DNA of 64,000 nt. Source: Mycolicibacterium poriferae (GTDB taxonomy: Bacteria > Actinomycetota > Actinomycetes > Mycobacteriales > Mycobacteriaceae). Of the stretch, positions 1-64,000 are shown piece by piece. A model generated the notes under the pieces. It was not told the origin of the DNA and made no database searches. It was given only the letters and a program-made list of their open reading frames with translations. The translations under genes were made by a program, and so were the position numbers. Where the stretch lies: the NCBI RefSeq assembly GCF_010728325.1, contig NZ_AP022570.1, positions 5,208,001-5,272,000 on the forward strand, given 5' to 3'. Position 1 is the first letter of the stretch. The number at the start of each line of letters is the position of its first letter.

Positions 1-47
1 GGTTGGTTGGGCGAGCATCCGGCCTGTGGGTTCACAAGGGAGTGCGT

Positions 48-1766
48 GTGGCGTCAGCGGTCCGCATCGGAAACTGTTCGGGCTTCTACGGCGACCGCCT
101 GTCGGCCATGCACGAGATGCTGACCGGCGGCGAACTCGACTACCTGACAGGTGATTACCTGGCCGAGCTCACGATGCTCATCCTGGGCCGCGACCGCATG
201 AAGCACCCGGAGCGTGGCTACGCCAAGACGTTCCTGCGCCAACTCGAAGAATGCCTCGGACTCGCGCAAGACCGGCAGGTGCGCATCGTCGCCAACGCGG
301 GCGGCCTCAATCCGGCCGGATTAGCTGACGCGATTCGGACGCTGGCCGACACCCTGGGCGTTCCTGCCACCGTCGCGCACGTCGAGGGGGACGATCTGCT
401 GCCCCGCGCCGACGAACTCGGCCTGGGCGCCCCGCTCACCGCCAACGCCTACCTCGGCGCGTGGGGCATCGTCGAGTGCCTCGACAGCGGCGCGGACGTC
501 GTCGTGACCGGTCGGGTCACCGATGCCTCGGTCATCGTCGGTCCGGCCGCCGCACACTTCGGCTGGCGACCCACCGACCATGACCGGATCGCCGGCGCCA
601 TCGCAGCCGGACACGTCATCGAGTGCGGCACCCAGGCCACCGGCGGCAACTACGCGTTCTTCACCGAACTCGGCGACCTCACCCATCCCGGTTTCCCGAT
701 CGCCGAGATCCACGCCGACGGCTCGTCGGTGATCACCAAACACCCCGGTACGGGCGGCGCCGTGACCGTCGGCACCGTGACCGCACAGCTGCTCTACGAG
801 ATCGCAGGGCCCCGCTACGTCAATCCCGACGCGACGCTGCGGGTGGACAGCATCACGCTGACCGACGACGGTGAGGACCGCGTGCGGCTCAGCGGGGTCC
901 GCGGCGAGGCGCCGCCACCGACGGTGAAGGTGTCGCTGAACAGCCTGGGCGGCTTCCGCAACGAGGTGACGTTCGTGCTCACCGGTCTGGACATCGACGC
1001 CAAAGCCGACCTGGTGCGGCGCCAGCTGGAGGCCGGTCTGGCCGCCAAGCCGGCGGAGATGGAATGGACGCTGGCGCGCACCGACCACCCCGACGCGGAC
1101 ACCGAGCAGACTGCCAGCGCGCTGTTGCGCTGTGTGGCAAGGGATCCCGACGCCGCGACGGTCGGGCGCCGCTTCTCGTCCGCGGCTGTCGAGCTGGCCC
1201 TGGCCAGCTATCCGGGATTCACCAGCACCGCCCCGCCCGGCGACGGTCAGGTCTACGGGATATTCACCGCGGCCTACGTGCCGGCTGACGAGGTCACCCA
1301 CGTCGCCGTGCATGCCGACGGCACCCGCGTCGACATCCCCGCCGCCACCGCCACCCAGGAGCTGGCACCTGTGCCGGAGCCGGCCGCACCGCCCGCCCGG
1401 CCCTACGGGCCGACCCGGCGGATGCCGCTGGGCCTCATCGCCGGGGCGCGCAGCGGCGACAAAGGGGGCAGCGCCAACGTCGGGCTGTGGGTCCGCACCG
1501 ACGAGCAGTGGGCGTGGCTGGCGAACACGCTCACCGAGGATGCACTGCGCGGGCTCCTGCCCGAGGCGGCCGACCTTCCGATCACCCGCCACCTGCTGCC
1601 CAACCTGCGCGCGGTGAACTTCGTCATCGACGACATCCTCGGCCAGGGCGTGGCGTACCAGGCCCGGTTCGATCCCCAGGCCAAAGGCTTGGGCGAATGG
1701 CTGCGCAGCCGATATGTCGAGATCCCTGTCGACCTATGTGACACACCAGAGGAGTTGCTGCCGTGA
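48..1766 (+). CDS. AtuA-like acyclic terpene utilisation family protein (DUF1446)
   Basis: A 572-residue protein of the AtuA/DUF1446 family, whose biochemical role is unsettled; Pseudomonas AtuA belongs to the citronellol/geraniol operon. The large N-terminal DUF1446 region covers about residues 5-360. A C-terminal AtuA-like domain around residues 450-560 carries a conserved GARSGDKGGSANVGLW stretch. I prefer the GTG at 48 because an AAGGGAG Shine-Dalgarno lies five bases upstream; the frame is open to the window edge, and a GTG at 42 is an alternative. It is the first of six co-directional genes and its stop overlaps the next start in a GTGA. Its M. tuberculosis counterpart should be Rv0976c (from memory). 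The family call is firm; the function is inferred only from the operon. Confidence 0.85.
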   Translation: MASAVRIGNCSGFYGDRLSAMHEMLTGGELDYLTGDYLAELTMLILGRDRMKHPERGYAKTFLRQLEECLGLAQDRQVRIVANAGGLNPAGLADAIRTLADTLGVPATVAHVEGDDLLPRADELGLGAPLTANAYLGAWGIVECLDSGADVVVTGRVTDASVIVGPAAAHFGWRPTDHDRIAGAIAAGHVIECGTQATGGNYAFFTELGDLTHPGFPIAEIHADGSSVITKHPGTGGAVTVGTVTAQLLYEIAGPRYVNPDATLRVDSITLTDDGEDRVRLSGVRGEAPPPTVKVSLNSLGGFRNEVTFVLTGLDIDAKADLVRRQLEAGLAAKPAEMEWTLARTDHPDADTEQTASALLRCVARDPDAATVGRRFSSAAVELALASYPGFTSTAPPGDGQVYGIFTAAYVPADEVTHVAVHADGTRVDIPAATATQELAPVPEPAAPPARPYGPTRRMPLGLIAGARSGDKGGSANVGLWVRTDEQWAWLANTLTEDALRGLLPEAADLPITRHLLPNLRAVNFVIDDILGQGVAYQARFDPQAKGLGEWLRSRYVEIPVDLCDTPEELLP

Positions 1767-2923
1767 GCATGTGGACCACACCCGAGCGCGACGACCTCCG
1801 AAAGACGGTGCGCGCCTTCGCTGAACGCGAGGTCCTCCCCTACGTCACCGAGTGGGAACACACCGGCGAGCTGCCGCGCGAGCTGCACCGCAAGGCCGCC
1901 GCAGCTGGGCTGCTCGGCGCCGGGTTCCCGGAATCGGTAGGCGGCGAGGGCGGGGACGGCGCCGACGCCGTGGTCATCTGTGAGGAGATGCACCAGGCCG
2001 GCGCCCCCGGCGGAGTGTTCGCGTCGCTGTTCACCTGCGGTATCGCGGTGCCCCACATGATCGCCTCCGGCGACGAGCACCTGATCGACACCTATGTGCG
2101 ACCGACCCTGCGCGGGGAGAAGATCGGCTCGCTCGCGATCACCGAGCCGGGCGGCGGATCCGACGTCGGGCACCTGACCACCCGAGCCGCCAAAGAGGGT
2201 GACGAGTACATCCTCAACGGCGCCAAGACCTACATCACCTCCGGGGTGCGCGCCGACTACGTCGTCACCGCTGCGCGCACCGGCGGACCGGGCGCCGCCG
2301 GGGTGTCACTGATCGTCGTCGACAAGGGCATCCCCGGATTCGAGGTCAGCCGCAAGCTCGACAAAATGGGCTGGCGGTCCTCCGACACCGCCGAACTGTC
2401 CTACACCGATGTGCGGGTGCCGTCCGCCAACCTCGTCGGCACCGAGAACACCGGGTTCCTCCAGATCGCCGCTGCCTTCGTCTCCGAGCGTGTCGGCCTT
2501 GCCGCACAGGCGTATTCGAGTGCGCAGCGCTGCCTCGACCTGACCGTCGACTGGTGCCGCAACCGCGAGACGTTCGGCAAGCCGCTGATCGCGCGCCAAT
2601 CGGTGCAGAACACGCTGGCCGAGATGGCGCGGCGCATCGACGTGGCCCGGGTGTACACCCGCAACATCGTCGAGCGGCAAATTGATGAGGGGGGCGGGGG
2701 CGGCCCTGACCTGATCACCGAGGTGTGCTTCGCCAAGAACACCGCCGTCGAGGCCGGTGAGTGGGTGGCCAACCAGGCGGTCCAGCTGTTCGGCGGGATG
2801 GGTTACATGGCCGAGTCGGAGATCGAGCGGCAGTACCGCGACATGCGAATACTCGGTATCGGCGGGGGTACGACGGAAATCCTCACCGGCCTGGCCGCCA
2901 AGACGCTGGGATACCAGGCATGA
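1763..2923 (+). CDS. fadE13: acyl-CoA dehydrogenase (FadE13-like)
   Basis: A 386-residue flavoprotein that would oxidise an acyl-CoA to the trans-2-enoyl-CoA, passing electrons to ETF. N-terminal helical, middle beta and C-terminal helical acyl-CoA dehydrogenase domains are complete. Visible signatures include ITEPGGGSDVGHL (flavin/substrate loop, about residues 129-141) and FGGMGYMAESEIERQYRD with the downstream GGGTTEI near the C-terminus. GTG start overlaps the previous stop (GTGA); the stop overlaps the carboxylase gene by ATGA, so translation is probably coupled. Position next to carboxylase subunits suggests a branched acyl-CoA substrate that is desaturated and then carboxylated. The substrate cannot be read from sequence. 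Confidence 0.9.
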   Translation: MSMWTTPERDDLRKTVRAFAEREVLPYVTEWEHTGELPRELHRKAAAAGLLGAGFPESVGGEGGDGADAVVICEEMHQAGAPGGVFASLFTCGIAVPHMIASGDEHLIDTYVRPTLRGEKIGSLAITEPGGGSDVGHLTTRAAKEGDEYILNGAKTYITSGVRADYVVTAARTGGPGAAGVSLIVVDKGIPGFEVSRKLDKMGWRSSDTAELSYTDVRVPSANLVGTENTGFLQIAAAFVSERVGLAAQAYSSAQRCLDLTVDWCRNRETFGKPLIARQSVQNTLAEMARRIDVARVYTRNIVERQIDEGGGGGPDLITEVCFAKNTAVEAGEWVANQAVQLFGGMGYMAESEIERQYRDMRILGIGGGTTEILTGLAAKTLGYQA

Positions 2924-4533
2924 CCACCCCTGCCAGCGCAGCAGCCCTGCGGTCGACGATCGACCCACGCTCGACGGCGTTCACCGAGGCCGCCGCGGCG
3001 ATGACGGCCAAGATCGCCGAGTTGGAGGCCGAGCACGCCAAGGCGCTCGACGGCGGCGGCGAGAAGTACGTCGCCCGACACCACGCCCGCGGCAAGATGA
3101 CCGCCCGCGAACGCATCGAAGCGCTGGTGGATCCGGACTCGCCGTTCCTGGAGCTGAGCCCGTTGGCGGCGTGGGGCAGCGACTTCACCGTCGGCGCCAG
3201 CGTCGTGGTGGGCATCGGGGCGGTCAGCGGCGTCGAATGTCTGCTGGTCGCCAACGACCCCACCGTCAAGGGCGGCACCTCCAATCCGTGGACCCTGCGC
3301 AAGATATTGCGCGCCAACCAGATCGCATGGGAGAACCGGTTGCCGGTGATCTCGCTGGTGGAGTCCGGCGGTGCCGACCTGCCCACCCAGAAGGAGATCT
3401 TCATTCCGGGTGGTCAGATGTTCCGGGATCTCACCCGGCTCTCCGCGGCCGGGATCCCGACCGTCGCCATCGTCTTCGGCAACTCGACCGCCGGCGGCGC
3501 CTACATCCCGGGCATGTCCGACCACGTGGTGATGATCAAGGAACGCTCGAAGGTGTTCCTGGCCGGACCGCCGCTGGTCAAGATGGCCACTGGCGAGGAG
3601 TCCGATGACGAGTCTCTCGGCGGCGCCGAGATGCATGCCAGGACCTCCGGGCTGGGCGACTACTTCGCCGTCGACGAACTCGACGCGCTGCGCATCGGCC
3701 GACGCATCGTCGCCCGGCTGAACTGGCGCAAGGCGGGCCCGGCGCCGCGACCGTTCACCGAGCCGCTGTTCGATCCCGAAGAACTGATCGGCATCGTGCC
3801 GCCGGACCTGCGTATCCCGTTCGACCCGCGCGACGTGATCGCGCGCATCGTCGACGGCTCGGAGTTCGACGAGTTCAAGCCTCTGTACGGCGGCTCCCTG
3901 GTTACCGGGTGGGCGACGCTGCACGGGTACCCACTGGGCATCCTGGCCAATGCGCGCGGCGTGCTGTTCAGTGAGGAGTCCCAGAAGGCCACCCAGTTCA
4001 TCCAGCTGGCCAACCGCTCCGACACGCCACTGTTGTTCCTGCACAACACGACCGGCTACATGGTCGGCAAGGCGTACGAGGAGGGCGGGATGATCAAGCA
4101 CGGCTCGATGATGATCAACGCCGTCTCGAACTCGACGGTGCCGCACCTCTCGCTGCTGATCGGGGCCTCCTACGGGGCCGGGCACTACGGCATGTGCGGG
4201 CGCGCCTACGATCCCCGGTTCCTGTTCGCCTGGCCCAGCGCGAAGTCGGCGGTGATGGGTGGCACGCAGCTGGCCGGGGTGCTGTCCATCGTCAGCCGCA
4301 CGGCAGCCGAGGCCCGCGGCCAGCAGGTCGACGAGGACGCCGATGCGGCGCTGAAGGCCGCGGTGGAGGCCCAGATCGAGGCCGAGTCGTTGCCGATGTT
4401 CTTGTCGGGCCGGCTCTACGACGACGGGATCATCGACCCGCGCGACACGCGCACCGTGCTCGGCATGTGCCTGTCGGCCATCGCCAACGCGCCGATCGAG
4501 GGGACGTCGAACTTCGGCGTCTTCCGGATGTGA
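2920..4533 (+). CDS. accD2: acyl-CoA carboxylase beta subunit (carboxyltransferase, AccD2-like)
   Basis: A 537-residue carboxyltransferase subunit that moves CO2 from carboxybiotin to an acyl-CoA. Both crotonase-fold halves are present: N-terminal half with GGTSNPWTLRKILRANQIA and the GNSTAGGAYIPGMSD oxyanion segment; C-terminal half with FLHNTTGYMVG and IGASYGAGHYGMCGRAY. The length and the GTSNPWT block resemble methylcrotonyl/geranyl-CoA-type carboxyltransferases more than propionyl-CoA ones, an inference by eye. The ATG overlaps the previous stop (ATGA). The partner alpha subunit follows after a 70-bp gap. Confidence 0.9.
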   Translation: MTTPASAAALRSTIDPRSTAFTEAAAAMTAKIAELEAEHAKALDGGGEKYVARHHARGKMTARERIEALVDPDSPFLELSPLAAWGSDFTVGASVVVGIGAVSGVECLLVANDPTVKGGTSNPWTLRKILRANQIAWENRLPVISLVESGGADLPTQKEIFIPGGQMFRDLTRLSAAGIPTVAIVFGNSTAGGAYIPGMSDHVVMIKERSKVFLAGPPLVKMATGEESDDESLGGAEMHARTSGLGDYFAVDELDALRIGRRIVARLNWRKAGPAPRPFTEPLFDPEELIGIVPPDLRIPFDPRDVIARIVDGSEFDEFKPLYGGSLVTGWATLHGYPLGILANARGVLFSEESQKATQFIQLANRSDTPLLFLHNTTGYMVGKAYEEGGMIKHGSMMINAVSNSTVPHLSLLIGASYGAGHYGMCGRAYDPRFLFAWPSAKSAVMGGTQLAGVLSIVSRTAAEARGQQVDEDADAALKAAVEAQIEAESLPMFLSGRLYDDGIIDPRDTRTVLGMCLSAIANAPIEGTSNFGVFRM

Positions 4534-4603
4534 TGACCGTGAATCGGGCGCGCAACACGACACCGAGGGTGCAGAAACGCGCCGAATTCGCCGGAGGAGA
4601 ACG

Positions 4604-6580
4604 ATGATCACCACGGTTCTGGTCGCCAACCGCGGCGAGATCGCCCGCCGGGTGTTCGCCACCTGCCGGCGCCTCGGTCTGCGGACGGTCGCGGTGTACA
4701 CCGACCCGGACGCCGAGGCGCCCCACGTCGGTGAGGCCGACGCCCGGGTCCGCCTCGACGGCACCCGTGGCTATCTGGACCCCGCGCAGCTCATCGCGGC
4801 CGCGCACGCCGCCGGCGCCGACGCAGTGCACCCCGGTTACGGATTCCTCTCCGAGAACGCCGATTTCGCCGAAGCGGTGCAGAATGCCGACCTCACCTGG
4901 ATCGGCCCGCCCGTGCCCGCCGTGGCGGCGATGGGCTCGAAGATCGAGGCCAAGAAGATCATGGCCGCCGCGGGGGTTCCGGTGCTCGACGAACTCGACC
5001 CCCAGGCCGTGACCGCCGACATGTTGCCGGTGCTGATCAAGGCGTCAGCGGGCGGCGGCGGCCGCGGCATGCGGGTGGTGCGCGAGATCGCCGATCTGCC
5101 CGGCCAGGTCGAGGCCGCCCGTCGCGAAGCGCAGTCCGCGTTCGGCGACCCGACGGTGTTCTGCGAGCGCTACCTGGCGTCCGGTCACCACATCGAGGTG
5201 CAGGTGATGGCCGACACCCACGGCAGCGTGTGGGCGGTCGGTGAGCGTGAGTGCTCGATCCAGCGACGTCACCAGAAGATCATCGAGGAGGCACCGTCTC
5301 CCCTGGTCGAGCGCACCCCCGGAATGCGCGGGAAGCTCTTCGAGGCGGCCCGCCTGGCCGCGTCGGCCATCGGTTACACCGGAGCGGGCACCGTCGAGTT
5401 CATGGCCGACGACGAGGGCTCGTTCTTTTTCCTGGAGATGAACACCCGCCTGCAGGTCGAGCATCCCGTCACCGAACTCACCACCGGACTCGACCTGGTC
5501 GAACTGCAGATCGCCGTCGCCGACGGTGCGGCGCTGGATCCCGAACCGCCCGCGGCACGAGGGCATTCCATCGAGGCCCGGCTCTACGCCGAGGACCCGG
5601 CGAAGGACTGGCAACCGCAGGCGGGCGCCGTGCACCGGTTCACCGTGCCCTCGGCCGCGGTCCGATTCGGCGGTATCGAGCGCAGCGGAATCAGAGTCGA
5701 TTCGGGCATCGAGGACAACTCGATCATCTCGGTGTTCTACGACCCGATGATCGCCAAGGTCATCTCCTACGCGCCGACTCGCCGACACGCCGCGGCCCTG
5801 CTCGCCGACGCGCTGGTGCGCACCCGCATGCACGGGGTCGACACCAACCGGGACCTGCTGGTCAACGTGCTGCGCCACCCCGCGTTCCTTGACGGGGCGA
5901 CCGACACTGCGTTCTTCGACACGCACGGCTTACCCGACCTGGCCCGCCCGGTCGCCGACGACCGCACGATCGAGCTGTCGGCCATCGCCGCCGCCCTCGC
6001 CGATGCCGCCGCCAACCGTGACACGGCAACGGTTTTCGCCGGCGCCCCCAGCGGGTGGCGCAACCTCGGATCGATCCCGCAACACAAGAGCTACGACGAC
6101 GCCGGCGGTCACACCCACGACGTGCGATACCGCTTCCACCGCGACGGGGTGCGCATCCACGGCCACGATGACGTCCACGTCGTCTCGGCGTCGCACGAGC
6201 GCGTCGTGCTCGCCGACGGCAGCGTCGAGCGACCGTTCGACGTGTGCCGCTACGGAGCCGACGTCTTCGTCGACTCGCCGGACGGCAGTGTGCGACTGAC
6301 CGCCCTGCCGCGCTACCCCGACCCGGCCGCCGCGCTCGCCCAGGGATCACTGGTAGCGCCGATGCCGGGGTCGGTGCTGCGCGTCGCCGCGACGGTCGGC
6401 GACACGGTGACCGCGGGCCAGCCGCTGATCTGGCTCGAGGCGATGAAGATGGAGCACACCATCACCGCACCCACCGACGGTGTGCTGGCCGAACTCAATG
6501 TCGAACCCGGCCGCCAGGTCGAGGTCGGCTCCATACTGGCCCGGGTCGACGCCGGGGACAACGAGAAGGAGATCCCGTGA
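4604..6580 (+). CDS. accA2: acyl-CoA carboxylase alpha subunit: biotin carboxylase plus biotin carrier (AccA2-like)
   Basis: A 658-residue subunit that carboxylates its own biotin with ATP and bicarbonate. Order: biotin carboxylase N domain (VANRGEIARRVFATCRRLG), ATP-grasp domain with the glycine-rich KASAGGGGRGMR loop (about residues 146-157), C domain with EMNTRLQVEHPVTE, a linker, then a C-terminal biotinyl domain with EAMKMEH in which Lys615 is the predicted biotinylation site. The ATG at 4604 has a strong GGAGGAG site four bases upstream (4593-4599). Its stop overlaps the next gene (GTGA). The partner beta subunit is directly upstream, giving a two-subunit carboxylase like 3-methylcrotonyl- or geranyl-CoA carboxylase. 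The acyl substrate is unknown. Confidence 0.92.
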   Translation: MITTVLVANRGEIARRVFATCRRLGLRTVAVYTDPDAEAPHVGEADARVRLDGTRGYLDPAQLIAAAHAAGADAVHPGYGFLSENADFAEAVQNADLTWIGPPVPAVAAMGSKIEAKKIMAAAGVPVLDELDPQAVTADMLPVLIKASAGGGGRGMRVVREIADLPGQVEAARREAQSAFGDPTVFCERYLASGHHIEVQVMADTHGSVWAVGERECSIQRRHQKIIEEAPSPLVERTPGMRGKLFEAARLAASAIGYTGAGTVEFMADDEGSFFFLEMNTRLQVEHPVTELTTGLDLVELQIAVADGAALDPEPPAARGHSIEARLYAEDPAKDWQPQAGAVHRFTVPSAAVRFGGIERSGIRVDSGIEDNSIISVFYDPMIAKVISYAPTRRHAAALLADALVRTRMHGVDTNRDLLVNVLRHPAFLDGATDTAFFDTHGLPDLARPVADDRTIELSAIAAALADAAANRDTATVFAGAPSGWRNLGSIPQHKSYDDAGGHTHDVRYRFHRDGVRIHGHDDVHVVSASHERVVLADGSVERPFDVCRYGADVFVDSPDGSVRLTALPRYPDPAAALAQGSLVAPMPGSVLRVAATVGDTVTAGQPLIWLEAMKMEHTITAPTDGVLAELNVEPGRQVEVGSILARVDAGDNEKEIP

Positions 6581-7737
6581 GCGGTTTCATCGAGACCGAA
6601 GAACAGCAGGCCCTGCGCAAGGCGGTGGCCGCAATGGCCGCCAACTACGGCCAGGACTACTACCTGGAGAAGGCCCGCGCCGGCGAGCACACCGACGAAT
6701 TGTGGTCCGAGGCCGGCAAACTCGGGTTCATCGGCGTCAACCTTCCCGAGGAGTACGGCGGCGGCGGAGCCGGCATGTACGAACTGAGCCTGGTCATGGA
6801 GGAGATGGCCGCCGCCGGGTCGGCGCTTCTGATGATGGTCGTCTCACCGGCGATCAACGGCACCATCATCTCCAAGTTCGGTACCGAGGACCAGAAGAAG
6901 CGCTGGATTCCCGGCATCGCCGACGGTTCGATCACGATGGCGTTCGCGATCACCGAGCCCGACGCCGGCTCCAACTCGCACAAGATCACCACCACCGCGC
7001 GCCGCGACGGCAGCGACTGGATCCTGTCGGGGCAGAAGGTCTACATCTCCGGTGTCGACCAGGCCCAGGCCGTCCTCGTCGTCGGGCGAACCGAAGATCA
7101 CAAAACCGGCAACCTCAAGCCCGCACTGTTCGTGGTCCCCACCGACACACCGGGGTTGACCTACACCAAGATCCCGATGGAGATCGTCAGCCCCGAGTTC
7201 CAGTTCCAGCTGTTCCTCGACGAGGTGCGCCTGCCGGCCGACGCCCTGGTCGGTTCCGAGGACGCGGCGATCGCGCAGTTGTTCGCCGGGCTGAACCCGG
7301 AACGCATCATGGGCGCGGCCAGCGCGGTGGGAATGGGTCGCTTCGCGATCGACAAAGCGGTCGACTACGTCAAACAGCGTCAGGTGTGGAAAACCCCGAT
7401 CGGCGCACACCAGGGCCTGTCACATCCGCTGGCGCAGAACCACATCGAGATCGAGCTGGCCAAGCTGATGATGCAGAAGGCGGCCTCCCTCTACGACACC
7501 GGGGACGACGTGGCGGCCGCCGAGGCCGCGAACATGGCCAAGTACGCCGCCGGTGAGGCCTCGGTGCGCGCAGTCGATCAGGCGGTGCAGTCGCTGGGCG
7601 GTAACGGGTTGACCAAGGAGTACGGCATCGCATCGGTGCTGACCGCCTCCCGGCTGGCCCGCATCGCCCCGGTCAGCCGCGAGATGATCCTGAACTTCGT
7701 GGCGCAGACCTCGCTCGGCCTGCCCCGCTCGTACTGA
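6577..7737 (+). CDS. fadE12: acyl-CoA dehydrogenase (FadE12-like)
   Basis: A 386-residue acyl-CoA dehydrogenase, the second in this operon and clearly different from the first. FAITEPDAGSNSHKI is the flavin-loop signature and the C-terminal helical domain holds QSLGGNGLTKEYGIA. The GTG start lies in a GTGA overlap with the carboxylase alpha gene; the next gene begins 13 bp after its stop. In M. tuberculosis the matching gene would be Rv0972c (from memory). The two dehydrogenases could act at different steps of the same degradative route or on different chain lengths; sequence alone does not separate these. Confidence 0.9.
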   Translation: MSGFIETEEQQALRKAVAAMAANYGQDYYLEKARAGEHTDELWSEAGKLGFIGVNLPEEYGGGGAGMYELSLVMEEMAAAGSALLMMVVSPAINGTIISKFGTEDQKKRWIPGIADGSITMAFAITEPDAGSNSHKITTTARRDGSDWILSGQKVYISGVDQAQAVLVVGRTEDHKTGNLKPALFVVPTDTPGLTYTKIPMEIVSPEFQFQLFLDEVRLPADALVGSEDAAIAQLFAGLNPERIMGAASAVGMGRFAIDKAVDYVKQRQVWKTPIGAHQGLSHPLAQNHIEIELAKLMMQKAASLYDTGDDVAAAEAANMAKYAAGEASVRAVDQAVQSLGGNGLTKEYGIASVLTASRLARIAPVSREMILNFVAQTSLGLPRSY

Positions 7738-7750
7738 GGGAGTCGTTCTG

Positions 7751-8521
7751 ATGACGCAGCTGGTCCGGTTCGAGCGGGAGGGGCCGGTCGCGCGGCTCAC
7801 GTTGGATTCGCCGCACAACCGCAACGCCCTGTCGTCGGCGCTCGTCGAGCAGCTGCATGACGGGCTGACCCGCGCCACCGCGGAGCAGGGCGTGCGGGTG
7901 GTGGTGCTGGGGCACACCGGAGGGACGTTCTGCGCCGGCGCCGACCTGAGCGAGGCGTCGGCGTCGAGCAGTGATCCGGCCGAGCAGGCAGCCGCGCGGG
8001 CGCAGGAGATGACCCGGCTGCTGCGCCGGATCCTCGAGTTGCCGCTGCCGGTGATCGCTGCGGTCGACGGCCACGTGCGCGCCGGCGGTATGGGCCTGGT
8101 CGGCGCGTGCGACATCGCGGTGGCGGGCCGGTCGAGCACGTTCGCGTTGACCGAGGCGCGGCTCGGAGTCGCGCCGTCGATCATCTCGCTCACCTTGCTG
8201 CCGAGGATGACGGCGCGGGCCGCCGGTCGCTACTTCGTCACCGGCGAGAAGTTCGGCGCCGACGTCGCCGCGGACATCGGCCTGATCACCGTCGCCAGTG
8301 ACGACGTGGGAGCGACGGTGGCCGAGCTGACAGCCGCGATCGGGCAGGGCTCACCGCAGGGACTGGCCGCCTCGAAAGCGCTGACGACAGCCGCCGTGCT
8401 GGACGACTTCGATCGGCGCGCAGAGAAATTGACGCAGCAGACGGCGACGCTGTTCGTCTCCGAGCAGGCCCGCGAGGGCATGCTGGCTTTCCTGCAGAAG
8501 CGTGCACCCGACTGGAGGTGA
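7751..8521 (+). CDS. echA7: enoyl-CoA hydratase/isomerase family protein (EchA7-like)
   Basis: A 256-residue crotonase-superfamily protein. The oxyanion-hole segments are present: GGTFCAGADLSE (about residues 57-68) and DGHVRAGGMGLVGACDIAVA (about residues 107-126). Such enzymes hydrate 2-enoyl-CoA or glutaconyl-type CoA esters. As the last gene of the operon it would act after the carboxylase, matching AtuE or LiuC in Pseudomonas, but substrate specificity is inference. The ATG at 7751 is 13 bp after the previous stop; a weak GGGAG site sits upstream. Confidence 0.88.
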   Translation: MTQLVRFEREGPVARLTLDSPHNRNALSSALVEQLHDGLTRATAEQGVRVVVLGHTGGTFCAGADLSEASASSSDPAEQAAARAQEMTRLLRRILELPLPVIAAVDGHVRAGGMGLVGACDIAVAGRSSTFALTEARLGVAPSIISLTLLPRMTARAAGRYFVTGEKFGADVAADIGLITVASDDVGATVAELTAAIGQGSPQGLAASKALTTAAVLDDFDRRAEKLTQQTATLFVSEQAREGMLAFLQKRAPDWR

Positions 8522-8548
8522 GGACTCCTTACAGTTTGGTGAAGCCGC

Positions 8549-8576
8549 TTGCATGTCCCGACGTTCGTCGTAGGCT
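8549..8576 (+). promoter_or_regulatory. possible promoter for the DUF1707 gene
   Basis: TTGCAT (8549-8554) and TAGGCT (8571-8576), 16 bases apart, resemble a housekeeping -35/-10 pair, placed 46 bp before the ATG at 8623. Seen by eye only. Confidence 0.3.
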
Positions 8577-8622
8577 CGGGGTTGATGTCGAACTGTGCCC
8601 GCGCAATCCGCAGAAGGCTGCG

Positions 8623-9201
8623 ATGACCCGGCCCGCTTCGGGGAACGGGTCGACGCGCGCTGCCGACACCGATCGCATCGAGGTGGCGCAGCTGCTGACC
8701 GATGCCGCCGCGTCCGGTGTGCTCGGATTGACCGAGTACGAGGATCGGCTCGCCAAGGCCTACGCTGCCACGACGTACGACGAACTCGACCGGCTGTCGA
8801 ACGATCTGCCCGGTGCCGTGACCCGGGGCCGCAGGGGCCCGTGCCGGCCGGCCCCGTCGACACTGCTGCTGGCGATCCTCAGCGGGTTCGAGCGCCGGGG
8901 CCGCTGGAACGTGCCCAAGCGGATGACCACCTTCGCGCTGTGGGGCGGCGGCGTCATCGACATGCGCTACGCCGACTTCACCAGCCATGATGTCGAGATC
9001 CGGTCGTATTCGATCATGGGCGGGCAGACCATCCTGGTGCCGCCCGAGGTGAACCTCGACCTGCACGGCAAGGCGGTGATGGGCAGCTTCGAGCATGACG
9101 TCACCGGTGAGGGCTCGCCGGGCGCGCCGTGCGTGAAGATCCGCGGCCTCTCGCTGTGGGGCAGCGTCGGCGTCAAACGCAAGAAGCGCAAACCCGCCTA
9201 A
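8623..9201 (+). CDS. DUF1707 domain protein (SHOCT-like)
   Basis: A 192-residue soluble protein of unknown function. The N-terminal DUF1707 domain (about residues 16-65) shows the typical pattern: DTDRIEVAQLLTDAAASGVL followed by LTEYEDRLAKAY. The C-terminal part (about residues 105-190) looks like the cell-wall-active-antibiotics-response/DUF2154 type beta region (IRSYSIMGGQTILVPPEVNL, then GKAVMGSFEH). Start chosen at the ATG with AGAAGG six bases upstream; the frame is open further 5' but that part is uncharacteristic. Its last four bases overlap the stop of the convergent VWA gene (CTAA). M. tuberculosis Rv0966c should be the counterpart. Confidence 0.8.
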   Translation: MTRPASGNGSTRAADTDRIEVAQLLTDAAASGVLGLTEYEDRLAKAYAATTYDELDRLSNDLPGAVTRGRRGPCRPAPSTLLLAILSGFERRGRWNVPKRMTTFALWGGGVIDMRYADFTSHDVEIRSYSIMGGQTILVPPEVNLDLHGKAVMGSFEHDVTGEGSPGAPCVKIRGLSLWGSVGVKRKKRKPA

Positions 9202-11177
9202 CGGCGCCGTTTCGCACTCAGGTAGTCGCCGACCACAGCGGCACCCAACCCGTCCAGATCGGGCACCACGACCCGACCGCCGACCCTGCGGGCGACCTGG
9301 TCGATGAAGCGTGCCAGCCCAGGGTCGCTGCCCAGCCGGAAGATCGTCACCTGGGCACCCAGCCGGGCGACCTCGTCGAAGCCGCGGACGGTGTGTCCGA
9401 TGGTGCGCGGGTGCGGCGGGTAATCGAAGAACACTGACGAGCCCTCGCCGCCGAAATCCTCGAGGTGCGCCGTCGGTTCACCGTCGGTGACGACGAGCAC
9501 CACCGGCTGCGCGTTCGGGTGGCGCCGTAAGTGCCGGGTCGCCAGCGCCAACGCGTGGTGCAGGTTGGTGCCCTGTTCGTAGACGCCCTCCAACCCGGTC
9601 AGCTCGGCGGCGGTGACGGTGCGGGCGTAGCGGCCGAACGCGACGATCTGCAACGCATCGGACCGGAACCTGGTGCTGACCAAGTGGTTGAGCGCCAAAG
9701 CGGTGCGCTTCATCGGCAGCCAGCGGTTTTCCATCACCATCGAGAACGACGTGTCCACCAGCAGCGCCACCGCCGCCTGGGTGCGCGTCTCGGTCTCGGA
9801 GATCTCGACGTCGTCGACGGTGAGACGCACCGGCAGCGGGCGCTCCCCGGTGCCGGCTTCCCGGAGCACTGCATTGGTCACGGTGCGGGTGACGTTCCAC
9901 GGCTCGGTGTCGCCGAACTGCCACGGCCGGGTGGCCCCGGTCAGTTCTCCCGCGGCGCCGGCGCGACGGGTGTCGCGCTCGCCGTGGCGGCCCGAGAGCT
10001 GTTGGGCGACGTCACGCAACGCGGCCTGACCGAGTTGGCGCATCGCCTTGGGCGACAACCGCCACTGGCCGTCGGAACCGCGGTCGAGGAACCCCTGGTT
10101 CATCAGCGCCCGTTCCAGTTCGGCGAGCGTACGGGCGTCCACGGCGGCGTCCTCGCCGAGCTGGCGGGCCAGCATGTCGAGGTCGACGTCGTCCATCGTG
10201 GCGCCCGAGTAGCTCTGCGACAGCTGCTCTGCCAGCTGCTCGAGTTCGGCGATGTCGGCCATCGCCTGGGCGCCCTCACCCATGCCCATCGGGTTGTCGC
10301 CGGAGAACCGCTGCGAGCCGTCCCAGTCTTCGCCGGGGCGGGCGGACTGCAGGTGCGCGTCGAGCCGGTTGAGCGCGTTCATCAACGACGGTGACCCGAA
10401 AGCCTGCTGCGCCAACTGATCCAGCTCGGCACGCTGCTGTTCGGACAGGCTGTTGCGGAACCGCTGGGCGGCGGCGGCGCGCTGGGCCAGCGAGTCGAGC
10501 AACTCGTCGATGTTGCGCGGGTTCTCCGGGAAGAACTCGCCGTGCTTGGCCATGAAGTCCTGAAAGTCTTCTGGCGTGTCCTGACCCTGAGCGTGTTTGT
10601 CCAGCAGGTTGTTCAGGTCGTCGAGCATCTCGTTGACCCGCTGCCGGTCCTCGTCGGTGGCGTTCTCCAGGGCCTGCTTCATGCCGGCGAAGCGCTGGTC
10701 GAGCATTTCGCGGCCGAGGAGATCCTTGATCTGCTCGTACTTCTCTCGCGCCTCCGCCGAGCGCCAGTCGTATTCGGCGAGCTCCTGCACCGCCTTGGCC
10801 GGGGACGGCGACAGCGCTTCCAGTTGCAGCTCGCCGAACCGGGCGTCGTCGTCGAGCGCGCGCGCCAGCTCCTTGCGCTCGGCCAGCACCGCGTCATCGA
10901 GCAGCTGCTTGATCTCGGCCAGCGTGCCGTCGAGGTTGTTGCGCTGCAACAACTCCCGTCGGCGCCGGTTAGCCTCGGCGGCCAGCCGGTCGGCGCCGGG
11001 CATGTTCTTCGAACCGCGGCGAAGCAGTTCAGACAGCGCCCGCCGAGGCGAGGTGCCCTCCATGACGTCCTGCCCGATCGCTTCCAGCGCTTCGCGCAGG
11101 TCGACGGGCGGCGCCAGCGGGTCGGGCCCGCCGGTGTATCGCGAGTACCGCGATGTCCTCGTTTGTTTAGACCCCAC
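9198..11177 (-). CDS. von Willebrand factor A domain protein, MoxR partner (Rv0959-like)
   Basis: A 659-residue cytoplasmic protein. The long charged N-terminal two thirds is helical and rich in Glu/Gln/Arg. The C-terminal VWA domain has the MIDAS start VDTSFSMVMENRW, which fits DxSxS metal binding, followed by a GTNLHHALALATRHLRRHP segment and VLVVTDGEPT. MoxR ATPases paired with VWA proteins act as chaperone-like remodellers in bacteria; the client here is unknown. Start taken at GTG 11177 because GAGGAG lies seven bases upstream; a TTG at 11192 is also in frame. The MoxR-type ATPase gene ends 50 bp upstream and is probably co-transcribed. Confidence 0.82.
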   Translation of the reverse strand: MGSKQTRTSRYSRYTGGPDPLAPPVDLREALEAIGQDVMEGTSPRRALSELLRRGSKNMPGADRLAAEANRRRRELLQRNNLDGTLAEIKQLLDDAVLAERKELARALDDDARFGELQLEALSPSPAKAVQELAEYDWRSAEAREKYEQIKDLLGREMLDQRFAGMKQALENATDEDRQRVNEMLDDLNNLLDKHAQGQDTPEDFQDFMAKHGEFFPENPRNIDELLDSLAQRAAAAQRFRNSLSEQQRAELDQLAQQAFGSPSLMNALNRLDAHLQSARPGEDWDGSQRFSGDNPMGMGEGAQAMADIAELEQLAEQLSQSYSGATMDDVDLDMLARQLGEDAAVDARTLAELERALMNQGFLDRGSDGQWRLSPKAMRQLGQAALRDVAQQLSGRHGERDTRRAGAAGELTGATRPWQFGDTEPWNVTRTVTNAVLREAGTGERPLPVRLTVDDVEISETETRTQAAVALLVDTSFSMVMENRWLPMKRTALALNHLVSTRFRSDALQIVAFGRYARTVTAAELTGLEGVYEQGTNLHHALALATRHLRRHPNAQPVVLVVTDGEPTAHLEDFGGEGSSVFFDYPPHPRTIGHTVRGFDEVARLGAQVTIFRLGSDPGLARFIDQVARRVGGRVVVPDLDGLGAAVVGDYLSAKRRR

Positions 11178-11227
11178 TGTCGCACTCCTCAACGCAGCTC
11201 GTACGTCGCTGCTTGATCGTCGCGCTC

Positions 11228-12622
11228 CTAGCCATAGACGGTTTCGCCCTCGCCTGACACCTTGTCGATCCGCTTGGCCAGATACAGCGCCTCGAGGGCC
11301 AGTTCGATGGCCGCGGCGCGCTGGCCTTCGGTCTGCGCACCGAGGCGGCGCTGGATCTCGGCGACGGCGGGCACCTCCGGCAACGCGTCGAGCACCTCCC
11401 GCGCGGATACCCGCTCGCCGGTGGTGACCGGCGAGCCACCTTCGACGGCCGTCACGATCGGCGCCACGTCGATCCCGCCGAGCAGCCGCTGAGCGGTCTC
11501 GGCGGTGGCCCGCCGCAGCAGGTGCTCGAGCACGGCCTGCTCGCGGCCCTCCTCACCGGATTCGAACTCCAGCTTGCCTCGCAGCACGTCGATGATGGTG
11601 CCGAGGTCCACCACGCGGGCCACCGGATCGGATTCGCCGAGGACGGCGCCGCGGTGCCGGGCCGACGCGGCGACCGTCTCGGCCGCGGCGATGGCGAACC
11701 GTGCCGACACCCCGGAACGTTGGTCGATCGACGTCGATTCGCGCAGCGCGCGGGCGAACCGCGCCAGGATCTGCAGCAGGTAGTCCGGGACCTCGGCTGC
11801 CAGGTGGGCCTCCTGGCTGATGACCCCGACCTCGGCGTCGAGTTCCTGCGGATAGTGGGTTCGGATCTCGGCGCCGAAGCGGTCCTTGAGCGGGGTGATG
11901 ATGCGCCCGCGGTTGGTGTAGTCCTCGGGGTTGGCGCTGGCGACGACGAGGACGTCCAACGGCAGCCGCAGCGTGTAGCCGCGCACCTGGATGTCGCGCT
12001 CCTCCATCACGTTGAGCATGGCGACCTGGATGCGTTCGGCGAGGTCGGGCAGCTCGTTGACGGCGACGATGCCGCGGTGTGCCCGCGGGATCAGCCCGTA
12101 GGCGATGGTCTCGGGGTCCCCCAGGCTGCGGCCCTCGGCGACCTTGATCGGGTCGATGTCGCCGACCAGGTCGGCGACGCTGGTGTCCGGGGTGGCCAGC
12201 TTCTCGGTGTAGCGCTCGCTGCGGTGCTTCCAGGCCACCGGGAGGTCGTCGCCGGAGTCGGCGGCCCGCTTGATCGACTCGGGCGTGATCGGGCTGTAGG
12301 GATGCTCGCCGAGTTCGGCGCCGGCGATGACCGGGGTCCATTCGTCGAGCAGCCCGCTCAGGGCGCGCAACAGGCGCGTCTTGCCCTGGCCGCGCTCGCC
12401 GAGCAGAACGATGTCGTGTTCGGCGATCAGGGCGCGCTCGAGCTGCGGGATGACGGTGTCCTCGAAGCCCAGGATCCCTGGCCACACCTCGGCGACGTCC
12501 ACGCCCCCGCTCAGCTTGGCCAGCAGATTCTCGCGGAGCTCGGCCTTCACGCTGCGTTCGCGGTGTCCCGAGGCGCGCAGCTCACCGACGGTGCGGGGGA
12601 GATCGTTAGGTGAAGTCACCAC
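11228..12622 (-). CDS. MoxR-type AAA+ ATPase / magnesium-chelatase-like (Rv0958-like)
   Basis: A 464-residue AAA+ ATPase. Walker A is LLGERGQGKTRLLRAL (about residues 74-89). The magnesium-chelatase/MoxR signature follows, with PRAHRGIVAVNELPDL and MLNVMEERDIQVRG, then LVVASANPEDYTNRGRIITP as the sensor-1/Walker-B neighbourhood. It very likely works with the VWA protein encoded next, as in other MoxR-VWA pairs. Two adjacent GTG codons at 12622 and 12619 can start it; no strong ribosome site is visible. Confidence 0.85.
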   Translation of the reverse strand: MVTSPNDLPRTVGELRASGHRERSVKAELRENLLAKLSGGVDVAEVWPGILGFEDTVIPQLERALIAEHDIVLLGERGQGKTRLLRALSGLLDEWTPVIAGAELGEHPYSPITPESIKRAADSGDDLPVAWKHRSERYTEKLATPDTSVADLVGDIDPIKVAEGRSLGDPETIAYGLIPRAHRGIVAVNELPDLAERIQVAMLNVMEERDIQVRGYTLRLPLDVLVVASANPEDYTNRGRIITPLKDRFGAEIRTHYPQELDAEVGVISQEAHLAAEVPDYLLQILARFARALRESTSIDQRSGVSARFAIAAAETVAASARHRGAVLGESDPVARVVDLGTIIDVLRGKLEFESGEEGREQAVLEHLLRRATAETAQRLLGGIDVAPIVTAVEGGSPVTTGERVSAREVLDALPEVPAVAEIQRRLGAQTEGQRAAAIELALEALYLAKRIDKVSGEGETVYG

Positions 12623-12720
12623 TCCACGCTACGACTACATTCCGCGAGCTCGCGTGTCTGTCCCTGACACACCGCCACGAGCTGGCATTTTGCGCGCGCT
12701 CGACAGCCGCGAGGGACACC

Positions 12721-12783
12721 TGCTGCACGCAGTCAGTGCGCGAAGCGTCCGGAGACGTGCTGCACGGCGTCAGTGCGCGAAGT
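12721..12783. repeat. short direct duplication of the purH 3' end
   Basis: Two near-identical copies of about 26 bp, TGCTGCACG[C/G][A/C]GTCAGTGCGCGAAG, at 12721-12746 and 12758-12783. The second holds the purH stop codon and last codons; the first lies just downstream of purH in the intergenic gap. Confidence 0.6.
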
Positions 12784-14356
12784 GCCGCGCGCCGGTCAGG
12801 TAGAGCGTGACGCCCGCTGCTTCGGCGGCCGCGGTCACCTCGTCGTCACGCACGGATCCACCCGGATGGACCACGGCCCTGACACCCGCGCGAGTCAGCG
12901 TCTCCAGACCGTCGGGGAACGGGAAGAACGCATCTGAGGCCGCGACCGCACCGTCGGTTCGGTCCCCCGCCCGCTCCACCGCCAGCCGGGCCGCGTCCAC
13001 GCGGTTGACCTGCCCCATGCCGACTCCCACCGTCGCGCCGTCGCGCGCGATGACGATCGCGTTGGATTTGACCGCCCGGCAGGTGCGCCACGCGAACACC
13101 AGGTCGGCAAGCGTCGTCGGATCCGCCGGCGACCCGGTGGCCAGCGTCCAGTTCAGCGGGTCATCCCCGGCAGCATCCACCGCGTCGCGCTGCTGCATCA
13201 ACAGCCCGCCGCTGATCTGACGGAACTCGGTCCCACCGACCTGTGGCTCGGATGCCACCAACACGCGGATGTTCTTCTTCTTCGTCAGCACCTCGACCGC
13301 GCCCGGTTCGTAGGCCGGGGCGACGATCACCTCGGTGAAGATGCCGGCGACCGTCTCGGCCATCTCGACGGTGACTTCGGCGTTGGCCGCGATCACGCCG
13401 CCGAAGGCCGACAGCGGGTCACATTCGTGCGCCTTGCGGTGGGCGTCGGCCACCGACACCGAGGAGATCGCAATGCCGCACGGGTTGGCGTGCTTGATGA
13501 TCGCGACACAGATGTCTTCGTGGTCGAATGCCGCCCGCCAGGCCGCGTCGGCGTCGGTGTAGTTGTTGTAGGACATCTCCTTGCCGTGCAGTTGCTCGGC
13601 CTGCGCCAGACCCGGCCAACCACCGTCGTCGCTGTAGAGTGCAGCGCCCTGGTGCGGGTTCTCCCCGTAGCGCAGCACCGCAGTGCGCCGGAACGTCGCA
13701 CCGAGCCACGGCGGCAACTGGCCGCCCGTACCCGCCGCGTCGGCGCCCTGTTCCGGCGCCAGCACCGACTCCATCCACGACGCCACAGCGACGTCGTACT
13801 CAGCAGTGTGCCGGAACGCCAACGCGGCCAGCTTCTTTCGTTCCGACAGGGTGAATCCGCCGGCCCGCACCGCAGCAAGCACACCGTCGTAGCCGAGCGG
13901 ATCGACCACGACGGCGACGCTGGGATGATTCTTGGCCGCCGCCCGCACCATCGACGGCCCGCCGATGTCGATCTGCTCGACACACTCGTCGACGTCGGCA
14001 CCGGAGTTGACGGTCTGGGTGAACGGATACAGATTCACCACGACGAGCTCGAACGGGGCGACCCCCAGACCGGCGAGCGCCGAAACATGCTCGGGCTTAC
14101 GCTGATCGGCGAGCAGACCGGCGTGCACATGCGGATGCAGCGTCTTGACCCGGCCGTCGAGCACCTCTGGGAACCCGGTGACGGTCTCCACTGGTGTCAC
14201 CGGAACACCAGCTCCAGCAATGGTTTTGGCGGTCGAACCGGTGGACACGATGTCGACCCCGGCGGCGTGCAGCCCCTGCGCCAACGGCACCAATCCAGTC
14301 TTGTCGTACACGCTGATCAGTGCGCGGCGGATGCGCCGCCGACCGTCCTCGCTCAT
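12770..14356 (-). CDS. purH: bifunctional AICAR formyltransferase / IMP cyclohydrolase
   Basis: A 528-residue enzyme for the last two steps of purine synthesis, AICAR to FAICAR to IMP. The N-terminal MGS-like cyclohydrolase domain starts [20 protein letters not shown] and includes ISTG-type [10 protein letters not shown] and [16 protein letters not shown]. The C-terminal AICAR transformylase domain has [23 protein letters not shown] and [19 protein letters not shown]. Full length for the family. The ATG overlaps the purN stop (TCAT on the plus strand), so purN-purH translation is probably coupled. Confidence 0.96.
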
Positions 14357-14982
14357 CCTATGGTCGCCTTTCGTCCGGTCCAGGTCACGCCGCGGGTGGC
14401 CAGCGCATCGAGGACATCCACCAGAAGCTGTCGCTCCACCACTTTGATCCGTTCGTGCAGGGTGGCTTCGTCGTCATCGTCGAGCACCGGCACGGCCTGC
14501 TGCGCCAGGATCGGCCCGGTGTCGGTGCCGTCGTCGACCAGGTGCACACTGCAGCCGGTCACCTTGACCCCGTAGGCCAACGCATCGGGAACCGCGTGGG
14601 CGCCGGGAAAAGCCGGCAGAAGCGCCGGGTGGGTGTTGACGACCCGCGCGGGAAATCGGGAAAGAAATTGCGCGCCAAGAATCTTCATGAACCCGGCGGA
14701 CACCACCAGGTCCGGTTCGTGAGCCGCCGTCGCCTCGGTGAGGGCGGCATCCCAGGAAACGCGGTCCGGGTAGTCGCCGAGACGCACCGTGAACGTCGGC
14801 ACCGACGCGTCCGCAGCGACATCGAGGGCGCGGCACGCCCGGTCGGTGCCGACCGCGACGACCCGGGCCGGGTAGTCGTCGACGGCTGACTTGAGCAGTG
14901 TTTCGAGTAACGAACCGGTGCCCGACGCCAGCACCACCAGCCGCGCCGGTGCGCTCGGGGGCACACGGACCTCAGGCTGCAC
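14353..14982 (-). CDS. purN: phosphoribosylglycinamide formyltransferase (GART)
   Basis: A 209-residue transformylase that uses 10-formyl-THF to convert GAR to FGAR. The core begins [17 protein letters not shown]. Catalytic motifs are visible: [20 protein letters not shown] (Asn-His pair) and [19 protein letters not shown] (Asp). Start is the GTG at 14982; a TAGGCT -10-like box seven bases upstream suggests a leaderless mRNA. It overlaps purH by four bases. Confidence 0.94.
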
Positions 14983-14989
14983 GCCAGAG

Positions 14990-14995
14990 AGCCTA
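14990..14995 (-). promoter_or_regulatory. -10 box for a leaderless purN transcript
   Basis: TAGGCT on the minus strand, seven bases before the purN GTG, the spacing expected if transcription starts at the start codon. No good -35 box is visible. Confidence 0.4.
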
Positions 14996-15003
14996 ATAGG
15001 TGA

Positions 15004-16632
15004 TCATTCAGTGCCGCGTCTGTGGTCGCCTGGTTCGTCTACGACACTGCGGCCATCTGCTTCGTCTACGACACCCCGGCCATTTGCTTCGTCTACGACG
15101 AAGTGCTCCTCGGGGTCCTCCACGACACCCCAGCCCGCTGCTTCGTCTACGACGCTCCGGCGATCTGCTTCGTCTACGACACCCCGGCCATTGGCTTCGT
15201 CTACGACGCTCCGGTGATCTGCTTCGTCTACGACGAAGTGCTCCTCGGGGTCGATTTCCTCGAGATCCATCTCCTCGCGATCGGGCTTGCGGCGCCCCGA
15301 CTCCCCCATCGCAGCGGCAGCCGGCTCCCCTGAGGTGACGTCCACCTGCTCGGTGGCCGGGGACTCGGCCGCCCGCATCTCCCCGCCCGACCGCACCTCG
15401 TCGGCGTCGGCGACCAAGACATCATCGGACTCGTCCCGCGGAGTCGGCTCCGGCTCGGACTTCACAGCCGGCCGGCGCACCCGCGGCGCCAGGCCCCCCG
15501 ACATCGCCACGGTCAACCCACCGATGCCGGCGAACCACAGAAAGACTGCCGGCCCGAACGTCGCCTGGTCGACTCCGACCTCACCGAAATTGCCCAATGT
15601 CCCACCGCCGGCATAGCCCAGCACGGCCATGGTCACCGCTGCCAGCGCCGCCGCCACCGCCACCTTCGCCAGCGCGGTCAGCGGGGGCAGCGGCCGGCGG
15701 GCGCACTGCTGGCCGAGCGCGACTCCGGACACAGCGGCGACGATCATCAACGCAACCCAGACCGGCCCCAGAGGTGGGGTGGGCGCCGCGGCGAGTATCG
15801 GAAGCGCAGGGATGTCGCCGCCGAAAACCGTGAACGAGCTGAACGTCGCCAGTCCCACATGCGCGCTGCTCCCTACAACGACTGCCGCCGCGCCCACCAT
15901 GACGTTCGGTACGTACAGCACCGAAAGCACAGTCAGGCTGAGCTGACCGAACACCGAGTCGGTGATCGCATACAGCTCGTGCATCGTCGACCAGTGCACG
16001 ACCAGCGACCCGGCGGTGATCACTCCGGACAGCCCCATCAGCGCCAACACCCCGGCCGCGGCAGCGCGAACCGCGTCGAACAACCAGCTCGGCAGCGGTG
16101 ACGACCTCAGCAACCGCCGCCCGATCCGGGAACCGACCCCCGCCACGGCGCCGATCGCGTGCACGACCAGCACCCCGCCGAACGCGCGCAGCGCATCGGG
16201 CGTCTGCAGATCGGTCAGAACCGACGCGGCGTCATGGATGACCGCCAGACAGAGCGCCGCGATCAGAATCGGGCCGCCGATCGCCGAAGCCACCACCCAG
16301 CGCATGACGAACCAGGATGCGCTCGTCGTGGCGGCGGCCGTTGTGCGTGCGGTGCCGTAGATCATCGCCAGCACCGGTAGCAACGGCATCACCCCGAGCG
16401 CACTGCCCGCGATCGAGACGGGAACCTGGTGCACGGCCAGCCACATGCTGGCGATCGCGCCGAACGCGCCGGTCATGTCGCTGTTGGCGATCAACAGCTG
16501 AAGCAGCACCACCGCGGCGATGACGACAAGCGCCACGATCGACGGCCCGAAGGCGACCCGGAGCAGATCACGCGCCTGCCGGGTTCCGCTTGCCGGGCGG
16601 GGGGCGCCTCCCGGGTGCGGTCGTCTGGTCAC
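15004..16632 (-). CDS. perM: PerM-like integral membrane protein (DUF6350) with acidic repeat tail
   Basis: About 542 residues. PerM of M. tuberculosis (Rv0955) is a polytopic membrane protein tied to cell division through FtsB stability. Here about ten hydrophobic segments run from [20 protein letters not shown] to [17 protein letters not shown], and the signature block [19 protein letters not shown] is present. The cytoplasmic C-terminus is acidic and ends in about eight tandem nine-residue units of the type VVDEANGRG, encoded by a 27-bp repeat. I chose the GTG at 16632, which has GAGGAG 11 bases upstream; the frame is open to 16680, so the start is uncertain. Confidence 0.82.
15034..15249 (-). 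repeat. 27-bp tandem repeat in the 3' end of perM
   Basis: TTCGTCTACGAC recurs on the plus strand at 15034, 15061, 15088, 15142, 15169, 15196 and 15223, all multiples of 27 apart. The unit encodes VVDEA[N/D]xRx on the minus strand. A degenerate unit (VVEDPEEHF) sits mid-array and echoes the EEIDPEEHF just before it. Confidence 0.85.
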
Positions 16633-16692
16633 GGGTGAAGTCGCTCCTCGCGAAAGCTCGGGCGCACGCCTCACGCGCACGCGCGGCTCAGA

Positions 16693-17565
16693 CTACGACG
16701 ACGACTGATCCGACTGCGGCGATGGCGACTGGTGTTGCGCAGGAACTTGGGTCGTCGGCGCGTTGCTCGCCGGCGGCTGGCCGTACGTCGGGTATCCGGT
16801 CGGCGGAGTCGGAGGGCCCGACTGCGAGGACGGGCCGGACTGCGGCGACGGCGCGGACCCCGACGACGCCGGGAAGCCGCCGGTGGACGGGCCGGTGCTG
16901 GGGTAGCCGCCGTAGGGCGTCGGATAGCCGGGACGCCCCTGCTGCTGCGGCTGACCCTGGTGCTGCCCCTGCGGCTGACCGTAGTAGTGCCCGGGGTACT
17001 GACCGAAGTGCTGCGGCTGGTCGTAGCGCGGCCGCGGTGCGGGTGCGCTGAGAATGCCGGACTGGAACAACACCACCACGACGGCGACCGCAGCCTGCAG
17101 CAGCGTGAACGCGATCACCAGGTAGAGGCCCCAGTCGACGGTCGCTCCACTGGGCTTCTTGATCACCTCGGCGATGACGAGCAGGAAGGCCAGCACCGCG
17201 CCGACCGCCGCGATCGGCGTGTAATTCGGCTGCTTGGGCAGCAGGCTCAAACCCGAAAGCAGTCCTGCCAGCACCGCCGCGATGACCGCGAACAGCAATC
17301 CCAGCGAGCTTCCGCTGAGCTGGCCCAGGCCGGGGAAATCCGAAGCGGTGATGGTGAACTGCGGCGCGAACCCGGCCAGGTACACCAGCAGACCCAGCGC
17401 GGCGACGGCCCCGCTGAGATATGCCGGCAGCTTGCTGGGGCCCTCAGCGCCCGGACCGCTGTCGGGCACCCTGCTGAACTGCTGGGTCGGCGCGGCGAAC
17501 TGATTGGTCTGCGGCTGCGTGGGCTGGTAACCGGGGCCTCCGGGCGCGCCTTGGGGGTACGACAT
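16693..17565 (-). CDS. DUF5336 membrane protein (Rv0954-like)
   Basis: A 290-residue protein with a short Gln/Pro-rich N-terminus, four predicted membrane segments (LPAYLSGAVAALGLLVYLAG; SLGLLFAVIAAVLAGLLSGL; TPIAAVGAVLAFLLVIAEVI; LYLVIAFTLLQAAVAVVVVL) and a long C-terminal cytoplasmic or external tail rich in Gly, Pro, Gln, Ser and Tyr. The family is actinobacterial and was first described as a 34-kDa antigen; the M. tuberculosis member has been linked to the divisome. ATG at 17565 has AGGAG 5 bases upstream. It lies upstream of perM on the same strand, 60 bp away, so the two may be co-transcribed. Confidence 0.85.
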   Translation of the reverse strand: MSYPQGAPGGPGYQPTQPQTNQFAAPTQQFSRVPDSGPGAEGPSKLPAYLSGAVAALGLLVYLAGFAPQFTITASDFPGLGQLSGSSLGLLFAVIAAVLAGLLSGLSLLPKQPNYTPIAAVGAVLAFLLVIAEVIKKPSGATVDWGLYLVIAFTLLQAAVAVVVVLFQSGILSAPAPRPRYDQPQHFGQYPGHYYGQPQGQHQGQPQQQGRPGYPTPYGGYPSTGPSTGGFPASSGSAPSPQSGPSSQSGPPTPPTGYPTYGQPPASNAPTTQVPAQHQSPSPQSDQSSS

Positions 17566-17812
17566 GGCCTCTCCTGTGCGATACGGGCACCGCATCGTCG
17601 GCGACGGAGCGGTGCTGACACGGTCCACCGACGGGGCGATGGACAGCGTGGGCGATTCGGTCACCCACGCTAGCGCACCCCCAGGGGGCCCCTTCTGCAC
17701 CTGGGCCCACGCCCGGGACTCACAGCGAACTCACAACATCACCGCCGGTGAGGGGCATTCGTCGCCAGCACACGGTCTGCGCTGCGCAGGGGCCCCCTTG
17801 CGGTCCGGTATT

Positions 17813-17826
17813 GGAACACGTTCTAA
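17813..17826 (+). promoter_or_regulatory. KstR-type operator
   Basis: TGGAACACGTTCTA matches the TNNAACNNGTTNNA operator of KstR, the TetR-family repressor of cholesterol catabolism genes. It ends eight bases before the ATG at 17835 and overlaps a plausible -10 (TCTAAT, 17823-17828), so binding would block initiation. Confidence 0.7.
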
Positions 17827-17834
17827 TTCTTCAC

Positions 17835-18683
17835 ATGGACTTTGGATTGGTGCTGTTCACCTCCGATCGCGGGATCACGCCGGCGGCCGCGGCCAAGCTG
17901 GCCGACGATCACGGCTTCACCACGTTCTATGTGCCCGAACACACCCACATCCCCATCAAGCGCCAAGCCGCACACCCCACGACCGGTGACGACTCACTGC
18001 CCGACGACCGCTACATGCGCACGTTGGACCCCTGGGTGTCGCTGGGCGCCGCGTGTGCGGTGACGTCCCGGGTTCGGCTGTCCACGGCGGTGGCGCTGCC
18101 CGTCGAGCACGACCCGATCACGCTGGCCAAGTCGATCGCGACCCTCGATCATCTGTCCGGCGGCCGGGTTTCCCTCGGCGTCGGCTTCGGCTGGAACACC
18201 GACGAACTGGCCGACCACAATGTGCCGCCGGGCCGGCGGCGCACCATGCTGCGCGAGTACCTGGAGGCGATGCGTGCGCTGTGGACTCAGGAGGAGGCCG
18301 AGTATCACGGCGAGTTCGTCGACTTCGGCCCGTCCTGGGCCTGGCCGAAACCCGTGCAGTCGCATGTCCCTGTCCTCGTCGGCGCTGCGGGCACCGAGAA
18401 GAACTTCAAGTGGATCGCCCGGTCCGCCGACGGTTGGATCACCACGCCCCGCGACTTCGACATCGATGCGCCGGTGAAACTGCTGCAGGACACCTGGGCC
18501 GGCGCCGGGCGCGAGGGCGCCCCGCAGGTGGTGGCGCTGGACTTCAAACCCGACCCGGACAAGCTGGCCCGGTGGCGCGACCTCGGGGTGACCGAGGTGC
18601 TGTTCGGGCTGCCCGACCGTAGCCCCGACGATGTCGCGGCCTATGTCGAACGCCTCGCCGGAAAGCTCACCGCCCTGGTCTGA
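17835..18683 (+). CDS. LLM-class F420-dependent oxidoreductase (Rv0953c-like)
   Basis: A 282-residue luciferase-like TIM-barrel protein that would use coenzyme F420 (or FMN) to oxidise or reduce an unknown substrate. Family motifs include FTTFYVPEHTHIP, the LDHLSGGRVSLGVGFGWN stretch typical of this subgroup and VPVLVGAAGTEKNFKWIARS near the cofactor phosphate site. ATG at 17835 has no ribosome site and sits six bases after a TCTAAT box, so a leaderless transcript is likely. A consensus KstR-type operator covers the promoter, pointing to co-regulation with steroid or lipid catabolism. It stands alone; the next gene starts 59 bp later with its own -10 box. Confidence 0.87.
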   Translation: MDFGLVLFTSDRGITPAAAAKLADDHGFTTFYVPEHTHIPIKRQAAHPTTGDDSLPDDRYMRTLDPWVSLGAACAVTSRVRLSTAVALPVEHDPITLAKSIATLDHLSGGRVSLGVGFGWNTDELADHNVPPGRRRTMLREYLEAMRALWTQEEAEYHGEFVDFGPSWAWPKPVQSHVPVLVGAAGTEKNFKWIARSADGWITTPRDFDIDAPVKLLQDTWAGAGREGAPQVVALDFKPDPDKLARWRDLGVTEVLFGLPDRSPDDVAAYVERLAGKLTALV

Positions 18684-18730
18684 GCGACGTCGCACCGCTC
18701 CGACGGGTAACGCCACCCCCGCGGCGCCGC

Positions 18731-18736
18731 GATAAT
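18731..18736 (+). promoter_or_regulatory. -10 box for a leaderless secreted-protein transcript
   Basis: GATAAT six bases before the GTG at 18743; spacing fits transcription starting at the start codon. Confidence 0.4.
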
Positions 18737-18742
18737 CCAGGT

Positions 18743-19258
18743 GTGACGACGACGTTGATCCGGCGGGGCGCCGCGGCAGCAGGTGCGGCCCTGGTCGCGC
18801 TGACGGTGGGCTGCGCCGACGCGGCCGCCGACCCGCCGCCGCAGATGCCCGACCTGTCGGGGTACCCGGCCGTCGACACGGCGCAGTACATGCAGAGCTA
18901 TCCCCGGTTCACCGGGTTCGACTTCGTCACGCCCGACGGACAGCTGTGCAGTCACAACACCATGAACTCACTCGACGACCCGAACCGGTTGACCCTGTCG
19001 TGCGAGGGGCCGCGACCGGACCTCGGACCCGGGACCTGGCAGGTTCTTGTGGCGACCGACGAACCGGCGACCGTCACCCCGTCGTATCCACCGCTGGACC
19101 CGGCCACGATCGCCGCCTCGGGCGTCAAGCAGCTGCCTCCGGGCCACAAGATCGTCCATCGCGACATCGAGTGCGGGGTCGACGATTCCGGGATGACGGC
19201 CTGCCGCGTGGGTGAGCACGGCTTCGTCCTGACCCCGACCGCGACGACCTTGTTCTGA
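18743..19258 (+). CDS. small secreted protein of unknown function
   Basis: 171 residues. The N-terminus is a classical export signal: RR, then the hydrophobic stretch GAAAAGAALVALTVGC, then ADAAADPP. Cleavage by signal peptidase I after an Ala near residue 29 is likely; the Cys at residue 24 follows a weak lipobox (LTVGC), so lipidation cannot be excluded. The mature part holds three more Cys residues in QLCSHNTMNS, LSCEGP and DIECGVDD, plus one in TACRVGEHGF, enough for disulfides outside the membrane. I do not recognise a domain. GTG start and leaderless -10 as described for its promoter. Confidence 0.75.
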   Translation: MTTTLIRRGAAAAGAALVALTVGCADAAADPPPQMPDLSGYPAVDTAQYMQSYPRFTGFDFVTPDGQLCSHNTMNSLDDPNRLTLSCEGPRPDLGPGTWQVLVATDEPATVTPSYPPLDPATIAASGVKQLPPGHKIVHRDIECGVDDSGMTACRVGEHGFVLTPTATTLF

Positions 19259-19268
19259 CCGTCGGCGA

Positions 19269-20798
19269 CTACCGCAGCAGTGCGCGGTTGCCGTTCTCGG
19301 TGGACGTGACCGTGACTGCGGCCCCCAGCGGGTCGGCCTCGGCCAGGACCGCGACGAGGTCGGGGTCCTCACTGGTCGCCATGAAGCGGGAGCCGTCCGC
19401 GTCGAGACGCCCGACGATGATGCCTGTGCGCACGGGCCAGTCGTGGCGCACCGAATAGGTCTCGATCGTGCCCGTCCCGTCGGCGCGCTTGGTCACCGGC
19501 ACCGTCGGCAGCGCGACGACCTGCGCATTGAGCTCAGCGCTGCGGGACTGCCGCCACGGCGCCGGTTCGGCCGAGTAGACACCGGCCGAGTACTTGCTGG
19601 CGATCCCGCCGTTGGCGCCGACGAAGCCGAATCGACCCGGGGTGTCGCGCATCCGGGCGACGGTTTCCGCGATTGCGTGCAACGAATAGCTGTTGCCGGG
19701 GCCACCGAAGTACGGCAGTCCCCCGGTGAGGGTCAGGCCACGGGGGTCGTCGGGCGCCAGACCCAGCGCGTCGCAGATCACGAACACCGGGAACGGGAAG
19801 CAGCTGTAGAGGTCGAAGGTGGCGACCTGGTCGACATCGATGCCGGCCACCCGCAGCGCCTCGTGGGCCGCCATCGCCGATGCCGGGGCGGCACCGAGGT
19901 CCGCACGGTCGAGAAGGGGCTGCTCCACCACATCGGAGTGGCCGTGCAGATAAACCCAGTTACGTTCCGGCACACCGAGTCTGCGCGCAGCGGCAACCGA
20001 GGTCACGATGGCGGCAGCCCCCTGGTTGACGGTGTCGCGGGCCACCAGAAGACGCGGATAGGGGTCGCAGATCATCCGGTTCTCGTCGGTGACGGTCTCG
20101 ATCTCCTCCACCGACCGTTCCACCGGTGACGACGAGAACGGGTTCTTGGCAGCAACTTTCGACATCGGTGCAAACAGTTCGGCCATCTCCCGGCGGTACC
20201 GGGCGACGCTGTGGCCGAGCCGCGCCCGCCGCGCGTTGTCGAGCAGCCCGTACTGCACCGGTGCGCCCGTCAGGCCGTGCGCAACGGTGTATTCGTCGAT
20301 GTAGCTGAAGATCTGGTGGCCGCGGTCCTCCAGCTGGCCGTCGATGTTCTCGGTGAAGTCTGGCTTGTCGTCGCGGTCGGCGAAGTACTTGGCAGTGGAG
20401 CCGGCCTCGGAGCCCATGATCATCACCACGTCGGCCTCGCCGGCGACGATGGTGTTGCCCGCCTCGGTGACGAGCTTCTGCGGGCTCTGGCCGCCCACCG
20501 GTTCGAGCACCACCCGGGCGGGGTCGCCGCCGATGCGTCGCATCACCGAGCGGGGATAGTTGTTCGACTTCCCCAGCACGGCCGGCATCGGCCCGGAAAT
20601 CTCGAACTGCCGCAACCCGAACACCGTGTCGATGGCGGCAGCTACCTGAACAGCGTCGGCGTCGGTGTCCTGCAGCGCCGCGCGGGCCGCGGCGGTGGCC
20701 AGCTCAACTGCGGACATGCCCCGGTAGTCGGGATCGTCGATGCGTTCGGTGAACTGTCCGACGCCGATGATGACCGGCGTGCGCTCGTCAACTGCCAT
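19269..20798 (-). CDS. thiolase-like protein type 1 (TLP1), probably without the nucleophilic cysteine
   Basis: A 509-residue thiolase-superfamily protein. It opens RTPVIIGVGQFTERIDDP and has a C-terminal extra domain from about residue 425 (TYSVRHDWPVRTGIIVGRL onward) as in mycobacterial TLP1. Compared by eye with SCP2-type thiolases, the loop that normally holds the nucleophile (NACATGS) reads PVGGQSPQ here, so the acyl-accepting Cys seems to be missing; FDLYSCFPFPV occupies the HDCF position. A thiolase-fold acyl-CoA binding role is therefore possible but ordinary thiolysis is doubtful. ATG with GAGGAG upstream. A KstR-like operator variant sits 35 bp upstream. Confidence 0.8.
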   Translation of the reverse strand: MAVDERTPVIIGVGQFTERIDDPDYRGMSAVELATAAARAALQDTDADAVQVAAAIDTVFGLRQFEISGPMPAVLGKSNNYPRSVMRRIGGDPARVVLEPVGGQSPQKLVTEAGNTIVAGEADVVMIMGSEAGSTAKYFADRDDKPDFTENIDGQLEDRGHQIFSYIDEYTVAHGLTGAPVQYGLLDNARRARLGHSVARYRREMAELFAPMSKVAAKNPFSSSPVERSVEEIETVTDENRMICDPYPRLLVARDTVNQGAAAIVTSVAAARRLGVPERNWVYLHGHSDVVEQPLLDRADLGAAPASAMAAHEALRVAGIDVDQVATFDLYSCFPFPVFVICDALGLAPDDPRGLTLTGGLPYFGGPGNSYSLHAIAETVARMRDTPGRFGFVGANGGIASKYSAGVYSAEPAPWRQSRSAELNAQVVALPTVPVTKRADGTGTIETYSVRHDWPVRTGIIVGRLDADGSRFMATSEDPDLVAVLAEADPLGAAVTVTSTENGNRALLR

Positions 20799-20832
20799 GT
20801 TCCGCTCCTCTTGAGTTACTTCGAGAGGCTAA

Positions 20833-20846
20833 TAGAACGTGTTCTT
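20833..20846 (-). promoter_or_regulatory. KstR-like operator variant upstream of TLP1
   Basis: TAGAACGTGTTCTT keeps the AAC-NN-GTT core of the KstR site and differs from TNNAACNNGTTNNA only in the last base. It lies 35-48 bp before the TLP1 start on the minus strand. Confidence 0.5.
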
Positions 20847-20876
20847 GTCGGGCGACTCGGGGCGGCGGATCACAGT

Positions 20877-21009
20877 GTGTGCCGGTGCCCGAAACGTGTG
20901 CCGGGACCTGAAACGCGTGCCGATGCCCGAACGCGAGCCGGTGCTCGAGACGCGTGCCGGTGCCCGAGACGCGTGCCGGGACCTGAAACGCGTGCCGGTG
21001 CCCGGAACG
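20877..21009. repeat. 19-bp tandem repeat, about seven copies
   Basis: Units of the form CGTGCCGGTGCCCGAAACG, alternating with CGTGCCGGGACCTGAAACG, run head to tail through the TLP1-sucD gap. Nineteen-base register holds over about 133 bp. No gene is apparent here. Confidence 0.75.
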
Positions 21010-21047
21010 CGACATCGCACACGCGCCGGGGCACGTGTGCGATGTCG
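21010..21047. repeat. perfect 14-bp inverted repeat (hairpin)
   Basis: CGACATCGCACACG (21010-21023) and its exact reverse complement at 21034-21047 enclose a 10-base loop. It abuts the 19-bp array and could act as an mRNA hairpin in the sucD 3' region. Confidence 0.7.
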
Positions 21048-21070
21048 GATGACGTTTTCAGCGCCGCGAC

Positions 21071-21118
21071 CGTACGGTTTCTGACGGAAAATCGAGGATT
21101 CCCGTCACAAACCGTACG
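21071..21118 (-). terminator. long hairpin just beyond sucD
   Basis: CGTACGGTTT (21071-21080) pairs perfectly with AAACCGTACG (21109-21118), and inside it TGACGG (21082-21087) pairs with CCGTCA (21102-21107) after one C-C mismatch. It begins 13 bases past the sucD stop. There is no U-tract, as is common for mycobacterial hairpins, so terminator or 3'-stabiliser function is inference. Confidence 0.5.
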
Positions 21119-21130
21119 TTCGCCGGACGC

Positions 21131-22033
21131 CTACTGAGATTCGAGGATCTCGCGGGCGAGCCTGGCCGTCTCCGACGGCGTCTTGCCCACCTTCACGCCG
21201 GCGGCCTCGAGGGCCTCCTTCTTGGCGGCGGCGGTGCCCGACGACCCGGACACGATGGCCCCGGCGTGGCCCATGGTCTTGCCCTCCGGCGCGGTGAAGC
21301 CCGCGACGTAGCCGACCACCGGCTTGGAGACGTTGGCCTTGACGTAGTCGGCGGCACGCTCCTCGGCGTCACCACCGATCTCGCCGATCATGACGATGAC
21401 CTTGGTCTCGGGATCCTTCTCGAACGCCTCGATGGCGTCGATGTGGGTGGTGCCGATGACCGGGTCGCCGCCGATGCCGATGGCGGTGGAGAACCCGAGA
21501 TCGCGGAGCTCGTACATCATCTGGTAGGTCAGCGTGCCCGACTTCGACACCAGACCGATCGGACCCTTGCCGGTGATGTTGTTCGGCGTGATGCCGACCA
21601 GCGACTCACCGGGGGTGATGATGCCCGGGCAGTTGGGGCCGATGATGCGGGTCTTCTGCCCCTTCTCGACGTTATAGGCCCACGCATACGCCGTGTCCTG
21701 CACCGGGATGCCCTCGGTGATGACCACCAGCAGCGGGATCTCGGCGTCGATGGCCTCGATGATGGCGTCCTTGGCGAACTTCGGCGGCACGAAGGCGATC
21801 GACACATCCGCGCCGGTCTCCTTCATGGCCTCGGCGACGCTGCCGAACACCGGCAGTTCGATCTGCTTGCCGTCTTTGTCTTCGTGCGTGACGGTCGTGC
21901 CGGCCTTGCGCGCGTTGACACCGCCCACGATCTGGGTGCCGGCCTTGAGCATCAGCTTGGTGTGCTTGGTGCCCTCGCCGCCGGTGATGCCCTGGACGAT
22001 GACCTTGGAGTCCTTGTTGAGGAAGATAGACAT
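21131..22033 (-). CDS. sucD: succinyl-CoA synthetase alpha subunit
   Basis: A 300-residue TCA-cycle enzyme subunit (succinyl-CoA + ADP/GDP + Pi to succinate + ATP/GTP). The CoA-binding N-terminus reads [20 protein letters not shown]. The active-site His lies in [32 protein letters not shown] is the conserved alpha-subunit motif. Sits 12 bp downstream of sucC, as one operon; two hairpins follow the stop. Confidence 0.97.
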
Positions 22034-22045
22034 TCTGTTGCGCCC

Positions 22046-23209
22046 CTACTTGTTCGCCAGCTCGGCGGCCTTGTCGGCGCCGGAGTCCATGGTGTCGGCC
22101 TGGATGACCAGAGGATGGTTGGCCTCGGCCAGAATCCGGCGGCCCTCGTCGACGTTGTTGCCGTCGAGGCGGACGACGAGCGGCTTGTTGGCCTCGTCGC
22201 CGAGGATCTTGAGCGCATTGACGATGCCGTTGGCAACCGCGTCGCAGGCGGTGATGCCGCCGAACACGTTGACGAAGACGCTCTTGACCTGCTCGTCGCC
22301 CAGGATGACGTCCAGCCCGTTGGCCATCACCTCGGCCGACGCACCGCCGCCGATGTCGAGGAAGTTCGCGGGCTTGACCCCGTTGTGCTTCTCTCCGGCG
22401 TAGGCGACGACGTCGAGAGTGGACATCACCAAACCCGCGCCGTTGCCGATGATGCCGACCTCACCGTCGAGCTTGACGTAGTTGAGGTCGTTCTCCTTGG
22501 CCTTGAGCTCGAGCGGATCGGTGGCGTCCTTGTCCTCGAACTCGGCGTGCTCGGGGTGGCGGAAGTCGGCGTTGGCGTCGAGGGTGACCTTGCCGTCCAG
22601 CGCCAGGATCTGGTCGTCCGGCGTCCGGACGAGGGGGTTGACCTCGACCAGGGTGGCGTCCTCTTTGACGAACACCTCCCACAGCTTGGCGATCGTCACG
22701 GCCGCGGCGTCGAGCACCTCGGCGGGCAGGTGGCCCTTCTCGGCGATCTCGCGGGCGAACGCCTCGTCGACACCCTTGGTCGCGTCGACGGGGATGCGGG
22801 CCAGCCGGTCGGGCTTGGTGGCGGCGACCTCTTCGATCTCCACACCACCCTCGACCGAACACATCGCCAGGTAGGTGCGGTTGGCGCGGTCCAGCAGGAA
22901 GGAGATGTAGTACTCCTCGGCGATGTCGCTGGCCTCGGCGACCAGCAACTTCTTGACGACGTGCCCCTTGATGTCCAGGCCGAGGATGTTCGACGCGTGG
23001 GTGAACGCGTCATCGGGGGTGGCGGCGTACTTCACGCCACCGGCTTTGCCGCGACCACCGGTCTTGACCTGCGCTTTGACCATGACGGGCCGCCCGATCT
23101 CGGTGGCGATCGCCTTGGCGTCGTCGGCCGAGTCGGTCACCCGGCCCGGGGTCGTGGGAACGTTGTGCTTGGCGAACAGCTCTTTCGCCTGATACTCGAA
23201 GAGATCCAT
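22046..23209 (-). CDS. sucC: succinyl-CoA synthetase beta subunit
   Basis: 387 residues, normal for the family. N-terminal ATP-grasp domain starts [18 protein letters not shown] and contains [16 protein letters not shown]. The C-terminal domain has [15 protein letters not shown]. Start is the ATG at 23209, where homologues begin; an upstream in-frame extension is open but uncharacteristic. A CCGGAG ribosome site lies 4 bases upstream. Confidence 0.97.
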
Positions 23210-23405
23210 GGACTCCGGAACATCCCTGTCTGCGTCGACGGTAGAAAGTTGTGGCCCGACGGGCTCCGGAGGAACTTTATCCACACGAGCGCGGCCGGTC
23301 GCCACCGCCCACCTCTCATGTGGTCGATCTCACCGGGGCCTCCGCGGTGATTCAGGTCACATTCGTCGAGGGACTATCGTCTCGGGTTGCCACAAGTATT
23401 GGGAT

Positions 23406-23434
23406 TTGGTTAACGTCCCTGTGGTCTAGATAAC
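23406..23434 (+). promoter_or_regulatory. possible promoter for the M23 peptidase gene
   Basis: TTGGTT (23406-23411) and GATAAC (23429-23434) are 17 bases apart, about 50 bp before the TTG start at 23487. The 277-bp gap between sucC and this gene holds nothing else I can name; I looked for a ydaO-type riboswitch and found no convincing one. Confidence 0.3.
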
Positions 23435-23486
23435 GGTCCGATCACGACGGCCCATGCGGCTCACGACGAATTAAGGACTCCTCAGG

Positions 23487-24536
23487 TTGCCTCAGCATCG
23501 CGCGCGCCGGACAACTGCAGCCGTTGTGGCACCCGTTCCGTCCGAGAGCCCGTCCGAGGTCACGGACATCATCCCGTTCAACGAATTCGGCGATCTCGCT
23601 GAACTCGACATGCTCTCCCAGGCCGCCTTCGACAAGGAGTCGCAGGTCATCGCCGCCCCCGAGCTCGACGATCTGCATGACACCGACGACCTCGTGCCGC
23701 TGCAGCTGGCGGTCCCCTCGGAGTTCCGGGCCGAGCCGCGCGCCGAGCGCCGCACCCACGCCTACCGGGACAGCCACACCGACCTCAGCGACGGCACCGC
23801 CACCACCGACGTCATCGACATGCGCGGGCACCGCGCCGCGCACCGCAAGCCCGAGGTGCCGATCAAAGGCCGCCTGATGGTCGCGGCTATGGCAGTGGGC
23901 GCGACCGCCGCCGGCGCCTACACGATGTCCAACAACACCCAGCAGAGCTCCGAGAGCACCGTCCTGGCCGCCGACCAGACGTCGACCGGCGGAGCGACCA
24001 TCACCGGGTCCGTCGACGGCATGCAGGTCGTCACGGTGGCTCCCGCCGTCAACTCCGCGATCCACGCCGAAGAGATCACCAAGGCCGCCGCCTACGCCCA
24101 GGAACGCGCCGAACGCGAAGCCCGCCTGATCCGACCGCAGTTCGTGATGCCGACCCGCGGGGTGTGGACCTCCGGGTTCGGCTACCGCTGGGGCGTGCTG
24201 CACGCGGGCATCGACATCGCCAACGCCATCGGCACGCCCATTCTCGCCGCCGCCGACGGTGTCGTGATCTCCGCCGGCTACCAGGGCGGTTACGGCAACA
24301 TGGTCAAGCTCCGTCACGCCGACGGAACCGTCACCCTGTACGGCCACAACAGCGCCGTTCTGGTCAACGTCGGCGAACGGGTGATGGCCGGCGACCAGAT
24401 CGCCAAGATGGGCAACACCGGCAACTCGACCGGACCCCATTGCCACTTCGAGGTGCACTTGAACGGCACCGACAGGGTGGACCCGGTCGGCTGGCTGGCC
24501 AAGCACGGGTTGACGCCCGGCAGCTACGTTGGCTGA
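23487..24536 (+). CDS. M23 (LytM) family peptidase, membrane-anchored
   Basis: A 349-residue putative peptidoglycan endopeptidase. A charged cytoplasmic N-terminus of about 125 residues is followed by one membrane segment (GRLMVAAMAVGATAAGAYTM) and an external linker. The C-terminal LytM domain has both zinc motifs: LHAGIDIANAIGTPI (His-x3-Asp) and GPHCHFEVHLNG (HxH). Zinc ligands are intact, so catalysis is plausible. Start is TTG at 23487 with AAGGA nine bases upstream; no better start lies nearby. The next gene begins one base after its stop. M. tuberculosis Rv0950c should be the counterpart. Confidence 0.88.
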   Translation: MPQHRARRTTAAVVAPVPSESPSEVTDIIPFNEFGDLAELDMLSQAAFDKESQVIAAPELDDLHDTDDLVPLQLAVPSEFRAEPRAERRTHAYRDSHTDLSDGTATTDVIDMRGHRAAHRKPEVPIKGRLMVAAMAVGATAAGAYTMSNNTQQSSESTVLAADQTSTGGATITGSVDGMQVVTVAPAVNSAIHAEEITKAAAYAQERAEREARLIRPQFVMPTRGVWTSGFGYRWGVLHAGIDIANAIGTPILAAADGVVISAGYQGGYGNMVKLRHADGTVTLYGHNSAVLVNVGERVMAGDQIAKMGNTGNSTGPHCHFEVHLNGTDRVDPVGWLAKHGLTPGSYVG

Positions 24537-25244
24537 GTGGCCGACGGAGACACCTCACCGGACAGCGACGACAGCACCCGCATACTTCGTCGCGCCCCGC
24601 TGAACACCGGCGCTCAGCCCGCAGCGGACCTGCCCGCCGGGTCGGACCCGCTGACCGGATGGGTCCCGTCGCCTGCGTCGGAACCACCAACCAGATCGAT
24701 TCCACCCACCGGACCGGAACCAACCACCGGGCCGGACGCGGCGGTGGAACCGGAGCCACCTACCGGTCTCATCCGCCGACACCCCACCGGCGCCCAACCC
24801 GCTGTCGATGATCCGGCTACCCAGATCGTGCCCCGGGCCAAACCGATTGCCGTCGGTCCGTCCCGCGCGGCTCGGGCGGACCCGACTTCGGCGATCGCGA
24901 CCTCGGTGGCCAGCATCGTCTCAGGATGGGCGACGGCCGTCATCGCCACCGATCTGATCACCGGCTGGTGGGCGACCGATCCGTTGTTCTGCGTCGCGGT
25001 GGGCTTCCTCACCACAATTTCCGCAGCGGCCACCATCGCCGGGGTCATCGCCCTGCTGCTGCGCCGGCGCACCGGGCGGCTGTTGGTGGTGGTCGGGGCG
25101 GTCATCGCCCTGCTCATCTTCGCGAGCCTGTTCGTGGCGGGGGCGGCGCTGCCCGCGCTCGTCTACGCCATGCCGCTGCTGCCCCTGGCGTCGATCGTGG
25201 CGGCGCTGCTGCCGGCCACGACAGCCTGGAACCGGTCCGGCTGA
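24537..25244 (+). CDS. hypothetical four-helix membrane protein with Pro/Thr-rich N-terminus
   Basis: 235 residues with no domain I recognise. The first 110 residues are low in hydrophobics and rich in Pro, Thr, Gly and Glu, with loose repeats (PLTGW, PPTRS, PPTGP, EPTTGP, EPPTG). Four membrane segments follow: TSVASIVSGWATAVIATDLI, LFCVAVGFLTTISAAATIAG, VVVGAVIALLIFASLFVAGA and YAMPLLPLASIVAALLPAT. Its GTG directly follows the peptidase TGA, so it is translated from the same mRNA. It converges on uvrD1 with 7 bp between the stops. Confidence 0.75.
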   Translation: MADGDTSPDSDDSTRILRRAPLNTGAQPAADLPAGSDPLTGWVPSPASEPPTRSIPPTGPEPTTGPDAAVEPEPPTGLIRRHPTGAQPAVDDPATQIVPRAKPIAVGPSRAARADPTSAIATSVASIVSGWATAVIATDLITGWWATDPLFCVAVGFLTTISAAATIAGVIALLLRRRTGRLLVVVGAVIALLIFASLFVAGAALPALVYAMPLLPLASIVAALLPATTAWNRSG

Positions 25245-25251
25245 CTCGGAG

Positions 25252-27591
25252 CTATAGCTTGGCCACCGGTGCGTGGTTGTGCATCAGCTTCACCCGGCCC
25301 GCGCTGCCGAAGTCGATCAGCGACATCGCGGACTCACCGACGCCCGAGACCTCCTCGACCCGGCCCAGCCCGTACTTGTCGTGGGTGACGCGGTCGCCGG
25401 GTTCGAGCACCAGCAGCGGGCGTTTGGCGGCCGCCGGGCGCATCGGCGACGGTCGCGGCGTGCCGAACCGGCCCGCGCCGCTCACCGGTGCCGACAGCGA
25501 CGACGCCGGCTGCTCGGTGCGGCGCCAGTCGATGAGCTCCTGGGGGATCTCGCGCAGGAACCGCGACTCGGGGTTGAGCATCGGCTGCCCCCAGGAGGAG
25601 CGCACCTTGGCCCGACTCAGATACAGCCGCTGGCGGGCGCGGGTGATTCCGACATAGGCCAGCCGCCGCTCCTCGGACAACTCCACCGGATCACCGAGCG
25701 CGCGCATGTGCGGGAACATGCCGTCCTCCCACCCGGTGACGAACACAACCGGGAACTCCAGCCCCTTGGCGGTGTGCAGCGTCATCATCGTGACCACGCC
25801 GGCACCGTGCTCGGGGATGTCGTCGGCGTCGGCGACCAGCGACACCCGCTCGAGGAACGCGGCGAGCACACCGGTGTCCGGAATGTCCTCGTCGACCGGC
25901 TCCGCGCCGTCCTCGCCGGCCAACGCTCGCGCGTTCGCCAGGTCGATGCTGAATTCGTGGGCGACGCTGACCAATTCGTTGAGGTTGTCCAGCCGCGCCA
26001 GATCCTGCGGGTCGTTCGACGATTCGAGTTCGGCGCGATAGCCGGTGCGGTCCAGCACCGCCTCGACGAGCTCGCCCAACTCCCCGTCGAGCATGCCCCG
26101 CAGCTCGTCGAGCAGGCCGACGAAACCCGCGATCGCCTTCTCTGCCCGCGTGTTGAGCATCGGCACCCGGCCCTCGGCGGCCGCGACCAGGGCGTCGTTG
26201 AAGTTCAGGCCGGTGTTCTCGGCGTGCACGGCCACACAGGCCTCGGCACGGTCGCCGATACCACGGCGCGGGGTGTTCAGGATGCGCCGCATGCTCACCG
26301 AATCGCCGGGGTTGTCCAGTACTCGCAGGTAGGCGACGATGTCGCGAATCTCGCGGCGTTCGTAGAAGCGCACTCCCCCGACGACCTTGTAGGGGATGCC
26401 GGCGCGGATGAACACCTCCTCGATCGCCCGGGAGGAGTTGTTGGTGCGGTAGAAGACCGCGACGTCGTTGTAGGAGAAGTCGCCGACGGAATCGGACAGG
26501 TTGTCGATCTCCTGCGCGACGAACCGGGCCTCGTCGTGTTCGTTGTCGGCGACGTACCCGACGATCAGCTCACCCTGACCGGAGTCGGTCCACAGCCGCT
26601 TCTCGCGCCGGCCGGTGTTGCGCGCGATGACCGAGTTGGCCGCGTTGAGGATGGTCTGAGTGGACCGGTAGTTCTGCTCGAGCAGAATCGTTGTCGCGTC
26701 GGGAAAGTCGCGTTCGAAGTCTTCGATGTTGCGAATCGTCGCGCCACGGAACGCATAGATGGACTGATCGGCGTCACCGACCACGCACAGCTCGGCCGGC
26801 GGCACCGTGTCGGTGTCGGGCGCGCCCACGCCCACCAGTTCGCGCACCAGCACGTACTGGGCGTGATTGGTGTCCTGGTATTCGTCGACCAGGATGTGCC
26901 GGAATCGGCGCCGGTAGTACTGGGCGATCTGCGGGAACGCCTGCAGCACCGCCACCGTCTCACCGATCAGGTCGTCGAAATCCAGCGCGTTGGCCGTCCG
27001 CAGCCGGCGCTGATACTCGGCGTACACCTCGGCGATGACGCGAGCCAGATCGTCGGCCGCCTCGGATGCCTCCGCGGCGGCCTGCTCGGGCCCGATCAAC
27101 TCGTTCTTGAGGTTCGAGATGCCGTTGGCCAGCAACCGAGGTGAATGGCGTTTGGTGTCCAGCCCCATGTCCTTGCCGATCATCAGCAGCAGGCGGCGCG
27201 AATCGTCGGCGTCGTAGATCGAGAAGTTCGAGTTCAGCCCGGCCACCAGCGAGGCCTGGTTGCGCAGGATCCGCACACACGTCGAGTGGAACGTCGACAC
27301 CCACATGCTGCGCGCCCGCGGACCCACCAGACCCACCACACGCTCGCGCATCTCCGCGGCGGCCTTGTTGGTGAACGTGATGGCCAGCACCTGCCCCACC
27401 CCCACGTCGCGAGCGGCCAGCAGGTAGGCGATGCGGCGGGTGAGCACCGCCGTCTTTCCCGAACCGGCGCCGGCGACGATCAACAACGGGCTCCCCTCGT
27501 GCAACACCGCCTGGCGCTGCTGCGGGTTCAACCCGTCCAGCAGCTGATCGGTGTCACTCGCCGGGGACGTCATCGGAAGAGGTGCAGTCAT
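25252..27591 (-). CDS. uvrD1: ATP-dependent DNA helicase UvrD1/PcrA
   Basis: A 779-residue SF1A helicase for nucleotide excision repair and other DNA processing; mycobacterial UvrD1 is known to be stimulated by Ku. Walker A is IVAGAGSGKTAVLTRRIAYL near residue 40; motif II is ILVDEYQDTNHAQY; motif III VGDADQSIYAFRGA; motif IV NYRSTQTILNAAN; motif VI YVGITRARQRLYLS. C-terminal Tudor-like tail (DRVTHDKYGLGRVEEV) is present. ATG at 27591. Its promoter must overlap the divergent chorismate mutase leader region. Confidence 0.96.
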   Translation of the reverse strand: MTAPLPMTSPASDTDQLLDGLNPQQRQAVLHEGSPLLIVAGAGSGKTAVLTRRIAYLLAARDVGVGQVLAITFTNKAAAEMRERVVGLVGPRARSMWVSTFHSTCVRILRNQASLVAGLNSNFSIYDADDSRRLLLMIGKDMGLDTKRHSPRLLANGISNLKNELIGPEQAAAEASEAADDLARVIAEVYAEYQRRLRTANALDFDDLIGETVAVLQAFPQIAQYYRRRFRHILVDEYQDTNHAQYVLVRELVGVGAPDTDTVPPAELCVVGDADQSIYAFRGATIRNIEDFERDFPDATTILLEQNYRSTQTILNAANSVIARNTGRREKRLWTDSGQGELIVGYVADNEHDEARFVAQEIDNLSDSVGDFSYNDVAVFYRTNNSSRAIEEVFIRAGIPYKVVGGVRFYERREIRDIVAYLRVLDNPGDSVSMRRILNTPRRGIGDRAEACVAVHAENTGLNFNDALVAAAEGRVPMLNTRAEKAIAGFVGLLDELRGMLDGELGELVEAVLDRTGYRAELESSNDPQDLARLDNLNELVSVAHEFSIDLANARALAGEDGAEPVDEDIPDTGVLAAFLERVSLVADADDIPEHGAGVVTMMTLHTAKGLEFPVVFVTGWEDGMFPHMRALGDPVELSEERRLAYVGITRARQRLYLSRAKVRSSWGQPMLNPESRFLREIPQELIDWRRTEQPASSLSAPVSGAGRFGTPRPSPMRPAAAKRPLLVLEPGDRVTHDKYGLGRVEEVSGVGESAMSLIDFGSAGRVKLMHNHAPVAKL

Positions 27592-27626
27592 ATGCGGACA
27601 AACCTACCGCTGTGAACCGACACTCT

Positions 27627-27656
27627 TTGCGCTGGCACGGCAGGTAGTGGCACACT
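27627..27656 (+). promoter_or_regulatory. promoter for the chorismate mutase leader transcript
   Basis: TTGCGC (27627-27632) and CACACT (27651-27656), 18 bases apart, with the -10 ending six bases before the GTG of the leader peptide at 27663. This spacing suggests the mRNA begins at that GTG. The -10 is weak. Confidence 0.4.
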
Positions 27657-27662
27657 CGTTGG

Positions 27663-27755
27663 GTGCTCAACGCGCAGCCCGGCAACTCGCTCCTCACCCG
27701 AGGGGCTCAGCGCCGATTTTTCTACGGGTACCGGCCAGCGGTGCCCGTGGTCTAG
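27663..27755 (+). CDS. putative 30-residue Phe/Tyr leader peptide
   Basis: An uninterrupted frame GTG...TAG encodes 30 residues, MLNAQPGNSLLTRGAQRRFF then YGYRPAVPVV. Phe-Phe-Tyr-Gly-Tyr at codons 19-23 (27717-27731) concentrates the two end products of the pathway that begins with chorismate mutase, whose gene follows. The peptide ends ten bases before a strong terminator-like hairpin. This is the layout of a ribosome-mediated attenuator such as the pheA leader of enteric bacteria. I saw no Shine-Dalgarno; a leaderless start is proposed. Confidence 0.65.
   Translation: MLNAQPGNSLLTRGAQRRFFYGYRPAVPVV
27724..27748 (+). promoter_or_regulatory. pause/competitor hairpin inside the leader
   Basis: ACGGGTACCG (27724-27733) pairs over ten positions (one G-U) with CGGTGCCCGT (27739-27748), loop of five. 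Its 5' arm includes the Tyr-Gly-Tyr codons, so a ribosome stalled there would open it. The downstream CCGTGG (27745-27750) could then pair with CCGCGG (27771-27776) inside the terminator stem. Confidence 0.5.
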
Positions 27756-27765
27756 CTGCTTCCCA

Positions 27766-27804
27766 GAGCCCCGCGGTCCGCTTCCGGATCCGGGGCTCGT
27801 TTCT
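27766..27804 (+). terminator. attenuator terminator before chorismate mutase
   Basis: GAGCCCCG (27766-27773) pairs with CGGGGCTC (27791-27798), continued inside by GGTCCG/CGGATC, around a CTTC loop: 14 pairs with one bulged C and one G-U. GTTTCTTGTG follows. It lies 72 bp before the chorismate mutase ATG and beyond the leader stop codon. GGGGCTC at 27702-27708, within the leader, is identical to the 3' arm and could compete for the 5' arm. Confidence 0.65.
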
Positions 27805-27869
27805 TGTGTGAGGCCCGAAACCGGATGAGACCAGACCCTTCACACAACGGAAATTCGGAGAATCACGAG

Positions 27870-28166
27870 ATGACGACGATGGAAACCGCTGCAGCCTCCT
27901 CGGACCCCTCCCAGGAGCTCGACGCCTCGGACATCGATGCTCTGCGCCAGGAGATCGACCGGCTCGACGCCGCGATCCTCGAGGCGGTGCAACGGCGGAC
28001 CCAGGTCTCACAGCTGATCGGTAAGGCACGCATGGCCTCGGGCGGCACGCGGCTGGTGCACAGCCGGGAGATGAAGGTCATCGAGCGCTACAGCGTGCTC
28101 GGCGCGGAGGGCAAGAACCTCGCGATGCTGCTGCTGCGCCTGGGCCGCGGCCGCCTCGGGCACTGA
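27870..28166 (+). CDS. chorismate mutase (AroQ-delta, Rv0948c-like)
   Basis: A 98-residue cytoplasmic enzyme that rearranges chorismate to prephenate, the branch to Phe and Tyr. The AroQ helix pattern is visible: DIDALRQEIDRLDAAILEAV, RRTQVSQLIGKARMASGG, SREMKVIERY. The C-terminal RLGRGRLGH is the tail that in M. tuberculosis MtCM docks on DAHP synthase for activation. ATG at 27870 has CGGAG ten bases upstream; ATG at 27879 is possible. A leader-peptide attenuator is predicted upstream, consistent with end-product control. Confidence 0.93.
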   Translation: MTTMETAAASSDPSQELDASDIDALRQEIDRLDAAILEAVQRRTQVSQLIGKARMASGGTRLVHSREMKVIERYSVLGAEGKNLAMLLLRLGRGRLGH

Positions 28167-28231
28167 TCGCACACGCCGTCGGCGTGCTGCCTGCGCGTCA
28201 TCGCCGGTAGACGCACCGAGGCCACTCGAGC

Positions 28232-30328
28232 TCAGTTCGGCTGTATCGCCTCCACCAGCCACGGGGTGAGCCACTCCACCGCCTCCGGGGTGGGGTGCAC
28301 CCCGTCGCTGCGCATCCGGATGCCGTCGACCTTGGTGGTGTAGTAGCCGTTGGGGCTCAGCTTCTCGTTCAGGTCGGCCACGGTCACGTTGGGCCGGTCG
28401 TCGACGACACCGCGCAGCAGCTCGTTCCAGGTGTCGACCCGCTCCGGGTGGTCTTCGGGGTAGAGGCTGCCGTCGGGCTTCTCGGCGCGCCGGTTGTACG
28501 GCTCGGTGGTGACGACGATGCGCGCCCCGGTCGAGCCGAGGATGTCGAGCGCACGCCGGAGCTCGGCCCGTAGATACGAGTCATAGGCTTCATCTCCGAT
28601 GTGTGTCCAGCGTCCTTCGTTCATGCGGTCGACGATCTCCCACCGACCGACGATCAACAGCACCACGTCGGGGCGCTCGTAGGAGATCCGCTGACTCCAC
28701 CGGCTGGGCCAGGCGTCGCACTCCGGCTTCTGGTCGAGCTCTTGACCGACGTATTCGTACGGGCCGCCGCGGGCGATGCCGCAACCGATGGTCGTGTAAT
28801 CGGCGAAATGCACGCCAGGCGTCGCCGGCAGATACCGCATCAGAGTCCACGCGATCGAGTCCCCGAACACCGCCACCCGCATGTCGCCGGGCGCGCCGGG
28901 ACGTGGTGGCGGTGCGACCTCGACAGGGACCTCGGGCGCCACCAACGCCGCCGAATCGACCAGTGGTCCCGGCTCCGGCGTCTGGGGAGTCAGCTGCACC
29001 GGCACGATCGTCATCGCCACCATCGCCGCGGTCGCCGCCGAGGCGGCAGCCAGCGGCAGCATCGGCACGGAGACCGGCCGCCACTCCCGGATCGGCTGTT
29101 CGATCAGCCACCAGGAGATCGCGGCGACGGCGAGGGTCGCCGCACAGCGCAGCGCGAACAAGTGCCAGCCCGTCACCCCGGTGCGCTCGCCGTTGACCAG
29201 CAGGAAGATCGGCCAGTGCCAGAGGTAGACCCCGTAGGAGATTGCGCCGAGGCCCACCAGCGGCCCGGTGGACAACAACCGCGCGACGGGGCCCTCCTGA
29301 TCGAGCGCCACCGGCGCGATGACCAGCACAGCGGCCAACGCCACCGTGATCAGCAGGCCGTGCCGGAACTCCTCGGCGCTGCCGGTGGCACCGTGAGCGG
29401 CCAGCACGAGCACCACCAGCCCGAGCGCGGGCAGCAGCCGAGCCGTCCAACGGGTCCAGCGGGAGCGCAGCGTCGTGACCCCACCGGCCAGACCGCGCCA
29501 GTCCCGCACCACCAGCGCCGCGGCGGCGGCGCCGACGAGCAACGCCTGTACTCGGGTGTCGGTGCCGAAGTAGACACGGTTGAGAGATGCGTCGCCGGCC
29601 AGCGTCATGCTGGCCGCCGCCGAGGCGAGCACGCCGGCGCAGGCGAGGACGAACACCGCCGTGCGGAGCGCGCGGGGGGTCAGCGGCGTGCCGCGACGGT
29701 AGGCCAGCGCGGCGAGACCCGCGACCACGGCCGCCACCATCAGCGGCCACAGCAGGTAGTACTGCTCCTCGACGGCCAGCGACCACGTGTGCTGCAGCGG
29801 CGACGGCGGCGCCCCGTGACTGAAGTAGTCGGTGTGCTGAGCGACGAACAGCCAGTTGGACATCCAGAACAGGGCGGCCACCGCTTCGTCGCGCAGGTTG
29901 GCGGTGGCTTCTGCGGCGAACAGTTCGCGGGCGGTCACCACGGCCAGCACCATGACGATCAGCGCGGGCAGCAATCGCCGGGCCCGGCGAATCCAGAAGC
30001 TTTTCAGACCGATCCGGCCGGTGCGGCCGACCTCGTCCAGCAGCAATGAGGTGATCAAGAACCCGCTGAGAACGAAGAACACGTCGACGCCCAGGAATCC
30101 GCCGGACATTCCCGGTACGCCGCCGTGGTCGGCGAGCACCAGCGCGACCGCGATCGCTCGGACACCGTCGAGCGCAGCGATGCCACGGCCCGGGCTGACG
30201 TAGCGGCGCGGCCCCACCCGGATCGGTGCCGCACTCACGGCGGTGCCGGTCTTGACGGCTCGGCCGGCGCTGCCGGTATTGACGGCTCGGCCGGCGCTGC
30301 CGGTATTGACGGCTCGGCCGGCGGTCAC
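28232..30328 (-). CDS. acyltransferase 3 with SGNH hydrolase domain (OafA/Rv0111-like)
   Basis: A 698-residue integral membrane O-acyltransferase that would transfer acetyl or other acyl groups to a cell-envelope glycan or glycolipid. N-terminal acyltransferase-3 domain has about ten membrane helices, with ALDGVRAIAVALVLADHGG and FVLSGFLITSLLLDE as signatures. The C-terminal SGNH-like domain (from about residue 480) starts MRVAVFGDSIAWTLMRYLP with the catalytic Ser and ends with DGVHPTPEAVEWLTPW (Asp/His pair). GTG at 30328 has AAGGAGG ten bases upstream. Its first 30 residues are a triple GRAVNTGSA-type repeat. The acceptor is unknown. Confidence 0.9.
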   Translation of the reverse strand: MTAGRAVNTGSAGRAVNTGSAGRAVKTGTAVSAAPIRVGPRRYVSPGRGIAALDGVRAIAVALVLADHGGVPGMSGGFLGVDVFFVLSGFLITSLLLDEVGRTGRIGLKSFWIRRARRLLPALIVMVLAVVTARELFAAEATANLRDEAVAALFWMSNWLFVAQHTDYFSHGAPPSPLQHTWSLAVEEQYYLLWPLMVAAVVAGLAALAYRRGTPLTPRALRTAVFVLACAGVLASAAASMTLAGDASLNRVYFGTDTRVQALLVGAAAAALVVRDWRGLAGGVTTLRSRWTRWTARLLPALGLVVLVLAAHGATGSAEEFRHGLLITVALAAVLVIAPVALDQEGPVARLLSTGPLVGLGAISYGVYLWHWPIFLLVNGERTGVTGWHLFALRCAATLAVAAISWWLIEQPIREWRPVSVPMLPLAAASAATAAMVAMTIVPVQLTPQTPEPGPLVDSAALVAPEVPVEVAPPPRPGAPGDMRVAVFGDSIAWTLMRYLPATPGVHFADYTTIGCGIARGGPYEYVGQELDQKPECDAWPSRWSQRISYERPDVVLLIVGRWEIVDRMNEGRWTHIGDEAYDSYLRAELRRALDILGSTGARIVVTTEPYNRRAEKPDGSLYPEDHPERVDTWNELLRGVVDDRPNVTVADLNEKLSPNGYYTTKVDGIRMRSDGVHPTPEAVEWLTPWLVEAIQPN
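30243..30323 (-). repeat. 27-bp repeat, three copies, in the acyltransferase 5' end
   Basis: GGTATTGACGGCTCGGCCGG recurs with 27-base spacing, encoding GRAVNTGSA twice and GRAVKTGTA once on the minus strand. It sits before the first transmembrane helix. Confidence 0.8.
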
Positions 30329-30406
30329 GTTTCGGAGCCCTCCTTGCTGCTGTCGAGCAAGGAAGTCTATGGGTCTGCAAAGGCCCGACCGGGGAGGCGC
30401 GCGGCT

Positions 30407-30552
30407 GCCGACCCCGTCGGCTGGCCGACTATCCAGTCCTGTCGGCTGGCCTACAGTCCAATCCCGTCGACGAGCCGCCTATCCGGCCCCGTCGGCGACC
30501 CGATATCCAGTCCCGTCGGCGACCCGACTTTCCAGTCCCGTCGGCACCCCGA
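30407..30552. repeat. ~25-bp tandem repeat, about six copies
   Basis: CCCGTCGG-type cores at 30413, 30438, 30463, 30488, 30512 and 30537 give a 25-base period with units like TATCCAGTCCCGTCGGCGAC. The array fills the gap between the acyltransferase promoter side and the aldehyde dehydrogenase 3' end, reaching the latter's stop codon. Confidence 0.8.
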
Positions 30553-32001
30553 CTATTTGGTGAGAGCGATGTACTTGGTGTCGAGGTACTCCTCGATCCC
30601 CTCACTGCCGCCTTCCCTGCCGAAGCCGGACTCCTTGATGCCGCCGAACGGAGCAGCCGCATCGGAGATCACACCCCGGTTGACGCCGACCATGCCGGAC
30701 TGCACACCCTCGGCGACCCGCAGCGCCCGGTCCAGCGACTGGGTGTAGACGTAGGCGGCCAATCCGTATTCGGTGTCGTTGGCCGCCGCGATGCCTTCCT
30801 CCTCGGTGTCGAACCCGGCGATCGGGGCCACCGGTCCGAACACCTCCTCCTTGAGGATCCGGGCGTCGGCGGGCACGTCGGTCAGCACGGTGGCGGGATA
30901 GAAGTGTCCGGGCCCACCGGGGGCTACGCCGCCGATGGCAACCGTCGCGCCGCGCGACACGGCGTCGGAGACGAGTTCCGTCACCGTGTTCACCTGCTTG
31001 GCATTGATGAGCGGACCGAGGGTGGCCGACTCGTCGAGCCCCTTGCCGAGGGTGAACTCGCTCATCCGCTTGACGAACTTCTCGGTGAACTCCTCGCGCA
31101 CCGCGTTCGCGACGTGGAATCGGTTGGCTGCGGTGCACGCCTCACCGCCGTTTCGCATCTTGGCCAGGATCGCGCCGTCGACTGCGGCATCGACGTCGGC
31201 GTCGTCGAACACCACGAACGGCGCGTTGCCGCCGAGTTCCATCGACGTGCGCAGCAGCTTGTCCGCCGACTGCTTGACCAACGCCTTACCCACGCCGGTC
31301 GATCCGGTGAAGGTGAGCTTGCGCAGCCGTCCGTCGTTGATCAGCGCTTCGGTGACCGCACCGGGGTTGCTGGTCGGCAGCACCGACAGCACACCCTTGG
31401 GCAACCCGGCCTCGTCCATCAGTTTGGCCAGCAGCAGCATCGTCAGCGGCGTTTCCTGGGCCGGTTTGACGATCATCGTGCAGCCCGCGGCGAATGCCGG
31501 GCCCATCTTGCGGGTGCCCATCGCGAGCGGGAAGTTCCACGGTGTGATCGCGTAGCAGGGACCCACCGGCTGCTTGGTGACCATGATGCGGCCGTTACCG
31601 GCTGGGCTCGGGGTGAACCGGCCGTCGATGCGTACCGCCTCCTCCGCGAACCAGCGGAAGAACTCGGCCCCGTAGGTGACCTCGCCCTTGCTCTCGGCGA
31701 CGACCTTGCCCATTTCGAGTGTCATCAGGGCGGCGATGTCGTCGGCGCGCTCGGTGATCGTCTCGAACACCGAGCGCAGAATCTCGCCCCGCTTGCGCGG
31801 CGGGGTGGCGGCCCACTCCGCCTGCACTGCGCAGGCGGCGTCCAGTGCGGCGGTGGCGTCCTCGGCGGTGGCGTCGGCGACGGCGGTCAGCACCTGGTCG
31901 TCGGAGGGATCGAGCACGTTGAACGTCGACGAGGACGCGCGTTCCTGCCCGCCGATCCACAGCCCGGTCGGTACCGATTCCAGCAGTGCGGAAGTATCCA
32001 T
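30553..32001 (-). CDS. NAD(P)-dependent aldehyde dehydrogenase, succinate-semialdehyde dehydrogenase type
   Basis: A 482-residue ALDH superfamily enzyme, most like GabD-type succinate-semialdehyde dehydrogenases. Cofactor motif [20 protein letters not shown], general-base Glu in [20 protein letters not shown] and catalytic Cys in [14 protein letters not shown] are intact. C-terminal [25 protein letters not shown] is typical of GabD. Start is the ATG at 32001, directly abutting a GGAGGT, too close for a normal ribosome site, so either a leaderless start or the site is coincidental. Substrate call is by resemblance only. Confidence 0.88.
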
Positions 32002-32038
32002 ACCTCCATCATTTACCCCTTCGTTCGCTTGGCCGCAC

Positions 32039-32044
32039 TAGGGT
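32039..32044 (+). promoter_or_regulatory. -10 box for a leaderless pgi transcript
   Basis: TAGGGT seven bases before the pgi ATG at 32052; no Shine-Dalgarno is present. Confidence 0.4.
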
Positions 32045-32051
32045 TCTGAAC

Positions 32052-33710
<1,659 letters not shown>

Positions 33711-34300
33711 ACTGCGCTAGCCAGAAGTCCCGCGAGCTGCGGCCCCGCGAACCGGACCCCGCGATCGCGCGCGTCTGCACGGCGAGGCGCCGCGTCCCAT
33801 GGCATTTCGCGTGCGCCCGATCGGCGCCCGCGGTCACTCGTCGTCGGGACGGGACCAGCCGAGGATCATCGCTGGGCTGCACCCGCCGACCAGCAGCACC
33901 GTCAGCGCCATCAAGCCGCCGGCGTAGGCCATGTCGGTGTCCGTGCCGCCGGTGATGACGGAGCCGAAGATCAGGTAGAAGATCGGCACCAGCATGAGGT
34001 TCTGCGTGATCGTCAGCCCGATGGAGCGGGCATTGTTTCGCTGCGCCAACTCGTATTCATCCAAGGCCGCGTCGGGAGCGTCGCCCTGTCGGCCTGACAC
34101 GATCTGCAGCATCAGCCACATCGGGAAGAACAGCGCGCAGGCGGGCAACCACAACAACGGAGCCCATTCGATACCGAATGCGCACATCAAACTGACCGCG
34201 AACATGAACACGAACGTGGCCCCCAACGCCTTCACCAGCAGGCGACTGAACCGCCCTGGAAAAGTTGGAGGCTCCTGACCTTGGAAACGAGGATGCAGGT

Positions 34301-34645
34301 ATGCCGAAGGAACAGTCAGCTGGCAAGCCCACGACGCGTCGCTATAGCCCGGAGGAGAAGGCTGCCGCGGTCCGGATGGTCCGGACCTTGCGCGCCGAGC
34401 TGGGCACCACCCAGGGCACGGTGGCGCGGGTGGCCAACCAGCTCGGCTACGGGGTGGAGTCGGTGCGGTCCTGGGTGCGCCAGGCCGACATCGACGAGGG
34501 CGTGGCGCCCGGGGTGTCCACTGCGGAGTATCAACGGCTCAAGGAACTCGAGCAGGAGAACCGGGAACTTAAGCGCGCCAACGAGATCCTGAAACGAGCA
34601 GCCAGTTTCTTCGGGGCGGAGCTCGACCGCCAACACAAGAAATAG
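34301..34645 (+). CDS. IS3-family transposase OrfA, copy 1
   Basis: A 114-residue HTH protein. RRYSPEEKAAAVRMVRTL begins the HTH_Tnp_1 domain, and LKELEQENRELKRANEILKR near the C-terminus is the leucine-zipper-like segment used for multimerisation. An in-frame TTG at 34265 would add 12 residues. The frame ends at a TAG directly after AAGAAA, where a -1 slip would fuse it to OrfB. Differs from copy 2 at several positions (e.g. VSTAEYQRL versus VTTAESARL). Confidence 0.88.
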   Translation: MPKEQSAGKPTTRRYSPEEKAAAVRMVRTLRAELGTTQGTVARVANQLGYGVESVRSWVRQADIDEGVAPGVSTAEYQRLKELEQENRELKRANEILKRAASFFGAELDRQHKK

Positions 34646-34716
34646 TCGACTTCATCGACGCCAACCGGGCGGAGTTCGGGGTCGAGCCCATCTGCACCGT
34701 CCTGCGCAGCGCAGGA

Positions 34717-35562
34717 GTGTCGATGGCCCCGAGCACCTACTACGACACCAAGACCCGGCCACCGTCGGCGCGGGCAGTCCGCGACGCCGAGCTGGCACCG
34801 GCGCTGCGCACGCTGTGGGAGGACAACTACTGCGTCTACGGGGTCCGCAAGCTGTGGAAAGCCGCACGTCGGGACGGCCACGACATCGGCCGTGACCAGG
34901 TCGCGCGGCTGATGCGCAGCCTCGACATCCACGGGGTGCGGCGGGGCAAACCCGTCAAGACCACCAACGCCGACCCGGCCGCGCCACGGCATCCTGACCT
35001 GGTCAACCGCCGCTTCAGCGCCTCAGCGCCCAACCAATTGTGGGTGACGGATCTGACGTATGTGCCGACCTGGGCCGGAGTGGCCTACGTCTGCTTCATC
35101 GTCGATGCGTTCTCCCGGACGATCGTGGGATGGCGGGTGGCGCCGAACATGCGCACCACCATGGTCCTCGACGCACTCGAGATGGCCCGGTGGTCCCGCG
35201 GAACCACGTTGCCCGGCTTGACCTGCCACAGCGATGCCGGCTCGCAGTTCACCTCGGTGCGCTACGGCGAACGGCTCGCTGAGATCGGTGCGCTGCCCTC
35301 GATCGGATCGGTCGGCGATAGCTTCGACAACGCCCTGGCCGAGACGGTCAACGGCTACTACAAAGCCGAGCTGATCTACGGGTCGGCCCGCTCCGGGCCG
35401 TGGAAGACCGTCGAGGACGTCGAGCTGGCCACCCTGAGCTGGGTGTACTGGCACAACACCGCCCGCCTCCACAGCTACCTCGACGACGTCCCACCCACCG
35501 AGTTCGAGACCGCGTTCTACGATGCCCAACGGAGCGACCAACCCCTGGTCGCAATCCAATAG
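34717..35562 (+). CDS. IS3-family transposase OrfB (DDE integrase core), copy 1
   Basis: 281 residues from the first ATG; the frame is open back to 34642 (IVDFIDANRAEFGVEPICTV), so the functional form is probably the OrfAB frameshift fusion. The rve integrase core shows DDE residues: WVTDLTYVPTW (Asp), LTCHSDAGSQFTSV (Asp) and SFDNALAETVNGYYKAEL (Glu). Frame intact, so likely active or recently active. Differs from copy 2 at about a dozen residues. Confidence 0.9.
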   Translation: MSMAPSTYYDTKTRPPSARAVRDAELAPALRTLWEDNYCVYGVRKLWKAARRDGHDIGRDQVARLMRSLDIHGVRRGKPVKTTNADPAAPRHPDLVNRRFSASAPNQLWVTDLTYVPTWAGVAYVCFIVDAFSRTIVGWRVAPNMRTTMVLDALEMARWSRGTTLPGLTCHSDAGSQFTSVRYGERLAEIGALPSIGSVGDSFDNALAETVNGYYKAELIYGSARSGPWKTVEDVELATLSWVYWHNTARLHSYLDDVPPTEFETAFYDAQRSDQPLVAIQ

Positions 35563-35700
35563 ATCGAGCCTCCAGTAGAACCAGGGCGGTTCAGACGGCG
35601 GCTGCGCGTGCGCCATTTCGGCAGCGAATGGGCGTATGTCCGTTCACGTTTCGCAAATTGCCGGGTCCGGTAGTCCTGGTAGCGGTCGAGCAGGTTCGCG

Positions 35701-35994
35701 TCAGACATCGGTTTTCCCTCCGCGAGGTCGTAGATCTTTTCGGTAGAGCTCGGCAGACAACGGCGTGAAAGGTTCCCGCGAGAAGACCGCTTCCACAGGC
35801 AGGTCGAACACCGCGCAGATCCGGAACGCCAGATCCAGACTCGGATAGTGGTCGCCCCGCTCGAGCGCCCCCACGGTCTGCGGGTTGACGTCGATCAGCT
35901 CCGCGAGCTGCGCGCGCGTCATGCGTCGTTCGGCGCGCAGCACGCCGATGCGGTTGTGGATGGGAAAGGTATCCCCGCGCCGGACCGGACTCAC
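35701..35994 (-). CDS. small XRE-family HTH regulator
   Basis: 97 residues. HTH-3 domain at about residues 15-70: RIGVLRAERRMTRAQLAELI, NPQTVGALERGDHYPSLDLA. Short proteins of this type (YozG/YgzD-like) pair with a membrane protein gene. GTG start at 35994; the stop overlaps the start of the IS-broken membrane protein gene by eight bases, implying translational coupling. A 10-bp near-perfect palindrome is seven bases upstream of the start, a likely autoregulatory operator. Confidence 0.85.
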   Translation of the reverse strand: MSPVRRGDTFPIHNRIGVLRAERRMTRAQLAELIDVNPQTVGALERGDHYPSLDLAFRICAVFDLPVEAVFSREPFTPLSAELYRKDLRPRGGKTDV

Positions 35995-36000
35995 CTAACT

Positions 36001-36024
36001 AATCATTGGGAAAACCCAACGATT
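36001..36024 (-). promoter_or_regulatory. palindromic operator upstream of the XRE gene
   Basis: AATCATTGGG (36001-36010), AAAA, CCCAACGATT (36015-36024): nine of ten arm positions pair. It lies just before the GTG at 35994, where it would overlap the promoter. Confidence 0.55.
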
Positions 36025-36196
36025 TGTCAAGAATCTCGTGTATTTGATTCCGAGTGTGAACCTGTCTGGTCAGTGCCGCACCCGCTGGCATTGCGCGCGC
36101 TCGTCACCGTCGAACGCACGCTGCAGCACGCGGCACGCCACACGGCAGCGTGCGGACACGCGCGTTCGCGGAGACAACTCCAGCCAGAAAATCCGG

Positions 36197-36949
36197 TCAG
36201 GCGAAGCGCTTCGTGAGGCGTGGCGGCAGCAGTTTCATCACCTCGACCAGCGGCCACCACGGCCAGGCCGGAACCACGGCACGGCCCTTCTCCTTCTCGA
36301 TGGCCTCCACCATCGCCTTCACGCCGGTCTCGTTGTCGACCATGAGCATCGTGGAGTTCGACTTCGCAGTCATCTCCGACTCGATGTAGCCCGGCTCCAA
36401 CACCGTGACCTTGATCGGGCCAGATGACGGATACTCCGCACGCAACGACTGACCCAGCGACGTCACCCCGGCCTTGCTGGCCGAGTACGCAGCCTTGACT
36501 CCGGGGACGCCGACATTGCCCAGCACCGAGGACACCAACACCAGATGCCCGTTGCCCGACGCGTTGAACACCTCGAGCGCCGTCTCGATCTGCACCAGCG
36601 CCGCAACCAGATTGGTCTCGATGGTGGCCTTGTTGGCCCAGAGCTTGCCGCCGCCGAGTGGGTAGCCCTTACCGATACCGGCGTTGACGATGACGCAGTC
36701 GAGGCCGCCGATCTCCTCGGACAGCTCCGCGAAGACCTTGGGAACCTGATCGTGGTCGTTGACGTCGAGCGCCGCGATGGCCACCGTGATGCCGGGATGG
36801 CGAGCGGTCAGCTCGGCCTTCAGCTCGTCGAGGTTGTCCAGGCGCCGGGCGCACAGGGCCAGGTCCCGACCCTTGGCCGCGAATTGGCGGGCCATTCCGG
36901 CGCCGAGTCCGCTGCTGGCACCGGTGATCAGGATCTTCTGCCGACTCAT
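36197..36949 (-). CDS. short-chain dehydrogenase/reductase (Rv0945-like)
   Basis: A 250-residue classical-type SDR. NAD(P) motif KILITGASSGLGAGMARQFA (TGxxxGxG) at residues 5-24, NAG in DCVIVNAGIGKGYPL and catalytic YSASK in AYSASKAGVTSLGQSL, with Ser in VLVSSVLGNVG. An ARR segment after beta-2 suggests NADPH preference. ATG at 36949, where homologues begin. Substrate unknown. Confidence 0.9.
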   Translation of the reverse strand: MSRQKILITGASSGLGAGMARQFAAKGRDLALCARRLDNLDELKAELTARHPGITVAIAALDVNDHDQVPKVFAELSEEIGGLDCVIVNAGIGKGYPLGGGKLWANKATIETNLVAALVQIETALEVFNASGNGHLVLVSSVLGNVGVPGVKAAYSASKAGVTSLGQSLRAEYPSSGPIKVTVLEPGYIESEMTAKSNSTMLMVDNETGVKAMVEAIEKEKGRAVVPAWPWWPLVEVMKLLPPRLTKRFA

Positions 36950-36996
36950 GCCAGCAGAATAACTTAGTTGAACAAGTCGCTTCGACGCCCTCTGAG

Positions 36997-37878
36997 CTAC
37001 TTCAGCAGTTTGGACATGCGCCGGTCGGCGAGGATCTTGCCGCCGGTCTGACAGGTCGGGCAGTACTGGAACGACTTGTCGGCAAACGACACGTCGCGCA
37101 CGGTGTCGCCGCACACCGGGCATGGCAGGCCGGTGCGGGCGTGCACGCGCAGGCCTGCGCGCTTCTCCCCCTTCAGCGTGGCGGCCTGCTGGCCCACCGA
37201 CCTGGTCACCGCGTCGGTCAACACCGAGATCATCGCGTCGTGCAGGGCCGCCAACTGCGCGTCGGTCAGCTTGTTGGCTGTCGCGAACGGCGAGAGCCGC
37301 GCCACGTGCAGGATTTCGTCGCTGTATGCGTTGCCGATCCCGGCGATCACCTTCTGATCAGTGATGACGGTCTTGATCCGGCCGGTATTGCCCGCCAGCG
37401 CCTCGGCCAGACCCTGCGGGTCGAGCGTCAGCGCATCCGGGCCGAGGGCCGCGATCTGGGGTACGGCCATCGGATCGGTGACCAGCCAGACTGCGAGACG
37501 TTTCTGGGTACCGGCCTCGGTCAGGTCGAAGCCGACACCGGCACTCCCGGCGTCGTCCCCACCCGGATCGCTCAGGTGCACCCGCAACGCGATCGGCCCC
37601 TTACCCGGCTTGAGCGGCGCTGCGCTGAGCTTGTCCGACCAGCGCAACCATCCGGCCCTCGACAGGTGAGTGATGAGATGCAGGTCACCGGCCTGCATGC
37701 CGAGGTACTTACCCCATCGGTTCGCCGCGGTGACCGGTTGACCGGCCAGCGCGGACACCGGCGGGTCGAACGTCTTGAGCACGGACAGCGCCCCCACGTC
37801 GACGCGGCCGACGGTCAACCCGACCGCGTGGCGACGCAGGTGGTCGGCGAGCGCTTCGACCTCGGGCAGTTCAGGCAT
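36997..37878 (-). CDS. Fpg/Nei-family DNA glycosylase (Fpg2, full length)
   Basis: A 293-residue base-excision glycosylase/AP lyase. MPELPEVEALADHLRRHAVG gives the catalytic Pro2/Glu3. Helix-two-turn-helix IAGIGNAYSDEILHVARLSP and C-terminal zinc finger with CPVC and CPTC pairs are intact. From memory, M. tuberculosis Rv0944 (Fpg2) is a short, N-terminally truncated remnant; here the gene is complete. ATG at 37878. Confidence 0.9.
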   Translation of the reverse strand: MPELPEVEALADHLRRHAVGLTVGRVDVGALSVLKTFDPPVSALAGQPVTAANRWGKYLGMQAGDLHLITHLSRAGWLRWSDKLSAAPLKPGKGPIALRVHLSDPGGDDAGSAGVGFDLTEAGTQKRLAVWLVTDPMAVPQIAALGPDALTLDPQGLAEALAGNTGRIKTVITDQKVIAGIGNAYSDEILHVARLSPFATANKLTDAQLAALHDAMISVLTDAVTRSVGQQAATLKGEKRAGLRVHARTGLPCPVCGDTVRDVSFADKSFQYCPTCQTGGKILADRRMSKLLK

Positions 37879-37882
37879 GAGT

Positions 37883-38266
37883 TCAGTCTGCCCTGACGAC
37901 CAGCGACAGCGCCCAGGAGACGATCGACAGCACGACGGCGGCCCAGATCGCCGTCCACCAGAACTGGTCGATGGCCAGCCCCCAATGGGTCGTGTGCTCG
38001 GTGATCCACGCGGTGATCCAGAGCATGAACGCATTGATCACGACGTGGATGAGACCCAGTGTGAGGATGTACAGCGGGATCGACACGATCTGCACCACGG
38101 GTTTGATCACCGCGTTGACCAGACCGAACACCACCGCGACGACGAAGATGACCCCCACCCGGGCGATCGTGGAGTCACCACCGACGAACGCGATACCCGG
38201 CACGATGAGCGTCACCACCCACAGCGCGACCCCGGTGAGCGCGGCGCGCAACAGAAACGGACCCAT
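37883..38266 (-). CDS. phage-holin-family 4 membrane protein
   Basis: 127 residues, four membrane helices (FLLRAALTGVALWVVTLIVP; IFVVAVVFGLVNAVIKPVVQ; YILTLGLIHVVINAFMLWIT; WTAIWAAVVLSIVSWALSLV). Matches the small holin-4-2 (PF04020) family, widespread in bacteria and usually unrelated to phage. The block FGLVNAVIKPVVQIVSIPL is its signature. Five bp before fpg2 on the same strand. Role unknown. Confidence 0.82.
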   Translation of the reverse strand: MGPFLLRAALTGVALWVVTLIVPGIAFVGGDSTIARVGVIFVVAVVFGLVNAVIKPVVQIVSIPLYILTLGLIHVVINAFMLWITAWITEHTTHWGLAIDQFWWTAIWAAVVLSIVSWALSLVVRAD

Positions 38267-38325
38267 GGCGGAAATACTGCCTTCCCGCGGCCGCGAACGT
38301 GCGCTGTTGCACGACCGCGCCCGGA

Positions 38326-38441
38326 GTGTCGTGTGCCAATGCGCCCGCTCACGGAACGGGACGGCGTGCGCTCGTGGAACAGGGTGTCGTGTGCCAACTC
38401 GCCCGCTCAGGGGACGGGGCGGCGTGCGGTACCGGATGAAC
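38326..38441. repeat. two imperfect ~58-bp direct repeats
   Basis: GTGTCGTGTGCCAA followed by [C/T]GCCCGCTCA starts at 38326 and again at 38384. Both copies continue into a GG[A/G]ACGGG[A/G]CGGCGTGCG stretch. The array lies in the gap between the divergent holin-like and SDR genes. Confidence 0.6.
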
Positions 38442-38512
38442 TCTCGCTGGGCGTGCGGGACTGGACGAACCCTCTCACCGGGCGTGCGGGACCGTTTGAT
38501 CGAATGACGGTC

Positions 38513-39274
38513 ATGTCCGTACTCGACTCCTTCCGCCTCGATGACAAGGTCGTCATCGTCACCGGCGCCTCTTCCGGGCTCGGCGTCTCGTTCGCGCAGG
38601 CCTGCGCCGAAGCGGGCGCCGATCTGGTGCTCGCCGCCCGTCGTGTGGACAACCTGCAGCAGACCTGCGAGCTGGTGCGCGCCGCCGGACGCCGCGCGCT
38701 GGCTGTCGCGACCGACGTCTCCGAACCCGCCGACTGCCAGGCGATGGTCGACGCCGCGATGACCGAGTTCGGCCGCGTCGACGTCCTGGTCAACAATGCG
38801 GGCGTCGGCACCGCGGTTCCGGCGACGCGGGAGACGCCCGAGGAGTTCCGGGCGGTCGTCGACATCAACCTCAACGGTTCGTACTGGGCGGCGCAGGCAT
38901 GCGGACGGGTGATGCAGCCCGGCAGCTCGGTGATCAACATCTCGAGCGTGCTCGGCATCACCACCGCGGGCCTGCCGCAGGCGGCTTACAGCGCCAGTAA
39001 GGCCGCGATCGCCGGTCTCACCCGCGACCTCGCGCAACAGTGGGGAACGCGAAAGGGTATCCGGGTCAACGCGATTGCGCCGGGCTTCTTCGCCTCCGAG
39101 ATGACCGACCAGTACAAGCCGGGATACCTGGAAAGCGTCATCGAACGGTCTGTCCTCGGGCGCACCGGCGACCCGGCCGAGCTGGCGGCCACCCTGGTGT
39201 GGCTGGCGTCGCCGGCCGGGGGTTACGTCACCGGCCAGACGATCGTCGTCGACGGTGGGGTGAGCATCACCTAG
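38513..39274 (+). CDS. short-chain dehydrogenase/reductase
   Basis: A 253-residue classical SDR. VVIVTGASSGLGVSFAQACA at the N-terminus, VLVNNAGVGTAVPATRETPE and AYSASKAAIAGLTRDLAQQW with the YxxxK pair; Ser in VINISSVLGITT. C-terminal [20 protein letters not shown] is canonical. ATG at 38513 chosen by homology (MSVLDSFRL); ATG at 38504 is nine bases upstream. Substrate unknown. Confidence 0.9.
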   Translation: MSVLDSFRLDDKVVIVTGASSGLGVSFAQACAEAGADLVLAARRVDNLQQTCELVRAAGRRALAVATDVSEPADCQAMVDAAMTEFGRVDVLVNNAGVGTAVPATRETPEEFRAVVDINLNGSYWAAQACGRVMQPGSSVINISSVLGITTAGLPQAAYSASKAAIAGLTRDLAQQWGTRKGIRVNAIAPGFFASEMTDQYKPGYLESVIERSVLGRTGDPAELAATLVWLASPAGGYVTGQTIVVDGGVSIT

Positions 39275-39280
39275 CGGCCG

Positions 39281-39460
39281 ACGGTTCCGGGCGCCTGCGG
39301 TTCCGCTCTGCCCGACCTGCCGCCCGCGGTTCCGCTCTGCCCGACCTGCCGCCGGTCCGCGCCGACGGCCTGCGGTCCACCCCGACGGCCTGCGGTCCAC
39401 CCCGACGGTTCTGCCGACCTGCCGCCCGCCTGCGCCGACGGTTCCGCTATGCCCGATCCC
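39281..39460. repeat. interleaved GC-rich tandem repeats
   Basis: GGTTCCGCTCTGCCCGACCT occurs twice about 29 bp apart, and GACGGCCTGCGGTCCACCCC occurs twice 21 bp apart, followed by more degenerate copies. The stretch occupies most of the 223-bp gap between the SDR and LLM genes; no ORF of note. Confidence 0.7.
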
Positions 39461-39471
39461 ACCCCGGGAAT

Positions 39472-39485
39472 TAGAACACGTTCTA
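39472..39485 (+). promoter_or_regulatory. KstR-type operator, perfect palindrome
   Basis: TAGAACACGTTCTA matches TNNAACNNGTTNNA. It overlaps the -10 box TAATAT (39484-39489), which ends eight bases before the ATG at 39498. Confidence 0.75.
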
Positions 39486-39497
39486 ATATCGGGTCTC

Positions 39498-40364
39498 ATG
39501 CGATTCACCTATGCCGAGGCGATGACAGACCCGACGTTCTACATCCCGTTGGCCAAAGCCGCCGAAGCCGCCGGCTACCACGCGATGACGATTCCCGACA
39601 GCGTCGCCTATCCGTTCGAGTCCGACTCCACATACCCCTACACCCCCGACGGCAGCCGCGAGTTCCTCGAGAACAAGGCCTTCATCGAATCGTTCGTACT
39701 GACTGCGGCGCTGTGCGCGGTCACGACACGACTGCACTTCAACCACTTCGTGCTCAAACTGCCGATCCGGCCGCCCGCGCTGGTGGCCAAACAGGCGGGA
39801 TCGCTGGCTGCCCTGTTCGACAACCGACTGGGCCTGGGGGTCGGAACCAGCCCCTGGCCCGAGGACTACGAGTTGATGAACGTCCCCTACGCCCGCCGCG
39901 GCAAGCGGATGGACGAATGCATCGACATCATTCGGGGACTCACCTCCGGGGAGTACTTCGAATATCACGGCGAGTTCTACGACATCCCCAAGACGAAGAT
40001 GACACCGGCGCCCTCCCAACCTGTTCCGATTCTGATCGGCGGGCACGCCGACGCCGCGCTGCGCCGGGCAGCGCGCAACGACGGGTGGATGCACGGTGGC
40101 GGAGACCCCGAAGAACTCGACGCGCTGCTGAAGAAGCTGGCCGCGTTCCGCGAGGAGCAGGGACGGACGGGTCCTTATCAGATCCATGTGATCTCGATCG
40201 ATGCCTACACCCCCGACGGCATCAAGCGGTTGGAGGACAAGGGCGTCACCGACGTCATCGTCGGATTCCGGATTCCCTACATCACCGGCCAGGACACCGA
40301 ATCGCTCGACGACAAGATCCGCAATCTGGAGATGTTCGCCGAGAACGTCATCGCGAAGGTGTGA
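39498..40364 (+). CDS. LLM-class F420-dependent oxidoreductase (Rv0940c-like)
   Basis: A 288-residue luciferase-like barrel protein. MRFTYAEAMTDPTFYIPLAK, LAALFDNRLGLGVGTSPWPE and VPILIGGHADAALRRAARND match the F420-dependent LLM group. The ATG follows a -10 box with no ribosome site, so the mRNA is likely leaderless, and a perfect KstR-type operator overlaps the promoter. It shares this control with the LLM gene at 17835. The 3' end overlaps the convergent ROK gene by 17 bases. Confidence 0.88.
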   Translation: MRFTYAEAMTDPTFYIPLAKAAEAAGYHAMTIPDSVAYPFESDSTYPYTPDGSREFLENKAFIESFVLTAALCAVTTRLHFNHFVLKLPIRPPALVAKQAGSLAALFDNRLGLGVGTSPWPEDYELMNVPYARRGKRMDECIDIIRGLTSGEYFEYHGEFYDIPKTKMTPAPSQPVPILIGGHADAALRRAARNDGWMHGGGDPEELDALLKKLAAFREEQGRTGPYQIHVISIDAYTPDGIKRLEDKGVTDVIVGFRIPYITGQDTESLDDKIRNLEMFAENVIAKV

Positions 40365-41535
40365 CCATCGCGTCGACGGCGCGCGGCCCGAGCACCTGAT
40401 CGAGCACCGTCATGGCAGTGCCCAGCACCCCGCCTCGATCGCCGAACGCTGACGGCGCGATCTGCAGAGACCGGGTGGCGAGCGCCGTTGCGTTGCCATA
40501 TAACGTTTCCCGTAGTCCGGCGACGAAGATGTCATATGCGCCCGCGACGTCACCGGCGACGATCAGCGTCGCCGGGTTGAGCATGTTGACCGCTGCGGCA
40601 AGCACTTCCCCCACATGCCGGCCGGCATCGCGGATGAGTCTGCGCGCCAAGGCGTCTCCTCCATGAGCCAGCTCGACGACGTCCCGTAGATTGCGTACCG
40701 CCTGACCGTTCTCCGCCAGCATGCGAACCAGCGCCCATCCGCCGGCGACCGCCTCCAGACATCCGACATCACCGCAGCGACAAGCTTTCCCGGCAGCCGC
40801 GGTGGTCTTGTTGTGGCCGAACTCACCGGCTGCCCTCGTCGCGCCGCGCTGCAACGCACCGCCGGCGATGATCCCCGCGCCCAGGCCGGTCGAGGCCTTG
40901 ACGACCAGCACATCGTCGGACCCACGCCCCGCCCCCGATCGCCATTCAGCCAGCGCGATGACGTTCGCATCGTTGTCGACGACCACCGGCGCGTCGGTCA
41001 GCGCACGGAGATAGGGCACCAGCGGCACCCCGTCCCACCCGCTGAGCACCGGGGAATCGGCACTGCAACCGCGCTGCGGGTCGACCGTGCCGGGCAGGCT
41101 CAAGCCCACACCGAAGATCCGGGCGGGCGAGTACCCCGACTTCGCCAGGAGTTGGCCGAGGCACGTGACGACGTCGGGCATGAGATCGTCGGGCCCGAAA
41201 CCGGGTTCCCGATCGATGTCAGCCGATGCGAGCGGCTCACCGGCCAGATCGCACGCCGCCAACCGGACCCGGCTTCCGCCGAGAGCCGCCGTCAACACGA
41301 CGCCGGCGGAGGCATTGAACGACACCAGCCCGGCCGGCCGGCCACCGGTCGACGGGGCTTGATCGCCCTCGTTCACGAGGCCGAGCGCGGTGAGTTCCCT
41401 CACCCGCGCCGACACCGCCGTCCGGGACAACCCCGTCAGTCTTCCCAACTCCGGCCTGCTGAGCCCAGCGTTACGCCTGATCAGCGCATACAACTCCCCC
41501 ACCGACCACGCGGACGACGATCGGTCGAGGGCCAT
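40348..41535 (-). CDS. ROK-family transcriptional regulator
   Basis: A 395-residue NagC/XylR-type repressor: winged HTH at residues 10-60 (GLSRPELGRLTGLSRTAVSA) fused to a ROK sugar-binding domain. The ROK signatures are visible: VVDNDANVIALAEWR, ASTGLGAGIIAGGAL, GEFGHNK and the zinc-binding CRCGDVGCLEAVAGG. The kinase-type Asp in VVDNDANV is present, but regulators of this family usually only bind sugar. Divergent from the aldolase-like gene at 41600, with a symmetric repeat between, so it probably controls that gene and the MFS gene. Confidence 0.9.
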   Translation of the reverse strand: MALDRSSSAWSVGELYALIRRNAGLSRPELGRLTGLSRTAVSARVRELTALGLVNEGDQAPSTGGRPAGLVSFNASAGVVLTAALGGSRVRLAACDLAGEPLASADIDREPGFGPDDLMPDVVTCLGQLLAKSGYSPARIFGVGLSLPGTVDPQRGCSADSPVLSGWDGVPLVPYLRALTDAPVVVDNDANVIALAEWRSGAGRGSDDVLVVKASTGLGAGIIAGGALQRGATRAAGEFGHNKTTAAAGKACRCGDVGCLEAVAGGWALVRMLAENGQAVRNLRDVVELAHGGDALARRLIRDAGRHVGEVLAAAVNMLNPATLIVAGDVAGAYDIFVAGLRETLYGNATALATRSLQIAPSAFGDRGGVLGTAMTVLDQVLGPRAVDAMVTPSR

Positions 41536-41553
41536 GGCCGCAGCCTAACCACT

Positions 41554-41582
41554 CGACTTACGCATTTCAAATACTTAAGTCG
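41554..41582. promoter_or_regulatory. inverted repeat between ROK and aldolase-like genes
   Basis: CGACTTA (41554-41560) and TAAGTCG (41576-41582), a perfect 7-bp inverted repeat centred 22 bp apart, two helical turns. It is placed where both divergent promoters must be, and is a candidate ROK operator. Confidence 0.5.
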
Positions 41583-41599
41583 CATTGTGAAGGACATTA

Positions 41600-42274
41600 G
41601 TGAGCACTACATTCAGAGAAATGAAGGAGCCCCGTTCGTTACTGGACCTCTCCACGGTGATGCCGGTCATCTCGCTGGCCGATGCCGCTGACGCGGCGCC
41701 GGTCGCCCGTGCGATAGAGCGGTCAGGGGTACCGCTGATCCTGGTCGCCCTGGACAACCCTGTCGGATATGCAGCCATCGAGCGGATCGCCGCAGAGACA
41801 CCCGACATCATCGTCGGCGCCGCCGCGGTCACCGATCTGGATCAGCCCGCCCGGGCCCGCGATGCAGGTGCCGAGTTCCTGGTCGCCGGTGTCGGCCACG
41901 CACCGATGCGCGACGCGATGCGAGCCACGGAACTGCCGCACCTGCCGGGTGTCTCCAACGCCCTGCAGGCCATGGAATTGCTCGACGACGGCTACACCGA
42001 CATGGTGTTGACCTCGGCCGGCGCCGCCGGGGGGATTCGCCAGCTCAAGACATTGGCCGCCTTCGCACCGGCCGCGCGGTTCTGTGCGGCCGACGGGATC
42101 AGCCCCGGTGATCTGCCTCGCTATCTCAGCGCACCCAACGTCGGATGCGTTGTCGCGGACTGGCTCGCCCCCGTCGACGCCGTCCGGCGGCGGGACTGGG
42201 ACCGCATCCAGCGGTTGGCCGAGGTTGCGCTGAAATTGTCCACGCCGGCCGTCACCACCGTCCGCGCCCTGTGA
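41600..42274 (+). CDS. KDPG/KHG-aldolase-fold protein lacking catalytic residues
   Basis: 224 residues that align along their length with E. coli KDPG aldolase (Eda), recalled from memory. Equivalent positions differ at every functional site: the Glu in LEVTLRT is Leu in ILVALDN; the Schiff-base Lys of KFFPAE is Val in VLTSAG; PTGG is AADG; phosphate-binding GGSW is VADW. Structural blocks (PDIIVGAAAVTD, GISPGDLPRYLSAPNVGCVV) are well preserved. It is therefore unlikely to be an aldolase; a ligand-binding or altered-chemistry role is possible. GTG start with AAGGA 5 bases upstream. Overlaps the MFS gene by GTGA, and faces a ROK regulator. Confidence 0.75.
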   Translation: MSTTFREMKEPRSLLDLSTVMPVISLADAADAAPVARAIERSGVPLILVALDNPVGYAAIERIAAETPDIIVGAAAVTDLDQPARARDAGAEFLVAGVGHAPMRDAMRATELPHLPGVSNALQAMELLDDGYTDMVLTSAGAAGGIRQLKTLAAFAPAARFCAADGISPGDLPRYLSAPNVGCVVADWLAPVDAVRRRDWDRIQRLAEVALKLSTPAVTTVRAL

Positions 42275-43491
42275 CCGCAACACTCAACCGGCCCGCGGGC
42301 TCCCTGTCGGTCGTCGCACCCGACCCGGTGGTGCGCTGGCTGGCTGTCGTCGCCCTGGCTCTGGGTGGATTCGGCATCGGCACCACCGAATTCGTGTCGA
42401 TGGGCCTACTGCCGGACATCGCCACGGGGTTGAGGGTGTCCGAACCCGTAGCCGGGCACGTGATCTCGGCATACGCACTCGGCGTGGTCGTCGGCGCGCC
42501 GCTGATCGCCTCGCTGACCGCTCGGATGCCGCGCCGCACGCTCCTGCTCGCGTTGATGGCGGTATTCACGCTGGGCAACCTCGCCAGCGTCTTCGCACCC
42601 TCCTACGGCACGCTCATCGCCGCCCGCTTTCTCGCCGGGCTTCCACACGGCGCCTATTTCGGGGTCGCCGCACTGGTGGCGGCCCACCTGATGGGTCCCC
42701 AGAACCGAGCCAAGGCAGTCGCGCATGTGATGTCGGGGTTGACGATCGCCACCGTGCTCGGCGTCCCCACCGCGTCCTGGCTCGGTCAGGCCCTGGGCTG
42801 GCGCGCCGCGTTCGGCCTGGTCGTGGCAATCGGCGTGGTCACGCTGACCGCATTGTGGTGTTGGCTGCCGCGGCAACTGCACACGATGCGCTCGACCAGC
42901 CCGCTCACCGAAGTCGGCGCGCTTCGGCGCGTCCAGGTGTGGCTGGCTCTGCTGGTGGGCATGATCGGCTTCGGCGGAATGTTCGCTGTGTACACCTACA
43001 TCGCCACCACGATGACCGATGTGGCGGGATTGTCCCGGGCGCTGGTTCCGTTCGCACTCATGGTGTTCGGCCTCGGCATGGTCGTCGGCAATCTGGTCGG
43101 TGGTCGGCTCGCCGACGGATCGGTGATTCGCGCGCTGTATCTGTCGATGAGCGCGCTGGCGACTGCGCTGGCGGTGTTCGTCTTCGCCGCGCACAGTCCA
43201 TGGACGGCGCTACCGGTACTGTTCGCCATCGGCGCCGCCGGTTCGGCCGTCGCACCGGCACTGCAGACCCGGTTGATGGACGTCGCCCACGACGCTCAGA
43301 CCCTCGCCGCGGCGTTGAACCACTCGGCTCTCAACATCGGCAATGCCACTGGTGCCTGGGTCGGCGGTCTCGTGATCGCCGCCGGGCTGGGATACACCGC
43401 CCCCGCCGCGGCGGGCGCGGTGCTCGCCATCGCCGGCCTGATGGTGCTCACGGTGTCGGTGTTGCTGCAGCGGAGAACCTCCCCGGCATAG
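42271..43491 (+). CDS. MFS transporter, DHA1-type
   Basis: A 406-residue, 12-helix major facilitator. The N-half opens LAVVALALGGFGIGTTEFVS, a motif typical of AraJ/Cmx-like sugar or drug efflux proteins. The loop-2/3 motif A is SLTARMPRRTLLLAL. The GTG overlaps the aldolase-like stop, so the pair is translated together. Transport substrate unknown; context with a ROK regulator suggests a sugar derivative, which is inference. Confidence 0.88.
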   Translation: MTATLNRPAGSLSVVAPDPVVRWLAVVALALGGFGIGTTEFVSMGLLPDIATGLRVSEPVAGHVISAYALGVVVGAPLIASLTARMPRRTLLLALMAVFTLGNLASVFAPSYGTLIAARFLAGLPHGAYFGVAALVAAHLMGPQNRAKAVAHVMSGLTIATVLGVPTASWLGQALGWRAAFGLVVAIGVVTLTALWCWLPRQLHTMRSTSPLTEVGALRRVQVWLALLVGMIGFGGMFAVYTYIATTMTDVAGLSRALVPFALMVFGLGMVVGNLVGGRLADGSVIRALYLSMSALATALAVFVFAAHSPWTALPVLFAIGAAGSAVAPALQTRLMDVAHDAQTLAAALNHSALNIGNATGAWVGGLVIAAGLGYTAPAAAGAVLAIAGLMVLTVSVLLQRRTSPA

Positions 43492-43506
43492 AGTGGCCCA
43501 CACACC

Positions 43507-44220
43507 ATGAGTCTCACTGTCGACGAGATCCACGTCGCCGACGCACCCGATGCCTGGGCGCGAGCGGGCTTCACCGTCGATTCCGCCGGTGACGCCGCGC
43601 CATGCTGCCGCGTCGGCGGCGTCCGTATCCGACTGGTGGGGTCGCACCACGGCAGCGGAATCGTCGGCTGGTCCTTGGGCGGGCTGCCGGCCGGTTTTTC
43701 CGGCGAGCTCGACGGCATCGCAACCGCGCGTTCGGACGACTGTGGGGCCGCAACGGCAAGCACGCCAACGGAGGTCAACCCGGCTGCGTCGGCGAGCACG
43801 TCAACGCACGCCCCTCGGGCGGCGCCGGCCGAGCACTCCAACGGTGTCACCGCGATCGACCATGTCGTGCTGCTGTCGCCGGACCCCGATCGCACCGTGG
43901 CGGCCATGGAGGCTCTCGGCGAACACCCTCGCCGGGAACGCCGCGGAGAACTCGGCGGACAGCCGATCCGGCAGATCTTTTTCCGGTTCGGTGAGGTGAT
44001 CGTCGAGGTCGTGGGCGCACCAGCTGCTGCCGGTGACGGGCCGTCGACGCTCTGGGGCATCACCTATGACACCGCGGACATCGACGCTACCGCTGCGTTC
44101 TTCGGCGAGCGCACCGCTCCGGTGAAGCCCGCGGTGCAACCGGGGCGGCGGATCACCACGGTGCGGCACCGCGAGCTCGACATCTCGGTCCGCACGGCAT
44201 TGATCTCGGCACGGCACTGA
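43507..44220 (+). CDS. VOC (glyoxalase-fold) family protein
   Basis: 237 residues. The C-terminal VOC module is recognisable (AIDHVVLLSPDPDRTVAAME, then QIFFRFGEVIVEVVG with Glu in a metal-site position). The N-terminal half is more diverged, with a low-complexity Ala/Ser/Thr linker around residues 75-110. Last codons (TALISARH) already lie in the repeat that follows the gene, so the C-terminus may have been altered by repeat growth. Function unknown. Confidence 0.7.
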   Translation: MSLTVDEIHVADAPDAWARAGFTVDSAGDAAPCCRVGGVRIRLVGSHHGSGIVGWSLGGLPAGFSGELDGIATARSDDCGAATASTPTEVNPAASASTSTHAPRAAPAEHSNGVTAIDHVVLLSPDPDRTVAAMEALGEHPRRERRGELGGQPIRQIFFRFGEVIVEVVGAPAAAGDGPSTLWGITYDTADIDATAAFFGERTAPVKPAVQPGRRITTVRHRELDISVRTALISARH

Positions 44221-44314
44221 TGTCGGCACTGATCTCGGCACGACGCTGACCTCGGCACGACGCTGACCTCGGCACTGATCTCGGTGTGGGCACTCATCTC
44301 GGCGCGGCACTGAC
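44195..44314. repeat. irregular ~17-bp repeats after the VOC gene
   Basis: CTCGGCAC-type units recur at 44205, 44234, 44251, 44268, 44280 and 44298. CTCGGCACGACGCTGAC appears twice in tandem. The first unit encodes the end of the VOC protein; the rest is non-coding up to rnhA. Confidence 0.65.
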
Positions 44315-44413
44315 TCCACCCGCCCCCGAGCCTCCTGCGCGTCGAGACTGCAGTCATTGCGACACCTACTCGAACTTTGGCGCAGCCAACGCAGCGCCAA
44401 CGCTTGGGTCGCC

Positions 44414-44419
44414 TATTGT
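44414..44419 (+). promoter_or_regulatory. -10 box for a leaderless rnhA transcript
   Basis: TATTGT six bases before the rnhA ATG at 44426. Confidence 0.4.
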
Positions 44420-44425
44420 CGGCGC

Positions 44426-44902
44426 ATGCCCACCTCCGCCGCCGACGACGTCGTGGTCATCCACACCGATGGGGGGTGCCGCCCCAATCCCGGCCCCGGC
44501 GGCTGGGGGGCGGTGCTGCGTCAGCGCCACCACGTCCGCGAGCTGTACGGCGGCGAGCCGACATCCACCAGCAACAACCGGATGGAACTGACCGCGCCGA
44601 TCATGGCGCTCGAGGCACTCACCAGACCGGTCGTCGTGCACCTCTACACCGACAGCACCTACGTCCGGAACGGCATCACGAAATGGGTGCTGGGTTGGCA
44701 GCGCAACGGCTGGGTGACCGCGTCGAAGCAGCCGGTGAAGAACGTCGACCTCTGGCAGCGCCTCCAGGCAGCCTGCGCGCGGCACCGCGTCGAGTGGTTC
44801 TGGGTCAAGGGACACTCGGGCGTGGACGACAACGAGTTGGCCGACGCGTTGGCCACCCGCGGATTGCGAGAGGCGCTGGACGGATCAGCTGTGGCGGGCT
44901 GA
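44426..44902 (+). CDS. rnhA: ribonuclease HI
   Basis: A 158-residue endonuclease that cuts RNA in RNA-DNA hybrids. Four catalytic carboxylates are visible: Asp in [18 protein letters not shown], Glu in [16 protein letters not shown], Asp in [17 protein letters not shown] and Asp in [17 protein letters not shown]. The basic handle [20 protein letters not shown] is present, so this is the E. coli type. ATG chosen at 44426; the upstream in-frame extension lies in repeats and is rejected. Confidence 0.95.
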
Positions 44903-44954
44903 CCGTCGCGATGCGCGGCGTTCCCTCAGCTGGCGACTGGAGCACGTATCAGCA

Positions 44955-44983
44955 TTGACTTATATAAGCTGGAACTGTAACTT
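44955..44983 (+). promoter_or_regulatory. strong promoter of the arsR-like gene with embedded palindrome
   Basis: TTGACT (44955-44960), 17 bases, TAACTT (44978-44983), then six bases to the GTG at 44990: near-consensus spacing and a leaderless start. CTTATATAAG (44959-44968), a perfect 10-bp palindrome, overlaps the -35 and is a candidate ArsR-family operator. Confidence 0.6.
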
Positions 44984-44989
44984 CTAGTC

Positions 44990-45352
44990 GTGCACGCGTT
45001 CGACGTCCTCGGCGACCCGGTGCGGCGGCGGATTTTGGAATTGCTCGTCGATGGCGAGCAGCCGGCCGGCGCCATCACCGAGACGATTCGAGGCGAGTTC
45101 ACCATCAGCCAGCCGGGCGTCTCTCAGCATCTGAAGGTGCTGCGGGACAACGGTTTCACCTCCGTGCGGGCAGAGGGGCAGCGGCGCCTGTATGCCGTCG
45201 ATCCGTCGGCGCTGCAGGACGTCGATGAATGGTTGAACCGCTTCCGCAAGTTCTGGACGCCGCGACTGGACGCGCTGGACACCGAGATCGCACGCGGCAA
45301 GCGACAGCGACGCCTAAATGGACGCGTCAACGAACAAGGGAGACAGACCTGA
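44990..45352 (+). CDS. ArsR/SmtB-family HTH regulator
   Basis: 120 residues. Winged HTH: VLGDPVRRRILELLVDGEQP, ISQPGVSQHLKVLRDNGFTS, EGQRRLYAVDP. No Cys metal site is visible, so it belongs to the metal-independent group commonly paired with SRPBCC proteins. GTG start is leaderless. The stop overlaps the next ATG as TGATG, giving a coupled regulator-effector pair, probably autoregulated. Confidence 0.9.
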   Translation: MHAFDVLGDPVRRRILELLVDGEQPAGAITETIRGEFTISQPGVSQHLKVLRDNGFTSVRAEGQRRLYAVDPSALQDVDEWLNRFRKFWTPRLDALDTEIARGKRQRRLNGRVNEQGRQT

Positions 45353-46002
45353 TGGATGTCAGCCACCACGTCAACGCGGTGCAGCGTACGGTCGGCGGCC
45401 GGACCCTCGATGCCGGCGAGGCCCATGTCGTGACGCTGAGCCGCAGTTACTCCACCGACGCAGCCGATCTGTGGGATGCATGCACCAACCCTGAACGACT
45501 TCCGAGGTGGTTTGCGCCGGTTCACGGCGACCTGCGCGTCGGGGGGACGTATCAGGTCGAGGGCAATGCCTCCGGCACGATCCTCTCCTGCGATCCGCCT
45601 CGAATGTTCACGGCGACCTGGGAGTTCGGTGGTGCTGTCAGCTGGATCGAGTTGCGGATCGTCGACGAGGGCGCCGAACAGTCCCGCATGCAGTTGGATC
45701 ACATCGCCCTGGTCGGTGACGAGATGTGGCCCCAGTACGGGCCCGGCGCCGTGGGCCTCGGATGGGATCTGGCGCTGCTGGGCTTGGCCATCCACCTCGA
45801 GACCGGAGAGTCGGTGCCCGAGGAGTTCAAGGAAGAGCAGTGGGCTACAACTGGAGCCGGCCGGGAGTACATCCGTGATGCCGGCGAAGGTTGGTACGCG
45901 GCACAGGTGGCCTCGGGCGAGGACGCCGCAGTCGCGCGCCGCGCCGCCGACAACACCATCGCGTTCTATCGCGGTGACCAACCTCCGCAGCACGAGCTCT
46001 AG
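45352..46002 (+). CDS. SRPBCC (AHSA1-type) family protein
   Basis: 216 residues. START-like fold with ADLWDACTNPERLPRWFAPV at the first helix, GGTYQVEGNASGTILSCDPP and MFTATWEFGG. A C-terminal helical extension (from about residue 150) is beyond the usual AHSA1 domain. These proteins bind hydrophobic ligands; the ArsR partner is presumably its repressor. AAGGGAG lies nine bases upstream of the ATG. Confidence 0.87.
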   Translation: MDVSHHVNAVQRTVGGRTLDAGEAHVVTLSRSYSTDAADLWDACTNPERLPRWFAPVHGDLRVGGTYQVEGNASGTILSCDPPRMFTATWEFGGAVSWIELRIVDEGAEQSRMQLDHIALVGDEMWPQYGPGAVGLGWDLALLGLAIHLETGESVPEEFKEEQWATTGAGREYIRDAGEGWYAAQVASGEDAAVARRAADNTIAFYRGDQPPQHEL

Positions 46003-46016
46003 TGCCACTGCGCTTT

Positions 46017-46045
46017 TCCCGCGGCTACCCGCCCGGACCGCGGGA
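46017..46045. terminator. possible hairpin between convergent genes
   Basis: TCCCGCGG (46017-46024) and CCGCGGGA (46038-46045) form an 8-bp stem with a 13-base loop between the SRPBCC stop and the 3' end of the HNH pseudogene. No U-tract; function uncertain. Confidence 0.3.
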
Positions 46046-46243
46046 GAACCCGTCCATCCGACAGGCTGCTCGGCGATCAGGCTTTTAGACGCTCAGGCGG
46101 CTTGGCCGTCTGGGGGTGCGGGTCCGCCGGGTTGGTCAGGACCGCGGGATTTGTCGGGTTTGCCAGGATCGCCGGGTTCGCCTGGCTCGCAGGGCTCGTC
46201 GGGTTCTTCGGTTTCGTCGGGGTGGTCGTTCGGCGCTGGTTCG

Positions 46244-46494
46244 GTCAACTCATAGTCGATCGGTTCGTCGTCGATCGGCTCGTCGTCCATCAGTGCTTCG
46301 TCCATCGGCTGGTGGACCATCGGCTCACAGTCGGTGCATTCGTCGCCGATCAGCTTGTCGTCGTTCGATTCGTCACCGACCAGTTCATAGTCGATCGGTT
46401 CATAGTCGATCGGCTCGTGTTCGGTCAGTTCGTCGTCGACCCGCTCATAGTCGATCGGTTCATCGTCGATCAGCTCATGGTTGATCGGTTGGTT
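46244..46494 (-). repeat. 15-bp periodic repeat in the tail of the HNH pseudogene
   Basis: Plus-strand units of the form TAGTCGATCGGTTCA encode DYEPI/DDEPI pentapeptides on the minus strand, with variants (DYEPIDYEL, DDEPIDDEPIDYEL). Degenerate in the middle. Confidence 0.7.
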
Positions 46495-46625
46495 GTCGCC
46501 GCATTGGGTTTCGCCGGGCTGGTCGCAGTGACTGCTCGGGGTGGATTCGACGACCCCGCCGTCGCTCTGCAGGCCGATGTCCGGGCCGCACGGCTGAACC
46601 GCCCTGGTTCTACTGGAGGCTCGAT

Positions 46626-47471
46626 CTATTGGATTGCGACCAGTGGTTGGTCGCTCCGTTGGGCATCGTAGAACGCGGTCTCGAACTCTGTGGGTGGGAC
46701 GTCGTCGAGGTAGCTGTGGAGGCGGGCGGTGTTGTGCCAGTACACCCAGCTCAGGGTGGCCAGCTCGACGTCGGCGACGGTCTTCCACGGCCCGGAGCGG
46801 GCCGGCCCGTAGATCAGCTCAGCTTTGTAGTAGCCGTTGACCGTCTCGGCCAGGGCGTTGTCGAAGCTATCCCCGACCGATCCGATCGAGGGCAGCGCAC
46901 CGATCTCAGCGAGCCGTTCGCCGTAGCGGATCGAGGTGAACTGCGAGCCGGCATCGCTGTGGCAGGTCAAGCCGGGCAACGTGGTTCCGCGTGACCACCG
47001 GGCCATCTCGAGTGCGTCGAGGACCATGGTGGTGCGCATGTTCGACGCCACCCGCCATCCCACGATCGTCCGGGAGAACGCATCGACGATGAAGCAGACG
47101 TAGGCCACCCCGGTCCAGGTCGGCACGTACGTCAGATCCGTCACCCACAATTGGTTGGGCGCCGCCGCGGTGAAGCGGCGGTTGACCAGGTCAGGATGCC
47201 GTGGCGCGGCCGGGTCGGCGTTGGTGGTCTTGACGGGTTTGCCGCGCCGCACCCCGTGGATGTCGAGGCTGCGCATCAGGCGCGCGACCTGGTCGCGGCC
47301 CACGTCGTGGCCGTCCCGACGTGCGGCTTTCCATAGCTTGCGGACCCCGTAGACGCGGTAGTTGTCCTCCCACAGCGTGCGCAGCGCCGGTGCCAGCTCG
47401 GCGTCGCGGACTGCCCGCGCCGACGGTGGCCGGGTCTTGGTGTCGTAGTAGGTGCTCGGGGCCATCGACAC
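46626..47471 (-). CDS. IS3-family transposase OrfB (DDE integrase core), copy 2
   Basis: 281 residues with the complete DDE core (WVTDLTYVPTWTGVAYVCFI; LTCHSDAGSQFTSIRYG; SFDNALAETVNGYYKAEL). Upstream of the ATG the -1 frame is open to the orfA stop, as in copy 1. Compared with copy 1 it has, for example, NYRVYG for NYCVYG and FTAAAPN for FSASAPN; Arg in the first is the commoner residue in this family as far as I recall. Confidence 0.9.
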   Translation of the reverse strand: MSMAPSTYYDTKTRPPSARAVRDAELAPALRTLWEDNYRVYGVRKLWKAARRDGHDVGRDQVARLMRSLDIHGVRRGKPVKTTNADPAAPRHPDLVNRRFTAAAPNQLWVTDLTYVPTWTGVAYVCFIVDAFSRTIVGWRVASNMRTTMVLDALEMARWSRGTTLPGLTCHSDAGSQFTSIRYGERLAEIGALPSIGSVGDSFDNALAETVNGYYKAELIYGPARSGPWKTVADVELATLSWVYWHNTARLHSYLDDVPPTEFETAFYDAQRSDQPLVAIQ

Positions 47472-47542
47472 TCCTGCGCTGCGCAGGACGGTGCAGATGG
47501 GCTCGACCCCGAACTCAGCCCGGTTGGCGTCGATGAAGTCGA

Positions 47543-47887
47543 CTATTTCTTGTGTTGGCGGTCGAGCTCCGCCCCGAAGAAACTCGCTGCTCGTTTCAGG
47601 ATCTCGTTGGCGCGCTTAAGTTCCCGGTTCTCCTGCTCGAGTTCCTTGAGCCGCGCCGATTCAGCAGTCGTCACCCCGGGCGCCACGCCCTCGTCGATGT
47701 CGGCCTGGCGCACCCAGGACCGCACCGACTCCACCCCGTAGCCGAGCTGGTTGGCCACCCGCGCCACCGTGCCCTGCGTCGTGCCCAGCTCGGCGCGCAA
47801 GGCGCGCACCATCCGGACCGCGGCAGCCTTCTCCTCCGGGCTATAGCGACGCGTCGTGGGCTTGCCAGCTGACTGTTCCTTCGGCAT
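47543..47887 (-). CDS. IS3-family transposase OrfA, copy 2
   Basis: 114 residues; HTH_Tnp_1 (RRYSPEEKAAAVRMVRALRA) plus leucine-zipper-like C-terminus. In-frame TTG at 47923 adds 12 residues. Ends at TAG after AAGAAA as in copy 1, where a programmed -1 slip is expected. Confidence 0.88.
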   Translation of the reverse strand: MPKEQSAGKPTTRRYSPEEKAAAVRMVRALRAELGTTQGTVARVANQLGYGVESVRSWVRQADIDEGVAPGVTTAESARLKELEQENRELKRANEILKRAASFFGAELDRQHKK

Positions 47888-49312
47888 ACCTGCATCCTCG
47901 TTTCCAAGGTCAGGAGCCTCCAACTTTTCCAGGGCGGTTCACGGCGGCTCCTGCTCGGGTGGTCTGAGGAGTCGTTCGGGGCGGTGGTAGGTGTTGATGC
48001 GGGTTTGGCCGGTGTCCAGTGTTGGTGGGGGGATCCATTCGACTTCGCCGCGTTCGTTCATCCGGGTCGTCCAGCCGTCGGGGCTCACGGCGCGGTTGTC
48101 GGGTCCACAGGCCAGGCCGAGTTCGTCGACGTTGGTGTTGCCGCCGTCGTTCCAGTCGGCGACGACGTGATGGGCTTGGCTGCCGTAGGCGCCGACGGTG
48201 CAGCCGGGTTTGGTGCAGCCCCCGTCGCGGGCGATCAGCATGATCCGCTGCGCCGGGGGAGGCGACCCGGCGGGCGCGGAACAGGTCCAGCGCCGATCCG
48301 GTGGCCTTGTCGAACACCGCCAGGCTGTGGTGGGCGTGGGCGGCCAGACGGATCACCTCGGCGATGGGGATGCGGGTGCCCCCACCGGTCACTCCGATCC
48401 CGGCGCGGGATTCCAAATCGGCCAGGGTGGTGCGGATGATCACCGACACCGGCAGCCCGTTGAGCTGGCCGAGCTGACCACTCATCAGCGCGATCCGCAA
48501 CACCGCCACCAGCGCATCATGCTGGCGCTGGGCCAAGCTGCGGTGATCAGCATCGATCTGGGCCTGCGAGGGCGTGCCGGAGGTGCAGGGTTGCGGGTCG
48601 TCGGGGTTACACATGCCCGGGGCGGCGTACTTGGCGAAGATCGCCTCCAGCAGCGCCCACGCCTCAGGGGTCAACTCCCCGCTGATCGGGGTCATCGCAT
48701 CGCCACGCTGGCGACCCTTGCAGATGCCGCGGCGGCGGGCGCGTTCGGTGTCGTCGGGTTCGGGGCCGTCCTGATCCAGCAGGAACAACGCCAACTCCGC
48801 AGCATCGCTGACATCCTTGGGACTGGCCCCGGCGGCCAGGCGCACCAGATCGGTTTCGAACTCCTCGCGGGTGCCGGCGTCGACGAACCCGGGCAGCTTG
48901 CCACCGCTTTGGCGATCACGGTGACGTGCTCGGTGTTGATCACCCCGCGGGCCTGCGCGGCCGCGGTCGCGGCCAGCACCGGCGGCAGGGTTTGGCCGGT
49001 GATCGACTGTCGCGGGCCCAGCAGCGCCGCCTCACCCAACCGCCGCCCCGCCTCGGCGGTGGAGATCCGCCACCGAACCGACAGCACCTGATTCCAGGAC
49101 TTGGCGCCCATCTGCGTGGCGGTGGTCTCGACCTGCAGACGGGCCAACAACCGGTTCCGCAGCGCCGGCAACTGACACCACACCGTTTCCAACTCATCCA
49201 GGGCGTCGACCAGATCCGCGCGACCCAGCAGATCCACCTCCGCGCCGGCCGCGGCGTCGACCGCGGCGCGCACCGCTGCGACCGCGTCTGACAACACCAC
49301 ACCGGACATGAT

Positions 49313-49328
49313 TCGAACATACATTCGA
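49313..49328 (-). promoter_or_regulatory. SOS (LexA) box upstream of the 13E12-family gene
   Basis: TCGAACATACATTCGA, one base from the mycobacterial/Gram-positive consensus TCGAACNNNNGTTCGA. It ends three bases before the ATG at 49309 and overlaps the alternative start at 49324. M. tuberculosis 13E12-family genes are known LexA targets. Confidence 0.7.
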
Positions 49329-49634
49329 CCACCGACAAAAACGGGCCCCTTCGTCTCCCGAGCCGGGTGCCTCTCATGTAAATCACCATGTTGATGGTGC
49401 GGCGCACAGTGCGGATCGGGGTCCGTTGGGGCCACGGTAGGGCCGTGAGCTGCGGTCAGCCAGTCAATGCACCCAGCTTGCGCAGTCACTTTCCGGCAGT
49501 GGCGGAGTGCGGTGCGCGGAGGCGCAGCATGCCAGGACGTTCAATGTCCCTGGGCCGCTGCCGTGAACACATCGAGCGCCCAGGAAGCCGACTTCAGCGG
49601 AACGAATCGCCCGACGGCAAGAATCTCCACTCGA
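49329..49634. other. non-coding gap between HNH pseudogene and marR
   Basis: About 300 bp with no frame of coding character. It holds a small perfect hairpin CACCAT-gttg-ATGGTG near 49384-49399 and the region 5' to the SOS box. Nothing else identified. Confidence 0.5.
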
Positions 49635-50105
49635 CTAGGCCGGTGGGTTCAGGGACTCGGCAATCCGATCGAGCAATCGGGTCAGCTGGCTTTGCTCCTC
49701 GCTGCTGAGGCAGCCGAAGACCTCCCCCGCGACGACGACGTAGTCACGGAGCCAGCTTCGCGCTTGCTCCTCCCCCGCGGCCGTGGTCGTCAGGCGTATC
49801 GCGCGGCGGTCGTTGTCGTCGACGCCGCGGGCGACCAGCCCATCGCGCACCAGGGCCTCCACCAGCGTCGACGCAGTACCCTGGCTGATTCCGACCTCCC
49901 TGGCCAGATCCGCGAGCCGCACCGGCTGCATGCGGGCCACTTCGGCAAGCAGTTTGGATCGCGGGGTCGAGACGCCGCGCTCCCCCAGGCGGTCATCGAA
50001 TGCGCGCACCACCGATTTTCCTGCGCGTCCGAACACGTCGGCCAGGCGCCCAGCGCGCTGCGTCGACTCACCTGACGCAGCGCGTCCACCCGTCGCCTCT
50101 TTCAC
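49635..50105 (-). CDS. MarR-family transcriptional regulator
   Basis: 156 residues. Winged HTH with RLADLAREVGISQGTASTLV as recognition helix region and DGLVARGVDDNDRRAIRLTT as wing. GTG start. Divergent from the epimerase gene, with a 12-bp perfect palindrome in between, which suggests it represses both itself and that gene. Confidence 0.88.
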   Translation of the reverse strand: MKEATGGRAASGESTQRAGRLADVFGRAGKSVVRAFDDRLGERGVSTPRSKLLAEVARMQPVRLADLAREVGISQGTASTLVEALVRDGLVARGVDDNDRRAIRLTTTAAGEEQARSWLRDYVVVAGEVFGCLSSEEQSQLTRLLDRIAESLNPPA

Positions 50106-50135
50106 GTTGACGACATACTATCAGTGCCCATATAG

Positions 50136-50147
50136 TTTGATATCAAA
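50136..50147. promoter_or_regulatory. palindromic MarR operator candidate
   Basis: TTTGATATCAAA, perfect 12-bp palindrome in the 72-bp gap between the MarR gene and the epimerase gene. Confidence 0.55.
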
Positions 50148-50177
50148 TGATTTGACGTAGATTGAATGGAGACGCAG

Positions 50178-51167
50178 ATGCAGATATTCGTCACGGGCGG
50201 CAGCGGATTCGTCGGCCAGCACCTGGTCAGGCGACTTGTCCGTGCGGGCCATGAGGTGCGCGCGCTCGCCCGCACAGACAGCGCCGCCGACCTCGTCGGC
50301 CGACTCGGCGCTGAGCCGGTCCTCGGCGACCTGGCGGATCTGGTCAATGACACACCGCCACAGTGGACGTCGGCGCTGCGTGGAGTAGACGCCGTCGTCC
50401 ATGGCGCCGCCTACATGGCGTTCTGGGGCCCCGATGACGTGTTCCGCCGGGCCAACCTCGACCCCACCGTCGCTCTTCACCAGGCTGCCGCCTCGGCTGC
50501 AGTGCCGAGATTCGTGTTGATCAGCGCCGCCAGCGTGTCCAGCGGCAGCCAACGCGCGACGGTCGTCGACGAGCGCACCGCTGAAGGTCGGCCGAATGTC
50601 GCTTACAGCCGCATCAAGCTCGAAACCGAGCGCGTCCTGCTCAGCGCGGCCACTCCGACGATGACGACGGTGGCCCTTCGGCCGCCGTTCATCTGGGGTG
50701 CCGGCATGTCGACCCTCGACGACTTCGTGGCCGCGGTGGAAGCCGGCCGGTTCAGCTGGATCGACAACGGCAAGCACACGGTCGACTTCGTCCATGTCGA
50801 CAACCTCGCCGAGGCCGCCTACCTCGCCCTCACCGCCGGGCGGGCCGGTCGGACCTATTACGTCACCGACGGCACACCAATGCCGGCCCGGGATTTCTTC
50901 ACGCCGCTGCTGGCCACCCGGGGCGTCGACGTCAGTGCGGCCCGCAGTGTGCCATTCGCGGTGGCGGCCCCTCTGGGAGCGCTCCTCGAAGCAGGGGCAC
51001 GCCTGTTGCGTCGGCCTGAACCGCCGATGCTGACGAACTGGATCACCACGTTCATGGGTCGCGACCGCAGCTACGACATCACCGCTGCAAGAACAGAACT
51101 CAACTACGCTCCGTCTGTCAGCCTCGCCGATGGACTCGCAGAGATGGCGGACTCCCTTTCACACTGA
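50178..51167 (+). CDS. NAD-dependent epimerase/dehydratase (extended SDR)
   Basis: 329 residues. MQIFVTGGSGFVGQHLVRRL is the Rossmann GxxGxxG motif; YSRIKLETERVL holds YxxxK. Similar to 3-beta-HSD/dihydroflavonol reductase-like extended SDRs (DFVHVDNLAEAAYLALTAG). ATG at 50178 is preferred, with GGAGA five bases upstream; ATG 50166 is in frame. Substrate unknown; likely MarR-controlled. Confidence 0.87.
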   Translation: MQIFVTGGSGFVGQHLVRRLVRAGHEVRALARTDSAADLVGRLGAEPVLGDLADLVNDTPPQWTSALRGVDAVVHGAAYMAFWGPDDVFRRANLDPTVALHQAAASAAVPRFVLISAASVSSGSQRATVVDERTAEGRPNVAYSRIKLETERVLLSAATPTMTTVALRPPFIWGAGMSTLDDFVAAVEAGRFSWIDNGKHTVDFVHVDNLAEAAYLALTAGRAGRTYYVTDGTPMPARDFFTPLLATRGVDVSAARSVPFAVAAPLGALLEAGARLLRRPEPPMLTNWITTFMGRDRSYDITAARTELNYAPSVSLADGLAEMADSLSH

Positions 51168-51168
51168 G

Positions 51169-53436
51169 CTACTCCCACACGACATCGGCCGGTTCCTTGT
51201 CGGTCCGCAGGCCCCGCCAGCTCGGCTGGCGCAGCCGGCCATCGGAGGTGCGCTCGCTGTAGCGCACCTCCCCGACCAACTCGGGCCGCACGAACGTCAC
51301 GCCACGCGCATCGGCTTTGGGAAGCGCTGCGCTGAAGGGTGATTCGTCGGCATGCAGCGGTGCCAGCGTCTTCTTCAGCGAAGCCAGCTCTTTGTCGGTG
51401 AACCCGGTCCCGACCCGGCCGACGAACTGCAGTCCGTCAGGCCCCGGGACACCGAGCATCAGCGCGCCGATGCCGCTGCTGCGCCCACCGTTGCCGACCC
51501 GCCAGCCGCCGATCACGACCTCCTGGGTGTTCCACAGTTTGTCCTTGATCCAGGACGATGACCGCCGCCCAGGCTGGTACGTTGAGTCACGCTTCTTGGC
51601 GATCACGCCCTCCCACCGTTTCGAGCGCGCCACATCGAGAGCGGCGGGCCCGTCGTCGGCCTCGATCACCGCCGGCACGATCAGCCCGCCCTGCTCGGCG
51701 AGGGCCTCTAGCACCCGGCGGCGATCGGAATACTTTGCGCGCAACAAGGATCGGCCATCGAGCTCCAGGATGTCGAATGCCCAGAACTCGAGCCGGGTCG
51801 AGCGGGCCCGGTTCTGCATCTCGCGAAAACTCGGCACCCCGGACTCATCGAGTGCTACCGCCTCACCGTCGAGAATCACGTGGTGATCGGCGAGGTCGGC
51901 GGCCAGCGCCTGCAGCTGCGGGTATTCCCCGGTCACGTCCCGCCCGCGACGCGACCGTAGCGAGAACGTGCCGTGGTCGGCCTCGACCGACAACCGGTAG
52001 CCGTCCCACTTGCCCTCGAACGCCCACTGGCTCTTGGTGAGTCGTTCCACTGATCCCTCGGTGGCCAGCATCGGCGCCAAATCGGCGAACGTGGGCCGAT
52101 TCTGCTCTTTCATGCGGTGCGCCAGCCAATTCTTGCCGTCAGTCTGGATCAGCGCGTAACGACCCTCGATCCTCTGCCCGTGCAACGTGACGATGACCTC
52201 GCCGCCCTTGCCGGGCCCGTCCGGCGGATTGTCGCGGAACTTCTCCGCCTCATAGGTACCGGTGTCCCAGATGTAGACCTCACCGCCGCCGTACTCACCC
52301 TTGGGTATCTCCCCGGCGAACGTCAGGTATTCCATCGGATGATCCTCGGTGTGCACCGCAAGGTGGTTGACAGACGGCGATTCGGGCAGGTTCTTCGGAA
52401 CCGCCCAGCTGACCAGCACTCCGTCGCGTTCCAGCCGGAAGTCGTAGTGCAACCGGCGGGCATGGTGTTCCTGGATGACGAACTTGTCGTTGCCGCCGAC
52501 CGTCGGCGCATCGGCGGGGACAGGCTCCGGAGTCTTTCCACGGTCACGCATGCCGCGATAGGTCGTGAGTCGGTCAGGCACGGGCAACGCCTCATCGAGA
52601 TCGGCCAGCAGATCCCCGTCGCGGTCCAGCCTGTCGAGCACCTCGTCGAACGTCAGGTGCCGCAGCTCGGGATCGGAGATCTCTTCCCAGGTGCGCGGTG
52701 CCGCTACCGTCGGATGTTCGCGCCCCCGAAGCGAATACGGCGCGATCGTGGTCTTGTTCGCGTTGTTCTGACTCCAGTCCACGAAGACCTTGCCGTGACG
52801 CAGGCTCTTGGTCATCGTGGCGGTGACCTGCTTGGGCATGGTCTGCTCCAACTGTTGGGCCACGCGTTTGGCCAGCACCGAGGCGCCCTGCGAACTGATC
52901 GGATCGTCCAGCGGGACGTACAGATGGAGCCCCTTGCTGCCGCTGGTCAACGGAAAGGTCTGCAAGCCGATGTCATCGATGAGTTCGCGCACTTCATGGG
53001 CGACCTGACACAGTTGCCGGAACGACACGCCCTCGCCGGGGTCGAGATCGAACACGATGCGCGTCGCCGGCCCCCGCTGGCCGTCGACGAAACGCCACTG
53101 CGGCACGTGCACTTCCAGGGCTGCCTGCTGCGCGATCCAGGCCAACCCCTCGACGGTGTCGATCACCGGATAGGTCGTGCTCCCCGACTTGTGCACGATC
53201 GTGGCGCGATCCAGCCAGTCCGGTGCCGAGGACGCCAACTGCTTTTCGAAGAACGCCGCCTCGTCGACCCCGTTGGGCCAGCGCTTGCGCGTCACGGCAC
53301 GGCCCGCGATGTGCGGCAGCATCGCTGCAGCGACGTTGACGTAGTACTCGAAGACCTCTCGCTTCGTCGTCCCGGTTGCCGGGTACAGCACCTTGTCCGG
53401 GTTGGTCAGCTTCACCCGGTCATAACGGTCCACCAC
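51169..53436 (-). CDS. ligD: multifunctional non-homologous end-joining DNA ligase LigD
   Basis: A 755-residue NHEJ enzyme with the mycobacterial domain order. N-terminal polymerase/primase (LTNPDKVLYPATGTTKREVF; FDLDPGEGVSFRQLCQVAHE), central 3'-phosphoesterase (FVIQEHHARRLHYDFRLERD; GEIPKGEYGGGEVYIWDTG) and C-terminal ATP-dependent ligase (EGKWDGYRLSVEADHG, the KxDG nucleophile motif; LDGEAVALDESGVPSF). Tandem GTG codons at 53436 and 53433 can start it. Divergent from the pfkB-ku pair across 41 bp. Confidence 0.96.
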   Translation of the reverse strand: MVDRYDRVKLTNPDKVLYPATGTTKREVFEYYVNVAAAMLPHIAGRAVTRKRWPNGVDEAAFFEKQLASSAPDWLDRATIVHKSGSTTYPVIDTVEGLAWIAQQAALEVHVPQWRFVDGQRGPATRIVFDLDPGEGVSFRQLCQVAHEVRELIDDIGLQTFPLTSGSKGLHLYVPLDDPISSQGASVLAKRVAQQLEQTMPKQVTATMTKSLRHGKVFVDWSQNNANKTTIAPYSLRGREHPTVAAPRTWEEISDPELRHLTFDEVLDRLDRDGDLLADLDEALPVPDRLTTYRGMRDRGKTPEPVPADAPTVGGNDKFVIQEHHARRLHYDFRLERDGVLVSWAVPKNLPESPSVNHLAVHTEDHPMEYLTFAGEIPKGEYGGGEVYIWDTGTYEAEKFRDNPPDGPGKGGEVIVTLHGQRIEGRYALIQTDGKNWLAHRMKEQNRPTFADLAPMLATEGSVERLTKSQWAFEGKWDGYRLSVEADHGTFSLRSRRGRDVTGEYPQLQALAADLADHHVILDGEAVALDESGVPSFREMQNRARSTRLEFWAFDILELDGRSLLRAKYSDRRRVLEALAEQGGLIVPAVIEADDGPAALDVARSKRWEGVIAKKRDSTYQPGRRSSSWIKDKLWNTQEVVIGGWRVGNGGRSSGIGALMLGVPGPDGLQFVGRVGTGFTDKELASLKKTLAPLHADESPFSAALPKADARGVTFVRPELVGEVRYSERTSDGRLRQPSWRGLRTDKEPADVVWE

Positions 53437-53464
53437 ATCACGGTATTACCCGCTGGCGACGCGG

Positions 53465-53470
53465 TAGCGT
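53465..53470 (+). promoter_or_regulatory. -10 box for a leaderless pfkB-ku transcript
   Basis: TAGCGT seven bases before the GTG at 53478. Confidence 0.4.
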
Positions 53471-53477
53471 CGAGAAT

Positions 53478-54410
53478 GTGAGGGCACTGGTCATCGGAGA
53501 GGCGCTCATCGACGTCGTCCTGCGAAACGGGCGGGTCGCGGGCGAACATGTCGGCGGCAGCCCGCTCAACGTCGCGGTCGGTCTGGCAAGGCTGGGGCGG
53601 GAGGTCGACTTCCTGACTCGTATCGGCACCGACGACTACGCGCGCCGCATCCGTGAGTTCGTCGAAACCGCGGGCGTGCACGTGGTTCCGGGCAGTGACA
53701 CCGCTGAGCGCACCGCCACGGCGCGAGCGGTTCTCGACGAGGCCGGCTCCGCGACGTACTCCTTCGACATCGACTGGCAGCTCAGCGGGACTGCACCTGT
53801 GCCGCCTCCGTTGGTCGTGCACACCGGCTCGATTGCCACCGTGCTCGAACCAGGTTGCCTGGCCACCGCGGCGATGGTGGACACGTATCACACCTCGGCC
53901 ACCGTGACGTTCGACCCGAACATTCGATCGGCGTTGATCGCCGACGCTGATGCCGCGCGCGACCGCATCGACCGGCTGCTGGAGAAGGCCGACGTGATCA
54001 AGGTCAGCGACGAGGACCTGCGCTGGATCGATCCCCGCCGCTCACCGGAACAGATCGGCGAGGCGTGGCTGGCGCTCGGCGCGTCGATCGTGGTGGTGAC
54101 GCTCGGCGCCGAGGGTGCGCTGGCGATGTGTGCGGCCGGGAATGTGCGGGTACCTGCACCACGTGTGGAAGTGGTGGACACCGTGGGCGCCGGGGACGCG
54201 TTCATGACGGGCCTGGTCGACGCGCTGTGGACGCACGATCTGCTGGGTGCACCGCGCAGGGCCGCCCTGGCCGGGGTCGACACCGACACGTTGACCGCCA
54301 CAGTGCGCGCCGCGACCCTGTGCGCCGCCGTGACCGTGACCCGCGCCGGTGCCGACCTGCCGGATCGCGCCGCACTGGAATCCACGGGTTCATCGGAGAT
54401 ACTGGGCTGA
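53478..54410 (+). CDS. PfkB-family carbohydrate kinase
   Basis: A 310-residue sugar kinase of the ribokinase/fructokinase group. N-terminal VIGEALIDVVLRNGRVAGEH and GGSPLNVAVGLARLG, C-terminal DTVGAGDAFMTGLVDAL with the catalytic Asp and anion hole. Start is GTG at 53478, after a leaderless -10. Its TGA overlaps the ku ATG (TGATG), so ku translation depends on or is coupled to the kinase. Substrate unknown; why a kinase is coupled to DNA repair is not clear. Confidence 0.9.
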   Translation: MRALVIGEALIDVVLRNGRVAGEHVGGSPLNVAVGLARLGREVDFLTRIGTDDYARRIREFVETAGVHVVPGSDTAERTATARAVLDEAGSATYSFDIDWQLSGTAPVPPPLVVHTGSIATVLEPGCLATAAMVDTYHTSATVTFDPNIRSALIADADAARDRIDRLLEKADVIKVSDEDLRWIDPRRSPEQIGEAWLALGASIVVVTLGAEGALAMCAAGNVRVPAPRVEVVDTVGAGDAFMTGLVDALWTHDLLGAPRRAALAGVDTDTLTATVRAATLCAAVTVTRAGADLPDRAALESTGSSEILG

Positions 54411-55435
54411 TGCGGTCCATCTGGAAGGGTTCGATCGCCTTCGGCCTGGTCAACGTGCCGGTCAAGGTCTACAGCGCCACTGAGGATCACGACATCAAGT
54501 TCCACCAGGTGCACGCCAAGGACAATGGGCGCATCCGGTACAAACGGGTCTGCGAGGTATGCGGCGAGGTCGTCGAGTACCGCGACATCGCCCGCGCCTA
54601 TGACTCCGACGACGGTCAGACGGTCATCATCACCGACGACGACATCGCCAGCCTGCCCGAGGAACGCAGCCGCGAGATCGACGTGCTCGAGTTCGTGCCG
54701 GCCGGCGACATCGACCCGATGATGTACGACAAGTCGTACTTCTTGGAGCCGGACGGAAAATCGTCGAAATCCTATGTGCTGCTGGCCAAGACGTTGATGG
54801 AGTCCGATCGCGTCGCCATCGTGAACTTCGCGCTGCGCAACAAGACGCGGCTGGCCGCACTGCGGGTCAAAGACTTCAGCAAGCGCGACGTGATGATGGT
54901 CCACACGCTGTTGTGGCCCGACGAGATCCGCGACCCGGACTTCCCGGTGCTGGACAAAGAGGTGGAGGTCAAGCCGGCCGAGCTGAAGATGGCCAGCCAG
55001 GTCGTCGACTCCATGACCGACGACTTCAACCCCGATCGTTATCACGACGACTATCAGGAACATCTGCACGAGCTCATCCAGGCCAAGCTCGAGGGCGGCG
55101 AGGCGTTCACCACCGAGGAAGAGCCGCAGGAGCTCGACGAGACCGAGGACGTCTCGGATCTGCTCGCCAAACTCGAGGCCAGCGTCAAGGCGCGCAAGGA
55201 GCAGGGCTCTGCAAAGGGATCCGCCAATGGCTCTGCCAAGAGCTCCGGCAAGGGCTCCGGCAAGGGCTCCGGCGAGGACGACGCCGAAGACGATTCCCAG
55301 GACGACGGCAAGGCTCCCGCCAAGAAAGCTCCCGCCAAGAAGGCCGCCGCGAAGAAGGCGCCGGCGAAGAAGTCGGCCGCCAAGAAGGCTCCGGCGAAGA
55401 AGTCCACGGCCAAGAAGACTGCTGCCAAGAAATAG
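54410..55435 (+). CDS. ku: DNA-end-binding protein Ku with Lys-rich tail
   Basis: A 341-residue NHEJ protein that forms a homodimeric ring on DNA ends and recruits LigD. Core opens MRSIWKGSIAFGLVNVPVKV and contains the CEVCGEVVEYRD region. After about residue 250 a low-complexity acidic/Gly/Ser linker leads to a C-terminal tail of about 40 residues of KAPAKK/KAAAKK repeats. M. tuberculosis Ku (about 273 residues) lacks this tail; M. smegmatis-type Ku has it and it aids DNA binding. TGATG overlap with the kinase gene. Confidence 0.95.
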   Translation: MRSIWKGSIAFGLVNVPVKVYSATEDHDIKFHQVHAKDNGRIRYKRVCEVCGEVVEYRDIARAYDSDDGQTVIITDDDIASLPEERSREIDVLEFVPAGDIDPMMYDKSYFLEPDGKSSKSYVLLAKTLMESDRVAIVNFALRNKTRLAALRVKDFSKRDVMMVHTLLWPDEIRDPDFPVLDKEVEVKPAELKMASQVVDSMTDDFNPDRYHDDYQEHLHELIQAKLEGGEAFTTEEEPQELDETEDVSDLLAKLEASVKARKEQGSAKGSANGSAKSSGKGSGKGSGEDDAEDDSQDDGKAPAKKAPAKKAAAKKAPAKKSAAKKAPAKKSTAKKTAAKK

Positions 55436-55472
55436 GTCGCCCTACGGCGATCACACCGATTTCGCGCCAAAC

Positions 55473-55486
55473 TAGAACAGGTTCTT
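55473..55486 (+). promoter_or_regulatory. KstR-like operator variant
   Basis: TAGAACAGGTTCTT: AAC-NN-GTT core intact, last base differs from TNNAACNNGTTNNA. It lies 15 bp before the GTG at 55502. Confidence 0.5.
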
Positions 55487-55501
55487 GTTACGGTGTCGCG
55501 C

Positions 55502-56293
55502 GTGATTCTCGACAGGTTCCGACTCGACGATCGTGTAGCCGTGGTCACCGGTGCCGGGCGGGGCCTCGGCGCCGCCATGGCCCTCGCCTTCGCCGAAGCC
55601 GGCGCTGACGTGCTGATTGCCGCGCGCACGCAGGCCCAGCTCGAGGAGGTCGCCGAGCAGGTGCGCGGCGCAGGTCGGCGCGCGCACATCGTGGTCGCCG
55701 ATCTCGCCCGGCCGGAGGACACCTCGTCGCTGGCCGCGCAGGCCGTGGAGGCGTTCGGCAAACTAGACATCGTCGTGAACAACGTCGGCGGGACGATGCC
55801 GGGCGCGCTGTTGGACACCACCGCCAAGGACATGCGTGATGCGTTCACGTTCAATGTCGCCACCGCCCACGCGCTGACCGCAGCGGCCGCCCCGCTGATG
55901 CTCGAGCACTCCGGCGGCGGCAGCATCATCAACGTCACCTCGACGATGAGCCGGGTCGCCGGGCGCGGGTTCGCCGCTTACGGCACCGCCAAAGCCGCGC
56001 TCGCCCACTACACCCGGTTGTCGGCACTGGATCTGGCACCGCGCATCCGAGTCAACGCCATCGCACCGGGGTCGATCCTGACCTCCGCGCTCGACATCGT
56101 CGCCAGCAACGAGGAACTGCGCACACCGATGGAGCAGGCCACCCCGCTGCGTCGGCTCGGCGATCCTCTCGACATCGCTGCGGCGGCGGTGTACCTCGCC
56201 TCCCCGGCAGGCGGCTATCTGACCGGCAAGACACTCGAAGTGGACGGTGGCATCACCTTCCCCAACCTCGAGCTCCCGATTCCCGATCTGTGA
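55502..56293 (+). CDS. short-chain dehydrogenase/reductase (Rv0927c-like)
   Basis: 263 residues from the GTG at 55502, the length I recall for Rv0927c; GTG at 55493 would add three. [40 protein letters not shown] (NNVGG in place of NNAGG, common in this subgroup), Ser in [14 protein letters not shown] and [16 protein letters not shown] (YxxxK). C-terminal [21 protein letters not shown] KstR-like site precedes it, and the dehydrogenase-like gene follows 9 bp later, so the pair may serve lipid or steroid metabolism. Confidence 0.9.
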
Positions 56294-56302
56294 GGACACC
56301 CC

Positions 56303-57394
56303 GTGGCCAATTCCAGCCCCAGCCCGATCCCCGTCGCCGCCGTCGGCACCGGAAACGTCGGTAAGCACGCGCTGACCCAGCTGATCAACGACGACCGCTT
56401 CGACCTCACCGCGGTGTGGGTCTCCTCAGAGGCCAAGGCCGGCAAGGACGCCGCCGAACTCGCCGGACTGCCAGGGTCGACGGGGATTCTGGCGACGACC
56501 GACCTGGACGCCGTGATCGCCACCAGGCCCGCCTGCGTGGTCTACACCGCGTTGGCCGACAACCGGCTGATGGAAGCGCTGGAGGACTACCGCAGGATCC
56601 TGGCAGCCGGGATCAACGTGGTGGGGAGCAGCGCGGTCTTCCTGCAGTACCCGTGGCAGGTGATCCCGGCCGAGATGGTCACCCCCATCGAGGACGCCGC
56701 CCAGGAAGGTTCGTCGACGATCTTCGTCAACGGCATCGATCCGGGCTTCGCCAACGATCTCCTGCCGCTGGCGCTGGCCGGCACGTGCCAGAACGTGCAG
56801 CAAATCCGGTGCATGGAGATCATCAACTACGACACCTATGACAGCGCGCCGGTGATGTTCGATGTGATGGGATTCGGTGGCAGCCTCGACGAGACACCGA
56901 TGCTGCTCCAACCCGGCGTGCTGAGCCTGGCCTGGGGTTCGGTGGTCCGCCAGCTCGCGGCCGGCCTGGGCATCGAGCTCGACGAGGTCACCGAGACCCA
57001 CGTCCGGGTACCGGCACCCGAGGACTTCGACATCGCGGCGGGTCCCATCGGCAAGGGCACCACCGCTGCGATCCGGTTCGAGGTGCGCGGCATGAAGAAC
57101 GGCAACGTCGCCGTGGTGCTCGAACATGTCACCCGGCTGCGCGACGACCTGTGCCCGGACTGGCCGCAGCCCGCCCAGCCCGGTGGGTCCTACCGGATCG
57201 AGGTCACCGGTGAACCCTCCTACGCTCTCGACCTGTGCCTGAGCAGCCCGAACGGCGACCACAACCACGCCGGCCTGGTTGCCACCGCGTCCCGGGTGGT
57301 CAACGCGATCCCGGCGGTGATCGACGCGGCGCCCGGCATCGTCACGACGCTGGATCTGCCGCTGGTGACGGGCCACGGGCTATACGCTGGCTGA
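56303..57394 (+). CDS. dihydrodipicolinate-reductase-like NAD(P)-binding protein (Rv0926c-like)
   Basis: 363 residues. N-terminal Rossmann motif VAAVGTGNVGKHALTQLIND. The domain organisation resembles DapB/2,4-diaminopentanoate dehydrogenase. The DapB catalytic loop is not obvious, and true dapB lies elsewhere in mycobacteria, so lysine synthesis is unlikely. GTG start nine bases after the SDR stop, with GAGGA upstream; probably the same transcript and control as the SDR. Confidence 0.85.
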   Translation: MANSSPSPIPVAAVGTGNVGKHALTQLINDDRFDLTAVWVSSEAKAGKDAAELAGLPGSTGILATTDLDAVIATRPACVVYTALADNRLMEALEDYRRILAAGINVVGSSAVFLQYPWQVIPAEMVTPIEDAAQEGSSTIFVNGIDPGFANDLLPLALAGTCQNVQQIRCMEIINYDTYDSAPVMFDVMGFGGSLDETPMLLQPGVLSLAWGSVVRQLAAGLGIELDEVTETHVRVPAPEDFDIAAGPIGKGTTAAIRFEVRGMKNGNVAVVLEHVTRLRDDLCPDWPQPAQPGGSYRIEVTGEPSYALDLCLSSPNGDHNHAGLVATASRVVNAIPAVIDAAPGIVTTLDLPLVTGHGLYAG

Positions 57395-57420
57395 CGAACC
57401 CAGCCGGAAGGACCGAGAAG

Positions 57421-57684
57421 ATGACTGCGCGCTTCACCGCCCTGGCAACTCTGCTCGGTGCCGGCGTCACCGCCGCTGCGATCGCTGCCGCTCCGGCAGC
57501 CTTCGCCCAACCGGCCTGCGACCAGACGAATCCCAGCGGCGCCGGGCAGACCGGCGGCGGGGAGGTGTGCCAGTCCCCCGGCAACGCCGAGATCGACGGC
57601 AAGCTGCCCACGGTCCAACCGCCCGGCTACCGCTACGGCGGAACCGGCGGGTTCCCGTGGGACGACAACATGTTCACCCTCTGA
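57421..57684 (+). CDS. small secreted Cys-pair protein 1 of 3
   Basis: 87 residues. Signal peptide from residue 1 to about 30 (LGAGVTAAAIAAAPAAFAQP, cleavage after AFA). The mature part has two cysteines, ACDQTNPSG and EVCQSPGNAEIDG, and ends YGGTGGFPWDDNMFTL. Same C-terminal FPWD-x2-MF-x-L signature as the next gene. Function unknown; paralogues appear mycobacterial. Confidence 0.78.
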   Translation: MTARFTALATLLGAGVTAAAIAAAPAAFAQPACDQTNPSGAGQTGGGEVCQSPGNAEIDGKLPTVQPPGYRYGGTGGFPWDDNMFTL

Positions 57685-57793
57685 TCGGCCCTTGATCGGC
57701 TCTGCGCCGGGCAATTTCGCGGGCGCCGGAGTGGCTTCCTGAACTGTGAAAGACCTGTAGGCTTGGCCCAACTCCGCTGGAAGGAAGAAGAAG

Positions 57794-58051
57794 ATGAAGG
57801 CCCGCCTCACTGCTCTGACCGCCCTTCTCGCCGGTGGCGGTGCCGCACTGGCAATCGCCGCCGCCCCCGCCGCACTCGCTCAGCCGAACTGCGAGCAGAC
57901 CAGCTCCGGCGGTGGCGGCTACCAGGGTGGCGCCACCACCCTGTGCGAGTCGCCCGGCAACGCCCAGATCAGCTCGACTCCCCCGGCCTATGCCCAGCCC
58001 TGGTACGGCGGCGGCATGTTCCCGTGGGACTACGGCATGTTCGTCCTCTGA
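57794..58051 (+). CDS. small secreted Cys-pair protein 2 of 3
   Basis: 85 residues. Signal peptide with cleavage after ALA (AAPAALAQPN). Mature part has NCEQTSSGGGGY and LCESPGNAQIS, and ends GGGMFPWDYGMFVL. GAAGGAAGAAG-like purine-rich ribosome site is just upstream (AAGGAAG). Close paralogue of gene 1 by the C-terminal signature and Cys spacing. Confidence 0.78.
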   Translation: MKARLTALTALLAGGGAALAIAAAPAALAQPNCEQTSSGGGGYQGGATTLCESPGNAQISSTPPAYAQPWYGGGMFPWDYGMFVL

Positions 58052-58064
58052 TCGACGACCGGTC

Positions 58065-58301
58065 ATGACACGAGTCACCCGCAGCGCGCTCGTCGCGCTG
58101 GCGGGATTCGCGGTGGCTCTGGGTACCGCGCACACCGCATCGGCCGCCCCGGAGTGCACGGATGTCGGCGAGACCGTGACGTTCTGCGAGACCAACGGCA
58201 GCACGCAGCTCATCACCACCCCGCCGCCTTGGAACTGGGGCGGCTGGCAGGGCATCGGTTTCTGGCCGTTGGTGGGCGGTTACGGGCTGGGCTTCGAGTA
58301 G
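58065..58301 (+). CDS. small secreted Cys-pair protein 3 of 3
   Basis: 78 residues. Signal peptide cleaved after ASA (HTASAAPEC). Mature part has ECTDVGETVTFCETNGSTQL, then PPPWNWGGWQGIGFWPLVGG. Shares the two-Cys pattern with its two upstream paralogues but its tail is Trp/Gly-rich without the FPWD motif. Starts 13 bp after the stop of gene 2. Confidence 0.72.
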   Translation: MTRVTRSALVALAGFAVALGTAHTASAAPECTDVGETVTFCETNGSTQLITTPPPWNWGGWQGIGFWPLVGGYGLGFE

Positions 58302-58397
58302 CAGACGCGGACTGTCGGCCCTGGCTCGGGACGGTGTGGTTGCCGGGCCGCTACTCTTTTCTTCGTGATGCCGATCGAGCTGACCGTCCAAGGCTGA

Positions 58398-59462
58398 ATG
58401 GCGGGTAAGCACAGCTACTTCGCGTACGGGTCGAACCTGTGCGTGCGACAGATGGCGCAACGATGCCCCGACGCCAGCGATCCGCGGCGCGCGACGCTTT
58501 CCGATCACGACTGGCTGATCAACGAGCGTGGCGTGGCCACCGTCGAGCGGTTCGCCGGCGCCGAGGTGCACGGCGTCATCTGGCAGCTGTCCGATCACGA
58601 TCTGGCGACCCTGGACAGCGCCGAAGGCGTCCCGGTGCGATATCGGCGCGACGAGCTCACGGTCCACACCGACACCGGCCCGGCCACGGCGTGGGTCTAC
58701 ATCGACCACCGCGTGGAGGCCGGGCCTCCGCGACCGGGCTACCTGGAGCGGATCCTCGACGGCGCGCGCCACCACGGCCTGCCCCACCGCTGGATCGAGT
58801 TCCTGGAGCGGTGGGATCCCACCCGCTGGCCGCAGCGCATTGCTGCGCCGGAAGATGCTGCACCACAGTCCCTTTCAGAGCTCCTGCGTGATTCTGCGAT
58901 CCTCGAGCACAGCGTGTTGCGTTCGACGTTCGGCTTCCTGGCCATCCACGGTGGCGGTCTGGAGCAGATGACCGATGTGATCGCCGAGCGGGCGGCCGAC
59001 GCCGCCGACGCCTCGCTCTACGTCGTGCGCCACCCCGACCACTACCCGCACCATCTGCCTTCGGCGCGCTACGACCCGGCGGAATCCGAGCGGCTGGCCG
59101 AGTTCCTCGATCACGTCGACGTCGCGGTCTCGCTGCACGGTTATGGTCGCGCGGGACGCAGCACCCAGATCCTGGCCGGCGGCCGCCATCGCGCGCTCGC
59201 CGCACACCTCGACCACCACATCACGATCCCGGGCTATGAGCTCGTCACCGACCTCGACGCCATCCCGCGCGAGCTGCGCGGGATGCACCCTGGCAACCCC
59301 GTGAACCGGCCCCGCGACGGCGGAACGCAGCTGGAACTGTCGGCGCGGGTGCGCGGGGTCAGCCCCCGCAGCGGTTTGCCCAGCGACGACGGGCTGGCAC
59401 CGGCGACGTCGGCGCTGGTGCAGGGGCTGGCGGCGGCAGCGCGCTCCTGGCAGGGACGCTAG
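58398..59462 (+). CDS. gamma-glutamylcyclotransferase / poly-gamma-glutamate hydrolase fusion (Rv0923c-like)
   Basis: 354 residues. N-terminal gamma-glutamylcyclotransferase-like domain: KHSYFAYGSNLCVRQMAQRC (YGSNL), then GVIWQLSDHDLATLDSAEGV (Glu of the reaction). C-terminal domain (from about residue 165) matches poly-gamma-glutamate hydrolase (PghP/DUF867): FLAIHGGGLEQMTDVIAERA, VDVAVSLHGYGRAGRSTQIL, PGNPVNRPRDGGTQLELSAR. His/Glu zinc ligands are present by eye. A single protein that first depolymerises gamma-linked glutamate and then cyclises the gamma-glutamyl ends is the simplest reading. Substrate is inferred. Confidence 0.82.
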   Translation: MAGKHSYFAYGSNLCVRQMAQRCPDASDPRRATLSDHDWLINERGVATVERFAGAEVHGVIWQLSDHDLATLDSAEGVPVRYRRDELTVHTDTGPATAWVYIDHRVEAGPPRPGYLERILDGARHHGLPHRWIEFLERWDPTRWPQRIAAPEDAAPQSLSELLRDSAILEHSVLRSTFGFLAIHGGGLEQMTDVIAERAADAADASLYVVRHPDHYPHHLPSARYDPAESERLAEFLDHVDVAVSLHGYGRAGRSTQILAGGRHRALAAHLDHHITIPGYELVTDLDAIPRELRGMHPGNPVNRPRDGGTQLELSARVRGVSPRSGLPSDDGLAPATSALVQGLAAAARSWQGR

Positions 59463-59611
59463 CCCCCGAATCCCTGCGCTCGGCCACCCATCCACGGGGC
59501 GCACCGCTCCGAATGCCGGTATGTGGAACCCATCTACGCGGGGCAGCGACCACCGTCGATGACGACGAGGTCAGCGCCCTGGAATCCGCCAGATGCCGGG
59601 GCGGTGCCGAC

Positions 59612-60418
59612 GTGACGACGGCCCTCTACCGCACCCGGATCACCCACCTGCGCCGGGCGCCGGTGCATCACTACTTCGAGCACCGCAGCTACAGCTGGTT
59701 CGTCGACGTCGACGCGCTGCCCCGGCTCCCGCGCGGGCTGCGTCCGTTTGCGACATTCGACCCCCGCGACCATCTGTGGGGTTCCGATCAGGACACGTTG
59801 CGCACCCGCGTCGAGTCGTTCCTGACCGACAAGGGCGTGGACGTGCCCGGCGGCAGGATCACAGCGCTGTTCCAGCCGCGGGTGCTGGGTTACGTCTTCA
59901 ACCCCCTGAGCCTGTACTGGTGCCACGACCTTCGCGGAGTGCTGCGCCATGTCGTCGCCGAAGTCCAGAACCTCCGCGGCGAGCGCCACGCCTACCTTCT
60001 GCCACCGTCGGGCGACCGGCCCGCGATGGTGGCCAAGAAGTTCCACACGTCACCGTTCAACGATGTCAGCGGCCACTACCTGGTCCACGCACCGCAACCG
60101 GAGGACACGCTCGACGTCAGGATTTCGCTGCACCGCGACGACCACCCGGCCTTCGTCGCGACCATGCGCGGCGCGCGCCGGCGCGCGGGCATCGGCCAGA
60201 TTCTGGCTCTGCAATTGGTGGCGCCGTGGGCTCCGCTGATGAACTCGATCGGCATGCGGGTGCAGGCCGTCACGCTGCGGTTGCGTGGGGTGCCGCTGGC
60301 CTCACGGGGCGCGGAGAAACCCGAAAAAGTCGAGTCGCTGGTGCCCGTCGGCCGGGTTTCCATGAATAATGTTTGCGCACATTCCCTTTCACCACGGCTT
60401 GGCGGAAGCGGGGATTGA
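59612..60418 (+). CDS. DUF1365 family protein (Rv0448c-like)
   Basis: 268 residues. LYRTRITHLRRAPVHHYFEH at the N-terminus, FNPLSLYWCHDLRGVLRHVV and KKFHTSPFNDVSGHYLVHAP are hallmark DUF1365 blocks. In M. tuberculosis the homologue sits in the sigK region with a FAD oxidoreductase and UfaA1; here those neighbours are missing. GTG at 59612 chosen by homology; the frame is open to 59513. Function unknown, suspected in fatty-acid modification. Confidence 0.82.
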   Translation: MTTALYRTRITHLRRAPVHHYFEHRSYSWFVDVDALPRLPRGLRPFATFDPRDHLWGSDQDTLRTRVESFLTDKGVDVPGGRITALFQPRVLGYVFNPLSLYWCHDLRGVLRHVVAEVQNLRGERHAYLLPPSGDRPAMVAKKFHTSPFNDVSGHYLVHAPQPEDTLDVRISLHRDDHPAFVATMRGARRRAGIGQILALQLVAPWAPLMNSIGMRVQAVTLRLRGVPLASRGAEKPEKVESLVPVGRVSMNNVCAHSLSPRLGGSGD

Positions 60419-60442
60419 CGTGACGACGTTGACGCAGGTGGC

Positions 60443-60448
60443 TAGGCT
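60443..60448 (+). promoter_or_regulatory. -10 box for a leaderless sigK transcript
   Basis: TAGGCT seven bases before the GTG at 60456. It resembles a housekeeping -10 rather than the SigK-type one. Confidence 0.4.
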
Positions 60449-60455
60449 ACCGCTC

Positions 60456-61001
60456 GTGACCGCCGAACTCGACGCATTGCTGCGCCAGGTGGCCCGTCGG
60501 GATGTCGACGCCTTTGCGGCGTTCTACGACCAGACCCGTTCCCGGGTGTTCGGCCTGGTCACCCGCGTTTTGCGGGACCCCGGATACAGCGAGGAATGCA
60601 CGCAGGACATCTATCTGCAGGTGTGGCGCACCGCCGAGAACTACGACCCCGCCGCGGGAAGCCCGCTGGCCTGGCTGATGACGCTGGCGCACCGCCGCGC
60701 CGTGGACCGGGTGCGCTCGGAGCAGGCCGCCAGCACCCGGGAGTCGCGCTACGGCGCCGCCAGCGTGGAGCCGCCCTCCGACCACGTCGCCGATACGGTC
60801 ATCCTCAGCGACGAACGTCGCCAGGTCACCGAATGCCTCGCGTCGCTGACCGACACCCAACGCGAATGCATTCGACTCGCGTACTACGACGGGCTGACCT
60901 ACGCGCAGGTGTCCGAGCGCCTGTCGGCGAACCTCGCCACCATCAAGTCCCGGATGCGTGATGCCATCCGCGGCCTGCGTCGATGCTTGGGGGCCGCATG
61001 A
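60456..61001 (+). CDS. sigK: ECF sigma factor SigK
   Basis: 181 residues. Sigma-70 region 2: DAFAAFYDQTRSRVFGLVTR to TQDIYLQVWRTAENYDP; region 4: SLTDTQRECIRLAYYDGLTY and ANLATIKSRMRDAIRGLRRC. Aligns closely with M. tuberculosis SigK. Start GTG at 60456, beginning VTAELDALLRQVARRD as in homologues; the upstream ATG at 60369 is rejected. Overlaps rskA by ATGA, so sigma and anti-sigma are coupled. Confidence 0.93.
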   Translation: MTAELDALLRQVARRDVDAFAAFYDQTRSRVFGLVTRVLRDPGYSEECTQDIYLQVWRTAENYDPAAGSPLAWLMTLAHRRAVDRVRSEQAASTRESRYGAASVEPPSDHVADTVILSDERRQVTECLASLTDTQRECIRLAYYDGLTYAQVSERLSANLATIKSRMRDAIRGLRRCLGAA

Positions 61002-61714
61002 CCGGACCACATGCAGCTGAACTGTTGTCGCTGGCGACGCCGTACGCGTTGCACGCGCTCAGCGATGCCGAAGCCGCCGACGTCGAGCGGCTGCTCGACG
61101 ATGCGCCGCCCGACGTCGCCGACGCCTTCCACACCGAGGTGCAGGCGGTGCGCGAAACGATGGCTGCGCTGGCGTCGGCCACCGCGGTGGAACCGCCGCC
61201 GGAGCTCCGCGACCAGCTGCTGAGCCGCATCGCCGAGGAACCCGTGCCGCTGCGTCGTCCGTCACAGCAACGCCGCTGGCCCCGCATGGTGCTGGCCGCC
61301 GCCGCGGTGGCGGTGGTCGGACTGGGCGCTCTGGGTGTCGGCATGGCGCTGCGCCCGCCCACTGTCCCGTCGACCGCGGATCAGGTGTTCGCCGCGCCGG
61401 ACGTGCGCACGGTGTCCGGGGAGATCCCCGGGGGCGGTACCGCGACGGTGGTGTTCTCTCGGGAACAGGGCTCCGGGGTGCTGGTGATGAACAACGTGCC
61501 GCCCCCGCAGCCGGGAACGGTCTATCAGATGTGGCTGGTCGACGGGCAGGGGCCGCACTCGGCCGGCACCATGGGCCCGGACTCGGTCGCGCCGTCGACC
61601 ACCGCGGTGATCCCGGACCTGGGCTCCTCGCGGGCGCTCGCGTTCACCGTCGAACCACCGGGCGGATCGACCGAACCGACCAGCCCGGTGTTCGCCGAGT
61701 TACCGCTCAGCTAG
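60998..61714 (+). CDS. rskA: anti-sigma-K factor RskA
   Basis: 238 residues. Cytoplasmic anti-sigma domain (PYALHALSDAEAADVERLLD), one membrane segment (RMVLAAAAVAVVGLGALGVG, about residues 90-112) and an extracellular RskA domain (MNNVPPPQPGTVYQMWLVDG). It would hold SigK at the membrane until proteolysis releases it. ATG overlaps the sigK stop. The stop overlaps the convergent ligase gene by eight bases. Confidence 0.93.
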   Translation: MTGPHAAELLSLATPYALHALSDAEAADVERLLDDAPPDVADAFHTEVQAVRETMAALASATAVEPPPELRDQLLSRIAEEPVPLRRPSQQRRWPRMVLAAAAVAVVGLGALGVGMALRPPTVPSTADQVFAAPDVRTVSGEIPGGGTATVVFSREQGSGVLVMNNVPPPQPGTVYQMWLVDGQGPHSAGTMGPDSVAPSTTAVIPDLGSSRALAFTVEPPGGSTEPTSPVFAELPLS

Positions 61715-62819
61715 GACTCTCCAGCGTCGCGGCGGCAGCCTCCGCCAGCACGTCGGACACCTCGTGGTTGCGCCGCCACGCCGCCTGTTGCCGCATCGCG
61801 CCGTTGCCCCGTTCGGCCACTCCGGCCAACCCGAAAGTGACCAGCTCGTAGTCGCCGACCTGTTCGAGCGCGGGACGGACCCGATCGATCAGCTGTTCCA
61901 AGAGTTGCCGGGTGGGAGCAGGGGCGTGCTCCTGCAGGTCGAGGCTGTCGCCGTCGAGACCGTCGCGGGCGGCCTTCCAGTAGGCGGCCTTGAGCGCGAA
62001 CGACGCCAACGGTTGCACCGGTTCGCCGCGTCGGTGCTCCTCGAGTGCGGTCATCACACAGCCGCGGACCAGCGCGGCGAACGTGACCGACTCGGCGACC
62101 GTGGCGGGCACGTCGGCGACCCTGACCTCGATGGTGGGGAAGTTGCGGGAGGGCCGCACATCCCAATAGACCATGCCGTCGTCGCGGATCACCCCGGAAT
62201 GGCACAGCATGTCGACCGCGGCGTCGTACTCGTCGGCCGAGGCGAACTGCGGCGGCGGACCGGCGCTGGGCCAGCGCGCCCACAGCACACTGCGCCAGCT
62301 GGCGTGGCCGGTGTCCGCGTTGCGGTAGATCGCCGAGTTCGCGGTCAGCGCGAGCAGCAGCGGCAGCCAGGGCCGCAGCCGGTTGCTGACACCGATGGCC
62401 GCATCCCGGTCCGGCACCGCGACGTGCACGTGGCAGCCGCAGATGCCCTGCTCGTGAGCGATCATCCCGAAGCGCTCCCCGATGTCGCGGTAACGCGGGG
62501 TGTCGGTCACCGGGAACTGCGAGGGCAGGGTGGGCGGCAGGCCGACCGCCAGCAACTGCGCACCCGCGGCCTCGGCGGCGCCGGCCGCCACCGTGCGCAA
62601 CCGCAGCAGCTCGTCGCGCAGGTCGGAGGTGTTCTCCACGACCGAGCTGGTGGTTTCGACCTGGCAACTGGTCAGTTCGAGTTGCAGCTCGACACCGTCG
62701 CGCGCGGCCCGGTCGGCCACCGCGCGGTTGAGCGCGACAGGGGCGCCCGACGTCGGGTCGACGAGCAGGAACTCTTCCTCGACGCCGAGCGTGGGTGTCG
62801 ACCCCGTCGAAGACGCCAC
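61707..62819 (-). CDS. YbdK-type carboxylate-amine ligase (glutamate-cysteine ligase family 2)
   Basis: 370 residues. GVEEEFLLVDPTSGAPVALN near the N-terminus, ELQLELTSCQVETTSSVVEN, GICGCHVHVAVPD and SRNFPTIEVRVADVPATVAE match GCS2. E. coli YbdK has weak gamma-glutamylcysteine synthetase activity; mycobacteria use mycothiol, so the physiological product is unclear. GTG at 62819 with GGGAG five bases upstream; an in-frame extension to 62867 is rejected. Confidence 0.88.
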   Translation of the reverse strand: MASSTGSTPTLGVEEEFLLVDPTSGAPVALNRAVADRAARDGVELQLELTSCQVETTSSVVENTSDLRDELLRLRTVAAGAAEAAGAQLLAVGLPPTLPSQFPVTDTPRYRDIGERFGMIAHEQGICGCHVHVAVPDRDAAIGVSNRLRPWLPLLLALTANSAIYRNADTGHASWRSVLWARWPSAGPPPQFASADEYDAAVDMLCHSGVIRDDGMVYWDVRPSRNFPTIEVRVADVPATVAESVTFAALVRGCVMTALEEHRRGEPVQPLASFALKAAYWKAARDGLDGDSLDLQEHAPAPTRQLLEQLIDRVRPALEQVGDYELVTFGLAGVAERGNGAMRQQAAWRRNHEVSDVLAEAAAATLESPS

Positions 62820-62840
62820 CGAAACTCCCTGGAAGAAATT

Positions 62841-62879
62841 TGATCCGGCCCGTCGGAGTGTGCACAACGGGCCGGATCA
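62841..62879. promoter_or_regulatory. 13-bp perfect inverted repeat between divergent genes
   Basis: TGATCCGGCCCGT (62841-62853) and ACGGGCCGGATCA (62867-62879) with a 13-base spacer, in the gap between the ligase and LLM genes. Either an operator (26-bp centre spacing) or, on the ligase mRNA, a hairpin followed by AAATTTC. The two cannot be separated by sequence. Confidence 0.5.
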
Positions 62880-62936
62880 TCGTGAAAAGTCGAAACCCTT
62901 TATGCCCACCGCCCCTCGGGCTCAAACCTCAGGTCC

Positions 62937-62942
62937 TACGAT
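62937..62942 (+). promoter_or_regulatory. -10 box for a leaderless LLM transcript
   Basis: TACGAT seven bases before the GTG at 62950. Confidence 0.4.
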
Positions 62943-62949
62943 CGATTTC

Positions 62950-63774
62950 GTGGCCAAAGGTTTCCGGTTCGGGGTCGGTGTCACGCGGGTGCGCTCGCTG
63001 GAGTCGTTGCAGGAGGCGGCGCGCCGCGCCGAGGATCTCGGGTTCGACGTGATGCACGTACCCGACCACCTCGGTGGCCCGGCGCCGTTCCCGGTCATGA
63101 CGGCCATCGCACTGGCGGCGCCTGCGCTGCGGGTCGGGACATTCGTCGTCAACTCGGCGTTCTACCGGCCGGCACTGCTGGCCCGCGATGTCGGCGCGCT
63201 GCACGAGCTCTCCGAGGGCCGCTTCGAACTGGGGCTCGGGACGGGCTACGTCAAGGAAGAATTCGACGCAGCCGGGCTGCGGTTCCCCAGCGCGGGTGAA
63301 CGGGTCGACCACCTGCGCGACACCTGCGAGTACATGGCCGAGCACCTGCCCGACGTGCCGATCATGATCGCCGGCAACGGTGACCGCGTGCTGCGCATCG
63401 CGGCGCGCTGGGCGAACATCATCGGCTTGACCGGGGGTGACCGGCCCGCCGAGCCCGGCGACGATCCACTGGCCGAGCGCATCGGGTTCGTCCGGGACGC
63501 GGCCGGTGAACGATTTGACGAGTTGGAACTCAACGTCGCCATCACCGCCATGCCGGTGGACGACTCCGGTGCGCCCGACCTGGCCATCGCCCGACGGTCG
63601 CTGCCCGGCCTGACCGATGAGCAGTTGCTGCGCCACCCCGGTGTCCTGTCGGGCAGCACCGACGAGATCGCCGAGCGTCTGCGCGGCTACCGCGACACCT
63701 ACGGCATCAGCTACGTCATCGTGCAGGCGCGCCACGTCGAGGCGTTCGGCAAGGTCATCGCTCTGTTGAAGTAG
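62950..63774 (+). CDS. LLM-class F420-dependent oxidoreductase (TIGR03621-like)
   Basis: 274 residues. FGVGVTRVRSLESLQEAARR at the N-terminus, LHELSEGRFELGLGTGYVKE and VPIMIAGNGDRVLRIAARWA match the F420 LLM group. Start is GTG at 62950 with a leaderless -10; an ATG at 62902 would add 16 residues. No KstR-type site is seen here, unlike the other two LLM genes in the window. Substrate unknown. Confidence 0.86.
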   Translation: MAKGFRFGVGVTRVRSLESLQEAARRAEDLGFDVMHVPDHLGGPAPFPVMTAIALAAPALRVGTFVVNSAFYRPALLARDVGALHELSEGRFELGLGTGYVKEEFDAAGLRFPSAGERVDHLRDTCEYMAEHLPDVPIMIAGNGDRVLRIAARWANIIGLTGGDRPAEPGDDPLAERIGFVRDAAGERFDELELNVAITAMPVDDSGAPDLAIARRSLPGLTDEQLLRHPGVLSGSTDEIAERLRGYRDTYGISYVIVQARHVEAFGKVIALLK

Positions 63775-63810
63775 TCCGCGCTTCTGAAGTGGCCAGCCCT
63801 GGTGAACTGG

Positions 63811-64000
63811 TCACAGCCACAGGTAGAGCCCCGACAGCAGCGCCCACATCCCCACGCAGTACAGCTCGAACGCGGCGCGCAACGGGAGCGGCGCATGGCG
63901 CAGTTCCATGAAATCCAGCCCTACCAGCCGAACCTTGACCGCGGCGATGGCCAGCACCAGCACCGCCACCGCCGACCCCGTGCCGTGTTCGGCCCCGACA
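63811..64000 (-). CDS. cytochrome c oxidase subunit IV-type membrane protein, partial
   Basis: The window holds the C-terminal 62 residues, VGAEHGTGSAVAVLVLAIAA then VKVRLVGLDFMELRHAPLPL then a final membrane helix ending GLYLWL and TGA. The KVRLVGLDFMELRHAP core is the mark of the prokaryotic COX4 (COX4_pro) family. The start lies beyond 64000. Confidence 0.75.
   Translation of the reverse strand, partial: VGAEHGTGSAVAVLVLAIAAVKVRLVGLDFMELRHAPLPLRAAFELYCVGMWALLSGLYLWL

Follow-up and report, generated by a model that had tools for sequence, protein, structure and literature searches.

What is the role of a short open reading frame, crowded with aromatic codons near its end, that lies just ahead of a chorismate mutase (CM) gene in Mycolicibacterium poriferae? 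This gene stands at the entry to phenylalanine and tyrosine synthesis, and an earlier note on the 64,000-nucleotide stretch of DNA analysed here (the window, from a genome of 5.93 Mb in 2 contigs) had read the frame as a Phe/Tyr leader-peptide attenuator. The codons, the hairpins and an alternative pairing are kept upstream of CM, and support this reading. We consider it highly probable that CM is subject to ribosome-mediated transcription attenuation that has a leaderless start and senses aromatic aminoacyl-tRNA, and the gene appears to be turned on when phenylalanine or tyrosine runs short.

The Leader and Its Codons

The following features of the window are used throughout:

27626..27631, plus strand: -35-like TTTGCG, a putative promoter element judged from sequence
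27648..27656, plus strand: extended -10-like TGG-CACACT
27663..27755, plus strand: leader peptide ORF, GTG start, 30 aa, probably a leaderless GTG at +1
27717..27731, plus strand: regulatory codons Phe Phe Tyr Gly Tyr (TTT TTC TAC GGG TAC)
27724..27748, plus strand: helix 1:2 (27724-27733 with 27739-27748), 10 pairs
27737..27782, plus strand: antiterminator 2:3 (27737-27741/27778-27782 and 27745-27750/27771-27776), 11 bp
27766..27798, plus strand: terminator hairpin 3:4 (27766-27780/27785-27798), 14 pairs, one bulged C
27799..27805, plus strand: T-rich tail GTTTCTT, as it stands in the window
27870..28166, plus strand: CM, the putative controlled gene, 98 aa, ATG start, type II

The CM of the window matches Pfam CM_2 (E 6.7e-10), and its closest solved relative in the PDB is M. 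tuberculosis Rv0948c (E 8.2e-35); none of 248 genus genomes encodes a CM identical in sequence to this PDB entry, the best of the matches listed reaching 92%. The 30-codon leader with its Phe-Phe-Tyr-Gly-Tyr run, as first proposed, is found at 27663-27755 with those codons at 27717-27731, and its C-terminal end is RRFFYGYRPAVPVV, closed by the stop TAG at 27753-27755. A short ORF holding codons for the end product of a pathway, followed by a gene that belongs to the pathway of the sensed amino acids, is the arrangement of attenuators of the trp/phe type. A six-frame scan of the 64 kb window finds the pattern [FYW]3-x-[FYW] at most 10 codons from a stop a single time, and at least 4 aromatic residues within the last 18 aa are reached by 23 of the 1332 stop-ended frames of at least 18 codons.

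The first part of the window leader (27663-27716) makes it longer than most of its relatives, a trait shared with L014, L064 and L077, and the extra codons hold the heptamer GGGGCTC. This heptamer had been noted as a possible partner in alternative folds; it does lie upstream in the window, but it is no general part of the switch and was rejected as such, as it was present in no more than 4 of 74 named loci, the twin locus L002 included.

Upstream, TTTGC is more than 95% conserved in an alignment of 74 distinct loci, and GGCA[CGA]ACT is present in all 74 named leaders checked; in 67 of them an in-frame start follows at 6 or 7 bases, in the other 7 at 3 bases. Most leaders of other genera carry CAAACT, CATACT or similar, at a similar distance from the start. 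Because of this box-to-start spacing, transcription would start at about 27663, on a leaderless GTG; natural deletions, described below, were also used to place the start. An ORF that we take to encode a UvrD-like helicase (25252-27591, minus strand) is divergent from the leader, and the two start codons stand 71 bases apart, so that the promoters have a short region in common.

Three Mutually Exclusive Helices

The 14-pair hairpin reported after the leader stop is indeed there: it begins 10 bases after TAG, has an energy of -27.2 kcal/mol, is followed directly 3′ by GTTTCTTG and leaves 71 bases to the CM start (27798 versus ATG 27870). Likewise, the second hairpin, at 27724-27748, forms with 10 pairs, its 5′ arm falling within the Tyr-Gly-Tyr codons, and the suggested pairing of CCGTGG (27745-27750) with the terminator 5′ arm holds (partner CCGCGG, 27771-27776) and is extended by five further pairs (27737-27741/27778-27782). 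The helices 1:2, 2:3 and 3:4 are mutually exclusive, as in attenuators of the trp/phe type.

Taken as a whole, 27708-27805 folds at -53.8 kcal/mol (z = -4.69), an energy matched by 1 of 200 shuffles. RNA from 27737 to 27785 alone folds as 2:3, at -18.4 kcal/mol; this helix is weaker than 3:4 and, with the whole terminator present, another fold has the minimum energy, a situation compatible with a kinetic switch. The U-tract that follows the strong hairpin in the window is T-rich but interrupted (GTTTCTT), and the 10 bases following GGGGCT hold 3-8 T across 74 named loci. Rfam gave no family at E <= 0.3 for window positions 26000-30000, and no Phe leader match, the only hits being P15 (E 0.39) and NRF2_IRES (E 0.57), both far below gathering scores.

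Conservation Within the Genus

The alignment upstream of CM orthologues that had been suggested was made from named CM loci, of which the best 80 of 252 were kept, mostly labelled Mycobacterium or Mycolicibacterium, some being metagenome assemblies with other labels. At 75 of these 80 closest loci the element is present, with the Phe/Tyr codons, both hairpins and the alternative pairing kept. In 248 genus genomes, drawn evenly from a larger group, CM was found in every one and the element, by model R1, in 225. The aligned leader stretch of the window is identical in L002 (Mycobacterium sp. PO1), which the window replaces in alignment A1 (75 sequences); L005, L008, L011, L044 and L054, lacking the element, were excluded from it.

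Among the 75 loci that the motif FFxGY selects, the window copy and its identical twin L002 both counted, the first codon is TTT in 74 and TTC in 1, the second TTC in 57 and TTT in 18, the third TAC in 69 with others in 6, and the fifth TAC in 73 and TAT in 2. Among the 75 named element-bearing loci, 74 keep Phe at the second position, with C or T as the third base of the codon in an unpaired stretch; L006, which fails FFxGY, reads Phe-Thr-Tyr-Gly-Tyr, with Thr in place of one Phe codon. The 74 named leaders have on average 4.3 aromatic residues in their last 18 aa, Trp among them in 17, and in 73 of 74 the stop has its first base 13-19 bases ahead of the terminator GCCC.

Pairing in A1 reaches 99.1% of cells for 1:2, 97.0% for 3:4 and 93.3% for 2:3. 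Helix 1:2 shows 3 double-change cells: in L012 and L027, GGGTACC becomes GGATACC and is compensated on the opposite arm, and in L081 an A-U pair becomes G-C. Double-change cells of terminator 3:4 are not above shuffles (123 of 500 reach the count). The bulged C of the terminator is paired in 2:3, as G-C in 66 of 75 sequences and G-U in 4, with no pair in 5, and the outer 2:3 pair 27737/27782 fails in 41 of 75 mycobacterial sequences.

Spread Beyond the Genus

At E <= 0.01, model R1 matched 83 of 301 family genomes and R2 182 of 298 order genomes (44 of 66 genera), and at E <= 0.001 R2 matched 84 of the 301 family genomes and R3 67 of 276 class genomes; all these tallies are upper bounds, because weak model matches were spurious. 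The samples fetched for closer study were mostly the strongest matches and not random. At family level outside the genus, 39 of 43 distinct fetched places lie directly upstream of CM (genera g10, g12, g17, g21 and g23; L120 is a repeat of L119), and so do all 20 order loci fetched (all E <= 4e-5), 19 as found by tblastn and the twentieth, L202, by its ORF and BLASTP (E 9e-15). The 20 class matches fetched with R3 comprise 9 that precede CM, 7 of them in genus g102, 7 that precede DAHP synthase and 4 spurious ones. Those four (L226-L229, R3 E 4.8e-5 to 3.1e-4), like four weak family matches (L136-L139, R1 E 2.4e-5 to 0.008), are without CM and look like gene-end terminators.

The seven leaders before DAHP synthase belong to family f26 (L218-L223, L230) and have hairpins and a terminator, with FWRFYGYR in 5 and FWYGDG in 2; the synthase was recognized by Pfam DAHP_synth_1 (E 9.6e-68) on L218 only, and on the other six by similar MVIVM... 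proteins. In the window's own genome, the regions ahead of DAHP synthase (PF01474) and prephenate dehydratase (PF00800) showed no aromatic-rich leader.

Over their last 18 positions, the 39 family leaders hold on average 3.6 aromatic residues and the 20 order leaders 3.75; Trp is present in 35 of the former and in none of the latter. Leaders of genus g10 have fewer aromatic codons in the run, which mostly reads HWRFPSGYR. GCCC follows the first base of the stop at a distance of 13-19 bases in 33 of the 39 family leaders; for the order leaders the range is 18-26, in 16 of 20, and the remaining short distances may be search-pattern matches to an earlier GCCC.

Covariation of the Helices

Covariation was examined in chosen subsets A2, A3, A4 and A5 (40, 51, 32 and 39 rows), A4 not being used for counts; A3 holds 44 distinct sequences and A5 39 sequences across the order. 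On A3, helix 1:2 is paired in 91.8% of cells and has double changes at 7 of 13 pairs, in 37 cells, a count reached by 0 of 500 shuffles (mean 11.2); on A5 it has them at 7 of 11 pairs, in 27 cells (0 of 500). The alternative helix 2:3, tested on A3 in the geometry of other genera (GACU.CGG.GC.CGUGG with CCACG.GC.CCG.GGUC) and not counted on A5, is 85.2% paired with 28 double-change cells (shuffled mean 11.3, 0 of 500), at 4 pairs, a number that 48 of 500 shuffles reach. Terminator 3:4 is 86.3% paired on A3, with 6 double-change cells (reached by 53 of 500), and its core of 8 pairs is 95.8% paired on A5, with 24 such cells (0 of 500) at 3 pairs (reached by 21 of 500). When the partner arm is slid, pairing drops to at most 64% in each of these tests. 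The covariation is strong, but the shuffle counts are not formal probabilities, because relatedness inflates them and A3 and A5 were largely chosen by structure model. Compensatory changes in both hairpins, which the earlier note had named as a source of support, are seen in 1:2 (A1, A3 and A5) and, for the terminator core, order-wide only (A5, not A1 or A3).

These data bear on a different role for the leader, namely translation attenuation, by which it would control access to the CM ribosome-binding site while the 27766-27798 hairpin would not be a working terminator. The interrupted U-tract of mycobacteria could be read this way, as could a conserved GTGTGAGGCC box 3′ of the hairpin, which is able to pair with CACACAA immediately ahead of the CM start region (27804-27811/27840-27847; 80.4% of cells). 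This downstream pairing, however, shows no double changes and is not above shuffles, whereas in genus g23 the hairpins are followed by runs of 4-6 T (TTTTTT in L121, for instance) and the hairpin core covaries throughout the order, which makes translation attenuation improbable. At a place similar to that of GTGTGAGGCC/CACACAA, some other genera have, by eye, GGATCG/CGATCC.

Codons, Peptide and Structure

Sequence comparison brings out the leader, its codons, the three mutually exclusive helices and the gene. Nevertheless, coding and structure are confounded in the ORF, because hairpin 1:2 also lies inside it, and this leaves some room for an ORF that is incidental to a constitutive promoter-proximal terminator, or for a small functional protein. 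We hold either to be barely credible in view of the paired changes in all three mutually exclusive helices and of the C/T variation of the second Phe codon, as well as of the lineages that lack the element, from which codons and terminator are both missing.

Another possibility is that the peptide itself, RFFYGYRxPVPV, stalls the ribosome as a response to a ligand, and in most of the mycobacterial, family and order leaders seen the peptide end is conserved past the aromatic codons. Yet the conserved peptide stretch largely coincides with helix 1:2, and the peptide end changes with frame or helix while aromatic codons and pairing stay. In genus g102, the leaders before CM are like MLTQTTFLFTYGNRPTGCHGRAA and end in the manner of RPTGCHGRAA. 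In part of g23, frame and helix have become offset by one base, or another sequence stands in for that of the helix, giving peptides such as WRFFVRHRLPVLDN, WRFFSQAPEAGA, WRYFTCPGPRCT, GRYFTCAGPRCT and WHYFTSAGPRCS; the first Phe codon can become Tyr (WRYF, WHYF, GRYF), and ends such as VRHRLPVLDN or SQAPEAGA can follow WRFF, the helix being kept by paired changes. L131-L135 retain 10 or 11 of the 11 pairs of helix 1:2, and the altered g23 leaders keep an aromatic pair just before it. Because aromatic codons and pairing persist while the peptide changes, codon sensing is favoured over a peptide-arrest motif, and nascent-peptide arrest seems to us very improbable.

Loci Without the Element

Of the 23 genus genomes without an R1 match, 20 were examined, with start codons judged by eye. 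In 14 of them the CM start codon apparently lies at the leader-start site (L166-L169, L173-L177, L179-L183); six of these apparent fusions (L166, L167, L175, L177, L182, L183) start right after the CACACT/CAGACT box, and in the other eight the box is changed. Three genomes (L165, L171, L172) keep a short remnant without FFYGY codons or hairpin, L184 has an unrelated upstream region, and L170 and L178 were left unclassed. Among the 80 named loci, L054 falls in the first of these classes and L005, L008, L011 and L044 in the second.

Since CM starts where the leader would in 14 of 20 genomes, the switch seems to have been lost as a unit; codons and terminator are missing jointly, which fits a single device. 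These losses are loci counted, not independent events on a tree. It is quite possible, and we put it forward tentatively, that a single ancestral aromatic attenuator of the Actinomycetes was kept with CM in the mycobacterial order and in Streptomyces-like genera, stands on DAHP synthase elsewhere, and dropped out as a cassette on several occasions, so that CM became fused to the leader start site.

A Model of the Switch

From this layout we infer the start site, ribosome stalling, termination and the response to amino acids, as follows. RNA polymerase would start at about 27663, and a ribosome would translate the GTG leader from the very 5′ end of the transcript. With charged tRNA-Phe (and tRNA-Tyr) scarce, it would wait on the TTT TTC TAC codons (27717-27725) and cover the 5′ arm of 1:2, leaving segment 2 (27737-27750) to pair with segment 3 (27771-27782); once 2:3 had formed, there would be no terminator and CM would be transcribed. 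With amino acids plentiful, the ribosome would reach the stop (its first base lies 13 bases 5′ of the terminator) and cover segment 2, so that 3 and 4 would form the terminator and transcription would end near 27805. If the leader were not translated, helix 1:2 would form and termination would be the default. Several observations weigh against this model: the interrupted U-tract of the window, the relative weakness of 2:3, the terminator double changes that stay within the range of shuffles on A1 and A3, the 2:3 pairs that fail in some mycobacterial sequences, the altered Phe codon of L006 and the less aromatic run of g10.

Relation to Known Systems

A 2005 survey of Actinobacteria, Mycobacterium included, states in the portion of its text available that no conserved RNA structures were seen upstream of Phe/Tyr operons (PMC1262725), a statement, as there worded, that the CM element contradicts. 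Chorismate is absent from the main text, as available, of PMC2965389, PMC4833913 and PMC4974804. A literature search, with supplements and many subscription papers outside its coverage, returned no earlier report of the CM element or of the attenuation model.

The aroR-aroF attenuator of C. glutamicum was reportedly described by Neshat et al. in 2014. Its leader carries Phe-Tyr-Phe codons before the DAHP synthase gene aroF, and the available parts of two papers describe ribosome stalling under Phe limitation as enhancing transcription of the aroF operon (PMC4046766; PMC11802643). Likened by description, this is, as in the window, an actinobacterial leader with aromatic codons and an aromatic-pathway gene downstream; unlike the window element, it precedes the DAHP synthase gene and not CM.

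In E. coli, according to the pertinent section of PMC11802643, pheL-pheA has a leader before a chorismate-mutase-bearing gene and is regulated by Phe-charged tRNA. The logic is the same as in the window, but a CM-PDT fusion is controlled. The pheL leader is Shine-Dalgarno-led and senses Phe.

Within mycobacteria, the ilvB1 attenuator of M. tuberculosis is presented, in the available text of PMC13236596, as a translated uORF with a terminator/antiterminator switch; the main text available uses the word chorismate 0 times. It is a mycobacterial translated uORF like that of the window, but it senses branched-chain amino acids and precedes a different gene. In the same text, rifampicin-resistant RNA polymerase is said to terminate more at the ilvB1 attenuator (PMC13236596), so other attenuators, the CM element among them, could be affected in this way too. 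Leaderless poly-Cys uORFs of mycobacteria are there associated with translation attenuation (Canestrari et al. 2020, as cited in PMC13236596); each is, like the window leader, a leaderless short ORF sensing a pathway amino acid, cysteine instead, and the survey's available text describes their loci as having no conserved hairpins able to be terminators (PMC1262725).

As far as the accessible part of PMC11802643 goes, C. glutamicum CM is active only in complex with DAHP synthase, and the complex is inhibited by Phe. If such allostery were shared, the attenuator would add control by amino-acid supply. The CM element offers an explicit model of how CM levels could be set in mycobacteria. The nearest functional relative known to us, judging by the published descriptions available, is the aroF leader of C. 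glutamicum, and the putative CM attenuator has an unusual spread and a probable leaderless start.
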